Notes under the pieces: model-generated
Told to the model about the DNA's origin: nothing
What the model saw: only the letters and a program-made list of their open reading frames with translations
Database searches by the model: none
Shown: piece by piece, positions 1 to 60,258 of the stretch
Numbering within the stretch: position 1 is the stretch's first letter
How the letters are laid out: the number at the start of each line of letters is the position of its first letter
Made by a program: the position numbers and the translations under genes
DNA from: Thermoanaerobacterales bacterium 50_218
GTDB lineage: Bacteria; Bacillota; DSM-12270; Thermacetogeniales; Thermacetogeniaceae
DNA: 60,258 bases
Direction of reading: 5' to 3'
NCBI GenBank assembly: GCA_001508855.1
Contig: LGFL01000006.1
Span: 1-60,258 of the forward strand

Positions 1-81
1 CACCCTTGCCTTAAGCTAACGACTACTGCTACCTTCGTCGTTCGGGACTTTCACCCTATAGCCAACGCCCATGCCGGGCAC
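1..81 (-). mobile_element. 5' end of a group II intron (partial, runs off the window)
   Basis: Read on the minus strand, the segment starts GTGCCCGGC at base 81 and contains a GGGTGAAAGTCCC block followed by GAACGACGAAGGTAGCAG and AAGGCAAGGGTG. These are the kind of domain I sequences found at the 5' end of bacterial group II introns. It begins two bases after the T-tract of the terminator at 84-108, the insertion style of class C introns. A second, shorter copy lies at 58102-58156. No reverse transcriptase or domain V is inside the window. The intron class is inference. Confidence 0.6.
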
Positions 82-83
82 GC

Positions 84-108
84 AAAAAATAACAGCCTTT
101 GCGGCTGT
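84..108 (-). terminator. Rho-independent terminator of the YkuS-like gene
   Basis: On the minus strand ACAGCC-GCAAA-GGCTGT forms a 6-bp stem followed by TATTTTTT. It touches the stop codon of the gene ending at base 108. The group II intron 5' end begins two bases beyond the T-tract. Confidence 0.75.
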
Positions 109-353
109 CACCTGATCCTTCTCTTAACCTCCTCGACAACCTCTTCTGCTGTTCTCCCCTCAGCACTGATAACCGGAGCCTCTGTCGTAACATCCTGGAA
201 TTGAAGAACATCTGTATCAATCCCACTGACGACAATTGCTCTAGCCTTTTTCAGTTCTTCAGGTTTTAGCTTCGTTACTTCATAGCCGGCATCTCTAAGT
301 GCTCGGCTTATCTGAGAGAGGCCTTCCTCAACAGCTACAACTTGCAATGTCAC
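108..353 (-). CDS. YkuS-like UPF0180 family protein
   Basis: An 81-residue protein resembling the UPF0180/YkuS family of Firmicutes, whose function is unknown. The fold signature is visible as an N-terminal VVAVEEGLSQISRALRDAGYEV stretch and a central segment ending in the conserved PVISAEGRTAEEV (about residues 60-72). It starts with GTG preceded by AAGGGGG at good spacing and ends in a terminator hairpin. No cysteines, membrane segments or catalytic motifs are visible. It lies about 30 bases downstream of a phosphoribosyltransferase on the same strand, so the two may be co-transcribed. Family assignment is by resemblance; function is not inferred. Confidence 0.75.
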   Translation of the reverse strand: MTLQVVAVEEGLSQISRALRDAGYEVTKLKPEELKKARAIVVSGIDTDVLQFQDVTTEAPVISAEGRTAEEVVEEVKRRIR

Positions 354-384
354 TTACCCCCTTTGCAGCAATTATTTGCTTCAT

Positions 385-1038
385 CTATTCTGAATCATTT
401 CGTTGATTATTATGCGTGAGTACAGCTATAACTTCCTGATCTGTTGTCTGCCGAAAATCCCTGTAAAACTGGCCAACAGCGTAAAAAACGTCAGGAATTA
501 GCAAGGCAACCAGTTCGTCAACTACCTCGTTGAGCCGTGCTGCGGTGTCTCTGGGAATCACAGGAACTGCCAATACCAAGCGCTTTGGTTGTTGCTTTCT
601 GAGGAAGCGAAGCGCTGCCTGAACAGTAAACCCCGTGGCAATGCCGTCATCAACCAGGATCACCACCTTGTCTGCACAATTAAAACCTTCCTTCTCTCCC
701 CTATAGAGACGCAGCCGCCGCTCGATCTCGGCGACCTCGGCAGCAATCTGGTTCTCAAAAACACCTTTATCGATACCAAAATAACTGAGCATCTTCTCGT
801 CATAAAGCACGCTTCCATCAGGGGCAACAGCACCAACAGCCAATTCGCTGTTAAAAGGAGCTCCTATTTTCCGGGCTATTACCACATCAAGAGGTGCTTT
901 TAAAGCTTTTGCTACCTCAGCAGCAACGATAACACCGCCACGCGGTATACCCAAAACAAGCAGGTGCTCACCTTTATACTTGAGCAACTTTTCGGCAAGC
1001 CTCTTACCAGCATCACTCCGGTCTGCAAAAACCACCAT
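385..1038 (-). CDS. Phosphoribosyltransferase-domain protein
   Basis: A 217-residue type I phosphoribosyltransferase-fold protein. The PRPP-binding loop is VILVDDGIATGFT near residues 128-140, and the LGIPRGGVIVAAEVAKAL segment near the N-terminus is typical of the stand-alone, often lipoprotein- or hydrolase-linked PRTase family rather than of a named salvage enzyme. The start chosen is the ATG at 1038 because GGGAAGGGAG lies just upstream; an upstream in-frame ATG at 1101 would add 21 residues without family support. It is divergent from larB. Substrate is unknown; a nucleobase or nucleotide is inference. Confidence 0.8.
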   Translation of the reverse strand: MVVFADRSDAGKRLAEKLLKYKGEHLLVLGIPRGGVIVAAEVAKALKAPLDVVIARKIGAPFNSELAVGAVAPDGSVLYDEKMLSYFGIDKGVFENQIAAEVAEIERRLRLYRGEKEGFNCADKVVILVDDGIATGFTVQAALRFLRKQQPKRLVLAVPVIPRDTAARLNEVVDELVALLIPDVFYAVGQFYRDFRQTTDQEVIAVLTHNNQRNDSE

Positions 1039-1080
1039 GCTCACTCCCTTCCCTGTCGCCAACATTCCAAAAACAGCTAC

Positions 1081-1110
1081 TTGACACCATCCTACAGCCA
1101 CAAGTAAACT
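1081..1110 (+). promoter_or_regulatory. Candidate sigma-A promoter for larBC
   Basis: TTGACA at 1081-1086 and TAAACT at 1105-1110 are separated by 18 bp, in the divergent gap between the phosphoribosyltransferase and larB. The -35 is perfect and the -10 matches four of six positions. Confidence 0.45.
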
Positions 1111-1140
1111 TTTCTCACAAGAGAAATGCAGGTGTTGACG

Positions 1141-1920
1141 ATGTCACCAGAAGAAAAAGTCAGAAAATTGCTCGAAAGCGTGCGCACGGGAGCAATCACT
1201 GTTACTGAGGCGATGCACAAGCTAAAACACCTCCCATACCAGGACCTGGGCTTTGCCAAGATCGACCACCACAGAACCCTGCGCTTGGGCTTTCCGGAAG
1301 TCGTTTATTGCAAAGGGAAAACTCCAGAGCAGGTTCTTCAAATTATCGAAGAGCTCCGCAAGCACAACCACAGGATTCTGGCAACGAAAGTTAACAAAAA
1401 GACAGCGAAAGCGGTCATCGCCCAGATTCCCTCTGCGCACTACCATCCAGAGGCCAAGCTCCTTGTCATCGGCGAAATTCCAGAAAAACCTATCTGGGGA
1501 AAGATTACAGTGGTCACCGCAGGAACGGCAGACCTCCCTGTTGCCGAAGAAGCTGCTCTAACAGCAAAAATCCTTGAAAACGAAGTCGAGCGCATCTACG
1601 ACATCGGGGTAGCTGGCCTCCATCGGCTGTTTTCTTTTCTACCGAACCTATCAAGTGCTTTGGCTATAATCGTTGTCGCAGGTATGGACGGGGCTTTGCC
1701 CAGCATTGTTGCCGGTCTCGTGGATAGACCCGTAATCGCCGTCCCTACAAGCACAGGCTATGGGGCGAATTTTCAGGGACTCGCTCCCTTGCTGACGATG
1801 CTCAACAGCTGTGCCCCTGGTGTTAGTGTCGTCAACATCGACAACGGATTTGGAGCTGCCTTTTACGCCCACCTCATCACCAGAAGTGGAGGAACAAAAA
1901 ATGAAGGTTCTATATCTTGA
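1141..1920 (+). CDS. larB: Nickel pincer cofactor biosynthesis protein LarB
   Basis: A 259-residue LarB, the pyridinium-3,5-biscarboxylic acid mononucleotide synthase that carboxylates and hydrolyses nicotinate adenine dinucleotide in making the nickel-pincer nucleotide cofactor. The N-terminal LPYQDLGFAKIDHHR motif is characteristic, and the C-terminal half is a PurE-like domain (VTAGTADLPVAEEA, then VVAGMDGALPSIVAGL and STGYGANFQGLAPLL). The start at 1141 sits 6 bases after AGGTG; in-frame ATG 1126 is an alternative. The 3' end overlaps larC by 20 bases, implying coupling. LarA and LarE are not in the window, so the client enzyme is unknown. Confidence 0.9.
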   Translation: MSPEEKVRKLLESVRTGAITVTEAMHKLKHLPYQDLGFAKIDHHRTLRLGFPEVVYCKGKTPEQVLQIIEELRKHNHRILATKVNKKTAKAVIAQIPSAHYHPEAKLLVIGEIPEKPIWGKITVVTAGTADLPVAEEAALTAKILENEVERIYDIGVAGLHRLFSFLPNLSSALAIIVVAGMDGALPSIVAGLVDRPVIAVPTSTGYGANFQGLAPLLTMLNSCAPGVSVVNIDNGFGAAFYAHLITRSGGTKNEGSIS

Positions 1921-3130
1921 TTGTTTTTCTGGGATCAGTGGTGACATGATGCTGGCGGCTTTACTTGATCTTGGTTTTTCCCTCGCAGAACTGAAAAAGT
2001 TGGTGAAACAGTTGCGTCTCCCGATCGAGGTTGAGGTAAGGGCAACGAAGAAGGCAGGGATCAGGGCAAAAAAGGTGGTCTTTAAACCTCTGCAACCTCA
2101 GCCAAACCACCGCTCCTGTCGGGAACTTCTGGAGATCCTCGCTGCAGGTGAACTCGCTCCGGAAATCTCCCAAAAGGTCAAAGACTCTATCCTAAGACTT
2201 GCCCAGGCTGAAGCCGCAGTTCACGGCGAAGATCCGCAAGATGTTCATTTTCACGAACTAGGTGGTCTCGACACCCTTGTTGACCTCGCAGGAGTCTTTA
2301 CTGGTGTCCGTGCTCTTGGAATCAAAAAAATACACTGTTCACCTTTACCCTTAGGAAGGGGAGTGGTTAAGTGTGCCCACGGAATCCTACCTCTACCTGC
2401 TCCAGCTACCCTCGAACTCCTCAAGCAAGTTCCCACGTACGGGGTTCCTTTAGAGGCAGAACTGGTCACCCCGACAGGGGCTTTGCTCGCAACCTCCCTG
2501 GCAAACTGCTTTGGACCCCCACCACCTGCACTTTGGAAGAAGTTCGGACATGGTGCAGGTAGCCTTGAACTGCCTCAACCCAACATCCTCCGCGCTTGGC
2601 TAGGAGAAAGCGCTTCTGAAGAAGAGCAGGAGTACTTACCATTTGAGAGTGACCAAGTAATCATCCTGGAAACCCAGGTTGATGACCACAACCCCGAGTT
2701 CTTGTCCTATCTCCGCGGCCAACTAGAAACAGAAGGGGCTCTCGATGTCACTTTCATCCCGGCGATGATGAAAAAAGGAAGGCCAGGGACATTAATATCT
2801 ATACTCTCTCCTCAGGAAAAGTTGCTCACCCTTTGCAAGCTAATCTTCCAACACACCACAGCTTTAGGTGTACGCTGGTTTCCAGTCCAGCGCTACAAGC
2901 TGAGCCGCTCCTTCGTCGAAGTAGACACTCCTTATGGGAAGGTAACCGTAAAACTAGGCTTCTCCAAACAATTAGACGGGACAAAAAAACTGGAAAACAT
3001 CGCCCCAGAATTCGAATCATGTGCATCGGTCGCTCGAGAGAAAGGGATTAGCATCAAAGAGGTTTACCAAGCAGCAATCAGTGCCGCTTACTACAAGTTT
3101 TCTCACAACTTTAGTTCATCCATGAAATAG
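1901..3130 (+). CDS. larC: Nickel pincer cofactor biosynthesis protein LarC
   Basis: A 409-residue LarC, the nickel insertase (cyclometallase) that completes the nickel-pincer nucleotide. It opens with MKVLYLDCFSGISGDMMLAAL, the LarC signature, and carries a histidine-rich HGEDPQDVHFHELG stretch near residues 108-121. The C-terminal half (TQVDDHNPEFLSYL, then PAMMKKGRPGTLIS) is the second LarC domain, intact in one frame rather than split as in Lactobacillus plantarum. The ATG at 1901 is preceded by GTGGAGGAAC. The last 15 bases overlap the 3' end of parB on the opposite strand. Confidence 0.92.
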   Translation: MKVLYLDCFSGISGDMMLAALLDLGFSLAELKKLVKQLRLPIEVEVRATKKAGIRAKKVVFKPLQPQPNHRSCRELLEILAAGELAPEISQKVKDSILRLAQAEAAVHGEDPQDVHFHELGGLDTLVDLAGVFTGVRALGIKKIHCSPLPLGRGVVKCAHGILPLPAPATLELLKQVPTYGVPLEAELVTPTGALLATSLANCFGPPPPALWKKFGHGAGSLELPQPNILRAWLGESASEEEQEYLPFESDQVIILETQVDDHNPEFLSYLRGQLETEGALDVTFIPAMMKKGRPGTLISILSPQEKLLTLCKLIFQHTTALGVRWFPVQRYKLSRSFVEVDTPYGKVTVKLGFSKQLDGTKKLENIAPEFESCASVAREKGISIKEVYQAAISAAYYKFSHNFSSSMK

Positions 3131-3991
3131 TTTAGCCAAATGTCCAATGATTCTTTCAAATTCGGAGTCTTTTGAACAGATGATTTCGATCCGACCACCG
3201 CGCTTTCCTGGCTTAACCTTCACCCGGGCCCCCAAAACCTCAGTAAGCCGTTTCTCCAGACCGGCATATCTTTCGTCTTTTTCTTTCCGCTTTTCTTCTA
3301 CAGAACCTTTGGAATGACCTCGTTTTTCTTGAAGAACTGTTCGTACCCTCTTTTCCAGGTGGCGAACTGAGAGTTGCTTTTCCGCAACCTCTCGAGCCAA
3401 AGCCACCTGTAGTTGAGGATCAGTAACACCAAGGAGCACCTTGCCATGACCCGTGGTGATGACTCCTTTGGCGAGCAGTTGCAAAACCTCTTCAGGCAAT
3501 TGGAGGAGGCGAAGCATATTTGTGACATAAGGTCTGCTTTTTCCAACCCTGCGAGAGATCTCTTCCTGAGTTAGCCCGAATTCATCCAGCAACCTCTTAT
3601 ATGCAGCAGCTTCTTCAACAGGGTTAAGATCCTTGCGTTGCAAGTTTTCTACCAGCATCATTTCACTGGAGGTCATTAAGTCAACTTTTTTCACTACCGC
3701 GGGAATTGTTTTTAGACCAGCAATTTGGGAGGCCCTCCAGCGACGTTCACCAACTATTAACTCATATCTGCCGTTTTCGATCGGGCGAACAAGAACCGGT
3801 TGAATGACTCCATGGCGTCTGATCGATTCCGCAAGTTCACGCAGAGACTGTTGATCAAATTCCTGTCGCGCCTGTGTTGCCCCGGGTTGAATCTTATCAA
3901 CGGGAATCTCCAAGATTTCTTCTCCGACAAACCCACCAGACGATGGGGGGATCAGGGCTCGCAGGCCTTTTCCTAATCCCTTATTCTTCAC
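3116..3991 (-). CDS. parB: Chromosome-partitioning protein ParB (Spo0J)
   Basis: A 291-residue ParB/Spo0J, the CTP-dependent DNA clamp that loads at parS and spreads to recruit SMC for origin segregation. The N-terminal [12 protein letters not shown] leader is typical. The ParB domain carries the CTP-binding [12 protein letters not shown] motif (about residues 77-88) and [14 protein letters not shown], followed by a helix-turn-helix ([27 protein letters not shown]). The ATG overlaps the end of parA by 11 bases, so the pair is translated together. The 3' end overlaps larC convergently. A second ParB-family gene, noc, lies 5 kb away. Confidence 0.95.
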
Positions 3992-4823
3992 TAGAGATCA
4001 CTTCCTCGGCGAGCTCGCTGTAAAAAATTGCGCCGCGTGAGCGAGAATCGTAGAAAATTACTGGTTTGCCATGACTCGGTGCCTCACTCAAACGAACATT
4101 TCTTGGGATTACTGTTCGGAAAACTTTATCCCCGAAAAAGTCTTTGACTTCTTCGGCGACCTGGATCGAAAGGTTCGTCCTGGCGTCAAACATCGTCAGC
4201 AAAACTCCCTCAAGCTCCAGGAGAGGATTGAGGGATTGCCTGACCAGTTTGATCGTTTCGAGCAACTGTCCCAATCCCTCGAGTGCGTAATACTCACACT
4301 GAATTGGGATCAATACACTATCAGCAGCAGTAAGGGCATTAATCGTCAACAGACCAAGTGATGGTGGACAGTCAATATAAGTATAATCGTAGTTGTTTCG
4401 AATCTTTCGCAACCCACCCCGCAGCCTTGTCTCCCGATCAGGGAAGCTGACAAGTTCGATCTCTGCACCTGCAAGGTTGATTGTTGCCGGGATCAGATCG
4501 AGTCCAGGAAATTCGGTGTTAATGATCACTTCTTCCACAGGAACCTCTCCAAGAAGTAGATTGTAGATACACTTTTTAAGATTGTTCCTGTCCACTCCAA
4601 GACCACTTGTAGCATTACCCTGGGGATCAATATCTACTACAAGCACTTTCTTCCCCTTCTTCGCCAAACAAGCACTTAGGTTAATTGCTGTTGTTGTCTT
4701 GGCCACCCCGCCTTTTTGATTGGCAATTGCTACGATTCTTCCCGAATGTCCTGGAGAGTGTTCCACGTGGAACGTCTCTTTTTTTTCTTCCCACCTCTTC
4801 CTCCTCCAAAGCAATACTGGCAC
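3981..4823 (-). CDS. parA: Chromosome-partitioning ATPase ParA (Soj)
   Basis: A ParA/Soj deviant Walker ATPase. The P-loop is [11 protein letters not shown] (residues 35-45 of the longest frame); [14 protein letters not shown] and [16 protein letters not shown] are Walker A' and B. Soj proteins normally begin only a few residues before the P-loop, but here about 30 residues precede it in frame from the GTG at 4823. A strong GGAGGAGG lies inside this extension, and the GTG it best serves is one base out of frame, separated from the rest by a run of eight A. The start is therefore uncertain. The extension also carries the parS-like palindrome. Confidence 0.92.
4759..4774. promoter_or_regulatory. 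parS: parS-like ParB-binding site
   Basis: TGTTCCACGTGGAACG contains the perfect 14-bp palindrome GTTCCACGTGGAAC and differs little from the Firmicutes parS consensus TGTTNCACGTGAAACA. It lies inside the 5' coding part of parA, a usual place for an origin-proximal parS. No second equally good copy was seen in the window. Confidence 0.85.
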
Positions 4824-4921
4824 CTGGCACTATATACCTTAACCGTGAAACCGGCTAAGGTGAGCTAATACCAGGATTTCCCTCCTTTCGCTAGGAAAGC
4901 TGTGGGACTCAGTGATGTCCT

Positions 4922-4941
4922 CCCCTCAATAAATTGAGGGG
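4922..4941. repeat. IS200/IS605 right-end hairpin
   Basis: A 9-bp perfect stem (CCCCTCAAT/ATTGAGGGG) with a 2-base centre, just beyond the 3' end of tnpB. The core is shared with the left-end hairpin at 6667-6684. In related elements this region also forms the 3' end of the TnpB guide RNA. Confidence 0.75.
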
Positions 4942-4946
4942 CATCC

Positions 4947-6184
4947 TCAGGCGGATGCACGCAAAAACTTACCCTTGCGCTTCGGTTCAGCGACGCCGTG
5001 CCATCCCAACCGGTATGACACGACTGCGGGCCGCGCCACACGGCCACTACTCCCCTTCACGGGAGATACCTGGAAAGCTCTCTCGAAGATGTTCAGGGCG
5101 CCGTTTACGTCCGCCTGTGCCCTCCAGCCACAGGAACACGCGTACAAGCCCCGGTGCCTCCTGTTGGAAGCCGCAACTTGTGCGCAGGCGTGGCAGGTAA
5201 TGGATGTGTTCTCTTCATCTACGTCGTCCCGCACCAGAATCCCCACCAGCGCACCTTTGTACTTGAGCATGTTGGCCAACTTCCGGTACGGCCAAGCATG
5301 CAGACGCTGGTTCAGCCGATCCCCGTAGGCGATGCTTTCACGGATGCCGTTTAGATTCCCTATGGCTATCTCCTTCACACCCTTTTGCACACACTCGGCA
5401 ATAAGGTGAGATGTGGCTGCATGCAGCAAGTGTTCCACCTGCTTCTTCTCCCGGTGCGCTATTCTTTTCCACCTGCGGGAGTTCTGTTTGAGGTTCGCAC
5501 GCACCTTCTGCCAGTACCGCCTTACAGCCTTGATGAGTCTCCCGGAGTAGAGCAGAACGGTTCCATCGTCAAAAGCGCAGGCCATCATTACGGTCTCACC
5601 CAGGTCTACCGCCACCTTCCCCGCTCCATTGTTCTCACGGGCCTCTACCTCCACCACCAGACGGGCTTCTATGCGCCCGGATACCTTGTCGTAGGTGATG
5701 GAAAGATCCCGCACCCGCTTGTATTTTATACCGGGACGGTGGGATATGCGGAAAGAAACTTGCTTTACTCCATCCTCCCGGCTGGTGCCTAGGCTCAGCG
5801 TAACTTTGTCTCCTTCTACCTTGAAGCCGCTCTGCACTTACTTGAGAGGCGAAAGCTGGTCCTTGCGCCGGAAGCCGGGAGCATGGTGCCGCGTGAGACC
5901 CTTCTTCTTGAGGGCAAAGAAAGATTTGTATGCCCCCCGCACCTCGTCCCGGGTGAGCTGAACGGACATCGAGTAGTAGCCCTTCGCCCGGGGAAATCCT
6001 TTTAAGTTAAGATCCGGTTGAGGTTCTTGCGGGAAATATCCACTTCACCAGTTTCTTCATGCTCCTTCCGAAGGTGCCAAAGGAGACCGTTGTAGACCTT
6101 GGTAGCGCAGAACATGGCGTCTTTTAGAACAGCTTTGGTCTGAGGATCTGCGTGGACCTGCGCTTTGATGGTGATCAGGGGCAC
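4947..6184 (-). pseudogene. tnpB: tnpB (IS605 OrfB, RNA-guided nuclease family), frameshifted and with a premature stop
   Basis: The N-terminus is read from the GTG at 6184 (VYNGLLWHLRKEHEETGEVD) and stops at 6002 after NRILT. Reading continues one frame over (GYYSMSVQLTRDEVRGAYKSF), then meets an in-frame TAA at 5838-5840, after which 296 residues continue from 5837. That part holds the RuvC-like VAVDLGE, a NLNGIRES segment where the second acidic residue would be expected, a zinc ribbon (CHAC ... CSCG) and ADVNGALNI with the last catalytic Asp. The gene abuts tnpA exactly. Two lesions imply no full-length TnpB, although the 296-residue piece could still be translated. Confidence 0.85.
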
Positions 6185-6604
6185 TTATTCACCTCCTTCG
6201 TCTGTTTTCTGGGCCTCGATGTACCGCCTGATGGTCTCTCTGGAAACTTGCCCTGCTGTGCCTACATAATAGCCCGGGTTCCATAAGTGGCCGCCCCAGA
6301 GCTTAGCCTTAAGTTCTGGGTGTTTGGTAAAGAGCGTTCGGGCCGTGGAACCCTTCAGCACCTTAGCTATCACCGCCGGGGCTGTTTTGGGAGAAGCAGA
6401 GAGAAATACATGTACGTGGTCGGGCATGACCTCCAGAGCCAGTAATTCGTAACCGTGCTCCGTACAGAGGGCAGTAATCGCCATCTTCAGAGTTCTGTCT
6501 ACTGGTGGGAAAAGCACTTTGCGGCGGTACTTCGTTGACCATACAAAGTGGTAGTTGATGTTGTAGACCGCTGTTCCGGCTGATTTCCAAGCTTCCTTCT
6601 TCAT
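6185..6604 (-). CDS. tnpA: IS200/IS605 Y1 transposase TnpA
   Basis: A 139-residue single-strand transposase of the HUH family, which cuts and rejoins single-stranded element ends. The HUH motif is in MPDHVHVFLS (about residues 60-69) and the catalytic tyrosine is probably in RRYIEAQK near residue 127. The N-terminus (VYNINYHFVWSTKYRRKVL) is typical. Length matches the family and no disruption is visible. Its TAA is followed immediately by the GTG of tnpB. Confidence 0.9.
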   Translation of the reverse strand: MKKEAWKSAGTAVYNINYHFVWSTKYRRKVLFPPVDRTLKMAITALCTEHGYELLALEVMPDHVHVFLSASPKTAPAVIAKVLKGSTARTLFTKHPELKAKLWGGHLWNPGYYVGTAGQVSRETIRRYIEAQKTDEGGE

Positions 6605-6666
6605 ACCATCATGGTATTACATAGGGAAGAGGATGTAAATATACCAAGGCGAGGAGGTCCGTGTAT

Positions 6667-6684
6667 CCCTCAATGAATTGAGGG
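6667..6684. repeat. IS200/IS605 left-end hairpin
   Basis: An 8-bp perfect stem (CCCTCAAT/ATTGAGGG) upstream of tnpA, matching the core of the right-end hairpin. Confidence 0.7.
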
Positions 6685-6716
6685 GGATTACTGCCCCCTC
6701 GCACTCCCCCGGTTTT

Positions 6717-7157
6717 CTAAAAACTAAACCCCATACAATCAGGGCAGCCTTGGCCACTCCAAAACTTTTCCTGCTCTTCTTCACTAAATACTGCTATTAT
6801 TGAGGTTGTTTGCCAGATTGTGCCACATCTGGGACAGATCACAGAAGCACTATTTCCTTCAATCCCAACAATACCCTCAATTCGCACCGGGGTGCCACCC
6901 TTCAGAAACAACGCTTCACCTCGCTTTCTCTTATACGCTACCTGATAGACGCTACCTGAGCAAGTCTTCTGAATGAGGAAGACTCTGCTGAGATAAAAGA
7001 CAACAATGTGACAGCATAGGAAGGATATGTATTTTGCCGGCTTCCCATCTAACAGAACAAGCGGGGCACGGGCTTCTGGAGTCCCGCCCGAAACAGCCAG
7101 TCGCAAGAGCTTCCAAACGGGGGAGGGTTCAAAACGCCCAGCATGCAGTGCTCCCAC
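6717..7157 (-). pseudogene. Remnant with a C-terminal zinc-ribbon-like segment
   Basis: The only open frame of note here gives 146 residues. Its last 70 contain CPRCGTIWQTTS and GCPDCMGFSF, i.e. two CxxC pairs suggestive of a zinc ribbon. No convincing start codon with a ribosome binding site precedes that part, and the N-terminal half reads like non-coding sequence. It may be the tail of a broken gene. I do not recognise the family. Confidence 0.2.
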
Positions 7158-7900
7158 CTAGAAGACCGGTAGCTGTTGGCATCCTGCCCAGCCGGGACGG
7201 GCCGACAGCGCCCGTTCATGCCACCTCTCACAGTTAAAACTGGGATGAATCGGAGACCCTTCGCCAGACGGCACGCGCTTCATCTTCAAGCTGTCTCCTG
7301 CCGGGTTGACGTTCTGCCCGCACGGCCCAGGACACCAGGGACAAAACGCGACACGGTTAAAGTGCGTATTTTTCGAAGCAACGAGGCAGCAATGTTTTTA
7401 ATGTGAAGAACATCTGACCCCCGTTGCCGGGCTGGCGTTAGTCAGCGAAGTCATCAATCGCTACACAGCTAATGATCAGTCCGGTTGGACAAAACCAAAG
7501 TGCCAGGCGTAATTGACCCTCATAAATCTTGCGGAGATTTCGGAACCTCGAACAATCGGTTTGCTCTGCCAGGGCTGGAGTGATTTTGACCATATTGGCT
7601 TTTTTGGGATGACCCTTTTTCCTCTCAATCATTAGAGGTGCAAGAAATAGCTTCCAGCCCGCCTCTTCCTCCAGCACCTGGATATGGCAGCAAGGAATAC
7701 GTCCTGGAAGAGAAGGTTGTTTTTGAGGAGTCAACCCGAAATCGATAAGGAGCTAAAAGCTCTTATCATTCGTCTAACCCTGGGTTCAGGGAAACACAAA
7801 CGTCAATATGTTCCATTAGCTGAGCTATCCCCACCTTTTCAGACCGCGGTATCTAGGAGTTCCGCTGCCTGCCCGAAAACCAAGGACCTGAGGAGAGGTG
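7158..7900. other. Degenerate intergenic DNA, no supported gene
   Basis: Short overlapping frames occur on both strands, with no good start, family motif or RNA gene. On the minus strand some frames near 7150-7330 resemble tails of IS605-type TnpB proteins, and 7438-7734 is open for 98 unrecognised residues. Taken with its neighbours it looks like the debris of several mobile elements. Confidence 0.4.
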
Positions 7901-7909
7901 TTGTATGCC

Positions 7910-8405
7910 ACAGGGTTCGTTTCCAGGAAAGGGAGCAAGGGTCCACTTCCTTTCAGTGTTCACTCAAAAAGCATTCGGTAAAGCCGTTTTCCTTCGGCCT
8001 AGAGGCCGATTAGGGTGAGAAGAAAGTAGGCATAGCCCACAGTGAGCAAAAGACCCTTGTAACGTCCCGGCAATAGGTCAGCCCAAGGCCCCGGAGCTTA
8101 AAGTCCTGATGCTCGTTTTTGAGATCCTTGAATAACTCCTCAACCTTCATGCGGGAGTAGTACCGAGAGAAAGGTTCATCCTTCACATTCGTTACCAGAA
8201 GCCATGGTTCTTTTTGCTTCATGTCGAAGCAGGCGACAATCCGGCAACTAATATCACACGTGCAAGCGTTATTGCAAGCTGGCCGAGTGGGATGCAGGTA
8301 TTTGCTTCTCTGCTGTTCTCGAAGGCAGTGCCCTACCTAAAGGGGCGACTCCTAAGCTCTGAAAACGAATCAGTGCCAAGACGAGAATGGCTATTGTTTT
8401 GACAG
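7910..8405 (-). pseudogene. IS4-type DDE transposase remnant
   Basis: The frame at 8010-8222 encodes KEPWLLVTNV and then YYSRMKVEELFKDLKNE, which fits the Y-(2)-R-(3)-E-(6)-K signature around the catalytic Glu of IS4-family transposases. After CRDVTR a frameshift moves the reading to a continuing hydrophobic C-terminus (VGYAYFLLTLIGL, then stops). Upstream, a third frame near 8330-8400 reads like the N-terminal TIAILVLALIRFQSL part before several stops. No inverted repeats were identified. The gene is clearly inactive. Confidence 0.7.
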
Positions 8406-8416
8406 AAACGCGATTC

Positions 8417-9061
8417 TCAATTTAAACGGCTCTTTCTCACAAAGGCCTGCCACAATGAACTACCACAGACCTCCCTTATACTTACCTGTTGGTAGCTTGT
8501 TTTCCCAGTAAAACAGTTAGGTTTCCAATCGTGAGGGTTGAGCCTGTTCCATCTGGGGTCATACTTGGAAATGTCTCTTGAGAGCAAGTAACGAACAAGC
8601 TCATCCTCACCTAGGTTGATGATCCTACTCCTTAGGTGCCGCGATTCTTTGGAAAAACGGCAGCAAAAATAAGTGCTGCAGACGAGAGGCCTTGACTCAT
8701 ATATCGTGCAGGTAAGACTTTTGGGATCAAGGAAGCTGCAAAAACCATCTGCATCAAGTTTTAAAACAATGTCAGCGCAGTTCCCAATGAATTCAATATG
8801 AGCAAAACGGAGGACCCATTCTTCGACACTCAAACCATGACCGACACCACCGTTGATCATTCTGTAGATATCAATCAGAGTTAAAGGGATCCTCCCTTGA
8901 CAACAAAGAGCACAACCTAAGCAAGAAGCTCTATACCTTTTTTTAAAAGAAAAATGGACAAAAGCTTGCTCATAGTCGCCTACAGTAACCCAGGGATAAG
9001 AAATCTTGAGGTCATAAGATCTAATTTTTTCGTTCCAGTAAACTACAATCCTATTCTTCAC
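8417..9061 (-). CDS. YkgJ-like cysteine-cluster protein
   Basis: About 214 residues resembling the YkgJ/UPF0153 putative zinc- or iron-chelating family. The cysteine cluster is visible as CLGCALCCQGRIPLT, then GFCSFLDP, LTCTIYESRPLVCSTYFCCRF. These match the CxxCCxx ... C(x)FL ... C.iY..RP..C pattern. The function is not established. The start is uncertain: GTG at 9061 overlaps the 3' end of noc by 11 bases and is the first usable codon in the region. The arrangement suggests it is co-transcribed after noc. Confidence 0.75.
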   Translation of the reverse strand: MKNRIVVYWNEKIRSYDLKISYPWVTVGDYEQAFVHFSFKKRYRASCLGCALCCQGRIPLTLIDIYRMINGGVGHGLSVEEWVLRFAHIEFIGNCADIVLKLDADGFCSFLDPKSLTCTIYESRPLVCSTYFCCRFSKESRHLRSRIINLGEDELVRYLLSRDISKYDPRWNRLNPHDWKPNCFTGKTSYQQVSIREVCGSSLWQAFVRKSRLN

Positions 9062-9878
9062 TGACCTCAACCTCGATAGTGATCTGCAATTTGTTGCCCT
9101 CATAATGGTGGTGCAATTCCACATACAAGCCGGCGTCACGCAGTGTCTTAATTCCGCGCTCAAGCGAATTCATGAAAAGCTTGAGGTCCTTAATGATCGG
9201 AGTCATCTTTTTAGTCGCTTTCCCCTTTTTTATTTCCTGGGAAATAAATCGACCTTTTTTTCGCCTAATGAGCTGCTCCCACTCCTTGACAGTCATCTCT
9301 TTTCGGGCAATAATTTCTAAAAGCTCCAACTGGTCTTGTTCGCTTTCAAGTTCAAGAAGAGCGCGAGCATGACGCTCTGAAAGACCTAATTCAATAATCT
9401 TCTTTCTCACTGACTCAGATAAACGCAACAGCCTGAGTTTGTTAGCAACTGTACTTTGGCTAAGGCCCATCCTTCTAGCAATATCAGTTTGGGTCATATT
9501 GAACTCAGAGATCAAACGGGCATACCCATCTGCCTCTTCAAAAAAGTGCAATCCCTTTCTCTGTAAATTCTCAACCAAGGCGATTGCAGCAGCTTCGGAA
9601 TCGGAGATATCCCTGACAATAGCAGGTATTTCCTTTAATCCGGCAAGCTGAGTAGCCCGCATCCTTCTTTCACCAGCAATTAATTCATAGTAATCTCCAG
9701 CAGGGCGCACAAGAACTGGTTGAATTACTCCAACCTGGCGAATTGAAGTAGCAAGTTCTTGAAGTTCCTCTTCATCTATACTGTAGCGTGGCTGAAACTT
9801 GCCTATTCGGATCTTTTCAATAGGTATGTTAACGACTAAAGAACGCTGAGAATTCCTCAAAAAAATTGACCAAGCCAC
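9051..9878 (-). CDS. noc: Nucleoid occlusion protein Noc (ParB family)
   Basis: A 275-residue ParB-family CTPase. It is called Noc rather than a second Spo0J because it adjoins rsmG and has Noc-like segments: FQPRYSIDEEELQELA, LIAGERRMRATQLAGL (CTP motif), QSTVANKLRLLRLSE (helix-turn-helix) and LSERHARALLELE. Noc binds its own sites and blocks division over the nucleoid; specificity for Noc sites is inference. The short N-terminus (WSIFLRNSQRSLVV) may serve as the membrane-binding helix. GTG at 9878 follows GAGGGGG. No perfect TTTCCCGGGAAA site was seen in the window. Confidence 0.88.
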   Translation of the reverse strand: MAWSIFLRNSQRSLVVNIPIEKIRIGKFQPRYSIDEEELQELATSIRQVGVIQPVLVRPAGDYYELIAGERRMRATQLAGLKEIPAIVRDISDSEAAAIALVENLQRKGLHFFEEADGYARLISEFNMTQTDIARRMGLSQSTVANKLRLLRLSESVRKKIIELGLSERHARALLELESEQDQLELLEIIARKEMTVKEWEQLIRRKKGRFISQEIKKGKATKKMTPIIKDLKLFMNSLERGIKTLRDAGLYVELHHHYEGNKLQITIEVEVSEE

Positions 9879-9957
9879 AAAGGGACCCCCTCGCTACTAC
9901 TCATTTCTTGCTTCGACAAGAAGTCCTTTGTTCCTGCTAAGAGGCAACAATAAAATT

Positions 9958-10665
9958 TCAAAGCGGCCTCTTTTGAGGAATTCCTGGCCTGCGAGGATAT
10001 TTTGGGGGAGTTGCGAATACTTTTCTAACAATGAGCAAATGATGAGGTCTGCGTTCACCCACTTGATACTCCACAATTTTGTTAACTTCGCCACCTAACA
10101 AACTGAGGGCGCGGCTCGACTTATTGATCTCATCTTGAACCTCAACCCCTCTCATGGCAACAAGAAAACCACCCTCTTTTAAAAAAGGGAGGCCTAATTC
10201 CAAAACAACGGGTAGAGACGAAACAGCCCTGACTACAACACGATCAAAAGCAGCCCTATATTCTAAATTGTGAGCAAGAATTTCAGCACGGTTACACAAA
10301 AGATAGCAGCCCGTAAGGTTTAGTTCCTCAATCAGTTGTTGCAAGAAAACACAGCGTCGTCTCTGTGCTTCAACCAAGTACATTTCTAAGTTAGGCAAAC
10401 AGATTTTTAAAGGGACACCAGGAAAACCAGCACCTGTGCCGATATCAACTACTCTCAATCGACCTTCCCAACTGCAGGTCCTCAAAATTTGTAGTGAATC
10501 TAAAAAGTGGTATTCGACGAGTTCGAGATGATCCCGAATCTTGATCAGGTTGCACTTGCTGTTCCACTGGTCGAGGAGTTCAATGTACTTTAAAAACATT
10601 TCTTCTTTTTCTCGCTCGAGTCTAATTCCTATTTCTCGCAGACCCTTTTCGAGAACTTCAATAAT
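9958..10665 (-). CDS. rsmG: 16S rRNA (guanine-N7) methyltransferase RsmG
   Basis: RsmG (GidB) methylates G527 of 16S rRNA using SAM. The SAM-binding motif VVDIGTGAGFPGVPLKI is at about residues 72-88, and LVEAQRRRCVFL follows. The ATG at 10599 would remove about 20 family-conserved N-terminal residues. Reading upstream in frame gives IIEVLEKGLREIGIRLEREKEE, which fits the family start, but it contains no ATG, GTG or TTG; it begins with ATT ATT at 10665, seven bases after CGAGGTGG. An AUU start is therefore proposed. The gene sits 24 bases after mnmE. Confidence 0.88.
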   Translation of the reverse strand: MIEVLEKGLREIGIRLEREKEEMFLKYIELLDQWNSKCNLIKIRDHLELVEYHFLDSLQILRTCSWEGRLRVVDIGTGAGFPGVPLKICLPNLEMYLVEAQRRRCVFLQQLIEELNLTGCYLLCNRAEILAHNLEYRAAFDRVVVRAVSSLPVVLELGLPFLKEGGFLVAMRGVEVQDEINKSSRALSLLGGEVNKIVEYQVGERRPHHLLIVRKVFATPPKYPRRPGIPQKRPL

Positions 10666-10689
10666 CTCGTAACCACCTCGCTATTCATA

Positions 10690-12069
10690 TCATTTTCCTA
10701 CACAAAACTCTTTAAAGATTTGCTCAATTACCTCTTCAGAAACTGTGTCACCTGTTATTTCACCAAGAGCACTCCACGCCTCCCAAAGATCGACGGCAAG
10801 GCAATCTAGAGGAAGACCAAGTTGAAGAGCTTTTTCAGCCTCATTGAGACTGTTAAGGGCTTTTGTAAGGGCAGAAAAATGACGAAAATTTGTGACTAAA
10901 AAACTTTCTTTACCAACTACTCCATTTCCAACCATAGCAATTATTTGATTTTTGAGTTCTTCAAAGCCCCATCCGAGCTTTGCAGAGATCTCAATAACAG
11001 GGAAAGATAATTCCTCATGAAGGATTTTTTTGTCGATTTTCCTCACTGGTGAATCGATTTTATTGACCACCAGGAGGACATTTTTTCCTTTGACCATGTT
11101 AATTACTTGGAAGTCTTCCTCAGTGAGTCCGTCCGCGGCATCAAGGAGAACAAGGACGAGGTCAGCATCTTGAATAACTCGCCGAGTTCTTTCAATTCCG
11201 ATTTTTTCGACTACATCGACATGTTCTCGGATTCCAGCAGTATCAATCAAACGGAGGGGAACCCCGTGAACATTGACGACTTCTTCAATAAGGTCGCGCG
11301 TTGTTCCAGGTATATCAGTAACAATTGCTCTTTCCTCACCTAAAAAAAGATTGAGAAGTGTCGATTTACCAACATTTGGCTTTCCAACAATAGCAGTTGC
11401 AAGCCCTTCCCTGTAGTACCTGCCAGTGTGGAAACTTTTGATCATTTTTTCGAGATCTTTTTTCAATCCTCTGAGTTGTTTTAACCTCTGCTCCACAGTC
11501 ATCTCGTCAACATCTTCTGGGAAATCGATCTCAGCCTCAACGTGAATAAGCAAGGAACGCAGTGTGGCGCGGGTACGGTTAATTGCTTCCGATAGTTCTC
11601 CCCTTAAGTTCTTAACGGCAATCAAGGCGCTGTTTTCAGTTCGCGCCCGGATCACATCAAGGACAGCCTCAGCCTGAGCCAAATCGATGCGTCCATTAAG
11701 AAACGCTCGTTTAGTAAACTCACCAGGCTCAGCAAGTCGAGCCCCATTCTCCAAAAAAAGCCTCAAAACAGCACGAACAGGAACTATGCCTCCGTGACAA
11801 TAAACCTCAACAACATCTTCTCGCGTATAGGTGCGCGGGGCTCGCATCACGTTAACGAGGACCTCGTCAAGAACTTTTCCTTCTCGATCGCAAATAACGC
11901 CAAGGTGAACAGTGTGTGAGGCTACTTTTGACAAGAGAAGCCCCTTCTTCTTTGGAACAAAAAACTTTTCAACCAGAGCAATGCAACCACTACCACTCAA
12001 CCTGACAATTCCAATAGCAGCTTCACCAATCGGAGTTCCTAGGGCAACAATGATATCTCGATCAAGCAA
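10690..12069 (-). CDS. mnmE: tRNA modification GTPase MnmE
   Basis: A 459-residue MnmE (TrmE), which works with MnmG to make the 5-carboxymethylaminomethyl group on U34 of certain tRNAs. It has the N-terminal tetrahydrofolate-binding domain ([20 protein letters not shown]), a helical domain, and an embedded G domain with [12 protein letters not shown] (G1), DIPGTTRDL (G2/G3 area), DTAG and NKID. The C-terminus is the conserved CVGK. TTG at 12069 is taken as the start; a GGGAGGT lies 12 bases upstream, slightly far. MnmG is not in the window. Confidence 0.95.
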
Positions 12070-12155
12070 TATTTATTACCAACCTCCCAAAAAGAAAAAT
12101 AAAGAAGCACACAAGCTTCTATTTGGGATTCTCAATCATCGGTAATGTTGAAAAA

Positions 12156-12776
12156 TTAGCGCTTCAGACAAATTACCACTTTTCGGTGCGGTTCTTCACC
12201 CTTGCTCACAGTATAAACCCAGGGGTCTTCCTGGAGTTCCATATGGATGACCCTTCGTTCTTGAGGAGTCATCGGTTCAAGGGCAATGTCCTTTTTCGTT
12301 TTGCGAACCTTTTCCGAGAGCCGACGGGCAAGCCTTCTAAGGGTCTCTTCTCTTCTTTGTCGATAACCCTCGGCATCGAGGATAATCCGCACCTTTTCTG
12401 TAAGCTTCTTGTTAACCACAAGATTAACTAAAAGCTGCAGAGCATTTAGGGTATCCCCACGCCTGCCGATGAGAAAACGCACATCTGGACCCGAAAAAGC
12501 TGCACTCCAATATTCACCATGAGAGGTGATTTCAAGGTCTGCTTCCATACCCATTTCCTTGAGCAGCGTTTCTAAGAATTCCCTAATCACAGTTTCAGGA
12601 GTCTCTCTCACACTAACCCGCACACGTGCTTGCCTGCTACGCAGAATTCCTAAAAAGCCGCGAGAACCGGGGTCAAGAACTTCAACATCAACACGAGACC
12701 GATCAACACCCAACTTCTGTAAAGCGAGAGAAACGGCTTCATCAACAGTGTTTCCCTCGGCTTCAATCCACTTCAT
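12156..12776 (-). CDS. jag: RNA-binding protein Jag/KhpB (Jag-N, KH, R3H)
   Basis: A 206-residue Jag (KhpB/EloR). Domain order: Jag-N (WIEAEGNTVDEAVSLALQKLGV ... GSRGFLGIL), a KH domain with FLIGRRGDTLNALQLLVNLVVN, and R3H with EPMTPQERRVIHMELQEDP near the C-terminus. The family binds RNA and affects cell elongation and division; it usually follows yidC, as here. ATG 12776 overlaps the yidC stop by 14 bases; an in-frame GTG at 12800 would add eight residues. Confidence 0.92.
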   Translation of the reverse strand: MKWIEAEGNTVDEAVSLALQKLGVDRSRVDVEVLDPGSRGFLGILRSRQARVRVSVRETPETVIREFLETLLKEMGMEADLEITSHGEYWSAAFSGPDVRFLIGRRGDTLNALQLLVNLVVNKKLTEKVRIILDAEGYRQRREETLRRLARRLSEKVRKTKKDIALEPMTPQERRVIHMELQEDPWVYTVSKGEEPHRKVVICLKR

Positions 12777-13476
12777 CTTTTTTACTCTTCTCCCTTCCAC
12801 TATGAAACTGTTTTCTCAAGAGAAGCTGCTCACAAACACCGACGAAGCTGAAGACGACCCAGTAGAGTGACAGTCCTGCAGGAAAAGTCCTAGCCAACCA
12901 ACCTATAAAAAGAGGCATCACAATGACCATCATCTTCTGGTTTGAGTCAAACTGGCCTGTAGTCGCAAGGGTTGTCACATACTGCTGCAAAAAAGTAGCA
13001 ACAGCGACCAGTAAAGGCAACAAAAAGGGGTCGGGTTGTCCAAGGTTTGGGATCCATAAAAACCCAGCATGGGATAGATCCACGTAACTTGGATGGTGAA
13101 TGGGATCAAAAAACTTCCTCAAAGCACTAAACAAGGCAAAAAGGATCGGCATCTGGATCAAAAGGGGTAAACAACCAGAGAAAGGATTGGCACCGGCTTT
13201 TTTATACAACTCCATGATGGCTTGCTGCGCCTTCTGAGGGTTGTTCTTATACCGCTCTTGGATCTCTTTGATTTTGGGTTGCAACACTTGCAAGGCACGC
13301 ATTGAGTGAAGCTGTTTTGCAGTAAGGGGGAAGAGTAAAGCTTTGACCGCAAGTGTAAACAGGATAATTGCAATCCCGTAGTTAGGTATCTTTAACCACT
13401 CTGTGATCAAATAAAATAGCTGAAGCAACTGACTAAATCCATTGACAAAACTTTCCCACAAATCCGGCCCCACCAC
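12763..13476 (-). CDS. yidC: Membrane protein insertase YidC (SpoIIIJ/Oxa1 family)
   Basis: A 237-residue YidC/Oxa1 insertase that places proteins into the cytoplasmic membrane. Five hydrophobic segments can be followed, including NYGIAIILFTLAVKALLFPL, which carries the conserved groove Arg/Lys region, and ANPFSGCLPLLIQMPILFALFSAL. Membrane segments end with WVVFSFVGVCEQLL and a basic tail. GTG 13476 is the first start codon in frame, but the strong AAGGAGGTGA lies about 30 bases upstream, so translation may begin earlier at a non-standard codon. A lipobox is not seen. Confidence 0.92.
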   Translation of the reverse strand: MVGPDLWESFVNGFSQLLQLFYLITEWLKIPNYGIAIILFTLAVKALLFPLTAKQLHSMRALQVLQPKIKEIQERYKNNPQKAQQAIMELYKKAGANPFSGCLPLLIQMPILFALFSALRKFFDPIHHPSYVDLSHAGFLWIPNLGQPDPFLLPLLVAVATFLQQYVTTLATTGQFDSNQKMMVIVMPLFIGWLARTFPAGLSLYWVVFSFVGVCEQLLLRKQFHSGREKSKKDEVD

Positions 13477-13522
13477 GCCAGAAATAACTGCCGGGGTAGG
13501 AAGTCACCTCCTTGCTGTGGTA

Positions 13523-13729
13523 TTAGGGAACAGGATCGTAACCACCTACACTCCAGGGATGGCACCTAAGAACTCTTTTTGCTGCCAGCAGCAAGCCTTT
13601 GAAGAGTCCATACTTTTTTAGAGCCACGATCGCATAATCAGAACATGAAGGATAAAAGCGACAACACGGTGGCCTTAACTGCGAAAATTTCTGGTATAAT
13701 TTTATAATGAGAATAAAAATTTTAGTCAT
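13523..13729 (-). CDS. yidD: Membrane protein insertion efficiency factor YidD
   Basis: A 68-residue YidD. The hallmark [22 protein letters not shown] (about residues 20-41) and the ending [13 protein letters not shown] are present. YidD assists YidC-dependent insertion at the membrane. The ATG is preceded by GGTGAGGAAATA and lies 13 bases after rnpA, in the usual rpmH-rnpA-yidD-yidC order. Confidence 0.95.
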
Positions 13730-13742
13730 TATTTCCTCACCA

Positions 13743-14090
13743 TTAAGAAGTCAGAAACAATCCAGCCCTCTTCAACAAACCATAAAAATCATCTCTAAGT
13801 TCGGCAAAAGTCGCCGTGACCGCCGACTCTTTAATATTGACGACGACATCGTAGCCAGACTTAAGGAAGGGGTAACACTTCCGGCAAATCTCCCTATACC
13901 TTCTTTTGACCAGGTTGCGGTCAACAGCTCTCCTAATTTTTCTTGACGGTGCAAACCCAAATCTGGTGTCGTCTAGGTCACCCCTGGAAAGAACGCGAAG
14001 TGTTATGAATTTTCCGTAAAACGCCTTTCCATCCAGATAAACTCTCTGAAATTCCTTGCTTTTGCGCAACCGAATCCTTTCTGGCAACAT
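13743..14090 (-). CDS. rnpA: Ribonuclease P protein component
   Basis: A 115-residue RnpA, the basic protein that helps the RNase P ribozyme bind pre-tRNA 5' leaders. It begins [18 protein letters not shown] and contains the signature [21 protein letters not shown] (about residues 50-70). ATG 14090 is chosen because the family usually begins close to this motif; an in-frame TTG at 14120 overlapping the rpmH stop would give 125 residues and cannot be excluded. Confidence 0.94.
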
Positions 14091-14112
14091 TAAAACCAAA
14101 CCTTGAGCAACA

Positions 14113-14250
14113 TCAGGCAACCGTGAGCCGCTTTCTCCCTTTTAGTCTTCTTCTCTTAAGAATATTTCTTCCACTCTTTGTACTCATTCTTCTAAGAAAT
14201 CCATGTACTCTACGTCTTTTTCTTCTTTTTGGTTGATATGTTCTCTTCAC
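14113..14250 (-). CDS. rpmH: 50S ribosomal protein L34
   Basis: A 45-residue, very basic protein starting [21 protein letters not shown] and ending [11 protein letters not shown], which is L34. It is too short for many gene finders. The start is GTG with AAGGTGA eight bases upstream. It is the first gene of the leftward operon from oriC and lies directly below the strong promoter at 14299-14326. Confidence 0.96.
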
Positions 14251-14298
14251 TAGCAAGTCACCTTCCTTAACATTTTTTTAACCATAGCCCTTTTTTTC

Positions 14299-14326
14299 AT
14301 TATAGACCACATTCTTTGCATGTCAA
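14299..14326 (-). promoter_or_regulatory. Consensus sigma-A promoter for rpmH-rnpA-yidD-yidC
   Basis: On the minus strand TTGACA and TATAAT, both perfect, are 16 bp apart. The predicted start lies about 40 bases before the rpmH GTG. Confidence 0.85.
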
Positions 14327-14343
14327 GCTAAGCCAATTACTGC

Positions 14344-14373
14344 TTGCTTGACCTTGCTGTTGTTTGTTATCAT
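14344..14373 (+). promoter_or_regulatory. Candidate promoter for dnaA
   Basis: TTGCTT and TATCAT with an 18-bp spacer and a TG one base upstream of the -10 (extended -10). It lies before the DnaA boxes, so DnaA binding would be downstream of the start and could repress it, which is inference. Confidence 0.35.
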
Positions 14374-14385
14374 TAGCTTCGAAAG

Positions 14386-14429
14386 TGCATCCACAGGTTA
14401 TCCACAAGTTATCAACAGATTGTGAATAA
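14386..14429. other. oriC: oriC: DnaA-box cluster upstream of dnaA
   Basis: Within 44 bases there is a perfect DnaA box TTATCCACA at 14398-14406, TTATCAACA at 14409-14417, a perfect reverse box TGTGAATAA at 14421-14429, and a weaker TGCATCCACA at 14386-14395. They lie between rpmH and dnaA where transcription diverges, and an AT-rich stretch follows. With the cluster after dnaA this forms a bipartite origin typical of Firmicutes. The unwinding site was not resolved. Confidence 0.85.
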
Positions 14430-14460
14430 TTCTGGATGAATAAATTACGAGGTGTAAAAC

Positions 14461-15774
14461 ATGAATGACTTAAAACTTCCAGAAATATGGCAAAAAATCC
14501 TCAACTACTTGAGAGAAGAAGTTGACGAACACAATCTAGCAACATGGATTAAAACGACACACCCACTCGCTTACCATGATGGGACAATAATAATCTCCAC
14601 AATTAATGAATTCACAAGAGACTGGCTGGAAACTAGGTACAGTGTCCTCATCCGCAACTTTTTGGAAAACGAATTAAAGATTCCTGTGTCCCTCAAATTC
14701 GTGATCGCCAACAGTGAAAAACAAGAAAATAAAACAGTTTACTCTCCCCTCACCCAACTAAACCCAAAGTACACTTTTGAAACATTTGTCGTCGGCAACA
14801 ACAACAGATTCGCCCACGCCGCGGCGCAAGCAGTTGCTGAAGCACCGAGCAAAGCATACAACCCCCTCTTTATATATGGTGGGGTTGGTCTCGGTAAAAC
14901 TCACCTGATGCATGCCATCGGCCATTATGTCTTAGAGAATAAAAAAGCATTGAGGGTGCTCTATGTTACCTCAGAAGCCTTTACAAATGACTTAATTAAC
15001 TCCATCAGGGATGACAAAACAATTGAGTTCCGCAACAAATACCGGACGATCGATATTTTACTCATCGACGACATCCAATTTCTAGCAGGAAAAGAAAGAA
15101 CTCAGGAGGAATTCTTTCATACCTTCAACACTCTTTATGAAGCTAACAAACAAATTGTTATCTCGAGCGATAGACCACCGAAAGAGATCCCAACCCTGGA
15201 AGATCGGTTGAGGTCACGCTTTGAATGGGGCCTTCTTGCGGACATCCAGCCTCCGGACTTAGAGACAAGAATCGCCATCTTAAGAAAAAAAGCCCAGATC
15301 GAAAATTACTCGATTCCAGATGACGTCCTTCTCTTTATCGCCACAAAGATAAAGTCGAACATCAGAGAGTTAGAAGGAGCGCTACTCAAAATAATGGCTT
15401 ACTCTTCTCTCCACAAAAAGAAGATCGACTTAGAAATGACTGAAGAAGCACTTAAAGATCTCTTATCCAATGAAAAACCTCGCAATATCACCATTTCTTT
15501 AATCCAAAAAGCAGTGGCCGAGCACTTCGATGTTAAGGTAGAAGACCTGAAAGCAAAAAAACGCACTAAAAACATCGCTTTTCCGCGGCAAATTGCGATG
15601 TACTTGGCCAGAGAATTAACTGATGCTTCTCTTCCAAGGATCGGCCAGGAGTTCGGGGGAAGAGACCATACCACGGTACTTCATGCCCACGAAAAGATCA
15701 AAGAAGAAATGCGTAAGGATGAAGATCTAAAAGCAACGGTCGAAAAAATTATCAAAACATTACAAACAGGCTAA
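14461..15774 (+). CDS. dnaA: Chromosomal replication initiator DnaA
   Basis: A 437-residue DnaA. Domain I is at the N-terminus ([21 protein letters not shown]); domain III has the Walker A motif [11 protein letters not shown] (about 140-150), Walker [25 protein letters not shown] and the sensor [10 protein letters not shown]; domain IV ends with the DNA-binding signature [16 protein letters not shown]. The linker domain II is short. ATG is preceded by GAGGTG. DnaA boxes on both sides allow origin melting and autoregulation. Confidence 0.98.
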
Positions 15775-15779
15775 AAATG

Positions 15780-15876
15780 TTATCCCCATCACATCCACTA
15801 CAAATTCCTCAACTTATCCACAGAAAGTAGGCACCAAGATCGCCCAGAGGACAAATATTAACACTAGTTACCCACA
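15780..15876. other. DnaA-box cluster between dnaA and dnaN
   Basis: TTATCCCCA at 15780-15788, a perfect TTATCCACA at 15814-15822, and TTACCCACA at 15868-15876 lie in the dnaA-dnaN gap. This is the second half of the bipartite origin, where strands are opened in B. subtilis. A CCTAGG pair follows at about 15889-15910, and TATAAT at 15926-15931 could serve a dnaN promoter without a clear -35. Confidence 0.75.
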
Positions 15877-15982
15877 AAATAGACAAGTCCTAGGTCTCTT
15901 TATCCTAGGAAGAACAGGTCTAAAATATAATGTATACGGGCCAGTGCCAAAGTTAAGAACATGAATACGGAGGAATTTAAAA

Positions 15983-17098
15983 ATGTTGATAAAGTGCCAA
16001 CAAAGCGAACTTTCGCCTGCCTTGTCAGCAGTTTGTAAAATAGTCCCCACGAGAACAACGATTCCTGTTCTTAAGGGGTGTCTCTGTTCTGCCGAAAAAG
16101 GGAAGTTCTGCGTGGAGGTAACTGACCTGGAATCAGGCCTTAAAATACAAATCCCGGCAGAGACAGAAAAGGAAGGCAAGACTGTAGTTGAAGCCCGCTA
16201 CTTGGCTGAGCTTATTAGAAGGCTGCCTGATACCGAAGTGACCCTTTCTTTCGATGAGGAGGCCCAGCAACTGGTTATTTCGTGTGGACGCTCTTGCTAC
16301 AGGTTAAACACATGGCCTGTTGAAGATTATCCTCCTTTTTCCTTGCTTGCCAGTGAGGGAAAATATAAAATTGTCGGATCAAAGTTTAAATCCTTTTTGA
16401 AGAGGCTTTTGTTTGCCGTTGCTCCTCAAGATATCAGACCAGGCTACTCAGGTGTTTACTTCCATTTTAAAGGGAATGTGTTAAACATTGTGGCTACTGA
16501 TACCTACCGATTGGCCCTGCTTGAGGTAGAAAATGAGGAATTTCTCGAAGACGAAATTTTTGTTCCTGCCCATGTTCTCGGGGAAATTAACAGGATTCTT
16601 AATGATGAAGATGTTATGTCAATTTCATGGAACAATGGAATGGCAACTTTCCAGACTCCATACTTTAATTTTACAACGAGACTTCTCGAGACCAAATTTC
16701 CCAATTACCAGCAAGTAATTCCATTAACAAGTCAATTACAGGTAAAAGTTAACAGGCTGGAGTTGATGGCTGCACTCGAGCGGGCTTCATTGTTCGTTTC
16801 TTCACCAGACCACAAACAGAGCTCAATAACCCAGCTTGTGGTAGATGAACAAAGCATCTACATTACTGCAGTTTCCTCTCACATAGGTTCTCTCTACGAA
16901 GAGGTTTCGCTTCTCGATACCAGTGGTGGGAAGTGTGAAGCAGCCTTTAACACGCGTTTTCTCCTTGAGCCATTGAGAGTGATGGAATCTGAAGCAATTG
17001 TCCTGAACCTCAATGGTGCAGATGGTCCTGCTGTATATCATGAAGAAGAAGTAGGCTCTTACTTTCACCTTGTTCTCCCTGTTCGCCCGGTATCGTAA
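15983..17098 (+). CDS. dnaN: DNA polymerase III beta sliding clamp
   Basis: A 371-residue beta clamp with the three repeated clamp domains. The N-terminus MLIKCQQSELSPALSAVCKIVPTRTTIPVLKGCL and DIRPGYSGVYFHFKGNVLNIVATDTYRLAL are characteristic, and it ends in the conserved LVLPVRPVS. ATG follows ACGGAGGAATTTAAAA. It lies between dnaA and recF as usual; the small yaaA gene found between dnaN and recF in B. subtilis is absent. Confidence 0.97.
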   Translation: MLIKCQQSELSPALSAVCKIVPTRTTIPVLKGCLCSAEKGKFCVEVTDLESGLKIQIPAETEKEGKTVVEARYLAELIRRLPDTEVTLSFDEEAQQLVISCGRSCYRLNTWPVEDYPPFSLLASEGKYKIVGSKFKSFLKRLLFAVAPQDIRPGYSGVYFHFKGNVLNIVATDTYRLALLEVENEEFLEDEIFVPAHVLGEINRILNDEDVMSISWNNGMATFQTPYFNFTTRLLETKFPNYQQVIPLTSQLQVKVNRLELMAALERASLFVSSPDHKQSSITQLVVDEQSIYITAVSSHIGSLYEEVSLLDTSGGKCEAAFNTRFLLEPLRVMESEAIVLNLNGADGPAVYHEEEVGSYFHLVLPVRPVS

Positions 17099-17104
17099 AA
17101 CGAG

Positions 17105-18226
17105 GTGTCGGTTTTGGAACTGCAGAGCATCTATCTAAAAAATTTTCGTAATTACGAGAATTTAGAGCTTCAAATACCGGATGGTTTTACTGTCTTTGTA
17201 GGGCCCAACGGCGCTGGCAAGAGCAACCTGCTTGAGGCGATTTATTATCTGGGAACATCTTCGTCGTATCGAAATCATTCTGATGAATCCCTTGTCTTCT
17301 GGGGAGCAGATTTTTTTTTGGTCCGCGGGAAGGTCAGGTTTGGTAGCATCAACCACACTGTTGAAGTTGCTTATAACCTCGGTGAGCGCAGAAAAATCGT
17401 CAAGGTTGACGGTAAAAGAAGCCAACCGAAGGAACTTGCCGGTTACCTGCCAATGGTTGTTTTTTCTCCTGCAGATATTTTGATCATTCAGGGGCCTCCA
17501 AGCGCGCGCCGCCGTTACCTTGATCTTGTCGTTTGTCAGCTCAGGCCACAGCATCTTCGCGATCTTGTCCTTTACCATGACATCCTGGTGCAGCGCAATA
17601 GCCTGCTCAAACAGGATGTGGCTTCAGATGAAGCCCTGCAGCCCTGGAACGAACAACTCGTTGAAGTGGGTGCAAGGATTTTGGAGCGCAGGTTGGAGAT
17701 CCTTTTCAAACTTTGCGAAGGGTGTAGAGAGATTCTGGACCAGTTGTCTGGTACCAGTGAGTTGGAAGTTCACTACTTGGCCCGGTCTTTTTCTTACCCT
17801 CTTTTTACCTGTCTGGGTAGTGCTGACCTACAACAGTCTCTTCGTGACGCACTCGATGCCTCGAGAGAGCGTGAAGAAAGATTGAAATCGACCGTGGTTG
17901 GGCCTCACCGCGATGACTTCTGTTTTTTTCTAAAGGGTCAAAATTATCGCTACTATTGCTCCCAGGGAGAGCAGCGCCTCCTCCTCCTTGCTCTCAAAAT
18001 CGCCCAGGCGCAATTAATCACAACAGAGGTGAAGAGAAAACCGTTGCTTCTCTTGGATGATGTGTTTTCAGAACTCGATGACGAACATCGACAAAAGGTT
18101 TTTTTACACCTAGTTTCCCAAAACCAGGTGCTGGCAACGACGACATCTCTCACTGGTTCCTGGGGCTTCGGGCACAGCTTTAATTTTTTTGAAGTAAACC
18201 AGGGTCAGGTTTTTTTTAGGAGGTGA
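17105..18226 (+). CDS. recF: DNA replication and repair protein RecF
   Basis: A 373-residue SMC-like ABC ATPase that loads RecA at gaps. It begins LQSIYLKNFRNYENLEL and has the Walker A GPNGAGKSNLLEAIYYL (about residues 33-49), the signature region YYCSQGEQRLLLLALKIAQ and Walker B PLLLLDDVFSELD. GTG start. Six bases separate it from dnaN. Confidence 0.96.
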   Translation: MSVLELQSIYLKNFRNYENLELQIPDGFTVFVGPNGAGKSNLLEAIYYLGTSSSYRNHSDESLVFWGADFFLVRGKVRFGSINHTVEVAYNLGERRKIVKVDGKRSQPKELAGYLPMVVFSPADILIIQGPPSARRRYLDLVVCQLRPQHLRDLVLYHDILVQRNSLLKQDVASDEALQPWNEQLVEVGARILERRLEILFKLCEGCREILDQLSGTSELEVHYLARSFSYPLFTCLGSADLQQSLRDALDASREREERLKSTVVGPHRDDFCFFLKGQNYRYYCSQGEQRLLLLALKIAQAQLITTEVKRKPLLLLDDVFSELDDEHRQKVFLHLVSQNQVLATTTSLTGSWGFGHSFNFFEVNQGQVFFRR

Positions 18227-18230
18227 ATCG

Positions 18231-18506
18231 ATGTTTCTCCATATTGGTGATGATGTGGTCATACCTTTGAGCGAACTAATTATCATCCTCAACTTGGAGT
18301 CTGCAAAGAAGCAGGAGGCTACCAGAGAGTTCTTCAGTTTTGCTCAACAAGAATCGTTCGTTTATCAGATCGGGAAAAAAGGTAATGAAAAAAGCGCTGT
18401 GATAACCAGGAAGCGGCTTTATTATTCTCCGATTTCTTCCTTAACTCTTTTAAGAAGGGCACAGCAAGCGGCACTTGAGGGCACCGATTGTGTCTTACCT
18501 GAGTAG
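18231..18506 (+). CDS. remB: Extracellular matrix regulator RemB/YaaB (DUF370 family)
   Basis: A 91-residue protein beginning MFLHIGDDVVIPLSELIIILNLES, typical of the RemB/YaaB branch of the DUF370/RemA family found between recF and gyrB in Firmicutes. RemA is a DNA-binding matrix regulator; the role of RemB is less clear. It follows recF by four bases, with the AGGAGGTGAATCG site overlapping the recF end, so coupled translation is likely. Confidence 0.88.
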   Translation: MFLHIGDDVVIPLSELIIILNLESAKKQEATREFFSFAQQESFVYQIGKKGNEKSAVITRKRLYYSPISSLTLLRRAQQAALEGTDCVLPE

Positions 18507-18535
18507 AACATTTGTTTTAGAAAGATACTGATTTG

Positions 18536-18544
18536 TGTTATAAT
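18536..18544 (+). promoter_or_regulatory. Candidate extended -10 promoter for gyrBA
   Basis: TGTTATAAT gives a perfect TATAAT with the TG of an extended -10, 78 bases before the gyrB start. No good -35 is at the right distance. Confidence 0.5.
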
Positions 18545-18621
18545 ATATTGTGTTGCAATAAATGGTGTCTCTGGGAGATTCAGCTATATCGGAAGTAAGA
18601 AATTGATCAGAGGTGGGTTAA

Positions 18622-20526
<1,905 letters not shown>

Positions 20527-20545
20527 CTGAAAAGGAGGAAAGGTC

Positions 20546-22996
20546 TTGACAGTTCCTAAAGGACAAGTACTTCCTGTGGATATTGACGAGGAGGTCAAAA
20601 AATCTTATCTCGACTACGCCATGAGCGTTATCGTCGGGCGTGCCCTTCCTGATGTCAGGGACGGACTCAAGCCTGTGCACCGCAGGATTCTCTACACGAT
20701 GTACGAAACCGGGATGGGACCTGATAGGCCCTACAAAAAATCGGCACGCCTTGTTGGAGATGTCCTCGGGCGCTACCACCCTCACGGTGATGCTGCTGTT
20801 TATGATGCTGTCGTGCGTCTTGCCCAGGATTTTGCCTGTCGCTATCCTCTCATTGACGGCCATGGGAATTTCGGTTCTGTTGATGGTGATGCTCCTGCGG
20901 CAATGCGCTACACCGAGGTCCGGATGACACCACTGGCGGTTGAAATGCTTACAGATATTGACCAGGACACTGTGGATTTCACCCCCAACTATGATGGCTC
21001 CCTTAAAGAGCCTGTTGTTCTCCCCAGTCGTGTCCCGAACCTCCTGATCAACGGTTCTTCAGGCATTGCGGTGGGAATGGCGACGAATATTCCTCCCCAC
21101 AACCTCAACGAGGTTGTTGCTGCTCTCGTCTATCTCATTGAACATCCTGAAGCTTCGGTTGACGAATTGATGGAACTGTTGCCTGGGCCAGACTTCCCCA
21201 CTGGTGGGTTTATTCTCGGTCAGGAAGGGATTAAAGCAGCTTATCACACGGGCCGGGGCACGATCATTATGCGGGGGAAGGCGACTGTCGAGAAAAACGC
21301 TGACGGCAGGAGCCAGATCATTATCACTGAACTTCCTTATCAGGTGAATAAGGCCCGTCTCGTGGAGAGGATCGCTGACCTGATCCGGGAGAAAAAAATC
21401 GACGGTGTCAGCGATCTTCGGGATGAGTCAGACCGGAGTGGTCTTAGGGTTGTCCTCGATTTGAAGAAAGAAGCCAACCCGCGTCTGATTCTCAGAAGGT
21501 TGTACAGACACACCCAACTCCAGGAGACTTTTGGGGTAATTATGCTTGCCCTCGTTGACGGAGAGCCACGCTTGCTGAATCTGAAACAGGTTTTGCAGCA
21601 CTACCTCGATCACCAGATTGTGGTGGTCAAGAGGCGGACTAGCTACCAGTTGCGGAAAGCGGAGGAGCGCCTCCATATTGTGGAAGGATTAGTTAAGGCC
21701 CTTGACCACATCGATGAAGTGATTGCTTTGATTCGGGGTTCGAAAGATGTTGCCACGGCTCGCCAGGGTCTACAAGACCGATTTGGCCTCACCGAGCGCC
21801 AGGCCCAGGCAATTCTGGAGATGCGGCTTCAGCGCCTGACTGCGCTCGAAAGAGATAAAGTAGTTGCTGAAAAGGCAGAGCTGGAAAAAAAGATCGTCCA
21901 TTTCAGGGAGCTTCTGGAACGAGAAGAACTGGTGAAAGCTGTGGTCAGGGATGAGTTACTCCAGATCCGGGAAAAATACGGTGATCCCCGGAGGACTCGG
22001 ATCATTGCTCCTGAGGACGAAGAGGAAGAGATCGAGGTTATCCCTGAAGAGGTGGTTGTGGTTACACTGACCAGGCGTGGGTATATCAAGAGGATTCCTG
22101 TGTACGCGTATCGTAGTCAACACCGGGGAGGAAAAGGAGTTATTGCCCTCACCACCAGAGAAGAGGATTTTGTAGAGCACATTTTTGTTACCACGACTCA
22201 CCACAACCTGCTCTTCTTCACCAGCAAGGGGAGGCTTTACAGGTTACTCGTCCACACTCTTCCTGAGGGCTCGCGTCAGTCAAAGGGAACCGCACTCGTC
22301 AATTTGCTGCCTCTTAGGGGTGATGAGCGAGTGACCGCGGTGATCCCGATCAAGGAATATCGGCAGGGGTATTATCTCTTTTTCGCCACAAAGAATGGGC
22401 TTGTCAAGAAGGGAAGGCTTGAGGAATACCATACGGCAAGGCGTGACGGGATCATCGCTACCCGGCTCCACGAGGGAGATGAAGTGATCGGTGTCAAGCT
22501 CACCGATGGCAACAGTGAAATCATTCTGGTGACTAAGAGAGGAATGTTGCTGCGCTTCCACGAAGAAGATGTCCGTCCGATGGGGCGCTTTTCTGCAGGG
22601 GTGAAAGGGATTCGCCTCCGTGATGGTGATGAAGTTGTGGCCATCGAGCAAGTGCATCAGGAGGCGGACTTGCTTGTGGTTTCCGAAAAGGGATACGGAA
22701 AGAGGACTCCTATCAGCGGTTACCGCCTCCAAAAGAGAGGGGGAATGGGGATAACGACACTGAAGGTGTCTGAGCGTAACGGTTTTCTGGTAGGAGTCAA
22801 GATCGTGGCACCAGGTGATGAGGTCTTGCTCATGAGTGCCGAGGGAAACGTAATCAGGATATCTGTAGGGGAGATCCCCGAGCAGGGACGTTATACACAG
22901 GGTGTCCGCCTGATGCGCTTGGAGCTCGGAGATCGGGTGGTTGCTCTGGCTAAAGTGACACCATCGATGATCAAGAAAAGGGAGACTAAAAATTGA
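20546..22996 (+). CDS. gyrA: DNA gyrase subunit A
   Basis: An 816-residue GyrA. The catalytic tyrosine is in [10 protein letters not shown] (about residue 120). The quinolone-determining stretch is [16 protein letters not shown]: alanine stands where E. coli has Ser83, while the acidic residue of position 87 is kept. The C-terminal beta-pinwheel has the GyrA box written QHRGGKG, with His where Arg or Lys is usual. TTG start with AAAGGAGGAAAGG. Gyrase versus topoisomerase IV is decided by this box and by gene position. Confidence 0.97.
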
Positions 22997-22998
22997 GC

Positions 22999-23028
22999 TT
23001 GTCACTGGTTGATGGAGTGGGGTAAAAT
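22999..23028 (+). promoter_or_regulatory. Candidate promoter for pdxST
   Basis: TTGTCA and TAAAAT are 18 bp apart, 26 bases before the pdxS GTG. The -35 overlaps the gyrA end. Confidence 0.45.
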
Positions 23029-23053
23029 TAACGATCTAGAGGAGGTGAGATAA

Positions 23054-23941
23054 GTGGGCGAAGCCAAGGGAACCTGGGTCCTGAAAAAAGGTCTTGCCGA
23101 GATGCTCAAAGGTGGAGTGATCATGGATGTGACCACTCCAGAGCAGGCGAAAATTGCTGAAAAGGCCGGGGCGTGCGCAGTGATGGCCCTCGAGAGGGTT
23201 CCTGCAGACATTAGAGCTGCTGGTGGGGTTGCCAGGATGGCTGATCCCGAGGTAATCTTGCGGATCATGGATGCGGTAACAATTCCAGTGATGGCGAAGG
23301 TGCGCATTGGACACTTTGTCGAAGCACAGATTTTGGAGGCTCTTGGTGTTGATTACATAGATGAGAGTGAAGTTCTGACACCTGCGGATGAGAAGCACCA
23401 CATTGACAAACACCAGTTTCGTGTCCCGTTTGTTTGTGGAGCCAGGAATCTGGGGGAGGCCCTGCGCCGCATCGGTGAAGGAGCAGCAATGATCAGGACC
23501 AAGGGAGAGGCAGGTACTGGAAACATTGTCGAGGCTGTACGCCACATGCGGACTGTTCAGGGAGAGATCAGGTGGCTGCAGAGCCTGCGCCCAGAGGAGT
23601 TGATGTCTGCGGCTAAGGAGTTGGGCGCGCCTTACGAGCTTGTCAAGGAAGTGGCTGTTTCTGGTCGGCTTCCGGTTGTCAATTTTGCGGCTGGAGGAGT
23701 GGCAACACCTGCTGATGCCGCTCTGATGATGCATTTAGGTGCTGATGGAGTTTTCGTCGGTTCCGGGATCTTTAAGTCCTCTGATCCTGAGAGAAGAGCT
23801 GAGGCCATTGTTGCTGCGGTTACTTACTACAACGACCCTCAGGTACTGGCCGAGGTGTCTCGGGGACTTGGTGAACCGATGCGGGGCATTGATCTGGCAA
23901 CACTGAATCCTGAGGAACGTCTGGCGGTTCGCGGCTGGTAG
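23054..23941 (+). CDS. pdxS: Pyridoxal 5'-phosphate synthase lyase subunit PdxS
   Basis: A 295-residue (beta/alpha)8 PdxS, which condenses ribose 5-phosphate, glyceraldehyde 3-phosphate and ammonia to PLP. The active-site lysines are in [13 protein letters not shown] (about residue 80) and [12 protein letters not shown] (about residue 148), and the phosphate-binding end is [20 protein letters not shown] start after GAGGAGGTGAG. PdxT follows and supplies ammonia. PLP is a cofactor of the aminotransferase and TrpB encoded downstream. Confidence 0.97.
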
Positions 23942-23977
23942 TTATTAAAAACAATTTTCAGGAAGGGATTAGCTAAG

Positions 23978-24547
23978 ATGAGAATTGGGGTTCTTGCAGT
24001 TCAAGGAGCTTTCCGGGAGCACATTGAAGCCCTGCGCAGGTGTGGTTGTGCAGTTTTCGAGGTTCGCAAAAAAGAAGAACTGGAAAGTGTTGATGGATTG
24101 GTGATTCCCGGTGGGGAGAGCACCACAATCGGGAAGTTGATCTCCGATTTCGGACTTGCTGATGTAATTAGGGAACGGGCAAAACACGGGATGCCAGTTT
24201 TCGGAACTTGCGCCGGAGCTGTTCTCCTGGCAAAAGAAATCATCGGGAGTGAGCAACCAACCCTTGGTTTGATGGATATTAGAGTCCGGAGAAATGCCTA
24301 TGGGAGGCAGGTTGACAGTTTTGAGGCAGATCTGGAGGTTCCTGTTCTGGGCAGTGACCCTTTCCCAGGGGTGTTTATCAGGGCTCCGTTGATTGAAGAG
24401 GTTGGTGCCGATGCCGAGGTTCTCGCCACCTACAAACAGGGGATCGTTCTCGTGCGCCAAGGAAAGATGCTGGCAGCAACTTTCCATCCGGAATTGACTT
24501 CTGACCTACGGTTGCACCATTACTTTTTAAGCTTCTTCGAAAATTGA
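23978..24547 (+). CDS. pdxT: Pyridoxal 5'-phosphate synthase glutaminase subunit PdxT
   Basis: A 189-residue class I glutaminase that feeds ammonia to PdxS. VQGAFREHIEAL at the N-terminus, PGGESTTIGKL, the nucleophile Cys in GTCAGAVLLAKE (about residue 78) and the catalytic His-Glu in TFHPELTSDLR are all intact. ATG start. The 36-base gap to pdxS indicates one operon. Confidence 0.97.
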   Translation: MRIGVLAVQGAFREHIEALRRCGCAVFEVRKKEELESVDGLVIPGGESTTIGKLISDFGLADVIRERAKHGMPVFGTCAGAVLLAKEIIGSEQPTLGLMDIRVRRNAYGRQVDSFEADLEVPVLGSDPFPGVFIRAPLIEEVGADAEVLATYKQGIVLVRQGKMLAATFHPELTSDLRLHHYFLSFFEN

Positions 24548-24566
24548 CCGAATGAGAAAAAAACAT

Positions 24567-24595
24567 TTGCCACTCACATGAGTTTGTGGTATAAT
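24567..24595 (+). promoter_or_regulatory. Sigma-A promoter of the serine operon
   Basis: TTGCCA and a perfect TATAAT are 17 bp apart, with a TG extended -10 (TGGTATAAT). It lies just after pdxT and before the T-box leader. Confidence 0.75.
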
Positions 24596-24629
24596 TTACG
24601 TTGCAAAAAATTGAGGAAATTGCAAAGGC

Positions 24630-24872
24630 GATGCTGGGGATAAGTACACTTGGACTGCACCTCCAGAGAGTTGGCGGATGGTGCGAGCCAATGGGCGGTT
24701 CAAGTGGAATCCACCCCTAAGGCAGGCCTCGAAAACCGGTACCTTCCGGGGTAAGGGGCACGGGTGGCCGCCGTTAAGGGCCAGAGAGTGGGTTCCACAG
24801 AGTGTGTGGGACCAAGATGGGTGGCAACGCGGGAACTTCCTCTCGTCCCATTAGTGGGCGAGAGGATTTTTG
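24630..24872 (+). promoter_or_regulatory. Serine T-box riboswitch leader
   Basis: A T-box leader. Stem I has the AAGTAC/GAA loop-E elements, and the triplet directly after GAA is TCC (24710-24712), a serine codon, as specifier. The T-box core GGGTGGCAACGCGG is at 24819-24832; its TGGC would pair with the GCCA end of a tRNA carrying G73. A terminator hairpin follows. Uncharged tRNA-Ser(GGA) would stabilise the antiterminator and turn on the downstream genes, which are all serine-related. That tRNA is encoded at 30216-30311. Confidence 0.92.
24839..24872 (+). terminator. T-box controlled terminator
   Basis: CCTCTCG and CGAGAGG form a stem extended by CCCA/TGGG, followed by ATTTTTG. The 5' arm overlaps the region needed for the antiterminator. 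Confidence 0.85.
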
Positions 24873-24912
24873 TTATTCAGAGAAATTTTACTAAGGATTG
24901 AGGAGGAGAGCA

Positions 24913-26064
24913 ATGGAGGAAAAACAGTATCTGATGTTACCAGGACCAACACCAGTCCCACCTCGTGTCTTGCGGGCGATGGCAAGGCCGATGATCAACC
25001 ACCGGGGACCTGAGTTTAAAGCACTTTTCGAAGAGGTCACTGCTGGGCTTAAAGAAGTGTTCCGGACGCAGAACGAGATCATCATTTTCCCCTCGGCAGG
25101 AACCGGAGCGATGGAAGCTGCTGTCGTTAACTTTGTATCTCCTGGAGACAAGGTTGTCGTTGTTTCCATCGGTGTTTTTGGGGAGCGTTTTGCTGAAATT
25201 GCGAGGCGCTTCGGTGCCCAGGTAGAAAAGCTTGATTTCCCCTGGGGAAGTGCGGCAGATCCGGAGGCGCTTGCCGAGTTGATCGCAAAGGATAAGGAAA
25301 AAGAGATCAAAGCAGTTTTTGTGACCCACAACGAAACTTCTACTGGGGTTACCAATGACCTCTGTGCTCTCAGGAAGGCCATCGGTGACCATCCTGCACT
25401 CTTTATTGTTGATGCTGTAAGTGGATTGGGAGCAGTAGAACTGGAAACAGATCAATGGAACCTTGACGTTGTCGTTGCCGGTTCCCAGAAGAGCTTTATG
25501 GTGCCTCCAGGCCTTTCTTTCCTCAGTGTCAGCGAGCGTGCCTGGAAAGTTACCGAAAAATGTACTAACAGTCGCTATTATTGGGATATCAGGGCTGCCA
25601 AAAATTATGCCGAAAAAGGGCAAACTCCTTATACTCCAGCACTTCCGCAGTTAGCAGCACTTGCCGAGTCGCTGAAAATCATCAAAAAAGAAGGTTTGGA
25701 CAACATTCATGCTCGCCACCGTAGGCACCGGGATATGGTGCGAACGGCTGTCCGGGCGATCGGATTAGGACTCCTTGCCCCTGATGAGGTGGCTTCTCCC
25801 GCGCTCACAGCGGTGATTCCTCCTGAGGGGATCGGTGCGGACGAGGTCAGGAAGGTGTTGCATCAGGAGTTCAATGTTGTTGTCGCTGGTGGTCAGCAGA
25901 CATTGAAGAACAAGATCTTCCGTATTGGTCACCTGGGTTATGTTCAGGACTTGGACATTATCGCCGTGATCGCTGCTCTGGAAATGGCCTTGGTCAGGTG
26001 CGGCTATCAGGTGGAACTTGGAAAGGGTGTGCGTGCAGCCCAAGAGGTGCTTCTGAACAGTTAA
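24913..26064 (+). CDS. Class V aminotransferase (serine-glyoxylate/phosphoserine type)
   Basis: A 383-residue PLP-dependent fold type I aminotransferase of the alanine-glyoxylate/serine-pyruvate group. It begins YLMLPGPTPVPPRVLRAM with MINHRGPEF; the PLP lysine is in VVAGSQKSFMVPPG (about residue 193). Since it precedes serA in a serine-specific T-box operon and no classical serC is nearby, it probably acts as the phosphoserine (or serine) aminotransferase; this is inference. ATG 24913 follows GAGGAGGAGAG; a longer frame from 24898 lacks a site. Confidence 0.88.
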   Translation: MEEKQYLMLPGPTPVPPRVLRAMARPMINHRGPEFKALFEEVTAGLKEVFRTQNEIIIFPSAGTGAMEAAVVNFVSPGDKVVVVSIGVFGERFAEIARRFGAQVEKLDFPWGSAADPEALAELIAKDKEKEIKAVFVTHNETSTGVTNDLCALRKAIGDHPALFIVDAVSGLGAVELETDQWNLDVVVAGSQKSFMVPPGLSFLSVSERAWKVTEKCTNSRYYWDIRAAKNYAEKGQTPYTPALPQLAALAESLKIIKKEGLDNIHARHRRHRDMVRTAVRAIGLGLLAPDEVASPALTAVIPPEGIGADEVRKVLHQEFNVVVAGGQQTLKNKIFRIGHLGYVQDLDIIAVIAALEMALVRCGYQVELGKGVRAAQEVLLNS

Positions 26065-26088
26065 TTCGTGATCAGGAGGTGGAGAACG

Positions 26089-27687
26089 GTGGTTGCGAGG
26101 AGGCCGAAGATCCTTGTTGGGGATAAGATTGTCGACGAAGCCATCGAGATGCTCCGTGAAGAGGCTGACGTTGATGTCAAGATCAAGGTTCCTCAGGAAG
26201 AACTGGAAGAGATCATTGAAGATTACGATGCCTTGATTGTAAGGAGCGTTCCCCTGGTGACCGAGGAAGTCCTCCGTAGGGGGAAGAGGCTCAAGGTTGT
26301 TGGCAGGGCAGGAAACGGTGTGGACAACATTGATGTCGAAGCGGCAACCCGCTACGGGGTTGTCGTCGTGAATACACCTGATAGTAACAGCATTTCTGCT
26401 GCTGAGCAGACGATTGCCTTGATGCTTGCCTCAGCCCGAAATCTGCCGCAGGCCCACCACCGAGTCAAAAGTGGGGGCTGGGGAAGGAATGAGTTCATGG
26501 GTAGCGAGCTTTATGGAAAAACCGTAGGCATCATTGGATTGGGAAGGATCGGGTCTCTTGTAGCTACTCGGCTCCGGGCCTTCGGGATGAGGGTGATTGC
26601 TTATGACCCCTACATTCCTTTGGAAAGGTTTGAGCGCTTTGGCGCTGAGCGCAAGGAAACCCTTGAGGATCTCATAAGAGAAGCCGATTTCATCACTGTC
26701 CACACCCCGAAGACCGAAGAAACTATTGGGATGATCGGGAGAGAGCAGTTTAAGATTGCCAAGAAGGGAGTCCGGGTAGTTAACTGTGCCCGCGGAGGGA
26801 TTATTGACGAAGAGGCCCTTGCCGAGGCCTTGCGGCAAGGGATTGTTGCCAGTGCTGGTCTCGATGTTTTCAGCAAGGAACCGTGCACCGGAAACCCCTT
26901 ACTGGAGTTCGATAATGTTGTCGTTACTCCCCATCTGGGGGCGACGACTTACGAGGCCCAGCACCGGGTAGGCACTGATGTTGCCAGGTATGTGCTCTCT
27001 GTTTTGAAGGGTGAAATCGTTCCCAATATGGTGAACCTGCCTTGTGTGCTTGGTGAAGAGGAACTGAAAACACTGCGCCCGTACTTAAAGCTTGCGGAGT
27101 ATCTCGGGAAATTGTACTACCAGTTGGAAAAAGCGCCAGTTGAGAGGATCGAGCTTATCTACAGTGGTGAAATTGCCAGAAAAGAAGTGAGCATGGTGAC
27201 CAGGGCCTTCATGAAAGGGTTGTTGACCCCAGTTCTCGGTGATGATGTCAACATGGTCAATGCTGCCTGGATCGCTGAAAACCGGGGCATTCAGGTTTTC
27301 GAGCACCGTGACTATGACAGTAAGTCAGGTTATGTGAGCCTGATCACCGCAAAGATTGCGGGTAATGGGGCAAGAGCCGAGTACGCTGGAACGATTGCCT
27401 GGGACAATCGCCCGAGGATTGTCCAGGTGAACAAGTATAAGATGGATATCATCCCTACACCACACATGCTCTTTGTGGACCACATCGACCGGCCTGGGGT
27501 AATTGGGCCCTTTGCATCGATCCTCGGTCAGCAGAACATCAATATCGCAATGATGCAGGTGGGGCGCTGCCAGCCGGGAGAGGAGGCTCTAATGACTTTA
27601 AGTGTGGATTCCCCTGTTGATGAGGCTACATTGGAAAGACTGCGCACTGTCGGAGGAATCCTTAATGTCAAGGTGGTTTCCCTTTAA
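26089..27687 (+). CDS. serA: D-3-phosphoglycerate dehydrogenase
   Basis: A 532-residue long-form SerA, the first step of serine synthesis. The NAD-binding GIIGLGRIGSLVATRLRAFGM motif, the catalytic Arg in VVNCARGGIIDEEAL and the His in VTPHLGATTYEAQ are present. An intervening ASB domain precedes the C-terminal ACT domain (MLFVDHIDRPGVIGPFASILGQQNINIAMMQVGR), probably for serine feedback. GTG 26089 is chosen because AGGAGGTGG is seven bases upstream; an in-frame GTG at 26068 is too early. It follows the aminotransferase closely; a serB phosphatase is not found here. Confidence 0.96.
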   Translation: MVARRPKILVGDKIVDEAIEMLREEADVDVKIKVPQEELEEIIEDYDALIVRSVPLVTEEVLRRGKRLKVVGRAGNGVDNIDVEAATRYGVVVVNTPDSNSISAAEQTIALMLASARNLPQAHHRVKSGGWGRNEFMGSELYGKTVGIIGLGRIGSLVATRLRAFGMRVIAYDPYIPLERFERFGAERKETLEDLIREADFITVHTPKTEETIGMIGREQFKIAKKGVRVVNCARGGIIDEEALAEALRQGIVASAGLDVFSKEPCTGNPLLEFDNVVVTPHLGATTYEAQHRVGTDVARYVLSVLKGEIVPNMVNLPCVLGEEELKTLRPYLKLAEYLGKLYYQLEKAPVERIELIYSGEIARKEVSMVTRAFMKGLLTPVLGDDVNMVNAAWIAENRGIQVFEHRDYDSKSGYVSLITAKIAGNGARAEYAGTIAWDNRPRIVQVNKYKMDIIPTPHMLFVDHIDRPGVIGPFASILGQQNINIAMMQVGRCQPGEEALMTLSVDSPVDEATLERLRTVGGILNVKVVSL

Positions 27688-27717
27688 GCATTAGAGAACC
27701 TCACTAAAAAGGGGTGA

Positions 27718-29001
<1,284 letters not shown>

Positions 29002-29013
29002 GTTCTGTTTTTC

Positions 29014-29043
29014 TTGACAGTGGTGACTTCTTTGTGATATACT
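29014..29043 (+). promoter_or_regulatory. Promoter of the Ser/Arg tRNA cluster
   Basis: A perfect TTGACA and TATACT with an 18-bp spacer and TG extended -10 (TGATATACT). It lies between serS and the first tRNA. A 7-bp hairpin GCGCGGG-TTT-CCCGCGC follows at 29059-29075 in the leader. Confidence 0.75.
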
Positions 29044-29089
29044 GGCAGCGGAATGAGAGCGCGGGTTTCCCGCGCCACTTGATTCTGAA

Positions 29090-29181
29090 GGAGGAGTGTC
29101 CGAGTGGTTTAAGGAGGCGGACTTGAAATCCGTTGGACTCTTTACAGGGTCCCGTGGGTTCGAATCCCACCTCCTCCTCCA
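29090..29181 (+). tRNA. tRNA-Ser (anticodon TGA)
   Basis: Acceptor GGAGGAG pairs with CTCCTCC, the anticodon loop is CTTGAAA, there is a long variable arm, and the T-loop is TTCGAAT. CCA is encoded. The discriminator is T rather than the G found in the three other serine tRNAs of this cluster. Confidence 0.95.
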
Positions 29182-29192
29182 GAAGCAAAAAT

Positions 29193-29269
29193 GCGCCCGT
29201 AGCTCAACTGGATAGAGCGACAGACTACGGATCTGTAGGTTGGGGGTTCAAGTCCCTCCGGGCGCACCA
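29193..29269 (+). tRNA. tRNA-Arg (anticodon ACG)
   Basis: 77 nt, encoded CCA. The anticodon loop CTACGGA gives ACG, whose A34 is the usual target of TadA; tadA is about 300 bases downstream. The body is nearly identical to tRNA-Arg(TCG) at 30323. Confidence 0.96.
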
Positions 29270-29296
29270 TAGCATCATAAAAAGAGCAGGACGCGC

Positions 29297-29393
29297 GGAG
29301 AGATGGCCGAGTCTGGCTGAAGGCGGTCGCCTGCTAAGCGACTAAGCGAGTGTAAAGCTTGCTTCGGGGGTTCGAATCCCCCTCTCTCCGCCA
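29297..29393 (+). tRNA. tRNA-Ser (anticodon GCT)
   Basis: Acceptor GGAGAGA/TCTCTCC with G73 and encoded CCA. The anticodon loop is CTGCTAA, followed by a long variable arm and T-loop TTCGAAT. Confidence 0.96.
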
Positions 29394-29415
29394 TTATTAT
29401 TATGTGAGTCAGAGT

Positions 29416-29492
29416 GCGCCTGTAGCTCAGGAGGATAGAGCAGCGGTTTCCTAAACCGCGTGTCGGGGGTTCGAGTCCCTCCAGGCGCGCCA
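29416..29492 (+). tRNA. tRNA-Arg (anticodon CCT)
   Basis: 77 nt, encoded CCA. Acceptor GCGCCTG, D-arm AGCTCAGGAGGATAGAGC, anticodon loop TTCCTAA. Confidence 0.95.
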
Positions 29493-29570
29493 TTTACTTC
29501 TAGGACCACCTGGGAAAAGAGAGGTTGCACTCTTCTGGTAGTTGGTCATGGTGCTGATGATGAAAAATTC

Positions 29571-30005
29571 ATGAAAGCGGCACTAGCCGAGGCACGCCTG
29601 GCGGCGGCAAAGGGTGAAGTCCCGGTCGGAGCTGTAGTTGTTTGCAATGGCGAGATTATTGCTCGTGGTCACAACCTAAGGGAACACCTGAAGGACCCCA
29701 CGGCGCATGCCGAGATCCTGGTCTTGCGCCAGGCGGCCTTGATTCAAGGCGACTGGCGGCTTAATGACTGTGACCTTTATGTAACCATTGAACCTTGTCC
29801 GATGTGTGCCGGAGCTTTGATTCAGGCAAGAATTCGCAGGCTTGTCTACGGAGCCCCCGATCCCAGAGCCGGGGCTGTTGGTAGCTGTTTAAATCTTTTG
29901 GAAATGAAGTGTTTCAATCACCAAGTTGAGGTTACTGCAGGTGTGTGTGCTCCAGAGTGTGCTCTAGTACTCCAGGAGTTTTTCAAGAAACTTCGCCGGG
30001 AATAA
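29571..30005 (+). CDS. tadA: tRNA adenosine(34) deaminase TadA
   Basis: A 144-residue TadA, which converts A34 to inosine in tRNA-Arg(ACG). The zinc and proton-shuttle motif is [13 protein letters not shown] (His-Ala-Glu) and the second zinc motif is [15 protein letters not shown]. The ATG at 29571 gives [24 protein letters not shown]; related proteins often have a few residues more, and the frame is open further upstream (GADDEKF) but without a normal start codon. The ribosome binding site is weak. The gene lies inside the tRNA cluster between tRNA-Arg(CCT) and tRNA-Ser(CGA). Confidence 0.93.
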
Positions 30006-30012
30006 GGTAAGC

Positions 30013-30109
30013 GGAGAGATGGCTGAGTCTGGTTGAAAGCGCTCGACTCGAAATCGAGTAGGCGGGTTAGAAGCCTGCCTCGGGGGTTCGAATCCCCCTC
30101 TCTCCGCCA
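30013..30109 (+). tRNA. tRNA-Ser (anticodon CGA)
   Basis: Acceptor GGAGAGA/TCTCTCC with G73, anticodon loop CTCGAAA, long variable arm, encoded CCA. It starts eight bases after the tadA stop. Confidence 0.96.
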
Positions 30110-30144
30110 TGAAATAACCTTGTTTCTATATCCCCTGGTGGGAT

Positions 30145-30172
30145 TTGAAAAATTAGAAAAAGGTGTTATAAT
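30145..30172 (+). promoter_or_regulatory. Internal promoter for tRNA-Ser(GGA), tRNA-Arg(TCG) and ffs
   Basis: TTGAAA and a perfect TATAAT are 16 bp apart with TG extended -10 (TGTTATAAT), between tRNA-Ser(CGA) and tRNA-Ser(GGA). Confidence 0.65.
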
Positions 30173-30215
30173 TGATCACGAAAAATTCATAGATAGTGAT
30201 CGTAGGGCAACCAGC

Positions 30216-30311
30216 GGAGAGATGGCTGAGTTGGTCGAAGGCGCTCGCCTGGAAAGCGAGTAGGCGGGGCTAAACCCTGCCTCGGGGGTTCGAATCCCCC
30301 TCTCTCCGCCA
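30216..30311 (+). tRNA. tRNA-Ser (anticodon GGA)
   Basis: Acceptor GGAGAGA/TCTCTCC with G73, anticodon loop CTGGAAA, long variable arm, encoded CCA. It reads UCC, the specifier of the T-box at 24630-24872, and its GCCA end fits the TGGC of the T-box bulge, so it is the predicted ligand. Confidence 0.96.
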
Positions 30312-30322
30312 TTATTGTCTTT

Positions 30323-30399
30323 GCGCCCATAGCTCAACTGGATAGAGCGACAGACTTCGGATCTGTAGGTTGGGGGTTCAAGTCCCTCTGGGCGCGCCA
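30323..30399 (+). tRNA. tRNA-Arg (anticodon TCG)
   Basis: 77 nt, encoded CCA. Anticodon loop CTTCGGA. It differs at only a few positions from tRNA-Arg(ACG) at 29193, suggesting duplication and anticodon change. Confidence 0.96.
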
Positions 30400-30419
30400 T
30401 TTCCCGAAAATCGAGATTT

Positions 30420-30688
30420 GGTCGTGCTAGATGGGGAGGTAGCGGTGCCCTGTAACCCGCAATCCGCTATAGCGGGGTCGAATTCCTGCCAGAGGGTAGG
30501 CCTTGTGGGGCTGCCCAGGGTAAGTGGTGAAGACGTCTGGGTCCCATGCAGCGGGAAGCCATGAACCCCGTCAGGTCCGGAAGGAAGCAGCGGTAAGTGG
30601 TGATTCCCGGGTGCCGTGGGGGTGCCTGGATCGAGCTAACTGCCCTGGTTCCGCCTGGAAGGTCGTACTCGAAGGCAGGTGCACGACC
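30420..30688 (+). ncRNA. ffs: Signal recognition particle RNA, large Alu-domain type
   Basis: The conserved helix 8 core (GTCAGGTCCGGAAGGAAGCAGC, given here as a spaced motif around 30569-30590) is preceded by GAAGCCATGAACCCC. The ends GGTCGTGC (30420-30427) and GCACGACC (30681-30688) are perfectly complementary and close the long rod, giving about 269 nt, the size of the Bacillus scRNA with an Alu domain. It lies after tadA and the last tRNA as in B. subtilis. No terminator is visible between it and the trp leader, so read-through is possible. Confidence 0.93.
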
Positions 30689-30705
30689 AAAGTTTTACAA
30701 CTGAA

Positions 30706-30766
30706 TAGAGAGAGCTGAGCTGAGAAGAGTTGAGTTGAGAGGAGCTTGAGATGAGCCTGAGGTGAG
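30706..30766 (+). promoter_or_regulatory. TRAP-binding site in the trp leader
   Basis: Eleven GAG triplets start at 30712, 30717, 30722, 30727, 30732, 30737, 30742, 30748, 30753, 30759 and 30764, with spacers of 2,2,2,2,2,2,3,2,3,2 bases; a TAG at 30706 could be a twelfth. This is the exact architecture bound by the 11-subunit trp RNA-binding attenuation protein. The site overlaps the antiterminator arm and precedes a terminator before trpE. The gene for TRAP (mtrB) is not in the window. Confidence 0.9.
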
Positions 30767-30783
30767 GAATTCGTTCATCAAGC
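30744..30783 (+). promoter_or_regulatory. Predicted trp antiterminator
   Basis: GCTT (30744-30747) and GATGAGC (30750-30756) can pair with GTTCATCAAGC (30773-30783), 11 bp with a 2-base bulge. The 5' arm lies inside the GAG repeats and the 3' arm uses the first four bases (AAGC) of the terminator stem, so the two folds exclude each other. Confidence 0.75.
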
Positions 30784-30816
30784 CAGGGCTTATCTGGGGT
30801 CCTGGCTTTTATTTTT
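30780..30816 (+). terminator. trp attenuator terminator
   Basis: AAGCCAGG (30780-30787) pairs with CCTGGCTT (30801-30808), followed by TTATTTTTG. It lies 20 bases before the trpE start. Confidence 0.85.
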
Positions 30817-30835
30817 GTTTCAAGGGGGGCGTTGT

Positions 30836-32326
30836 GTGTACCTAAAACTAGAAAAATATCTCCCCGTTTGGGAAGAATTTCTGGCTGACACTGAAACACC
30901 GGTTTCTCTTTATCTACGTTTTGGCTATCAGCGTCCAGGCAGCTTTCTTCTGGAGAGTGCTGAAGGTGGGGAGCATCTGGGGAGATACTCGATCATTGGG
31001 TTTGAGCCACTTATGGTCTTCACCTCCAGGGGAAGAGAGATCGAAATAGCTCGTTTCGGAAAAGACGTATCTGAAAACAGCAGATCCCGATTTAAGGCTA
31101 ATCCCTTCGAAGTTATCCGGCAGCTTATGGGCCAATTAACTGAAGCCTCTTTTGAGGAGTTACCCCGATTTGGAGGAGGTTTTGTCGGTTATTTCGGCTA
31201 CGATCTCGTGCGCCACCTGGAGCGATTACCAGAGCTTGCTGTTGATGACCTCCTGTTGCCTGATGCTTTTCTCGTCCTTAATCGGTTTTACCTTATCTAC
31301 GACCACCTCAGACACAGGGTAAAAGCAGTTTGTCTCGTTCCCGCTTCTGGTGGAAGGAAGGGCTTTGAGGAGGCTCGCTCAAGGATCAGAGCTGTTTGTG
31401 ACCAGGTCGCTCACAGTTGTCCAAAGAGGTGGTTGGATTCCTGTTCTGTCGGGGAATTGTTGCTCCGGGATGACCAAGAGATCAGGCCCAATATGACTCC
31501 GGAAGAGTTTGCCACCAGTGTGGAACGGATCAAGAAATACATCACTACTGGTGATGTCTTTCAAGTTGTTTTATCGCAAAGGCTGTCTTTATCTTTTCAG
31601 GGAGACACTTTTGAGGTTTACCGGAGGCTGCGCTCCCTTAATCCATCACCTTACATGTTTTACCTCCACTTTCCTGGTGTCGATCTCGTTGGTTCCTCCC
31701 CGGAGATGCTTGTCCGGGTTGAAGGGGAGAAGATCGAGACCCGTCCCATTGCTGGAACGAGGCCCCGGGGAAGAGATTTTTTGGAAGATCAGTACCTAGC
31801 AAGAGAGTTGCTTGCAGATGAAAAAGAACGGGCTGAGCACTTGATGCTTGTCGACCTGGGACGCAATGACCTCGGTCGGGTTGCCCAACCGGGAAGTGTT
31901 GAGGTTCCACAGTTTATGGAAGTTGAAAAGTATTCTCACGTGATGCACCTGGTGTCCAGTGTCACTGGTGTCCTCGCCCCGGAGAAGACACCCCTGGATG
32001 CATTGGTTGCCTGTTTTCCTGCAGGAACAGTTTCAGGTGCACCAAAGGTGAGGGCGATGGAAATTATCGAAGAGTTGGAGCCGACTCGCCGCGGACCCTA
32101 TGCCGGCGCTGTTGGTTATCTCGGTCTCAACGGAAATCTGGACACTTGTATCACCATCCGCACTTTGTTGTTTTGCCGAGGTAAGGCTTATGTCCAAGTA
32201 GGAGCAGGGATTGTCGCCGATTCCGATCCGGGAAAAGAGTACCAGGAGACACTTGCCAAGGCTGCAGCCCTTCTTCAAGTTTTGAGGGAAGAAGGACGCC
32301 AGAAGAAGCGAATGTCCTGTTTCTGA
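30836..32326 (+). CDS. trpE: Anthranilate synthase component I
   Basis: A 496-residue TrpE, which makes anthranilate from chorismate. The C-terminal catalytic domain has [64 protein letters not shown] and [11 protein letters not shown], all standard. The N-terminal [18 protein letters not shown] is the tryptophan feedback region. GTG 30836 is chosen because GGGGGG lies six bases upstream; an in-frame TTG at 30815 lies inside the terminator tail. No trpG follows, so an amidotransferase must come from elsewhere or be shared with folate synthesis. Confidence 0.95.
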
Positions 32327-32507
32327 GATTTCGGAACTTGGGATTGTTCTCATGTAGAGAGCTATTCTAAGGGCCAACCGCGAAAGGGGGGATTTATGGC
32401 ATTTCGGAAAGAAGTTGGGCGCAACGAGGGGTAGTGTTCTCCTCTTAGAGGTTTCGAGGGAGTTGTCTAGAGTGGAGAAGTACCTGGAGAGGAGAAAGGA
32501 GAGATGA

Positions 32508-33536
32508 GTGATGATGAGACGAGTGATTGGCCGGGTCGTGGCTGGTGAGCACCTTGGTGAAGACGAGGCCCGCCAGGTGATGGACCAGATTATGTGTGGT
32601 GAAGCAACACATGCACAGATAGGTGCTTTTCTCGCGGCCCTTGCTGCCAAGGGGGAAACCGTAGAGGAGATCAGTGGGTTTGCGCTTTCCATGCGCCAGA
32701 AGGCGGTAAGTTTAGAAACTAAGCACCCTTTTTGTATTGATACCTGTGGTACAGGTGGTGATGGCAAACACACTTTTAACATTTCTACTGCTGTGGCTTT
32801 CGTGCTCGCAGGTATGGGGATACCTGTTGCCAAACACGGCAACCGTTCAGTTTCCAGTTGCTGTGGGAGTGCCGATGTTCTGGAGGCCCTTGGGATCCAA
32901 ATTAACCTTCCTCCTGAGGCAGTTGCTGCCTGTCTTGATCATGTTGGTGTTGGTTTTCTTTTTGCTCCTGTCTTTCACCAGGCGATGAAGTACGCTGCTG
33001 CTCCCAGGCGCGAGATCGGGATCCGCACTGTTTTTAACCTGCTTGGACCACTGACCAACCCTGCAGGTGCTGTTTATCAGGTGGTTGGTGTTTATGCCCC
33101 TGAACTGACGGAGATCGTGGCACAAGTTCTGCACCGCCTGGGTTGCCGTCGGGCCTTTGTTCTTCATGGTAGTGATGGCATGGATGAGGCAACACTCTCT
33201 GGAACCACGAAGGTAACTGAACTCAATGATGGGATAATCCGCACCTACTACATTACTCCTGAGGATGCGGGGTTGCCTTTCGCAAACCTAAAGGAAATCC
33301 AGGGAAGTGATGCCCGTGATAACGCCAGGATCATTCTTGAGGTCTTTTCTGGGAAACCAGGATCTGCTAGGAATATCGTCCTCTTGAATGCGGCTTTTGG
33401 GTTCATTGCTGCTGGCAAGGCTGCTGATTTGCGTTCAGGTGTGGAGATGGCTGCAGCAAGTATCGATTCCGGAGCAGCCCTCACCAAACTGGAAGAAATG
33501 AGAGAATTTACGAGAAGGTGGATCTCAGATGCTTGA
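32508..33536 (+). CDS. trpD: Anthranilate phosphoribosyltransferase
   Basis: A 342-residue TrpD. The PRPP-binding loop is DTCGTGGDGKHTFNISTAVAFVLAG and KHGNRSVSSCCGSADVLEALG follows; IRTVFNLLGPLTNPA is also typical. GTG 32508 is used, with AAAGGAG upstream; ATG at 32511 or 32514 is possible. A 181-base gap without a gene separates it from trpE. Confidence 0.95.
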   Translation: MMMRRVIGRVVAGEHLGEDEARQVMDQIMCGEATHAQIGAFLAALAAKGETVEEISGFALSMRQKAVSLETKHPFCIDTCGTGGDGKHTFNISTAVAFVLAGMGIPVAKHGNRSVSSCCGSADVLEALGIQINLPPEAVAACLDHVGVGFLFAPVFHQAMKYAAAPRREIGIRTVFNLLGPLTNPAGAVYQVVGVYAPELTEIVAQVLHRLGCRRAFVLHGSDGMDEATLSGTTKVTELNDGIIRTYYITPEDAGLPFANLKEIQGSDARDNARIILEVFSGKPGSARNIVLLNAAFGFIAAGKAADLRSGVEMAAASIDSGAALTKLEEMREFTRRWISDA

Positions 33537-34344
33537 TAAGATTCTCGAACACAAGAGGCAAGAGGTGGCACACCTGAAGACCGTTTTACCCTTGAGTGAA
33601 ATTAAAGAGAGATTAAAAGACCTGCCTCCAGGGCGTAATTTTTACCAAGCCTTACTTGGAAACGGCGTTCAGGTGATTGCGGAGATTAAGAAAGCTTCAC
33701 CTGTGCAAGGTGTCATCAGACCCAGCTTCGAACCGTCTCAACTCGCTCGAGCTTATACTCGCGGTGGGGCCGCGGCGATTTCTGTGCTCACAGAAGAACG
33801 GTTTTTCCAGGGGAGTTTGGTTTATTTACAGAAGGTGCGGGCGAGCACCCCTTTACCCCTCCTCCGTAAAGACTTCCTCGTTGATGAGTATCAGATTTAT
33901 GAGAGCCGCTTACAGGGTGCAGATGCCGTTCTCCTGATCGTGGCAGCCTTGTATCCCTCTGAACTGGAAGATTATCTGGCGATGGCGAGGGAGCTTGGTA
34001 TGGCTGCACTGGTGGAGGTGCACAACGAAGAAGAGGTGCAAACTGCCTTGGAGGCTGGAGCTGAGATCATCGGTATCAACAACAGGGACCTGCATTCCTT
34101 GAAGGTAAACTTGGGAACAACATTGAGGTTGCGGCCGCTGATCCCTGAAGACCGTCTCGTGGTGAGTGAAAGCGGGATCTGGACGCAGGCCGATGTGGAG
34201 ATTCTGGCTGGTGCAGGGGTTGATGCTGTTCTGGTAGGGACTGCTTTGATGAAGGCAGGAGATGTGGAAGCAAAGCTCAGGGAACTCACTTGCTTCCGGG
34301 AGGGAAAAAGCTTTGGTGAAGGTGAAGATCTGCGGGATCCGTAA
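33529..34344 (+). CDS. trpC: Indole-3-glycerol phosphate synthase
   Basis: A 271-residue (beta/alpha)8 TrpC. IAEIKKASPVQGVI (catalytic Glu and Lys), LRKDFLVDEYQIYE, GINNRDLHSLKV and VSESGI are all present. The ATG overlaps the trpD end by 8 bases. It is a separate protein, not fused to trpF. Confidence 0.95.
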   Translation: MLDKILEHKRQEVAHLKTVLPLSEIKERLKDLPPGRNFYQALLGNGVQVIAEIKKASPVQGVIRPSFEPSQLARAYTRGGAAAISVLTEERFFQGSLVYLQKVRASTPLPLLRKDFLVDEYQIYESRLQGADAVLLIVAALYPSELEDYLAMARELGMAALVEVHNEEEVQTALEAGAEIIGINNRDLHSLKVNLGTTLRLRPLIPEDRLVVSESGIWTQADVEILAGAGVDAVLVGTALMKAGDVEAKLRELTCFREGKSFGEGEDLRDP

Positions 34345-34936
34345 TTGGGAAGAAGCGAAGGTGGCTGCTGACTGTGGTGCTGATGCCATCGGCTTCATTT
34401 TTGCCCCCAGTCCGAGGTATATCAGACCTGAAGCTGCCAGAGAAATCATCCTCAAGTTACCACCTTTTTTGACTGTTGTTGGGGTGTTTGTTAATGAGAC
34501 TATCGAGAACCTTCTAGAAATTGCCAGATTCTGCAGGCTCGATGCCGTGCAGTTGCATGGAGAAGAGCCACCAGACTACTGCCAGACCCTTGGTCTGAAG
34601 GTGATCAAAAGCTTTGCGGTCATTGGTGACCAAGTGCCTTCCGAAATCAGCTTTTACAAAGTTGATGCTGTTTTGCTGGATGCTTCTCTGCCTGGAAAGA
34701 GAGGGGGAACAGGGAGAACCTGTAACTGGAAGGTGGCATCCCAGGTTGCTGCGAGTGGGGTCAGGGTGATCCTTGCAGGAGGGCTGACACCCGAGAATGT
34801 GCAACAGGCGATCATGGCCGTCCGGCCCTATGCTGTTGATGTCGCCAGTGGGGTGGAAACTGCTGGCCACAAGGACCCTGATAAGGTGCGCCGTTTTGTT
34901 GATGCTGTGAAGAGTCTCAGGAGTAAAACAGGTTAA
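34313..34936 (+). CDS. trpF: Phosphoribosylanthranilate isomerase
   Basis: A 207-residue TrpF. KVKICGIRNWEEA carries the catalytic Cys, VQLHGEEPPDYC and the Asp-containing LLDASLPGKRGGTGRTCNW and ILAGGLTPENV are family signatures. TTG 34313, eight bases after GGGAGGG, is preferred; GTG 34316 is next. It overlaps trpC by 32 bases, so coupling is likely. Confidence 0.94.
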   Translation: MVKVKICGIRNWEEAKVAADCGADAIGFIFAPSPRYIRPEAAREIILKLPPFLTVVGVFVNETIENLLEIARFCRLDAVQLHGEEPPDYCQTLGLKVIKSFAVIGDQVPSEISFYKVDAVLLDASLPGKRGGTGRTCNWKVASQVAASGVRVILAGGLTPENVQQAIMAVRPYAVDVASGVETAGHKDPDKVRRFVDAVKSLRSKTG

Positions 34937-34960
34937 AAATGCGTTTGGGGGGAGAAAGAC

Positions 34961-36166
34961 TTGGTGTTGCCGGATGAAAGCGGACATTTTGGTCCTTTCG
35001 GAGGAAGGTTTGTCCCGGAGACCCTGATGCCTGCACTACGTGAACTGGAAGAGGCTTACAGGGAAGCCTGCAAAGATCCAAAGTTCCATCAGGAACTCGA
35101 TTATTATCTCCGAAATTACGCTGGCAGGCCGACACCGCTATATTTTGCTGCCAATTTGACTGCTTGCTTAAGTGGGCCGAAGATTTACTTAAAGCGGGAA
35201 GATTTGAACCATACTGGCTCGCACAAACTCAACAATGCCCTTGGCCAGGCTCTGCTGGCCAAAAGGATGGGCAAGAAAAGGATCATTGCCGAGACCGGGG
35301 CTGGGCAGCATGGAGTGGCGACAGCGACCGCGGCAGCCCTCTGCGGCCTGGACTGCGAGATTTATATGGGTGAGGAAGATATCCGCCGCCAGCAACTGAA
35401 CGTTTTTCGCATGCGGTTGCTGGGAAGCAAGGTGATTCCAGTGGCCTCAGGTAGTGCCACTTTAAAGGATGCCATTAATGAAGCCTTGCGCGACTGGGTC
35501 ACCAATGTCTCTAACACTCACTATCTTCTGGGGTCGGTGACCGGGCCTCACCCTTACCCGATGATCGTCAGGGATTTTCAGAGTGTCATCGGGAGAGAAA
35601 CGCGTCAGCAGATCCTGGCTGCTGAAGGCAGGTTGCCTGATGCCATCGTTGCCTGTGTAGGGGGTGGCAGCAATGCCATCGGGATTTTTTACCCTTTTCT
35701 CGAGGATCGCCGGGTTGAACTTTGGGGAGCCGAGGCTGCTGGTCTGGGCCTGGAAACAGGAAAGCATGCCGCTTCCCTGAGTGCAGGTTCACCTGGAGTG
35801 CTTCATGGGGCGTGTTGCTACCTGCTCCAAGATGAAGATGGCCAGGTCAGGCATCCCCATTCTGTGGCTGCCGGCCTGGACTACCCCGGTGTGGGGCCCG
35901 AACACTGTTATCTGAAAACCACAGGGAGGGCGTTTTACGAGGCTGTTACTGATAAGGAGGCATTAGCGGCCTTCCAATTGTTATCTCGCACTGAGGGAAT
36001 CATTCCTGCGCTGGAGAGTGCTCATGCGGTTGCTCTTGCTGTCAGAATTGCTTCCCGGATGCGGGGTGACGAGGTTCTGGTGATCAACATTTCGGGACGC
36101 GGGGATAAGGATGTCCAGGAAGTGGCCATGATCTTGGAAGAAAGGGAGGTTGCCGATGGGTGTTGA
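34961..36166 (+). CDS. trpB: Tryptophan synthase beta chain
   Basis: A 401-residue TrpB1-type beta subunit, which joins indole and serine. The PLP lysine is in [19 protein letters not shown] (about residue 89), with [17 protein letters not shown] and the phosphate-binding [18 protein letters not shown] start with GGGGGGAG upstream. It uses serine, produced by the operon 8 kb upstream. Confidence 0.96.
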
Positions 36167-36977
36167 AAGGATCGTTGCAGCCTTTAAGAAGCCCCAAAAG
36201 ATACTGGCTGTCTATGTTTGTGCTGGTGACCCTGACCTGGAAACAACTTCCCACTTGATTCCTGCTCTTTCTGCTGCAGGTGCTGATATCATCGAGATTG
36301 GGGTTCCTTTTTCCGATCCTATTGCTGATGGCCCTACCATTCAGGCAGCAAGCCAGCGTGCCCTGTCATCCGGGACGAACATGAGAAAGGTCTTGGAACT
36401 TTTAGAAGAGGTGAGATCACGGGATGAAAATTTGCCATTACTCCTGATGACTTATTACAATCCTGTGTTCCGCTATGGTATTGAGGAGTTTGCCGCTCAA
36501 CTTCAGGAAAAGGGGGGTGATGGCCTCATTGTGCCTGACCTCCCTGTTGAGGAAGCGGCGCCTTTGAGATCTGCCTTGCATGAACGCGGTCTCACCCTGA
36601 TACCTCTTGTTGCTCCCACTACTCCGGAAGTGAGGCTGCGAACAATATTAGAAAAAGCTCAGGGTTTTGTTTATTGTGTTTCTCTAACTGGGGTTACCGG
36701 GGCGCGCTCCCGTCTTCCTGATTACCTACGGGATTACCTTCAGATGGTGAGAAAGACCACCGATCTCCCCCTTCTTGTTGGTTTCGGAGTGAGCACACCG
36801 GATCAGGCTGCTCAGCTGGCACCTCTTGCAGACGGTGTTGTTGTCGGGAGTGCACTGATCGAGGCTTTTCGAAGAAGTGGACTTGATGGTGCTGTCAGGT
36901 TGGTTCAGGGCTTGCGGGCAGGACTTGATCTCGATTCAGACGGCCATATCACCTCTGGCAATACCATCAGAGGATGA
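36156..36977 (+). CDS. trpA: Tryptophan synthase alpha chain
   Basis: A 273-residue TrpA. The catalytic Glu and Asp are in [20 protein letters not shown] and the phosphate-binding loop is [17 protein letters not shown] 36156 follows GGGAGG; it overlaps trpB by 11 bases. It is the last gene of the trpEDCFBA operon. No clear terminator follows. Confidence 0.95.
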
Positions 36978-37173
36978 AAAAGTAGCAGGAGCAAGTCAAG
37001 GATAACTGGATCATAAGGAAAGGTGAAGGTGGGGGGATGGGTTGGAGTCTTTAGGTGTTCAGTGTTAAGATGTTATTGTCAGAGATAGACCGCAAGTGAT
37101 CAAAAGGAGAAGGGAAAGCAGGATTGGGAGAGAATTAAAAAGGGAAGCACCTCTTTTGAAGGGGAGTAGAGGT

Positions 37174-38709
37174 ATGGAGTACCAGGCTCTTTACAGGGAG
37201 TGCCGTCCCCAGTTTTTTCGAGATGTTGTTGGACAGGAACACGTTTGCAGAACACTGAAAAATGCCGTGAGGATGAACAGGATTGCTCATGCTTATCTTT
37301 TTTGTGGGCCGCGAGGTACAGGAAAAACGAGTACGGCGAGGATTTTGGCTAAAGCGGTGAACTGTCCTCAAGTCGAAGATGGTGAGCCCTGCAACAAGTG
37401 TCGTTCCTGTCTCAGCATTGTTCAGGGGACTTCGCTCGATGTTGTCGAAATGGATGCAGCTTCTCATCGGGGCATCGATGAGGTGCGCGAACTCAGGCAG
37501 AGGGTTGGTTTTGCCCCAACTCAAGGCAAATACAAAGTTTACATCATTGACGAAGTTCATATGCTCACTGGGGAGGCTTTTAATGCTCTTTTGAAAACAC
37601 TGGAGGAGCCTCCCCAGCATGCCATTTTTATTCTGGCGACAACGGAGGCGCATAAGGTCCCACCGACGATCCTTTCCCGGTGCCAGCGCTTCGACTTTAG
37701 GCCCCTCGGAAGAGAAGTGATTGCTGCTCACCTGAAAAAAGTCGCTCACCAGAAAGGCTGGGAGGTGGAGCCAGAGGCGCTCGAGATTTTGAGCAGACAC
37801 GCCGGTGGAGCTCTTCGTGATGCTCTTGGTCTCCTTGACCAGGCTGCCAGTTTTGCTGGAAACAAGATCACTAAAAGGGATGTGGAAGTTCTCATTGGGT
37901 CACCGGGAGACGATATTCTAGAAGCAGTCATTTCGGCGGTTATGGAAGGAGATGTGGCTGCTCTTCTGAAGATCCTCGAAGATAGTTTTTCCAGAGGAGT
38001 CGAACCGAGAGAATTTCTTTTCCAGCTCACAGATTACGCCCGCCAGTTTCTTTTTCAGGAAGCGGTGTCCGATAAAAAGAGAAAAGTCCTGATTCCTTTG
38101 TTGAAGGTTCTGGCAAAGGCTGATGCAGAGATGAAAGTGAGCAATAGGCCGGATCTCATCTTGGAGCTTAACCTTTTGCGTCTTACTGACTGTTTCTTTT
38201 GGGAGAACGGAAAGGTGGAACCGGGTGACCAAAAAGAAAGTTTGATGCCATCTCGTGTTGTAAAACTGCGTCCTTCTGAGGAACTGCCAGGGGAACTCAC
38301 TGGTTTAAAAAAAGATTTTCCTTCTGGTGACGTGTCCTCGAAGTCGGGAAAAGATGTTCAAATGGTAGTCGAAGATTTCCTCAAAAAACAACCTCTTTTG
38401 AGCCAGTTTTTATCACAGTATGAATTAAGGGTAGAATCAGGTAGAATAATTATTGCAGCACCACCGATAGCGTACGAGTATCTGCAAAAGCCGGAGAACA
38501 GTTCTTTTTTGCAGAAGGCATTGCAAAATGCCGGTTGTTCCTCGAAACTGAGCGTTATCCTCAAAAAGGAGAACTCCCAAACTGAAGAAAGAGAGATTAC
38601 AGAAAGTAAACGAGAAGAAGATCGCACTTCCGGGGACTCTCTAATCGGTGCTGCTTTGGCTATCTTGAAAGGTGAGATTGTTTCTCAGGAAAAGGAGGAG
38701 GATGATTAG
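37174..38709 (+). CDS. dnaX: DNA polymerase III subunits gamma and tau
   Basis: A 511-residue DnaX clamp loader ATPase. Walker A is GPRGTGKTSTARILAKAVNC, the zinc module is CNKCRSCLSI, Walker B is YIIDEVHML and SRC is TILSRCQRF. A C-terminal tau region of about 150 residues follows the clamp loader collar. ATG 37174 (MEYQALYRECRPQFF) follows GGGGAG; the frame is open to 37096 but without family support. No slippery frameshift site for gamma was identified. Confidence 0.95.
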   Translation: MEYQALYRECRPQFFRDVVGQEHVCRTLKNAVRMNRIAHAYLFCGPRGTGKTSTARILAKAVNCPQVEDGEPCNKCRSCLSIVQGTSLDVVEMDAASHRGIDEVRELRQRVGFAPTQGKYKVYIIDEVHMLTGEAFNALLKTLEEPPQHAIFILATTEAHKVPPTILSRCQRFDFRPLGREVIAAHLKKVAHQKGWEVEPEALEILSRHAGGALRDALGLLDQAASFAGNKITKRDVEVLIGSPGDDILEAVISAVMEGDVAALLKILEDSFSRGVEPREFLFQLTDYARQFLFQEAVSDKKRKVLIPLLKVLAKADAEMKVSNRPDLILELNLLRLTDCFFWENGKVEPGDQKESLMPSRVVKLRPSEELPGELTGLKKDFPSGDVSSKSGKDVQMVVEDFLKKQPLLSQFLSQYELRVESGRIIIAAPPIAYEYLQKPENSSFLQKALQNAGCSSKLSVILKKENSQTEEREITESKREEDRTSGDSLIGAALAILKGEIVSQEKEEDD

Positions 38710-39027
38710 GTGGGATTCGGAAACATGCAGAAAATGCTTAAACAGGTTCAGAAGATTCAGGCAGAGATGGCCCGTATTCAGGAAGAGCTTGCGGGCAAAA
38801 CTGTAGAAACTACTGCTGGAGGCGGAGCAGTCAGGGCGGTCGCCAACGGCCAATTGGAGTTGGTGGAGATCAAGGTTGACCCGGCAGCAATTGATCCTGA
38901 AGATCCCGAACTTCTGGAGGACCTCTTGTTGGCTGCGGTGAATGAAGCTTTGAGAAAGGCCCGCGAGATGGTGGCCGAGGAAATGGGGAAGGTCACTGGT
39001 GGCTTGAAGATCCCGGGGCTTTTTTAG
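38710..39027 (+). CDS. Nucleoid-associated protein YbaB/EbfC
   Basis: A 105-residue YbaB/EbfC protein beginning GFGNMQKMLKQVQKIQAEMARIQEELAGK, with the conserved GGGAVRAVANGQLELVEIKVDP and C-terminal KVTGGLKIPGLF. These dimers bind DNA. GTG follows the dnaX stop directly, with AAGGAGGAGG inside the dnaX end. The order dnaX-ybaB-recR is conserved. Confidence 0.95.
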   Translation: MGFGNMQKMLKQVQKIQAEMARIQEELAGKTVETTAGGGAVRAVANGQLELVEIKVDPAAIDPEDPELLEDLLLAAVNEALRKAREMVAEEMGKVTGGLKIPGLF

Positions 39028-39057
39028 TGACTTCTGGAGAAGTGGAGGAATGGAGAA

Positions 39058-39657
39058 TTGAACCTTTACCCTGAGCCTCTTGCTCTCTTGATCGAGTGTT
39101 TGCAGAAACTGCCCGGGATCGGACCAAAAACTGCACAGCGTCTGGCCTTACACCTTCTCCATGTTCCTCTTGAGGAGGCCGAGACCCTGGCACAGGCAAT
39201 TTTAGATGCCCGTGAGAAGGTCTTCTTCTGTTCTGTTTGCGGTAATCTCACAGATGTCGACCCTTGTCACATCTGTCAAGATGAAACCCGCGACCGCTCC
39301 CTGATCTGTGTCGTCGAGTGGCCGAGGGATTTGTTTGCCCTTGAGCGCACCAGGGAGTATCGTGGTCTTTACCATGTCCTCCACGGTGTTCTTTCCCCGA
39401 TGGATGGTATCGGGCCGGATGACCTGAAGATTGCCGAACTCCTCCACCGCGTTAAAGATGGTCAGATTAAGGAAGTGATCCTGGCCTTAAATCCCAGTGT
39501 AGAGGGTGAGGCAACAGCACTTTACCTTTCCCAACTCTTGAAACCACTTGGGGTCAAGGTGACCCGGATCGCTCATGGACTTCCTGTTGGTGGTGAACTG
39601 GAGTTTGCTGATACCGCTACCTTGAGCAGGGCATTTTTAGGTAGAAGCGAGATTTAA
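39058..39657 (+). CDS. recR: Recombination protein RecR
   Basis: A 199-residue RecR, which with RecF/RecO promotes gap repair. The helix-hairpin-helix [17 protein letters not shown], zinc finger [16 protein letters not shown] and TOPRIM domain ([31 protein letters not shown]) are in order. TTG start after GTGGAGGAATGGAG. Confidence 0.95.
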
Positions 39658-39751
39658 ACACCCATATCACCTCCTGAAGGGGAAATTTTCTTTGTTTTTT
39701 TCATATACTGATTAAAAACAGAGCCAAAATGGAGGAAGGTCCCTGAAGGGG

Positions 39752-40027
39752 GTGTTTGTTATTTCTCAGGTGGTGTCTTGGTTACGTCGTTGGGGTAGTT
39801 TGTTTCAAGAGGACAACAAAAACGAAGAACTCGGGGAAGAAAAGCTCCTCATCGAGGCGCATCAGGAGTGGCTGGCAGCAAAGAGATTTTTTGATTTTGC
39901 AGAAGATCCCGATCTTGTGGATTATGCCATTTACTCCCTCAAGGCTGCTGAGAAAAAGTACATCTACCTCTGGAAAAGGATGCGAAAGAAAATGCAAGAG
40001 TCTGGTTTCAGGGAGGGAGAATGGTGA
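39752..40027 (+). CDS. YaaL-like DUF2508 protein
   Basis: A 91-residue protein with HQEWLAAKRFFDFAEDPDLVDYAIYSLKAAEKKYIYLWKRMRKK, the DUF2508/YaaL pattern. It lies between recR and bofA as in B. subtilis. Function is unknown. GTG start; the last bases overlap bofA. Confidence 0.85.
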   Translation: MFVISQVVSWLRRWGSLFQEDNKNEELGEEKLLIEAHQEWLAAKRFFDFAEDPDLVDYAIYSLKAAEKKYIYLWKRMRKKMQESGFREGEW

Positions 40028-40287
40028 CAGGAGTCGTGTTCGGGGTTCTTTTTTGTCTTTTTTTATTGTTTTTGGTGGGACAGGTTTTCTGGGTTCCTCT
40101 CAAGATTCTCTTAAGGCTGGGGTATCGAGTTTTTTTAGGGGGTTTTTTGCTCTTTCTTTTGAATTTGGTAACAGCTTATTGGAACTGGGGAATCGGGATT
40201 AATTTCTGGAGTGCTCTCACAGTCGGTCTTCTGGGATTCCCTGGAATCTTGCTTTTGGCAGCTTTTAAGTATTTTTTTCTTGACTGA
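40021..40287 (+). CDS. bofA: Pro-sigma-K processing inhibitor BofA
   Basis: An 88-residue, strongly hydrophobic protein with at least two membrane segments (FGVLFCLFLLFLVGQVFWV and FLGGFLLFLLNLVTAY) and the C-terminal INFWSALTVGLLGFPGILLLAAFKYFF typical of BofA, which holds the SpoIVFB protease inactive in the outer forespore membrane. It overlaps the DUF2508 gene by 7 bases. Its presence implies endospore formation with sigma-K checkpoint control. Confidence 0.88.
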   Translation: MVTGVVFGVLFCLFLLFLVGQVFWVPLKILLRLGYRVFLGGFLLFLLNLVTAYWNWGIGINFWSALTVGLLGFPGILLLAAFKYFFLD

Positions 40288-40363
40288 GTGGTGGTTCTGG
40301 TATAGATTAAGAAGCAAATAATGGAATTGGGGATGTGTGAGAAGCTGACTGGGAGGGAACCTA

Positions 40364-40550
40364 ATGCGGGTGTTTCTCTGGTGGTTGGTGGTCTTAGGAG
40401 TGGGTTTGGTGTTGTCCCCTTTAACCAGACTTGAGTTCCCTCTGGTGGGCAGTTGTTCTGTCGATTTTCTACTGGATCTTCGCCGGAATCTTTGTCCTGG
40501 GGAAGAAATTCTCAGGAGCGTCTGAAGCAGGTGATGAGGGCTGGGTTTAA
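40364..40550 (+). pseudogene. Small two-helix membrane protein gene with a frameshift
   Basis: ATG 40364, preceded by GGGAGGG, reads MRVFLWWLVVLGVGLVLSPLTRLEF (one membrane helix). Near 40435 the hydrophobic reading moves one frame over: SSLWWAVVLSIFYWIFAGIFVLGKKFSGASEAGDEGWV, a second helix ending at 40550. The original frame itself continues to 40525 as unlikely polar residues. A single-base change would give one protein of about 64 residues. The family is not recognised. Confidence 0.45.
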
Positions 40551-40557
40551 ATCAGTC

Positions 40558-40587
40558 TTGACGGTCACAAGTTCTTAGATGTATACT
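40558..40587 (+). promoter_or_regulatory. Candidate promoter before the oxidoreductase operon
   Basis: TTGACG and TATACT are 18 bp apart. They precede the P-loop gene by about 120 bases. Confidence 0.5.
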
Positions 40588-40710
40588 CTGTTGGCAAAGG
40601 GGTAATTTACTTAGCTTGTTTCCCCAAAGTTTATTGAGGCTTTTTCTTTTTTTACCAATCTTCGGTTCCCCCTGGCACAATTTTTGCTTTTCTTGTTTGA
40701 GGTGGAACAG

Positions 40711-41394
40711 GTGCTGTCCCATCAAAAACTCCCACCCCGGATAGTCGAGGCTTATGTTGGTGAATATGCGAGTGGGAAAAGCGAAAATGCGATCAACCGT
40801 GCTCTCGATTTGGCACGGTTAGGAAGGAAGGTTACTCTTGTTGATCTCGATTTAGTAGAGCCTTTTTACACTTTAAGGCCGATAAAAAAGGAATTGCAAG
40901 AACTAGGAATCGATGTTCTTGCATGGGAAACGGGCCAGACTTTTGGTTTAGGGGAAACGGGTAATATCTTGAAACCTGAAGTGCGTTGGGTTCTCCGCCG
41001 CCAGGGGGATATCATTCTTGATGTCGGCTACGGGGTAGGTGGAGTCAGGGTCCTCAATCTTATCGAAGGGGCGTGGGAAGATCCCGACCTGAGGATCTAT
41101 GCGGTCATCAACATCGCCAGACCCTTTAATTCCACGGTTGAAGAGGTTGTCGAGTATGTGAAAACATTGGGTCGGGTTGATGGCCTGATCAATAATTCCC
41201 ATCTAGGTAATCAGACTGACCTAGAGTTTATTCAGGAAGGCGCCCGTATTGTGGCAGCAGCGGCAAAGGTCCTGGGGATCCCTGTAATCGCTACCGCGGT
41301 TGCGGATGATTTGGCTGGATTCAAGGGTGAACGTGATTGTCTTGGTCACCCGATTCGAGTGCTCCACCGGTTTATGCCCCATGCCTTTTGGTAA
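40711..41394 (+). CDS. P-loop nucleotide-binding protein (MinD/CobQ-like)
   Basis: About 227 residues. The N-terminal P-loop GEYASGKSENAINRALDLARLGRKVTLVDLDLVEPFYTLRPI has the layout of MinD/ParA/CobQ-type ATPases, with DIILDVGYGVGGVRVL as Walker B region. The rest resembles no named enzyme I can place. It lies 33 bases before the 2-oxoacid:ferredoxin oxidoreductase genes, so it may help their assembly or activity; this is inference. GTG 40711 follows GAGGTGG; a frame from TTG 40684 is possible. Confidence 0.6.
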   Translation: MLSHQKLPPRIVEAYVGEYASGKSENAINRALDLARLGRKVTLVDLDLVEPFYTLRPIKKELQELGIDVLAWETGQTFGLGETGNILKPEVRWVLRRQGDIILDVGYGVGGVRVLNLIEGAWEDPDLRIYAVINIARPFNSTVEEVVEYVKTLGRVDGLINNSHLGNQTDLEFIQEGARIVAAAAKVLGIPVIATAVADDLAGFKGERDCLGHPIRVLHRFMPHAFW

Positions 41395-41427
41395 AACTCA
41401 TTTAAAACAGGAGGTGTAGTATTTGCG

Positions 41428-42525
41428 ATGAACGACAAGCCGATCACCGGTGAAAAGAAGGTCTTCATGACCGGCAACGAAGTAGTTGCCTGGGCTGCCC
41501 TTGCTGCTGGGGCTGAGGTCATGTTCGGCTACCCGATCACGCCCCAGAACGAGATCATGCACTACTGGACGCGCCTTGCTCCCAAGTACGGGAGGAAGTT
41601 TCTCCAGACTGAGGACGAGCTTTCTGCAGGCTTCACCCTGATTGGAGGGGTGTTGGCGGGCAAGAAGGCCTTCACGGCGACTGCAGGACCCGGCAATGTG
41701 CTCATGCAGGAGCCGATGTCGATGGCGGAAGCGATGCGTATCCCTACGGTTGCCGTCATCCAGCAGCGTGGCGGCCCTTCGACAGCGACGGTGATTTACT
41801 CCCAGCAGGAAGTCAACCTCACCTGTTTTGGGGGCAACGGGGAGGGCTTAAGGGTAGTCTACTCCACCTCCTCGCACCAGGAGTTGTTCGACTACACCAT
41901 CAAGGCCTTCAACACTGCCTGGAAGTACAGGTTCCCCACCTTCGTCTTGGCAGACGGCTACCAGGCGAAGATGAGGGAATCGCTGGTGATTTATGACCCC
42001 TTCGAAAAGATGGAGATGGTCGAGCCCGAGCCCTTTGTCGGCAAACCGGGGACACCTGGAGTAGACCGCAAGCCTGCCCACCTGCGCAACGCCTACAGTG
42101 TCGAAGAAGAGCTATACGAAGCCTTGAGCAAAGACATTGCCGACTACGAGAAAGCAGTTCCAGAACTCGTTGAGCACGAATCTTTCAACACAGAAGAAAG
42201 TGAGCTGTTAGTCATCGCCCACGGAGTGGTCTACCGCTCAGCGGCGATGGCGGTAAAGGAACTCGCCGAAGAGGGCCGCAAGGTCGGCTACTTCCGCCCG
42301 ATCACCTTAAGACCTTTCCCCCAAGAACAACTCAAAGAAGCAGCCCGCAAAGCGAAACAGATCCTCGTTGTTGAATCTGCCTACGGCCAACTTTACAGGT
42401 TGGTCCGGGAGAACCTCTACGGAGCAGACATCCCGCTCAAGACCATGTTCATGCCTGGAGTAGGGATCACCCCGGAAGAGGTCCGAGAAAAATGCGTTGC
42501 CCTGCTCGACGGGAAGGAGGCCTAA
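41428..42525 (+). CDS. 2-oxoacid:ferredoxin oxidoreductase, alpha subunit
   Basis: A 365-residue alpha subunit combining the pyrimidine-binding domain (FMTGNEVVAWAALAAGAEVMFGYPITPQNEIMHYW) and the transketolase C-like domain (ELLVIAHGVVYRSAAMAV). The segment TATAGPGNVLMQEPMSMAEAMRIPTVAVIQQRGGPST is typical. The complex oxidatively decarboxylates a 2-oxoacid to its acyl-CoA with ferredoxin, or runs in reverse. The substrate (2-oxoglutarate, 2-oxoisovalerate or other) cannot be settled from sequence. ATG start; GGAGGTG is 12 bases upstream. Confidence 0.9.
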   Translation: MNDKPITGEKKVFMTGNEVVAWAALAAGAEVMFGYPITPQNEIMHYWTRLAPKYGRKFLQTEDELSAGFTLIGGVLAGKKAFTATAGPGNVLMQEPMSMAEAMRIPTVAVIQQRGGPSTATVIYSQQEVNLTCFGGNGEGLRVVYSTSSHQELFDYTIKAFNTAWKYRFPTFVLADGYQAKMRESLVIYDPFEKMEMVEPEPFVGKPGTPGVDRKPAHLRNAYSVEEELYEALSKDIADYEKAVPELVEHESFNTEESELLVIAHGVVYRSAAMAVKELAEEGRKVGYFRPITLRPFPQEQLKEAARKAKQILVVESAYGQLYRLVRENLYGADIPLKTMFMPGVGITPEEVREKCVALLDGKEA

Positions 42526-42527
42526 AA

Positions 42528-43280
42528 ATGGTGGAGATCCTGCCGAAGATGCCCAAAAGCTGGAATCCTGAATCCAAGCCGCACAAATTCTGTCCCGGTT
42601 GTGGACACGGCCTGGTGTTGAAGGCGCTCGGTCAGGCGATCGATGAACTGGGGATCCAGGACCGAGTGGTTTTCGGTTGCGACATCGGCTGCTCGCTTTT
42701 GTCTTGGGACTTTTTCAACGTCGACACAGTGCAGACCCATCACGGACGGACGACCCCGGTGATGGTGGGGATCAAGAGGGCGAACCCTAACCTCGTCGTG
42801 GTCGCCTACATGGGGGATGGAGGGGGTTACGCCATTGGTTCCCAGCACCTGGTCAACGCGGCCACGAGGAACGAAAAGATCACCTGCATCTTAGTCAACA
42901 ACACCAACTACGCCATGACTGGTGGCCAGATGGCCCCGACGACCATGCCTGGGCAGAAGACGGAGACCACGCCTTACGGCCGTGATGTCGAGGAGACGGG
43001 CTACCCGATGCTGGGGCCGGAGATGGTGGCGGCGATCACCAGAGAAGGTGCCTATGCGGCCCGCGGCAGTGTCGCCAAATTCGCCCAACTGAAGAAATAC
43101 ATCAAAAAAGCCTTAGAGAACCAGATGGCAGGCAGGGGCTTCTCCTTTGTGGAAGCGCTGTCCACCTGTCCGACGAACTGGAGGACGAACGCGGCCCAGA
43201 CGTGGCAGTTTATCGAAGAGACGATGACCAAGTACTTCCCCCTCGGGGAGTTCAAAGTCCCCGAAGGAAAGGAGGATTAA
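42528..43280 (+). CDS. 2-oxoacid:ferredoxin oxidoreductase, beta subunit
   Basis: A 250-residue TPP-binding subunit. CPGCGHGLVLKAL with a further Cys in GCDIGCS contributes to cluster binding, and VVVAYMGDGGGYAIGSQHLVNAATRNEKITCILVNNTNYAMTGGQ is the TPP/Mg motif (GDG ... NN). ATG 42528, with AAGGAGG upstream, two bases after the alpha stop. Confidence 0.92.
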   Translation: MVEILPKMPKSWNPESKPHKFCPGCGHGLVLKALGQAIDELGIQDRVVFGCDIGCSLLSWDFFNVDTVQTHHGRTTPVMVGIKRANPNLVVVAYMGDGGGYAIGSQHLVNAATRNEKITCILVNNTNYAMTGGQMAPTTMPGQKTETTPYGRDVEETGYPMLGPEMVAAITREGAYAARGSVAKFAQLKKYIKKALENQMAGRGFSFVEALSTCPTNWRTNAAQTWQFIEETMTKYFPLGEFKVPEGKED

Positions 43281-43282
43281 AG

Positions 43283-43855
43283 GTGGGGAAAGTCACCAGA
43301 ATCGCCCTTGCAGGAGAAGGCGGTCAGGGAGTGCAGTCAGTTGCCCAGATCCTCACCGAAGCAGCGGAACTTGAAGGCAAAGAAGCACTTTACATCCCCA
43401 ACTTTGGGATTGAGCAGCGGGGCGGGGTATCGATCGCCTTCGTCCAGATCAGTGACCAGAAGATCCCGGCCCCGAAGTTCAAGACAGGTGACATCGTTGT
43501 TGCTCTGAGCGACCGTGCTGTCCGCCGCGTCCAGGTCCACGTGGGAAGCGAAACAGTTTTTGTCTACGATGCCTCGATAGAAGGGGTAGAAGAAGACCTT
43601 CCCAAGAACGCCCGTAAGATACTGGCGATACCGGCGCTGGAAGTAGCCAACAAGAAGCTCCACCCCCGCGTCTTCAACGTCTTGATCATGGGTGCGGTGA
43701 TCGGAGCAACGAAAGTCGTCTCCTTGGAAAAAGCCAAAGAAGCGATTGAAAAGAGGCTCGGCTACAAGTTCGAAAAGAGCCCGGAACTGCAGGAGCTCAA
43801 CTTCCGGGCGCTCGAAGAAGGGATCAAACTCGTCGAAGGAATGGAGGTGGAGTGA
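43283..43855 (+). CDS. 2-oxoacid:ferredoxin oxidoreductase, gamma subunit
   Basis: A 190-residue gamma subunit with the opening RIALAGEGGQGVQSVAQILTEAAELEGKEALYIPNFGIEQRGGVSIAFVQIS, characteristic of this family's CoA-linked domain. GTG start, two bases after the beta stop and preceded by AAAGGAGG. Its stop overlaps the ATG of the ferredoxin subunit (ATGA). Confidence 0.92.
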   Translation: MGKVTRIALAGEGGQGVQSVAQILTEAAELEGKEALYIPNFGIEQRGGVSIAFVQISDQKIPAPKFKTGDIVVALSDRAVRRVQVHVGSETVFVYDASIEGVEEDLPKNARKILAIPALEVANKKLHPRVFNVLIMGAVIGATKVVSLEKAKEAIEKRLGYKFEKSPELQELNFRALEEGIKLVEGMEVE

Positions 43856-44133
43856 TGAGCACTGCGGCAGCACCGGCATACCTGAAGAAGGTATACACCA
43901 CCGAAGTCAACAAAGGGAAGGCGGTCTTTGCCATATTTCCGGGGCTTTGCAAAGGCTGTGGGCTTTGCAAGGAAAAGTGTCCTGAAGGTGCGCTCAGTTG
44001 GTCTGAGAAGCTGGGGGTTTACGGGACACCGACGGTTACTCCCGACCCGGAACTCTGCAAAGCCTGCGGGATCTGTGAGCGGGTCTGTCCTGATTGCGCC
44101 ATTGCCATCATCAGGGTGGACAAAGAAAAGTGA
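43855..44133 (+). CDS. 2-oxoacid:ferredoxin oxidoreductase, delta (ferredoxin-like) subunit
   Basis: A 92-residue protein with two [4Fe-4S] motifs, CKGCGLCKEKCP (about residues 32-43) and CKACGICERVCP (about 67-78). It passes electrons from the catalytic subunits to ferredoxin. The ATG overlaps the gamma stop. The order alpha-beta-gamma-delta is one of the known arrangements. A strong terminator follows. Confidence 0.92.
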   Translation: MSTAAAPAYLKKVYTTEVNKGKAVFAIFPGLCKGCGLCKEKCPEGALSWSEKLGVYGTPTVTPDPELCKACGICERVCPDCAIAIIRVDKEK

Positions 44134-44152
44134 TCTGGAGGAGTTTTGACCT

Positions 44153-44187
44153 AACCGGGCCCTGAAAAAGGCCCGGTTTGATGTTTT
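44153..44187 (+). terminator. Terminator of the oxidoreductase operon
   Basis: AACCGGGCC (44153-44161) and GGCCCGGTT (44170-44178) form a 9-bp stem with an 8-base loop, followed by TGATGTTTTTT. Confidence 0.8.
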
Positions 44188-44255
44188 TTGAGGATGGAAA
44201 CAAGAGGTACTGTGTATAATAGATAAATACAGGGAAAATTAAGCGGGTGGTATTC

Positions 44256-44453
44256 GTGGGTGAGCAGGTTGCCAAAATTCTACCTGTGTGTGTAATTTGT
44301 GAACAGGTTCCGTTTGGGGGAATCAGGGACGGCATTTTGATCGCTGGAAGTTTTATCTGCTCGAAGTGTGAGCAGAAAATCGTGAAGACAGAAGCTGGGG
44401 CAGCCAGCTATTCTTACTTCCAGGAAAAGCTGAAAAAGCTTTGGCGTGGCTAG
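44256..44453 (+). CDS. Sigma-G/sigma-E inhibitor Gin (CsfB)
   Basis: A 65- to 68-residue zinc-finger protein: CVICEQVPFGGIRDGILIAGSFICSKCEQKIV has the CxxC ... CxxC spacing of Gin/CsfB, the anti-sigma factor that holds sigma-G and later sigma-E inactive during sporulation. Both GTG 44247 and GTG 44256 are usable. TATAAT occurs at 44215-44220 without a good -35. It lies before yaaO and tmk as in B. subtilis. Confidence 0.85.
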   Translation: MGEQVAKILPVCVICEQVPFGGIRDGILIAGSFICSKCEQKIVKTEAGAASYSYFQEKLKKLWRG

Positions 44454-44508
44454 TGCCTGTGATAAAATATTTTGGAGAGACATTGGGAACTGCGAAGGGG
44501 AACGGGAA

Positions 44509-45954
44509 GTGCAGAAATGGCCTCCCCTGTTAGCAGGTTTGCTTGTTCATCATGCACAAGGTTACCTTGGCTTTCATACACCAGGTCACAAACAGGGGCG
44601 TGGGGCCTGGCCAGAGTGGCGTAATTTGCTTGGTGAGCAAGTTTTTTCTCTCGACCTTACCGAACTACCGGGGCTTGACAATCTCCAAGAGCCTCAGGGC
44701 ATCATCAAAGAAGCTGCAGATGCCGCGGCAGCATATTTTGGTGCTGAAAAGAGCTTTTTTCTGGTCAATGGCACAACCTCGGGAATCCTGGCAATGTTGC
44801 TGGCTTCCTGCTCACCTGGTGATTACGTGTTTATTCCCCGGTACTGTCACCAGGCTGTTGTCCACGGCCTGATCCTCTCCGGGGCGCGTCCTGTGTATCT
44901 TCAGGTTCGCTTTCATCCGGAGTTGGGTTTGCCCGGGGCGGTTGAAAACTCGGTGCTCGAAAAGGCCCTCCTGGAGGCAGATGTTCAGCCTAGAGCCCTT
45001 TTCCTGATCCACCCTAACTATTATGGTCTTGTTGGAGATATCCAGGCTCAGGTTGATCTGGCCCACAGCCGGGGGATCGTGGTTCTGGTAGATGAGGCCC
45101 ACGGAGCGCACTTTTGCGCCAGTTCTCGTTTTCCGACTCCTTCGCTCCAGGCTGGAGCAGATATGGTTGCCCAGGGAGCTCACAAGGTTCTGGGGGCGTT
45201 TACTCAAGCGGCTTTTCTCCATTGTGGTCGCGGTTTTGCAGATCTTGGGAGATTGCGCCAGGCACTGCGGATTGTGCAGACAAGCAGTCCTTCTTATCTT
45301 CTTCTGGCTTCACTTGATGTTGCTCGTTACCAGTGCAGCCAGGAGCAGGAGAAATGGGAAAAGCTTGCTGAATTCGGGTTGGAACTGCGCCAAAAAATTT
45401 CCCAGATACCCGGGCTGATGGCGCCAGGTGAAGAGCTGAGAGAGGTTCCCGGGGTTGTTTCTTTTGATCCGGCTCGCTTGATCGTCAATGTAAGCGAGCT
45501 AGGAGTTTCTGGTTTCGAGGCAGCTTTTTGGTTGCAGAAAGAACGCCAAATTCTCGTAGAGATGGCTGATTTCCAGAATGTTTTGTTGATCTTGAGCCCG
45601 CCTGATCTGGATTATAGGGAGAAAATTTTGGCAGCCTGTCGAGATTTGGCAATGGCTCTGAAAGGTTCGGGGAAGCTTGAAAACCCTCTTCTCGAACTAG
45701 AAAACATTCCCTTGTCTCCTCAGGTGCTGACACCGCGTGAGGCTTTCTTTGCCCCGAGGGAAGAGGTCGCTGTTTCCAGTGCTGAGGGAAGGGTTGCCGC
45801 TGAAGCAGTAACCCCTTATCCACCAGGTGTTCCAGTAATTTTTCCTGGGGAGGAGATCACCCGCGAGGCTTTAGAATACCTCACTGCCTGGGAAAGGGCT
45901 GGTGGAACCTGGCCCGGCCAGGAAAGAGGGACGATTCAGGTTGTGGCCGACTAA
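44509..45954 (+). CDS. Orn/Lys/Arg decarboxylase family protein (YaaO-like)
   Basis: A 481-residue PLP enzyme of the prokaryotic amino-acid decarboxylase group. GFHTPGHKQGRG is the family opening, DNLQEPQGIIKEAADAAAAYFGAEKSFFLVNGTTSGI follows, and the PLP lysine is in VDEAHGAHF/MVAQGAHKVLGAFTQ (about residue 230). A smaller C-terminal domain follows. The substrate (arginine, lysine or ornithine) is not decided. GTG 44509 follows GAAGGGGAACGG; a frame from 44446 overlaps gin and is less likely. Confidence 0.88.
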   Translation: MQKWPPLLAGLLVHHAQGYLGFHTPGHKQGRGAWPEWRNLLGEQVFSLDLTELPGLDNLQEPQGIIKEAADAAAAYFGAEKSFFLVNGTTSGILAMLLASCSPGDYVFIPRYCHQAVVHGLILSGARPVYLQVRFHPELGLPGAVENSVLEKALLEADVQPRALFLIHPNYYGLVGDIQAQVDLAHSRGIVVLVDEAHGAHFCASSRFPTPSLQAGADMVAQGAHKVLGAFTQAAFLHCGRGFADLGRLRQALRIVQTSSPSYLLLASLDVARYQCSQEQEKWEKLAEFGLELRQKISQIPGLMAPGEELREVPGVVSFDPARLIVNVSELGVSGFEAAFWLQKERQILVEMADFQNVLLILSPPDLDYREKILAACRDLAMALKGSGKLENPLLELENIPLSPQVLTPREAFFAPREEVAVSSAEGRVAAEAVTPYPPGVPVIFPGEEITREALEYLTAWERAGGTWPGQERGTIQVVAD

Positions 45955-45969
45955 GTTATATATACCTGA

Positions 45970-46039
45970 GCTTGGCAACTTTGCCAGTGGTTCTTGAGGC
46001 TCTGTTGCCATCACTTTTCTGAGCAACAGGGTGCCAAGT
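45970..46039 (+). other. Structured intergenic element before tmk, possible regulatory RNA
   Basis: CTTGGCA (45971-45977) can pair with TGCCAAG (46032-46038), enclosing CTCTGTTGC (46000-46008) paired with GCAACAGGG (46023-46031). Alternatively TGGCA (45973-45977) pairs with TGCCA (45982-45986) in a tight ACTT hairpin. The folds exclude each other. There is no T-tract, so it is not a simple terminator. Confidence 0.4.
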
Positions 46040-46074
46040 AAGGGCTGGTGTGGTGTGACTAGGAGTGGTAATTA

Positions 46075-46716
46075 TTGTTAGAACGAGGCAAGTTAATTAG
46101 TTTTGAGGGGCTCGATGGTGTTGGAAAAACTACTCAAGTCCGATTAACCGCTGAAAAGCTTCAAAAAAGGGGTTATCCCGTTTTGGTTACCAGAGAGCCA
46201 GGAGGGACCCCTCTTTCCGAGGCTGTTCGCCAACTCCTCCTCGATCCTGCTTTCGAAGGGATGAGTCCTGTTGCCGAGGCCTTTCTCTATGCTGGGGCGC
46301 GGGCCCAACTTGTAAGGGAGGCAATTCTTCCGGCACTGGCTGCAGGAAAGGTAGTCTTGTGCGATCGTTTTGTTGATTCCAGTATCGCTTATCAGGGTTA
46401 CGGCCGTGGTCTCGACCTCCAGTTTCTGCGGTTCATTAACAGCTTTGTCCTCCAAGGTCTGGGCCGTTTTTTGACAATTCTTCTCGATCTTGAGCCTGGA
46501 CTGGCGCTCCAGCGAGGTTCTGGGAAAGACCGCTTGGAACAAGAAGGGCTTAGTTTCCGGCAGCGGGTGCGGGAAGGCTATCTCTCGCTTGCCAGGGAGG
46601 CCCCAGAGCGGGTCAAACTGATTGCAGCCACGGGATCTCCTGAAGAGGTTCAGGAGAAGGTCTGGAAACATGTGTTGGCTTTCCTCGAAGGAAACCAGCC
46701 GGGAGGATGTTTTTGA
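46075..46716 (+). CDS. tmk: Thymidylate kinase
   Basis: A 213-residue dTMP kinase. P-loop FEGLDGVGKTTQVRL (about residues 8-22), the DRX motif in LCDRFVDSSIAYQGYGRGLD and TREPGGTPLSEAVRQLLLD are present. The lid region is short. TTG start after AGGAGTGG. The yaaQ and yaaR genes that follow tmk in B. subtilis are missing; holB comes next. Confidence 0.95.
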   Translation: MLERGKLISFEGLDGVGKTTQVRLTAEKLQKRGYPVLVTREPGGTPLSEAVRQLLLDPAFEGMSPVAEAFLYAGARAQLVREAILPALAAGKVVLCDRFVDSSIAYQGYGRGLDLQFLRFINSFVLQGLGRFLTILLDLEPGLALQRGSGKDRLEQEGLSFRQRVREGYLSLAREAPERVKLIAATGSPEEVQEKVWKHVLAFLEGNQPGGCF

Positions 46717-46732
46717 GGCAGGTGTTTGCCTG

Positions 46733-47575
46733 ATGGACAGAGAACAACCTGCAGAAAACCAACTGATCCAGGATCTGCGTAGTAATCGGCTCAGTCATGC
46801 TTACCTGTTTCTGGGGTCAAATCTGGAGGAAAAAAAAAGAGAGGCCTTTTTTTTGGCAAAAGCTCTTCTCTGCACCAATCTCCAGCAAGGGAAACCGTGT
46901 CAGGTTTGCTATTCCTGCCGCGCTTTTGCCCGGCAAGTTCATCCAGATTTTCACCTACTCGAGGCTCGACGAGCATCCCTGAAAATTGATCAAGTAAGGG
47001 AATGGGAGCCATTTTTCGGGTTTCGCCCAATTGCTGGCAGGAATCAGGTTTTTATGATCATCGCCCCGGAACGGCTTACCCTTCCTGCTGCCAACAGCCT
47101 CTTGAAAATTCTCGAGGAACCACTACCACAGACCGTCTTTGTGCTGGTTACTGAAGACGACCGCACCCTTTTGCCGACGATCGTTTCCCGGTGTCGGGTG
47201 ATCGCTTTTCGAGGGCCCTCTAGGGAAAGCACTTCTGCTACTGAAACGAAAAGTGACTACACTTCCGTTTACCAACTCCTCTGGAAAGGGAAAAGGGCTG
47301 AACTATTGAGGGAGATCAGGCTTTTGGGACAGGAACGACAGAAAGCCGAGAAATTGCTCGAGTTTCTCTCCCGCCATCTGGAACAATATTACAATACCCG
47401 GAAGCGCCAAGTTGGGAATAATCCTAAGTGGAGGGTTCTCCTTTTGCAGGTCCTCGAATGTATCCACCTTCTCTTGCAGGGCAGGCGTTACCTGGAGGAA
47501 AACCTTCAAGTTTCCCTCGTTCTGGTGACTGTTCTCACTGAGGTGCAGAAGAGGCTTCAGAAACTCCAACTTTGA
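46733..47575 (+). CDS. holB: DNA polymerase III subunit delta prime
   Basis: A 280-residue clamp-loader subunit. The P-loop position reads LFLGSNLEEKKREAF, lacking the GKT of active ATPases as expected for delta prime. The zinc module is CTNLQQGKPCQVCYSC, and PTIVSRCRVIAF holds the SRC motif. ATG 46733 follows GAGGCAGG, 17 bases after tmk. Confidence 0.9.
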   Translation: MDREQPAENQLIQDLRSNRLSHAYLFLGSNLEEKKREAFFLAKALLCTNLQQGKPCQVCYSCRAFARQVHPDFHLLEARRASLKIDQVREWEPFFGFRPIAGRNQVFMIIAPERLTLPAANSLLKILEEPLPQTVFVLVTEDDRTLLPTIVSRCRVIAFRGPSRESTSATETKSDYTSVYQLLWKGKRAELLREIRLLGQERQKAEKLLEFLSRHLEQYYNTRKRQVGNNPKWRVLLLQVLECIHLLLQGRRYLEENLQVSLVLVTVLTEVQKRLQKLQL

Positions 47576-47591
47576 AGAAGGGAAGAGAAGA

Positions 47592-48314
47592 ATGGAAGAG
47601 GAACGGAGTTCGGAAAAGGTTGTTGTGGTCGGGGTGAGGTTCCGACCTGTGGGAAAAATTTATTACTTTAAGCCAGGTAATCTCCAGCTTCGGACGGGAG
47701 ACCACGTGATTGTGGAAACCGCTCGGGGGATCGAGTTTGGGAAGGTTGTCGTTGGACCCCGTGAGGTTCCTGTTGCCGAAACAGTTGCCCCACTGAAGGA
47801 AGTAATCAGGAAAGCGACTCTTGAAGACTGCGCCCGTGCTGAAGAAAATGTGAGGAAAGCAAGAGATGCTTTCGTCATCTGCCAGCAAAAAATTGCGGAA
47901 CATGGGCTTCCAATGAAATTGATAGAAGCTGAGTACACTTTTGACCAGGGGAAATTGTTGTTTTACTTTACTGCCGAGGGCAGAGTCGATTTTCGCGAAC
48001 TGGTGAAGGACCTGGCGTCAATTTTCAGGACACGGATCGAGCTACGCCAGATAGGGGTTCGCGATGAAGCCAAAATGGTAGGTGGACTTGGCCCCTGTGG
48101 TAGAGAGCTCTGCTGCTGTACTTGGCTGACAGATTTCGAACCTGTTTCCATTAGAATGGCCAAAGACCAAAATCTTTCCCTAAATCCCACTAAGATCAGT
48201 GGTCTCTGCGGGCGTTTGATGTGTTGCCTGAAATTCGAGTCGGTCCTTGTTGCCGAAGCTCTGGAGGAAGAAGACGAAGAAATCGTTGTCGAAGAGGAAG
48301 AGCAACACTTTTAA
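47592..48314 (+). CDS. YaaT/RicT family protein (PSP1 domain)
   Basis: A 240-residue PSP1-domain protein of the RicT (YaaT) family, which with RicA and RicF binds Fe-S clusters and affects RNase Y-dependent mRNA processing, competence and sporulation. The Cys-rich LGPCGRELCCCTWL and SGLCGRLMCCLKFE near residues 165-215 match. It ends in an acidic tail. ATG with GAAGGGAAGAGAAG upstream, 17 bases after holB. Confidence 0.92.
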   Translation: MEEERSSEKVVVVGVRFRPVGKIYYFKPGNLQLRTGDHVIVETARGIEFGKVVVGPREVPVAETVAPLKEVIRKATLEDCARAEENVRKARDAFVICQQKIAEHGLPMKLIEAEYTFDQGKLLFYFTAEGRVDFRELVKDLASIFRTRIELRQIGVRDEAKMVGGLGPCGRELCCCTWLTDFEPVSIRMAKDQNLSLNPTKISGLCGRLMCCLKFESVLVAEALEEEDEEIVVEEEEQHF

Positions 48315-48340
48315 GGAATAGCACAAGGGGGAATAAGGGC

Positions 48341-49231
48341 TTGGAACTGGACAACTGTAATGATTCCTCTGGGAGGGGAGGGGTTCTCTATCTCTGCGGG
48401 ACACCCCTCGGCAATCTGGAGGACATTACCTTGAGGGTCTTGCGGGTACTCAAAGAGGTTGACCTGATCGCTGCTGAGGATACTAGAAGAACTCGTAAAC
48501 TTCTGGCTCACTATGGCATTTCCACACCCCTTACCAGCTTTTATGAATTCAATCAGAAGCAGAAAATCCCGTTCTTGTTGTCTGAACTCAAAAAGGGTAA
48601 GTCTATTGCCCTGGTCACAGATGCCGGAATGCCGGGTGTCGCTGATCCTGGTTACCTCTTAGTTAAGGCGGTTCTTGAGCAGGGTTATCGTGTTGAGGTT
48701 GTTCCTGGTCCCTCGGCAGTGATTGCTGCCCTTGTCGTTTCTGGTTTCTCTCCCTATCCTTTTTATTTTCAGGGTTTTTTACCAAGGCAGGAAAAAGCGC
48801 GTCGGGAGCTTCTGAGAGAACTCAAAGAAGAGCCCAGAACCGGAGTCTTCTTTGAGGTGCCCCACAGGCTTTCTGAAACCCTCGAAGATTTTCGGGAAAT
48901 TTGGGGTGGTGAGCGCAAGGTTGCCGTTGCCAGGGAGCTTACCAAGCAGTTTGAAGAGGTAGTACGGGGGACGTTTGCCGAGGTCATTGCCCACTTTGCG
49001 GAGAACCCTCCCCGCGGCGAACTGACCCTGGTGACTGAAGGCCTTTCTGAAGAAAGAGGTAGAAACGGGGAGGTGCTCCTTCAGAATCCTGGGGCCGTCG
49101 TGAGTGCTGTTGAGGCTCTCGTCAAGGCCGGGGTAGAAGTGCAAACAGCTTTAAAGGCGGTGGCAAAGGCTCTCGGCGTTTCCAAAAGCGAGGTCTACAA
49201 GGTTTACAAAAAAGGTTTTTCTAAAAATTAA
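48341..49231 (+). CDS. rsmI: 16S rRNA (cytidine-2'-O) methyltransferase RsmI
   Basis: A 296-residue RsmI, modifying C1402 of 16S rRNA. GTPLGNLEDITLRVLRVLKEVDLIAAEDTRRTRKLL and ALVTDAGMPGVADPGYLLVKA, VVPGPSAVIAALVVSGF and FFEVPHRLSETL are family motifs. TTG 48341 lies ten bases after AAGGGGG. The yabA and yabB genes usually between yaaT and rsmI are absent. Confidence 0.94.
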   Translation: MELDNCNDSSGRGGVLYLCGTPLGNLEDITLRVLRVLKEVDLIAAEDTRRTRKLLAHYGISTPLTSFYEFNQKQKIPFLLSELKKGKSIALVTDAGMPGVADPGYLLVKAVLEQGYRVEVVPGPSAVIAALVVSGFSPYPFYFQGFLPRQEKARRELLRELKEEPRTGVFFEVPHRLSETLEDFREIWGGERKVAVARELTKQFEEVVRGTFAEVIAHFAENPPRGELTLVTEGLSEERGRNGEVLLQNPGAVVSAVEALVKAGVEVQTALKAVAKALGVSKSEVYKVYKKGFSKN

Positions 49232-49258
49232 ACCCCCGTCTGCTGGGAGGCGGGGGTT
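49219..49258 (-). terminator. Terminator of abrB, between convergent genes
   Basis: On the minus strand AACCCCCG ... CGGGGGTT-type pairing (AACCCCCGCC with GACGGGGGTT) is followed by TAATTTTTAG. It overlaps the last codons of rsmI. Confidence 0.6.
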
Positions 49259-49286
49259 CCGAAGAGTGTGGGTTACCTGAGAAACC

Positions 49287-49559
49287 TTAAGAGACCTCTG
49301 CTGTTTCGAGTTGCGCGATTTCTTTGGCGAGAGCTCGGGCGCAATCCACGCAAATGTTTTTACCCCGGAAGTGGTGGATGTTATCAGCGTTACCGCAGAA
49401 GATACAGGCAGGCTCGTACTTTTTGAGAATGATTTTTTCTTTGTCAACATAGATCTCCAGAGCGTCTTTTTCGGCGATTCCTAAGGTCCTCCGTAGTTCG
49501 ATGGGAATGACTACCCTCCCGAGCTCGTCCACTTTGCGGACAACACCTGTCGACTTCAT
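49287..49559 (-). CDS. AbrB family transition-state regulator
   Basis: A 90-residue AbrB-like DNA-binding protein. The swapped-hairpin N-terminal domain MKSTGVVRKVDELGRVVIPIELRRTLGIAEKDALEIYVDKEKIILKKY is intact and CIFCGNADNIHHFRGKNICVDC follows, as in AbrB. ATG with AAGGAGGGAGAGG. It is the only minus-strand gene right of oriC, in the same place as abrB in B. subtilis. A SpoVT role is less likely given the length. Confidence 0.9.
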   Translation of the reverse strand: MKSTGVVRKVDELGRVVIPIELRRTLGIAEKDALEIYVDKEKIILKKYEPACIFCGNADNIHHFRGKNICVDCARALAKEIAQLETAEVS

Positions 49560-49606
49560 GCTCCTCTCCCTCCTTAGGTTTAATTCGACAATATTCGCCA
49601 GCCAAA

Positions 49607-49635
49607 AGCATACCAGGTCTTCCAGGATAAGTCAA
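49607..49635 (-). promoter_or_regulatory. Candidate promoter for abrB
   Basis: On the minus strand TTGACT and TATGCT are 17 bp apart, about 50 bases before the abrB ATG. Confidence 0.6.
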
Positions 49636-49684
49636 CCTCTGTTAAAATTTTTTATCTTGTCCAAGCTTATTATTTTTTTTCCTG

Positions 49685-49693
49685 TGGTATAAT
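49685..49693 (+). promoter_or_regulatory. Extended -10 promoter for metG
   Basis: TGGTATAAT, a perfect -10 with TG extension, 57 bases before the metG start. The -35 position is T-rich and weak. Confidence 0.55.
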
Positions 49694-49749
49694 AAAACCT
49701 TGAGAAAATTTAATCCTGCGAAAGGAGCGGAGCCAGCTAGGGCGAGGAA

Positions 49750-51705
49750 ATGAGTGCGAAGGTTTTTTACATCACGACTCCGATCTATTATCCCAGTGAT
49801 AACCTCCACATCGGCCACGCCTACACCACTGTGGCTGCTGATTGCCTTGCTCGCTACAAGCGGATGAAGGGTTATGATGTTTTTTTCCTCACAGGTTCTG
49901 ATGAGCACGGACAGAAGATCGAGCGCAAGGCACGGGAAAAGGGAATGGAGCCACAGGCGTATGTTGACAAGATCGTTGCAGGTTTCAAACACCTGTGGGA
50001 AAAGTTGCACATTTCCTACAATGATTTCATCAGAACGACAGAACCTCGTCATCAGGCTGCAGTGCAGGCCCTGTTCCAGAAGCTTTATGATCAGGGCGAT
50101 ATTTACAAGTCGACTTATGAAGGCTGGTACTGCACACCTTGTGAGACCTTCTGGCTGGAGCGCCAGCTTGTTGATGGCAATTGTCCTGATTGCGGGCGTC
50201 CGGTAGAGCTTCTGAAAGAGGAAAGCTACTTTTTCCGTCTTTCCAAATACCAGGATCGGCTCCTCCAGTATATTGAAGAACACCCAGAGTTCATCCAGCC
50301 TGTCTCCAGGCGCAATGAAATGATCAACTTCATCAAAGGTGGACTCGAAGACCTCTGCGTTTCCAGAACTACGTTCAAGTGGGGAGTTCCTGTGCCCTTC
50401 GATTCTGGTCATGTGGTTTATGTCTGGTTTGATGCCCTGATCAACTACATCTCTGCTCTCGGCTGGCATGAAGGCGACCCCCGCTTTGAGCACTACTGGC
50501 CACACGCCCACCACCTTGTGGGTAAGGATATTGTCCGCTTTCACACAGTGATCTGGCCGATCATCCTGATGGCGGCAGGCCTTCCATTGCCCTCCCAGGT
50601 TTTCGGGCACGGCTGGCTCTTGTTGGAAGGGGGAAAGATGTCCAAGTCATTTGGCAATGTTGTTGATCCCTTGGTTCTCATTGAGCGCTATGGTGTCGAT
50701 GCCGTGCGTTACTACCTTTTGAGAGAACTGCCTTACGGTGGTGATGGCTACTATAGTGAGGAAAGTCTTGTGGAAAGGATCAACAACGACCTGGCCAATG
50801 ACCTGGGCAATCTGATCAGTCGCACCTTCGGGATGCTGGAGAAGTACTGGGGTGGAGTGCTTCCCGAGCCAGGAGTTTCCGAAGCTGTAGACTCTGATTT
50901 GGTCAATGTTGTCAGGGAGACGAAAAAGGAACTGGAGCGCCAACTGGAGCGGTTTGACTTCAGTGGTGCACTTGCTGCCATCTGGAGACTTGTACACAGG
51001 GCAAACCGATATGTGGATGAAACCACACCCTGGAACCTGGTGCGTGACCCGGCAGGAAAACCGCGCCTGGCAACTGTGCTCTACAACCTGAGTGAAGTGG
51101 TCCGGATTCTGACCATCTGGTGCACTCCCTTTATGCCTGTATTTCCGGGAAAGGTCTGGGAGCAATTAGGGATTCAAGATCAGCAGGAGTTGCACACCTG
51201 GGAGAGCACTGAGAATTGGGGACAGTTGCCTCCAGGTTTGCGAGTGAAGCGGGGACCAGGGCTCTTTCCGCGCGTTCAGCGGGAGAAGGTCTTGGAAGTT
51301 GCTGGCAATCAGGCTGCAGGGACGCAAGCAGAGACACCTGCTTCTAGCCATCTTGCCCCTGAGAAGGTCCCTGCTCTCAAACCCCAGATTTCCATTGATG
51401 ATTTTGCTAAGATTGACCTTAGGGTTGCTCTTGTGAAGAAAGCGGAAAAGGTCAAAGGAGCTGACCGTTTGCTGCAACTGGAGGTCGACCTTGGTGGAGA
51501 AGAACGCACAGTTGTTGCTGGGATCGCCCAGTTTTACAAGCCCGAGGAGATTATCGGGAAGAAAGTTGTTTTGATCGCCAACCTGTCTCCTGCGAAAATC
51601 AGGGGGATCACTTCCCAGGGGATGATTCTGGCAGCAGTGGGTGAGGGAGAAACAGGTGTGCTCACTGTAGACAAAGACCTGCCAGCAGGGACACCTGTCC
51701 GCTAA
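49750..51705 (+). CDS. metG: Methionyl-tRNA synthetase
   Basis: A 651-residue class I MetRS. TTPIYYPSDNLHIGHAYTT contains the HIGH motif; CTPCETFWLERQLVDGNCPDCGRPV is the zinc knuckle; KMSKS is at GGKMSKSFGNV (about residue 297). A C-terminal tRNA-binding domain (IDDFAKIDLRVALVKKAEKVKGADRLLQLEVDLGGEERTVVAGIAQFYKPEEI) makes the dimer form. ATG start. The last gene cluster metG-tatD-yabE continues. Confidence 0.97.
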   Translation: MSAKVFYITTPIYYPSDNLHIGHAYTTVAADCLARYKRMKGYDVFFLTGSDEHGQKIERKAREKGMEPQAYVDKIVAGFKHLWEKLHISYNDFIRTTEPRHQAAVQALFQKLYDQGDIYKSTYEGWYCTPCETFWLERQLVDGNCPDCGRPVELLKEESYFFRLSKYQDRLLQYIEEHPEFIQPVSRRNEMINFIKGGLEDLCVSRTTFKWGVPVPFDSGHVVYVWFDALINYISALGWHEGDPRFEHYWPHAHHLVGKDIVRFHTVIWPIILMAAGLPLPSQVFGHGWLLLEGGKMSKSFGNVVDPLVLIERYGVDAVRYYLLRELPYGGDGYYSEESLVERINNDLANDLGNLISRTFGMLEKYWGGVLPEPGVSEAVDSDLVNVVRETKKELERQLERFDFSGALAAIWRLVHRANRYVDETTPWNLVRDPAGKPRLATVLYNLSEVVRILTIWCTPFMPVFPGKVWEQLGIQDQQELHTWESTENWGQLPPGLRVKRGPGLFPRVQREKVLEVAGNQAAGTQAETPASSHLAPEKVPALKPQISIDDFAKIDLRVALVKKAEKVKGADRLLQLEVDLGGEERTVVAGIAQFYKPEEIIGKKVVLIANLSPAKIRGITSQGMILAAVGEGETGVLTVDKDLPAGTPVR

Positions 51706-51748
51706 ACTGTTTGGAATCTGTGAGGATCTTCAAAGGAGCTTAAAAAGC

Positions 51749-52540
51749 ATGGAAAAAGCAAAGCAGCTTTCTCTCATTGATACCCATGCCCACCTCACTG
51801 ATCCTGAATATGATGAGGATCGCTTTGAGGTCATCGCCAGGGCGCAGGATGCAGGTTTGGAGAAAATCATCTGTGTCGGGTACGAGATCACTTCCTCGCG
51901 GCGGGCGGTAGCCCTTGCCGAGGAATACGAATGCCTTTATGCTGCTATCGGAGTTCACCCCCATGATGCTGCCCAGGTTACTGAGCGCGCCTGGGACGCT
52001 CTGCGGATCCTTGCGGGGATGGAGAAGGTGGTTGCTATAGGAGAAATCGGGCTCGATTTTTACCGTAACCTTTCTCCCCCCCAGGTTCAGGAAAAGGTGT
52101 TCCGCAAGCAGCTCGAGCTTGCTTGTGAGCTGCAGCTTCCGGTGATCATTCATGATCGTGAAGCTCATCAAGACGTCTTAAGGATCTTGAAAGAGTTCCC
52201 TGAGGCACCTGGTGTCGTTATTCACTGCTTTTCCGGAGACCTGCAGATGGCAGAGGAATGCCTGGTAAGAGGCTACTACATTTCAATCGCAGGGCCGGTT
52301 ACTTTTCCGAAAGCGAAAAAACTGGAAGATGTGGTCAAGTCTTTTCCCCTTGAGCGCTTGCTTCTGGAGACCGATTGCCCTTATCTGGCTCCCCAGCCCT
52401 GGCGGGGAAAGCGTAATGAGCCTGGTTATCTCCCTGCAATCGCCGAGGCTGTTGCCAGGATTAAAGGAGTTTCCCTTGAGGAAGTAGCTGCTACCACGAC
52501 AGAAAATGCGAGGCGCTTTTTCGGGTTGCCTTCTGTTTGA
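51749..52540 (+). CDS. TatD family metal-dependent hydrolase (YabD-like)
   Basis: A 263-residue TIM-barrel hydrolase. LIDTHAHLTDPEYDEDR (metal HxH), AIGVHPHDAAQVTE, AIGEIGLDFYRNLSPPQVQ, IIHDREAHQDVLRIL and LLETDCPYLAPQPWRGKRNEP are in order. TatD proteins are DNA exonucleases or deacylases. ATG after AAAGGAGCTT. Confidence 0.92.
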   Translation: MEKAKQLSLIDTHAHLTDPEYDEDRFEVIARAQDAGLEKIICVGYEITSSRRAVALAEEYECLYAAIGVHPHDAAQVTERAWDALRILAGMEKVVAIGEIGLDFYRNLSPPQVQEKVFRKQLELACELQLPVIIHDREAHQDVLRILKEFPEAPGVVIHCFSGDLQMAEECLVRGYYISIAGPVTFPKAKKLEDVVKSFPLERLLLETDCPYLAPQPWRGKRNEPGYLPAIAEAVARIKGVSLEEVAATTTENARRFFGLPSV

Positions 52541-52630
52541 GATTAGCGGGAACCCTTCTTTTCAGGTATAAGCAGGGCTTTATTGGGAAATAATGGTGAA
52601 AAGGCCCGACCTGGAAAGGAGGGGTTTTTA

Positions 52631-53578
52631 TTGCCAAAAAGAAGGAAATTCCGGTACATCCTCTTAGTGTCTCTTCTGGTTGTTCTGGTTTTCAGCGGGT
52701 GTGGCCTTGTCCAGGCAAACGGTTATCCCCTTCCCGCTTTTGGGAATCTATGGAAAGATTTTTTCGAGAACAAGGTGTTTTCTGAGTCTTCTCGCTCGGT
52801 TCAGCTCGGGCTTGGTTATGTTAAAGGAAGGGGTTTTTTCCTGCAGGTTTTTCAGGAAACACCTGTAAAAATTGTCGTCGATGGGACAACCCTTTACACT
52901 CGGGCTTTTCTGCCCTCAGTGGAAGACCTCTTAGAAGAAAGTGGTGTTGAGCTTGGGGAAAAGGACCGCGCCGAGGCGAAAATCGTTACTGGTGAAGGGG
53001 AGATCCCGGAGATTCGGGTGATTCGAGTTTGCACTCGGATTCTTACAGAAAAGGAAACGATCCCTGTTCCTGTGCACCGGATTTATGACCAAAGCCTGCC
53101 TTCCGGAAAAGCTGAGGTGCGGGCACAGGGAAGGCCAGGGGTGCTCCTGAAAAAGTTTAGAGTGGTCACCGAGAACGGCAAGGAGATAAGAAGAGAGAAG
53201 CTTGGCGAAGAGGTTATCCAGGAGCCTGAACCCAGAATCATCGCGGTTGGCCAGGGCTCTCAAGTGGCTTTGCAACCAGCGGCTTCCAGCAGGTTTGATG
53301 GTAGAAAGGTGCGCCAGGTAATGACAATGGTGGCCACAGCCTACACCTATACAGGTAATCCGACTGCCAGTGGTGTCTGGCCTTATGTGGGTGGAGTGGC
53401 AGTTGACCCCGAGGTAATTCCCCTTGGCTCCAGGCTTTACATCGAAGGATATGGCCCCGCAGTGGCGGTTGACACCGGGGGGTTGATTAAGGGAAACCGC
53501 GTTGACGTGTTTTTCAAAACCGCCGAGGAGTGCTTTCAATGGGGGAAACGCAAGGTCAAGGTTTATATTCTTGAGTAG
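52631..53578 (+). CDS. YabE-like protein: DUF348, G5 and 3D domains (first copy)
   Basis: A 315-residue exported protein. A membrane helix (YILLVSLLVVLVFSG) near residues 12-26 is followed by CG, a weak lipobox. A ubiquitin-like DUF348 domain (TPVKIVVDGTTLYTRAFLPSVEDLLEESGVEL) and a G5 domain precede the C-terminal 3D domain (VAVDPEVIPLGSRLYIEGYGPAVAVDTGGLIKGNRVDVFF), like Rpf/YabE cell-wall lytic proteins. TTG 52631 follows AAAGGAGGGG. Confidence 0.88.
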   Translation: MPKRRKFRYILLVSLLVVLVFSGCGLVQANGYPLPAFGNLWKDFFENKVFSESSRSVQLGLGYVKGRGFFLQVFQETPVKIVVDGTTLYTRAFLPSVEDLLEESGVELGEKDRAEAKIVTGEGEIPEIRVIRVCTRILTEKETIPVPVHRIYDQSLPSGKAEVRAQGRPGVLLKKFRVVTENGKEIRREKLGEEVIQEPEPRIIAVGQGSQVALQPAASSRFDGRKVRQVMTMVATAYTYTGNPTASGVWPYVGGVAVDPEVIPLGSRLYIEGYGPAVAVDTGGLIKGNRVDVFFKTAEECFQWGKRKVKVYILE

Positions 53579-53615
53579 GATTAGACCAGGGATGGCTGAT
53601 TGAAAGGAGTCCTTA

Positions 53616-53684
53616 TTGGTTTACTGGGGTAGAGATTTTCGTGAACCTGAGGAATGGCTAAGAAGAAGGAGAAAAAGAGGATGA
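53616..53684 (+). CDS. Tiny ORF, 22 basic residues
   Basis: TTG 53616 follows AAAGGAG at good spacing and encodes VYWGRDFREPEEWLRRRRKRG before a stop. It lies alone between the two YabE-like genes. No family is known to me; it may be chance. Confidence 0.2.
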   Translation: MVYWGRDFREPEEWLRRRRKRG

Positions 53685-53785
53685 TGTAGAAGTCTAAATT
53701 CATTGTTGAGCATGTTTAGTTTTTCAAAGCGATTTTCCTGGATGTTGTTTTTTGGCTTGGGAAGACTGGAAAAGGGTGAAGACTT

Positions 53786-54751
53786 GTGGTATCGACGAAT
53801 AAGCGGTGGGTCCAGCTGGTTTTTGCTTCCTGTCTAGCAGGAGCAATGGCCTTGGTGTCTCTTGCTTGTGCCAAGCAGGAGGTCGTGATTAAGGTTGATG
53901 GCAAGGTCATTCGCCACCAAACCTTGCAGCACCTCGTCGGTTCGGTTCTCCAGGAGGCAGGAGTTGTCCTACAGCCTGCTGATGTGGTAGAGCCATCTCG
54001 TGGGTTTCTGGTCAGGAATGGCCTGGAGATCGTCGTCCACCGTGCCCTGAAGGTAGAGATCCAAGTCGATGGGGAGAAACGCGTTGTTTTTACCCAACCA
54101 ACTTCAGTGCAAAAGGTTTTGGAAATGGCAGGTATTCACCTTGGGAGGCAGGATCAGGTTGATCCGCCTCTCGACAGGTTTCTGAGAGAGGATGCCCTGG
54201 TTAAGGTAACCAGGGTGACTGAAGAGATTGTTACTGAGAAGTATTTCCTTCCAGCTCCTGTTGAGAGAAGGCCTGACCCTTCGCTTGAGCGGGGATGTAG
54301 CCGGGTGCTCAACTCTGGGGAACCCGGAGAGGGGGAAAGGGTCGTTAAGGTGGTGTATGCTGATGGAAAGGAAATTAAAAGGGTGGTTATCCAAGACCGC
54401 GTGGTGCGCCCTCCAAAAAGCAAGGTTGTGGCTTACGGGACCCTCGACACCATTTCCCGGGGTGGTCAAACCTTCAAGTTTCGCCAGATGATCGAAGTTG
54501 TGGCTACAGCCTATGGTCCCTCGGTAGGGAAGTACACAGCAACAGGCCACCGGGTGCAGCGGGGAATTGTTGCAGTTGACCCCAGGGTGATTCCTCTGGG
54601 TAGCAGGCTTTACATCGAGGGGTATGGTTTTGCGAGAGCTCTTGATGTAGGAAGTTCGATCAGAGGGAATAGGATCGATGTTTTCTTTGAATCTGAGGCC
54701 ACCTGCCGCAAGTGGGGGCGGAGGAGGGTAAAGGTGTACATCCTGGAATAA
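53786..54751 (+). CDS. YabE-like protein: DUF348, G5 and 3D domains (second copy)
   Basis: A 321-residue exported protein with a signal segment (WVQLVFASCLAGAMALVSLACA), two DUF348 repeats (VVIKVDGKVIRHQTLQHLVGSVLQEAG and VEIQVDGEKRVVFTQPTSVQKVLEMAG), G5 and a C-terminal 3D domain. In the 3D domain the usual DTGG reads DVGSSIRGNRIDVFF, so the motif is altered next to the first copy. GTG start after AAGGGTGAAG. The rnmV gene expected before ksgA is missing. Confidence 0.88.
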   Translation: MVSTNKRWVQLVFASCLAGAMALVSLACAKQEVVIKVDGKVIRHQTLQHLVGSVLQEAGVVLQPADVVEPSRGFLVRNGLEIVVHRALKVEIQVDGEKRVVFTQPTSVQKVLEMAGIHLGRQDQVDPPLDRFLREDALVKVTRVTEEIVTEKYFLPAPVERRPDPSLERGCSRVLNSGEPGEGERVVKVVYADGKEIKRVVIQDRVVRPPKSKVVAYGTLDTISRGGQTFKFRQMIEVVATAYGPSVGKYTATGHRVQRGIVAVDPRVIPLGSRLYIEGYGFARALDVGSSIRGNRIDVFFESEATCRKWGRRRVKVYILE

Positions 54752-54756
54752 AGCGG

Positions 54757-54783
54757 AACCACCCTGCAAGGGGTGGTTTTTAT
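54757..54783 (+). terminator. Terminator after the second YabE-like gene
   Basis: AACCACCC (54757-54764) pairs with GGGTGGTT (54771-54778), followed by TTTTAT. A TATAAT at 54788-54793, a likely -10 for ksgA, follows at once. Confidence 0.8.
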
Positions 54784-54813
54784 AGTGTATAATAGAGCCT
54801 GGAGGTACAATTG

Positions 54814-55686
54814 ATGACCAAGGGATTGACACCCACCGCCCTGCGGGTTCTTCTCGAGCGGTATGGATTGCGCCCCAAGAAAAGCCTCGGGCAGCATTTT
54901 TTATGGAAATCGGGTATTGTAGAAAAGATCGTGGATGCCGCCGAGATCGACAAGGATGATGTGGTTGTAGAAATTGGTCCTGGATTGGGTATCCTCACAA
55001 CTGCTTGTGCCCGCCGCGCCGGCCTGGTGATCGGAATCGAGCTGGATCAACAGCTTTTTCCAGTTCTCGAGGAAATTCTTTGTGAATTCGATAACGTGCG
55101 CTTGATCCCAGGGAATGCACTTGAAGTAGATTTTGACGAACTGGCTGCAGGGTTTTCTTCAGACTCTCTGAAACCTTACAAGGTTCTTGGTAACCTCCCT
55201 TACTACCTGTCGAGCCCTCTCTTATTGCGTTTACTCGAGGGAAACTTCCGAGCAGAGCTTTTTGTCTTCATGTTACAGCGAGAAGTGGCTGAGCGTCTTG
55301 TGGCTCGTCCTGGAGGGAAAAATTATGGTTCACTTTCAGTTGTTGTTCAGTATTACGCAGAACCAGAGCTTCTTTTTACTGTATCCAGGGATGCTTTTTA
55401 TCCCCCGCCACAGGTATCCTCGGCCGTAGTCAGGTTGCGCAAACGTTCCCAGCCCCCGGTCGAGGTGGATGAGTCGGTGTTCTTCCAGGTGGTGAGGGCG
55501 GCTTTTCGCTACAGGCGGAAGACTTTGCGGAATGCTTTGCTGGAGGGTGGTCTTCTGGAAGCAGGTGTGACCGAGGAGGTTTTCCAGAACTCTGGAATTG
55601 AGCCTTCTCGTCGGGGAGAAAGCTTGAGTCTGGCTGAGTTTGCTGCCATCGCCAATGCCCTCGCCTGCCCGGCGAAAAGGAGGTAG
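54814..55686 (+). CDS. rsmA: 16S rRNA dimethyladenosine transferase KsgA (RsmA)
   Basis: A 290-residue KsgA/RsmA that dimethylates A1518 and A1519 of 16S rRNA. PKKSLGQHFLW, VVEIGPGLGILTTACARRAG (SAM) and VLGNLPYYLSSPLLLRLL (catalytic NLPY) are present. ATG 54814 is eight bases after GGAGG; TTG 54811 is the alternative. Confidence 0.95.
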   Translation: MTKGLTPTALRVLLERYGLRPKKSLGQHFLWKSGIVEKIVDAAEIDKDDVVVEIGPGLGILTTACARRAGLVIGIELDQQLFPVLEEILCEFDNVRLIPGNALEVDFDELAAGFSSDSLKPYKVLGNLPYYLSSPLLLRLLEGNFRAELFVFMLQREVAERLVARPGGKNYGSLSVVVQYYAEPELLFTVSRDAFYPPPQVSSAVVRLRKRSQPPVEVDESVFFQVVRAAFRYRRKTLRNALLEGGLLEAGVTEEVFQNSGIEPSRRGESLSLAEFAAIANALACPAKRR

Positions 55687-55691
55687 GAACA

Positions 55692-56162
55692 GTGCATTTC
55701 ATCAGTCCAACAAAAGGCAGAATGAACTGGGAGGAAGTGGTCACAGATCTGCTCGACTACATCACCAGTGACCCTGATTTTTCCTACAAGATCATCATTG
55801 GAACCGATTCTCACCTTCGGGAGGAAACCCATTTTGTTACTGCGTTGATCGCCCACCGGGTGGGGAAAGGGGCGCGCTATTATTACTCCCGGAGGGTTCG
55901 CCAGAAAATCGAGAACCTCCAGCAAAGGATCTTCTATGAGGCAGCCCTCAGCCTGGAACTTGCCAGCAAACTCACCCAGAGCCTTGCAGAGAGGGGTTTT
56001 TCTGACCTCGATATTGAGATCCACTTAGATATCGGTCCCAATGGAGAGACAAAAGAACTGATCAGAGATGTGGTCGGGATGATTGTGGGTAGTGGGTTTG
56101 ATGCCAAGATCAAGCCAGAATCCTGTGGGGCCTCCAAAGTGGCAGATAAGTACACAAAATAG
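55692..56162 (+). CDS. YkuK-like RNase H-fold protein (DUF458)
   Basis: A 156-residue protein with YKIIIGTDSHLREETHFVTALIAHR and IEIHLDIGPNGETKELIRDVVGMIVGSGFDAKIKPESCGASKVADKYTK, the YkuK/DUF458 pattern with a ribonuclease H-like fold. The function is unknown. GTG start after AAAAGGAGG, five bases after rsmA. Confidence 0.85.
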   Translation: MHFISPTKGRMNWEEVVTDLLDYITSDPDFSYKIIIGTDSHLREETHFVTALIAHRVGKGARYYYSRRVRQKIENLQQRIFYEAALSLELASKLTQSLAERGFSDLDIEIHLDIGPNGETKELIRDVVGMIVGSGFDAKIKPESCGASKVADKYTK

Positions 56163-56199
56163 CGAATGAGCAAGATTTGAGCCACGGCGGGTTCTGGTC

Positions 56200-56232
56200 A
56201 CCCCCTAAAAATTCAGGGGGTTTTTGTTTTTG
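56200..56232 (+). terminator. Terminator before yabG
   Basis: ACCCCCT (56200-56206) pairs with AGGGGGT (56215-56221), followed by TTTTGTTTTT. It isolates yabG from the rsmA operon. Confidence 0.8.
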
Positions 56233-56241
56233 GTAAATTGC

Positions 56242-56268
56242 ACTTTTTTCCTCGAGAGAGCATATGAT
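56242..56268 (+). promoter_or_regulatory. Candidate sigma-K promoter for yabG
   Basis: AC at 56242-56243, 17 bases, then CATATGAT (56261-56268) fits the sigma-K pattern AC-N16/17-CATANNNT. yabG is a sigma-K gene in B. subtilis. Confidence 0.55.
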
Positions 56269-56303
56269 CTCACAGGGAATATATGGTAAAGAAGGTGGCT
56301 CTG

Positions 56304-57173
56304 ATGTCAGAAATCCAGGTTGGGGATATTGTTGCTCGCAAATCTTACCAAAATGACATCAATTTTCGTGTTGAAGAAATCCAAGACCGGGGTGGAAAGA
56401 AATGGGCAATGCTCCGCGGCCTTTTTGTGCGCCTTTATGCTGATGCTCCTGTTGATGACCTGGTCAAAAAAAAACCTGCTGAGGTCAGTGTTCTCAGGAG
56501 GGAATTTGCCAAAAAGCGTTCTGCTTTTCTGCGGCAAATGCTTGAACACCAATCACGGACGAGGCAGCGCACCCTGATGCGAGCGAAAAACGAAGGAGTG
56601 GAGGTGGATTTTTTCGAGTTTCCCGGCTGGGTGCTGCACTTTGATGGTGACCAGGAATACCGGGAGGTTTGTCTGCGCACCTACCTTCAGTTGAACGTCC
56701 CTTCACAGGTTTTCTATGTTCCTGAAAAAGAGCAACCGACTCTTGTCTGCAAGTACTTGAAAGAACAGAGACCAGATATCCTCGTGCTCACGGGCCACGA
56801 CGGCATTTATAAAGGAGCCCGCGATTACCGAGATCTCAGGAGTTACCGTCACTCCGAGTACTTTCTGGAAGCGATCAAGCGTGCCCGCCAGTATGAGCCG
56901 GACCGGGATGCTTTGGTGATCATTGCCGGGGGTTGCCAGTCTTACTATGAGGCTTTAATCGAGGCCGGAGCAAATTTTGCCAGTTCTCCCGACAGGGTGA
57001 TGATTCATGTTCTTGATCCGGTGTTTATTGCTGAAAAGATTTCTTATACCTCAATTTATGAAAAAATATCTCTTTCTGGTGTCCTCGAGTATACAGTAAC
57101 CGGGCCCAGAGGGATGGGAGGTATTCAAACAAAAGGCAAGTTCCGGCTCGGTCTTCCACCTTTCCGCTACTGA
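56304..57173 (+). CDS. yabG: Sporulation-specific protease YabG
   Basis: A 289-residue YabG, the cysteine protease that processes spore-coat proteins. QVGDIVARKSYQNDINFRVEEI at the N-terminus, FDGDQEYREVCLRTYLQLNV, ILVLTGHDGIYKGARDYRDLRSYRHSEYF and IAGGCQSYYEALIEAGANFASSPDRVMIHVLDPV are typical; His and Cys of the active site are probably in LTGHDG and GGCQS. ATG 56304, six bases after GAAGGTGG, gives the family length; ATG 56283 is earlier. Confidence 0.92.
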   Translation: MSEIQVGDIVARKSYQNDINFRVEEIQDRGGKKWAMLRGLFVRLYADAPVDDLVKKKPAEVSVLRREFAKKRSAFLRQMLEHQSRTRQRTLMRAKNEGVEVDFFEFPGWVLHFDGDQEYREVCLRTYLQLNVPSQVFYVPEKEQPTLVCKYLKEQRPDILVLTGHDGIYKGARDYRDLRSYRHSEYFLEAIKRARQYEPDRDALVIIAGGCQSYYEALIEAGANFASSPDRVMIHVLDPVFIAEKISYTSIYEKISLSGVLEYTVTGPRGMGGIQTKGKFRLGLPPFRY

Positions 57174-57283
57174 ACCAATTTTTGTTATGAATTAGATGGT
57201 TTTCCAGGGGCTAGTTTTGCAGCATTTTCGAGGGCACCTTCATATAATAAAGGGGCTGAGTAATCGTTTGGGGGGAGTGGGGA

Positions 57284-57619
57284 TTGAGGGAAGAGAGCTA
57301 TTTAGTAGTGGGAGGAAATCAAGAAGGATTGGTTTTGCAGGGAAAAGAAAGAGTCCGCAATGCCCTCGAAAGCGGGAGTGTTTCCTTAGTACTAAAACAG
57401 GTTGGTGATTGGGCGGGATATATTCAGGAAGCAGCAAATGCTTTAGAACAAGTTGTTGAGCTTGCGCGGCAGAACCTTCAGAAGGAAGCTTCTAGTGATG
57501 GCTCTCTGCAGCAGTCGGACCTTGCCGCTGATCCTGCCCTATTTGTGAACTTATTGAAAGCGCGGGAGTTTCAGCAGGTGATGGCAGTACTTCTTGTTCA
57601 ATTCCTTAAAAGCGCCTAA
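57284..57619 (+). CDS. Hypothetical protein between yabG and veg
   Basis: A 111-residue protein that I do not recognise. Its N-terminus is mixed (YLVVGGNQEGLVLQGKERVRNALESG) and the rest is alpha-helical with leucine and glutamate (YIQEAANALEQVVELARQNLQ; FVNLLKAREFQQVMAVLLVQFLKS). No signal or membrane segment. TTG follows GGGGGGAGTGG. CATATAATA at 57241-57249 resembles a sporulation-type -10. It could be a small sporulation protein, which is inference. Confidence 0.5.
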   Translation: MREESYLVVGGNQEGLVLQGKERVRNALESGSVSLVLKQVGDWAGYIQEAANALEQVVELARQNLQKEASSDGSLQQSDLAADPALFVNLLKAREFQQVMAVLLVQFLKSA

Positions 57620-57673
57620 TGCTTGGAGTGCTCTGGTTGCAAGCAGGGCGCTCACATTTTTTGGCAATTTTTC

Positions 57674-57702
57674 TTGACAACAGCTTTGCAGCTTGGTATA
57701 AT
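57674..57702 (+). promoter_or_regulatory. Strong sigma-A promoter of veg
   Basis: Perfect TTGACA and TATAAT with a 17-bp spacer and TG extended -10 (TGGTATAAT). The veg promoter of B. subtilis is likewise near consensus. Confidence 0.9.
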
Positions 57703-57757
57703 ACAATGAATAATTTTTGGGGAAATGCCCAGAATTGTGTGGAGAAGGTGATAGATT

Positions 57758-58033
57758 ATGGCAACCAAGCAGGCGCTTGCAGAAATCCGGCAGGACCTGG
57801 AGGCATTTGTGGGGACGAGAGTCAAGCTGCGCTCCCACAAAGGTAGGAATAAGGTTGTTGAAAGGGAAGGAATTCTCGAACGCACCTATCCCAACATTTT
57901 CGTGATTAAAATAGATGAGAAAAGAGCACAAAGACGGGTTTCCTTCAGCTACACTGATGTTCTCACGAAAACCGTAGAGCTTACTGTTTGCTGTGAAAGC
58001 GGTGACATCAGAATTAAGCCGGTAAAGGACTAA
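57758..58033 (+). CDS. veg: Veg family protein
   Basis: A 91-residue Veg. ALAEIRQDLEAFVGTRVKLRSHKGRNKVVEREGILERTYPNIFVIKID and RVSFSYTDVLTKTVELTV are its signatures. Veg stimulates biofilm formation in B. subtilis; its biochemical role is unclear. ATG after GGAGAAGGTGATAG. Its very strong promoter predicts high expression. Confidence 0.93.
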   Translation: MATKQALAEIRQDLEAFVGTRVKLRSHKGRNKVVEREGILERTYPNIFVIKIDEKRAQRRVSFSYTDVLTKTVELTVCCESGDIRIKPVKD

Positions 58034-58061
58034 TCTCTTGAACTTCGCCTTCGAACATTGC

Positions 58062-58098
58062 ACACCCTTCAGAAGATATCTGAAGGGTGTTTCTTTTT
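58062..58098 (+). terminator. Terminator of veg
   Basis: ACACCCTTCAGA (58062-58073) and TCTGAAGGGTGT (58079-58090) form a 12-bp perfect stem followed by TTCTTTTTTG. The intron remnant begins four bases after the T-tract. Confidence 0.9.
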
Positions 58099-58101
58099 TG
58101 C

Positions 58102-58156
58102 GTGCCCGGCGTGGGCTTGGCCTTGTGGGTGGGAGTCCCGAACGACGAAGGTAGCA
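58102..58156 (+). mobile_element. Group II intron 5'-end remnant (second copy)
   Basis: GTGCCCGGCGTGGGC at 58102 repeats the 5' end at base 81, both preceded by TTTTTTGC behind a terminator. GTCCCGAACGACGAAGG and TAGCA are shared exactly; after base 58156 the similarity ends. It has degenerated (GGGTGGGAGTCCC instead of GGGTGAAAGTCCC) and is truncated to about 55 bases. Confidence 0.55.
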
Positions 58157-58211
58157 AAAACACTCCTTCCTGAATATACTGGACTGAAGCAGCCAGGATA
58201 GGGAGGGAAAG

Positions 58212-59219
58212 ATGGTGCGAAAACTTTTTCGGTCCCTGAATATTGCCAAAAGGCGTTACACGGGTTTGCCCAATGTCATCGGTGTAGGGATAGGATACAA
58301 GAAAAAAGGCCAGCGGGAAACGGACGAGCTGGCCGTTATTTTTTTCGTGGAGAAAAAGCTCCCTGCTGAAGCCCTGAGGATCGATCAACTGGTGCCCAGG
58401 AGGATTGCAGGGGTTCCTACAGATGTCGTCGAGATCGGTGAAGTGCGCTTTTTAGGGAGGACAGGGAAGGTGCGGCCTGCTCCTCCAGGTGTGAGTATCG
58501 GTCACTATCGGGTGACTGCCGGAACTTTCGGTGCTGTTGTCAAAGATAGAAAAACAGGAGAAATCATGATCCTTTCCAATAACCACATTCTTGCCAATAC
58601 TACTGATGGAAATGATGGTCGTGCCCAAATAGGGGACCCGGTTTACCAACCGGGAAGTTATGATGGTGGCTCTGATGATGATGTTATCGGCAACCTGGCT
58701 GGCTTTATCCCAGTCTACAGGTACACTGGGGACGCTGAGTGCAAAGTAGCCACTTTCGGGTTAAGGGCTGCCAATACAGTGATCCAGGCATTTCGCCCGA
58801 ACTACTACCTGCGCCTGGAGAAGAGGGGAAGGGTCAATTTAGTTGACTGCGCGGTTGCCAGGCCCCTGGAACCTGACCTGATCACCCCGGAAATCCTGGA
58901 GATCGGGAGGGTTGCTGGAATCAGGGAGCCAGAACCCGGACTTGTGGTCAAGAAAAGCGGGCGCACAAGTGGACTCACCATCGGAAAAATTACCGCAATT
59001 CGGGTTGTTTTGAATGTGACAATGGGGATGGGAAACGATGCCGCTCGTTTTCAGGAGCAGGTTGTGGCTGATCTCAAGTCTGCGCCTGGTGACAGCGGTT
59101 CCCTCGTGCTCGATGAGGAAAACCGGGCTGTGGGCCTCCTTTTTGCAGGCTCTACTGATTATTCTGTCTTTAACCCCATTCAAACAGTTCTCGAGAAACT
59201 GGGTGTTGATCTGGTATGA
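58212..59219 (+). CDS. Trypsin-like serine protease domain protein
   Basis: A 335-residue protein without signal peptide. The triad can be read as His in ILSNNHILANTTD (about residue 123), Asp in VNLVDCAVARPL (about 217) and Ser in SAPGDSGSLVLDEENRAVGLLFAGS (about 298), a chymotrypsin-fold GDSG. The N-terminal NVIGVGIGYKKKGQRETDELAVIFFVEKKLP segment is typical of a bacterial intracellular family related to NAL1-type proteases. The substrate is unknown. ATG start after GGGAGGGAAAG. Its TGA overlaps the next ATG. Confidence 0.8.
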   Translation: MVRKLFRSLNIAKRRYTGLPNVIGVGIGYKKKGQRETDELAVIFFVEKKLPAEALRIDQLVPRRIAGVPTDVVEIGEVRFLGRTGKVRPAPPGVSIGHYRVTAGTFGAVVKDRKTGEIMILSNNHILANTTDGNDGRAQIGDPVYQPGSYDGGSDDDVIGNLAGFIPVYRYTGDAECKVATFGLRAANTVIQAFRPNYYLRLEKRGRVNLVDCAVARPLEPDLITPEILEIGRVAGIREPEPGLVVKKSGRTSGLTIGKITAIRVVLNVTMGMGNDAARFQEQVVADLKSAPGDSGSLVLDEENRAVGLLFAGSTDYSVFNPIQTVLEKLGVDLV

Positions 59220-60100
59220 GCATGGGGAGAAAGAAACTGGGACTGGCTCTCGGAGGCGGAGGGATTCTGGGTGCCTCCCATATTGGTGTCCTCGAAGTCC
59301 TCGAAGAGAATGGAATTAAACCCTCGGTGGTTACTGGAACCAGTGTCGGAGGCCTGGTTGCTGCTCTTTACGCTGCCGGAGTGTCTCCTTCACAGATGCG
59401 GAAACTGGCACTAGAGATCCGCAAACAGGACCTTTATACCTGGAACTTTTCTCCGTTTACCTTTTTGCTTCTATTGCTCCAGACCTTTTTTGACCTTGCC
59501 CGCTTTTTCCGGATTCTGCCGCGTGGTCTTCTGAGCAGTACCAGGATGGGGCACTATGTGGAAAAGAAGGCCGGAAAGAAAAGGATCTCTTCAGAAATGC
59601 TGCCCGTGGGTTTGGTGGCAACTGACCTGATTACCGGGAGGAAGGTCGTTTTTACCAACAGTTCTCTGTTAAGGCCGTGTCAAGGGATATCGTTGATCAG
59701 GAACGCTCCTTTTGGATTAGCAGTCCGTGCAAGTGCTGCCATCCCTGGTGTCTTTGAGCCGGTTCCCTACAAAGGCTTTCTTCTCGCCGACGGGGGGCTC
59801 GTAGAAATGGTCCCTGCACCTTTGGCACGGCTCCTTGGTGCTGATGTTGTATTAGCTGTGCGCTTGTTAAGTAAGCCAGGGCCTGCTCAGCCTGGAAGCA
59901 TTGTTCAGGTGATCCTCCGGAGCCTGGGGATCATTACCGGAGTGGGAACAGAAAAGGCTTTGCAGGATGCAGACCTGGTAATCACACCATTTGCTCCTGG
60001 TGCTGGCCTGGGGGATTTTGAGCACATTCCGCAGCTCCTCGATGCAGGACGTGTTGCTGCTCTGGAAGCGCTTCCCCAGCTCAAGGGGGTCTGGGGTTAA
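59216..60100 (+). CDS. Patatin-like phospholipase
   Basis: A 294-residue patatin/RssA-type lipase. GLALGGGGILGASHIGVLEVL is the oxyanion loop, VVTGTSVGGLVAALYAAG (GxSxG, Ser about 43) the nucleophile, and FLLADGGLVEMVP (DGG) the catalytic Asp. A hydrophobic stretch (FTFLLLLLQTFFDLARFF) near residues 80-100 may touch the membrane. ATG overlaps the protease stop (ATGA), so the two are translationally coupled. Confidence 0.88.
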   Translation: MSMGRKKLGLALGGGGILGASHIGVLEVLEENGIKPSVVTGTSVGGLVAALYAAGVSPSQMRKLALEIRKQDLYTWNFSPFTFLLLLLQTFFDLARFFRILPRGLLSSTRMGHYVEKKAGKKRISSEMLPVGLVATDLITGRKVVFTNSSLLRPCQGISLIRNAPFGLAVRASAAIPGVFEPVPYKGFLLADGGLVEMVPAPLARLLGADVVLAVRLLSKPGPAQPGSIVQVILRSLGIITGVGTEKALQDADLVITPFAPGAGLGDFEHIPQLLDAGRVAALEALPQLKGVWG

Positions 60101-60184
60101 GGAACACCTTTTCAGGTCTTGACATATTGTGTAAAAGAAACTTTCTGCTCCAAGTGTTAAAGACCGAGAAGGGGGGTATTGGTG

Positions 60185-60258
60185 ATGACAGAAGCGATTG
60201 CTGGGGGCAGTTACTGCGACCAGAGGGTATTTGCGATCTTCTTGATCCTGATCCTGAT
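60185..60258 (+). CDS. Small hydrophobic protein, truncated by the window end
   Basis: ATG 60185 (GTG 60182 alternative) follows AAGGGGGG and reads MTEAIAGGSYCDQRVFAIFLILILI to the edge. A short Gly/Ser/Cys start and a single membrane helix recall the small YjcZ-type sporulation proteins. TTGACA at 60119-60124 may be a -35. Family by resemblance only. Confidence 0.4.
   Translation, partial: MTEAIAGGSYCDQRVFAIFLILIL

Follow-up and report, generated by a model that had tools for sequence, protein, structure and literature searches.

A run of GAG triplets lies between an SRP RNA gene and a tryptophan operon in the 60,258-nt stretch of DNA analysed here (the window), from Thermoanaerobacterales bacterium 50_218, a member of the Thermacetogenium family (Thermacetogeniaceae). 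The arrangement raises the question of whether the run belongs to an attenuator controlled by TRAP, a classic regulator studied chiefly in Bacillus, and, if so, from which promoter an attenuator in this position would be transcribed. From the array, its neighborhood and comparison with relatives, the element is almost certainly a TRAP attenuator, which on its own would be ordinary for this lineage. The reading that unites it with its surroundings, a TRAP attenuator of the trp operon transcribed from the promoter of a tRNA/SRP RNA unit, is one that we hold with good but not full confidence. What is new here is the linkage to SRP RNA and a wider predicted regulon; the leader itself belongs to a known kind.

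Table 1 Features of the tRNA/SRP RNA–trp–dnaX locus in window coordinates
Feature	Position	Strand	Basis
Putative sigma-A promoter, TTGAAA-16-TATAAT	30145–30172	+	Consensus scan 11/12; matrix score 16.4
tRNA-Ser (GGA)	30216–30311	+	ARAGORN
tRNA-Arg (TCG)	30323–30399	+	ARAGORN
Large bacterial SRP RNA, full length	30422–30686	+	RF01854, 217 bits (gathering score 60)
Predicted TRAP-binding array	UAG 30706; eleven GAG 30712–30766	+	Direct reading, scripted chaining, model R1 (E 1.5e-7)
AT1, predicted early antiterminator	30744–30783	+	Folding of truncated leaders
AT2, predicted later antiterminator	30749–30795	+	Predicted pairing 30749–30758 / 30786–30795
Predicted intrinsic terminator (attenuator)	30780–30818	+	Stem 30780–30808, then U-rich tail
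Shine-Dalgarno AAGGGGGG of trpE	30822–30829	+	Sequence; GTG start 30836
trpE	30836–32326	+	TIGR00564 above cut-off
trpD, trpC, trpF, trpB, trpA	32508–36977	+	Pfam and ORF list
dnaX, ybaB, recR	37174–39657	+	Pfam; genes directly after SRP RNA in most relatives examined

The triplet array and its competing structures

About eleven (G/U)AG triplets with 2–3-nt spacers upstream of trpE mark a TRAP-controlled trp attenuator, and the window holds such an array, with GAG starts at 30712, 30717, 30722, 30727, 30732, 30737, 30742, 30748, 30753, 30759 and 30764 and with eight spacers of 2 nt and two of 3 nt. An earlier sequence-only reading of this DNA had described eleven GAG triplets at this spacing, and both direct reading and scripted chaining bear it out. 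Its remark that UAG is absent is true of the eleven themselves, although a UAG at 30706 sits in register 3 nt upstream of the first GAG and allows the chain to be read as 12. The array is far longer than chance provides, as the longest chains in 150 simulated 60-kb windows (third-order Markov copies) were 5 for (G/U)AG and 4 for GAG. Rfam has no TRAP leader family, and its matches in 30690–30850 fall far under their gathering scores. The operon that follows has the gene order trpEDCFBA and lacks trpG, again as first read; Pfam and the ORF list agree, and trpG was found on another contig.

The predicted terminator (30780–30808 with its U-rich tail) has a free energy of −18.8 kcal/mol when folded alone. 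When truncated leaders are folded, AT1 overlaps this terminator by the four bases AAGC (30780–30783). The sequence-only reading had assigned that overlap to the antiterminator, which suits the early structure but misses a second one: in longer RNA, AT2 is predicted to replace AT1 by pairing AGAUGAGCCU (30749–30758) with GGGCUUAUCU (30786–30795). The 3′ arm of AT2 falls within the 5′ arm and loop of the terminator, likewise in several relatives, and in several relatives an AUGAG at the end of the array is complementary to a CUCAU in the terminator loop. In these predictions the terminator folds when the array is constrained to be unpaired and the antiterminators fold when it is free, so that terminator and antiterminator are mutually exclusive, with the antiterminator 5′ arm inside the array. 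The full-length free leader has two near-equal conformations (−39.3 and −38.7 kcal/mol), and because these lie so close in energy the switch would depend on the order of folding and the timing of TRAP, in keeping with the B. subtilis model (PMC3913778). Whole-leader free energies are ordinary relative to shuffled sequences (z of −0.6 and −1.3), and the case therefore does not rest on overall stability. The antiterminator duplex shows no clear win over shuffles in G002, G014, G053, G010, G057 and the trpG leader of the window genome, in part since the automatic terminator finder picked long hairpins, and those six leaders carry no claim. A search downstream of the terminator for a hairpin that could hide the trpE ribosome-binding site gave a weak, 5-bp prediction.

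Taken together with the TRAP gene described below, these features suggest a familiar mode of control. When tryptophan is plentiful, TRAP would wrap the emerging GAG array and block both AT1 and AT2, whereupon the terminator would form and transcription would stop. When tryptophan is scarce, AT1 and then AT2 would sequester the 5′ arm of the terminator and permit read-through into trpEDCFBA.

The leader shares with that of B. subtilis (PMC3913778, PMC4027176) eleven (G/U)AG triplets, 2–3-nt spacers, an overlapping antiterminator and a competing terminator before trpE, along with trpEDCFBA without trpG and an mtrB gene in the genome. It differs in that its array is all GAG whereas that of B. subtilis is mixed, in the second antiterminator that reaches into the terminator loop, and in the detection of neither a promoter near the array nor an anti-TRAP gene in the genome. 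In addition, it follows SRP RNA, and its attenuator lies ~27 nt from the trpE start, while the B. subtilis leader is 203 nt long. The earlier claim that the geometry copies B. subtilis does not hold in full: it does not extend to the promoter, the distance from terminator to trpE or the position behind SRP RNA.

TRAP in the genome and its relatives

The genome encodes TRAP. An mtrB homologue, for which the sequence-only reading had proposed a search, is identified by PF02081 (E 8e-38) and by the NCBIfam MtrB equivalog above its cut-off, and lies between dnaE and accD on a different contig from the trp operon. By sequence, every one of the solved structures closest to this protein is a TRAP, and the KxRG segment is kept in the alignment. 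No anti-TRAP gene was found in the window genome, a draft assembly of 121 contigs that is 94% complete, so that absence is not proof. One anti-TRAP match below the cut-off proved to be the zinc region of DnaJ and was rejected.

Across 61 genomes (the window's own and 60 relatives), mtrB is present in 38. Arrays were sought with R1, a model of primary sequence built from nine arrays of eight relative genomes (seven with mtrB), with the window's array excluded. At E ≤ 0.01, R1 finds a triplet array in 38 of the 38 genomes with mtrB and in 2 of the 23 without it. The eight source genomes match by construction; the association stands with them removed, as arrays then occur in 31/31 genomes with mtrB and 1/22 without. 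The two array-positive genomes that lack mtrB, G007 (410 contigs) and G015 (76% complete), are both of the same family, and the gene may simply be missing from their assemblies. Triplet arrays likewise lie upstream of trpE in many relatives. With mtrB present and these arrays in place, the sequence-only reading survives both of the refuting tests that it had named. The sequence-only reading had found a TRAP leader surprising in a genome outside Bacilli, a view that does not survive the comparison: with mtrB in 17 of 19 same-family relatives, TRAP is rather the rule, and would be a standard device of this anaerobic lineage outside Bacilli. Older surveys of Gram-positive trp regulation reportedly note TRAP in a few Firmicutes other than Bacillus, and we do not claim its first description there. 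Among the papers found, most subscription papers being beyond the search, none describes a TRAP regulon outside Bacilli.

These comparisons also bear on whether the array could be a simple-sequence repeat or the site of another RNA-binding protein, a thought that arises since TRAP binding is itself predicted here. The triplets are kept while the spacers vary, arrays co-occur with mtrB and almost only with mtrB, and in many genomes they sit at tryptophan-related genes, all of which makes such an origin scarcely credible.

Two further arrangements were seen among the relatives. In G057, G039 and G031 (L066, L080, L074) mtrB lies directly upstream of trpE, and by eye the trpE leaders of some others (L071, L077, L079) resemble T-boxes, in part tandem, rather than TRAP leaders.

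Position of the attenuator behind SRP RNA

The trp leader begins ~20 nt past the 3′ end of SRP RNA, of which one copy was found in the assembly. Transcription units of the large bacterial SRP RNA (RF01854) in the same bacterial family share with the window a tRNA-Arg gene followed by SRP RNA upstream and dnaX-ybaB-recR downstream; in the window, however, a complete trp operon occupies the space between SRP RNA and dnaX. In most relatives an intrinsic terminator lies within about 65 nt of SRP RNA and is followed by dnaX, while a few (e.g., L092, L102) show no terminator after SRP RNA. The window lacks this element as well, as no terminator was detected in it between SRP RNA and the attenuator.

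A dedicated promoter for the trp leader, part of a full B. subtilis-type TRAP system, was not found either. A scan for the sigma-A consensus, which non-consensus promoters would escape, gives no site in 30400–30711, where the best matrix score is 2.5 compared with a median of 3.3 for shuffled 150-mers. The sole strong promoter upstream of the leader is that preceding the tRNA genes, probably the promoter of the whole tRNA-Ser/tRNA-Arg/SRP RNA unit. For comparison, promoter scores reach 14–15 for the other three TRAP leaders in the genome and 11–19 for the trp leaders of most relatives. The attenuator could instead be an ordinary one with its own non-consensus promoter overlapping the SRP RNA 3′ end, the position behind SRP RNA being incidental. 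A TACAAC at 30696 might serve as a weak −10 element, and the other TRAP leaders of the genome do have promoters of their own; against this, no site in the 150 nt leading up to the array scores above −0.2, again under the shuffled median, and read-through would be expected in any case because no SRP RNA terminator was found. We regard a separate promoter as unlikely, though it is the most serious of the alternatives weighed here.

Transcription of the attenuator together with SRP RNA is the likely state of affairs. Transcription would start at the tRNA promoter and pass through tRNA-Ser, tRNA-Arg and SRP RNA into the leader, and SRP RNA would be released by processing. As the only strong upstream promoter precedes these three RNAs, and no other terminator is detectable, the attenuator probably also serves to terminate the SRP RNA transcript. 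Most simply read, the trp operon was placed downstream of SRP RNA together with its attenuator, and the tRNA/SRP promoter now drives it. One regulated terminator would then both end a housekeeping RNA and gate an amino-acid operon. A fuller proposal, to which we give an even chance, is that the operon has been captured by the stable-RNA unit: it would have no promoter of its own, the TRAP attenuator would be the terminator of an essential, single-copy SRP RNA, and each SRP RNA precursor would carry a TRAP site, tying TRAP load to growth rate. If this is true, de-repression of trpG-DAHPS-pabB, iorA and trpB2 would be tied to growth rate through the same load.

The junction appears to be rare. 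It did not turn up in any of the 19 further genomes of the order, and a pattern search of 399 genomes of the phylum (exact SRP 3′ motif, 10–40 nt to the array, so that looser arrangements would be missed) gave no convincing second example. Seven other genomes matched the pattern and were taken as probable chance matches, since a reversed control pattern matched about the same number. A joint SRP RNA–trp transcript is not described in the papers found, most subscription papers lying outside the search. A junction unique to one draft in 121 contigs might be an assembly artefact, with an ordinary TRAP leader located elsewhere. Such an error is highly improbable: the upstream tRNA-Arg/SRP RNA and the downstream dnaX-ybaB-recR form one contiguous locus in most relatives, and an artefact would thus need two false joins that return to the same place.

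Attenuators lacking a near promoter exist behind other genes in relatives, after a ferredoxin-like gene in G010 and G004 and after a DAHP synthase gene bearing its own array in G003 and G007. Capture behind SRP RNA would therefore be a small evolutionary step, unusual in its partner. At the other end of the operon, the trpA–dnaX junction (36978–37173) shows no consensus promoter or terminator and one weak site at 37042, and many relatives have a TTGCTA/TTGCTT-17-TATATT site upstream of dnaX. If no promoter or terminator works at this junction, dnaX-ybaB-recR would share the attenuated transcript.

A serine cluster adjoins the trp operon. A T-box leader (RF00230, 109 bits) at 24622–24853 precedes an aminotransferase-serA pair, after which come serS and four tRNA-Ser genes.

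The wider predicted regulon

R1 finds three further sites in the window genome, each with a strong promoter-like site upstream. One array, with a terminator, lies upstream of iorA, the gene for the indolepyruvate:ferredoxin oxidoreductase alpha subunit (the end of the locus truncates the protein, whose score falls slightly short of the family cut-off). A second, also with a terminator, precedes trpG (E 0.012), whose start is ~100 nt downstream of the terminator; a DAHP synthase-like gene comes after trpG, and a second TrpE/PabB-like gene lies farther along the same contig. The third is a weaker array (E 0.06) over the start of trpB2. The predicted targets thus comprise anthranilate/aminodeoxychorismate synthase with a DAHP synthase-like gene, TrpB2 and indolepyruvate:ferredoxin oxidoreductase, and TRAP control of the last would suggest that it works in the biosynthetic direction (indoleacetate to indolepyruvate) in these anaerobes.

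Comparable sites occur in the relatives, where genes were named by tblastn using proteins of the window genome as queries and, for a sample, by Pfam. About ten loci have the array at the trpG operon and about 15 at trpB2 (mostly over the Shine-Dalgarno, the final triplet falling on or close to the start codon). About 13 have it at iorA or paaK-iorA, and for three of these the stretch examined shows only paaK; iorA behind paaK was recognized from partial matches ~1.5–1.9 kb downstream of the site. Five loci have arrays at trpP (PF17099 confirmed in the two checked), a sixth has a weaker TrpP-like gene, and two have arrays at an ABC substrate-binding gene. At these sites too, triplets are conserved and spacers vary.

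The translational targets of TRAP in B. subtilis are trpG, trpP and ycbK (PMC11255114). Arrays over the ribosome-binding site are shared with that set, and the trpB2, trpP and ABC sites of this lineage suggest occlusion of the ribosome site in the manner of B. subtilis trpP (PMC11255114). The trpE, trpG and ior sites look like attenuation; for trpG, with its array and terminator, this differs from the ribosome-site occlusion of B. subtilis (PMC11255114). Neither trpB2 nor iorA/paaK-iorA is named as a B. subtilis target in PMC11255114, and the predicted regulon of the window genome and its relatives appears wider than that of B. subtilis.

Several single loci carry arrays in other settings. G007 and G003 have tandem TRAP arrays (L064, L065), the first upstream of a DAHP synthase gene and the second between that gene and trpE, and a similar pair of sites is present in G011 and G018. 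A weak (G/U)AG array in G053 (L202, G053:C32:2224; E 0.015) precedes the counterpart of the window's aminotransferase-serA pair, a hint that TRAP may control serine synthesis in that genome. Finally, in G030 and G049 (L181, L182) arrays precede DctP-type solute-binding transporter genes, which perhaps serve the uptake of tryptophan or aromatic acids.
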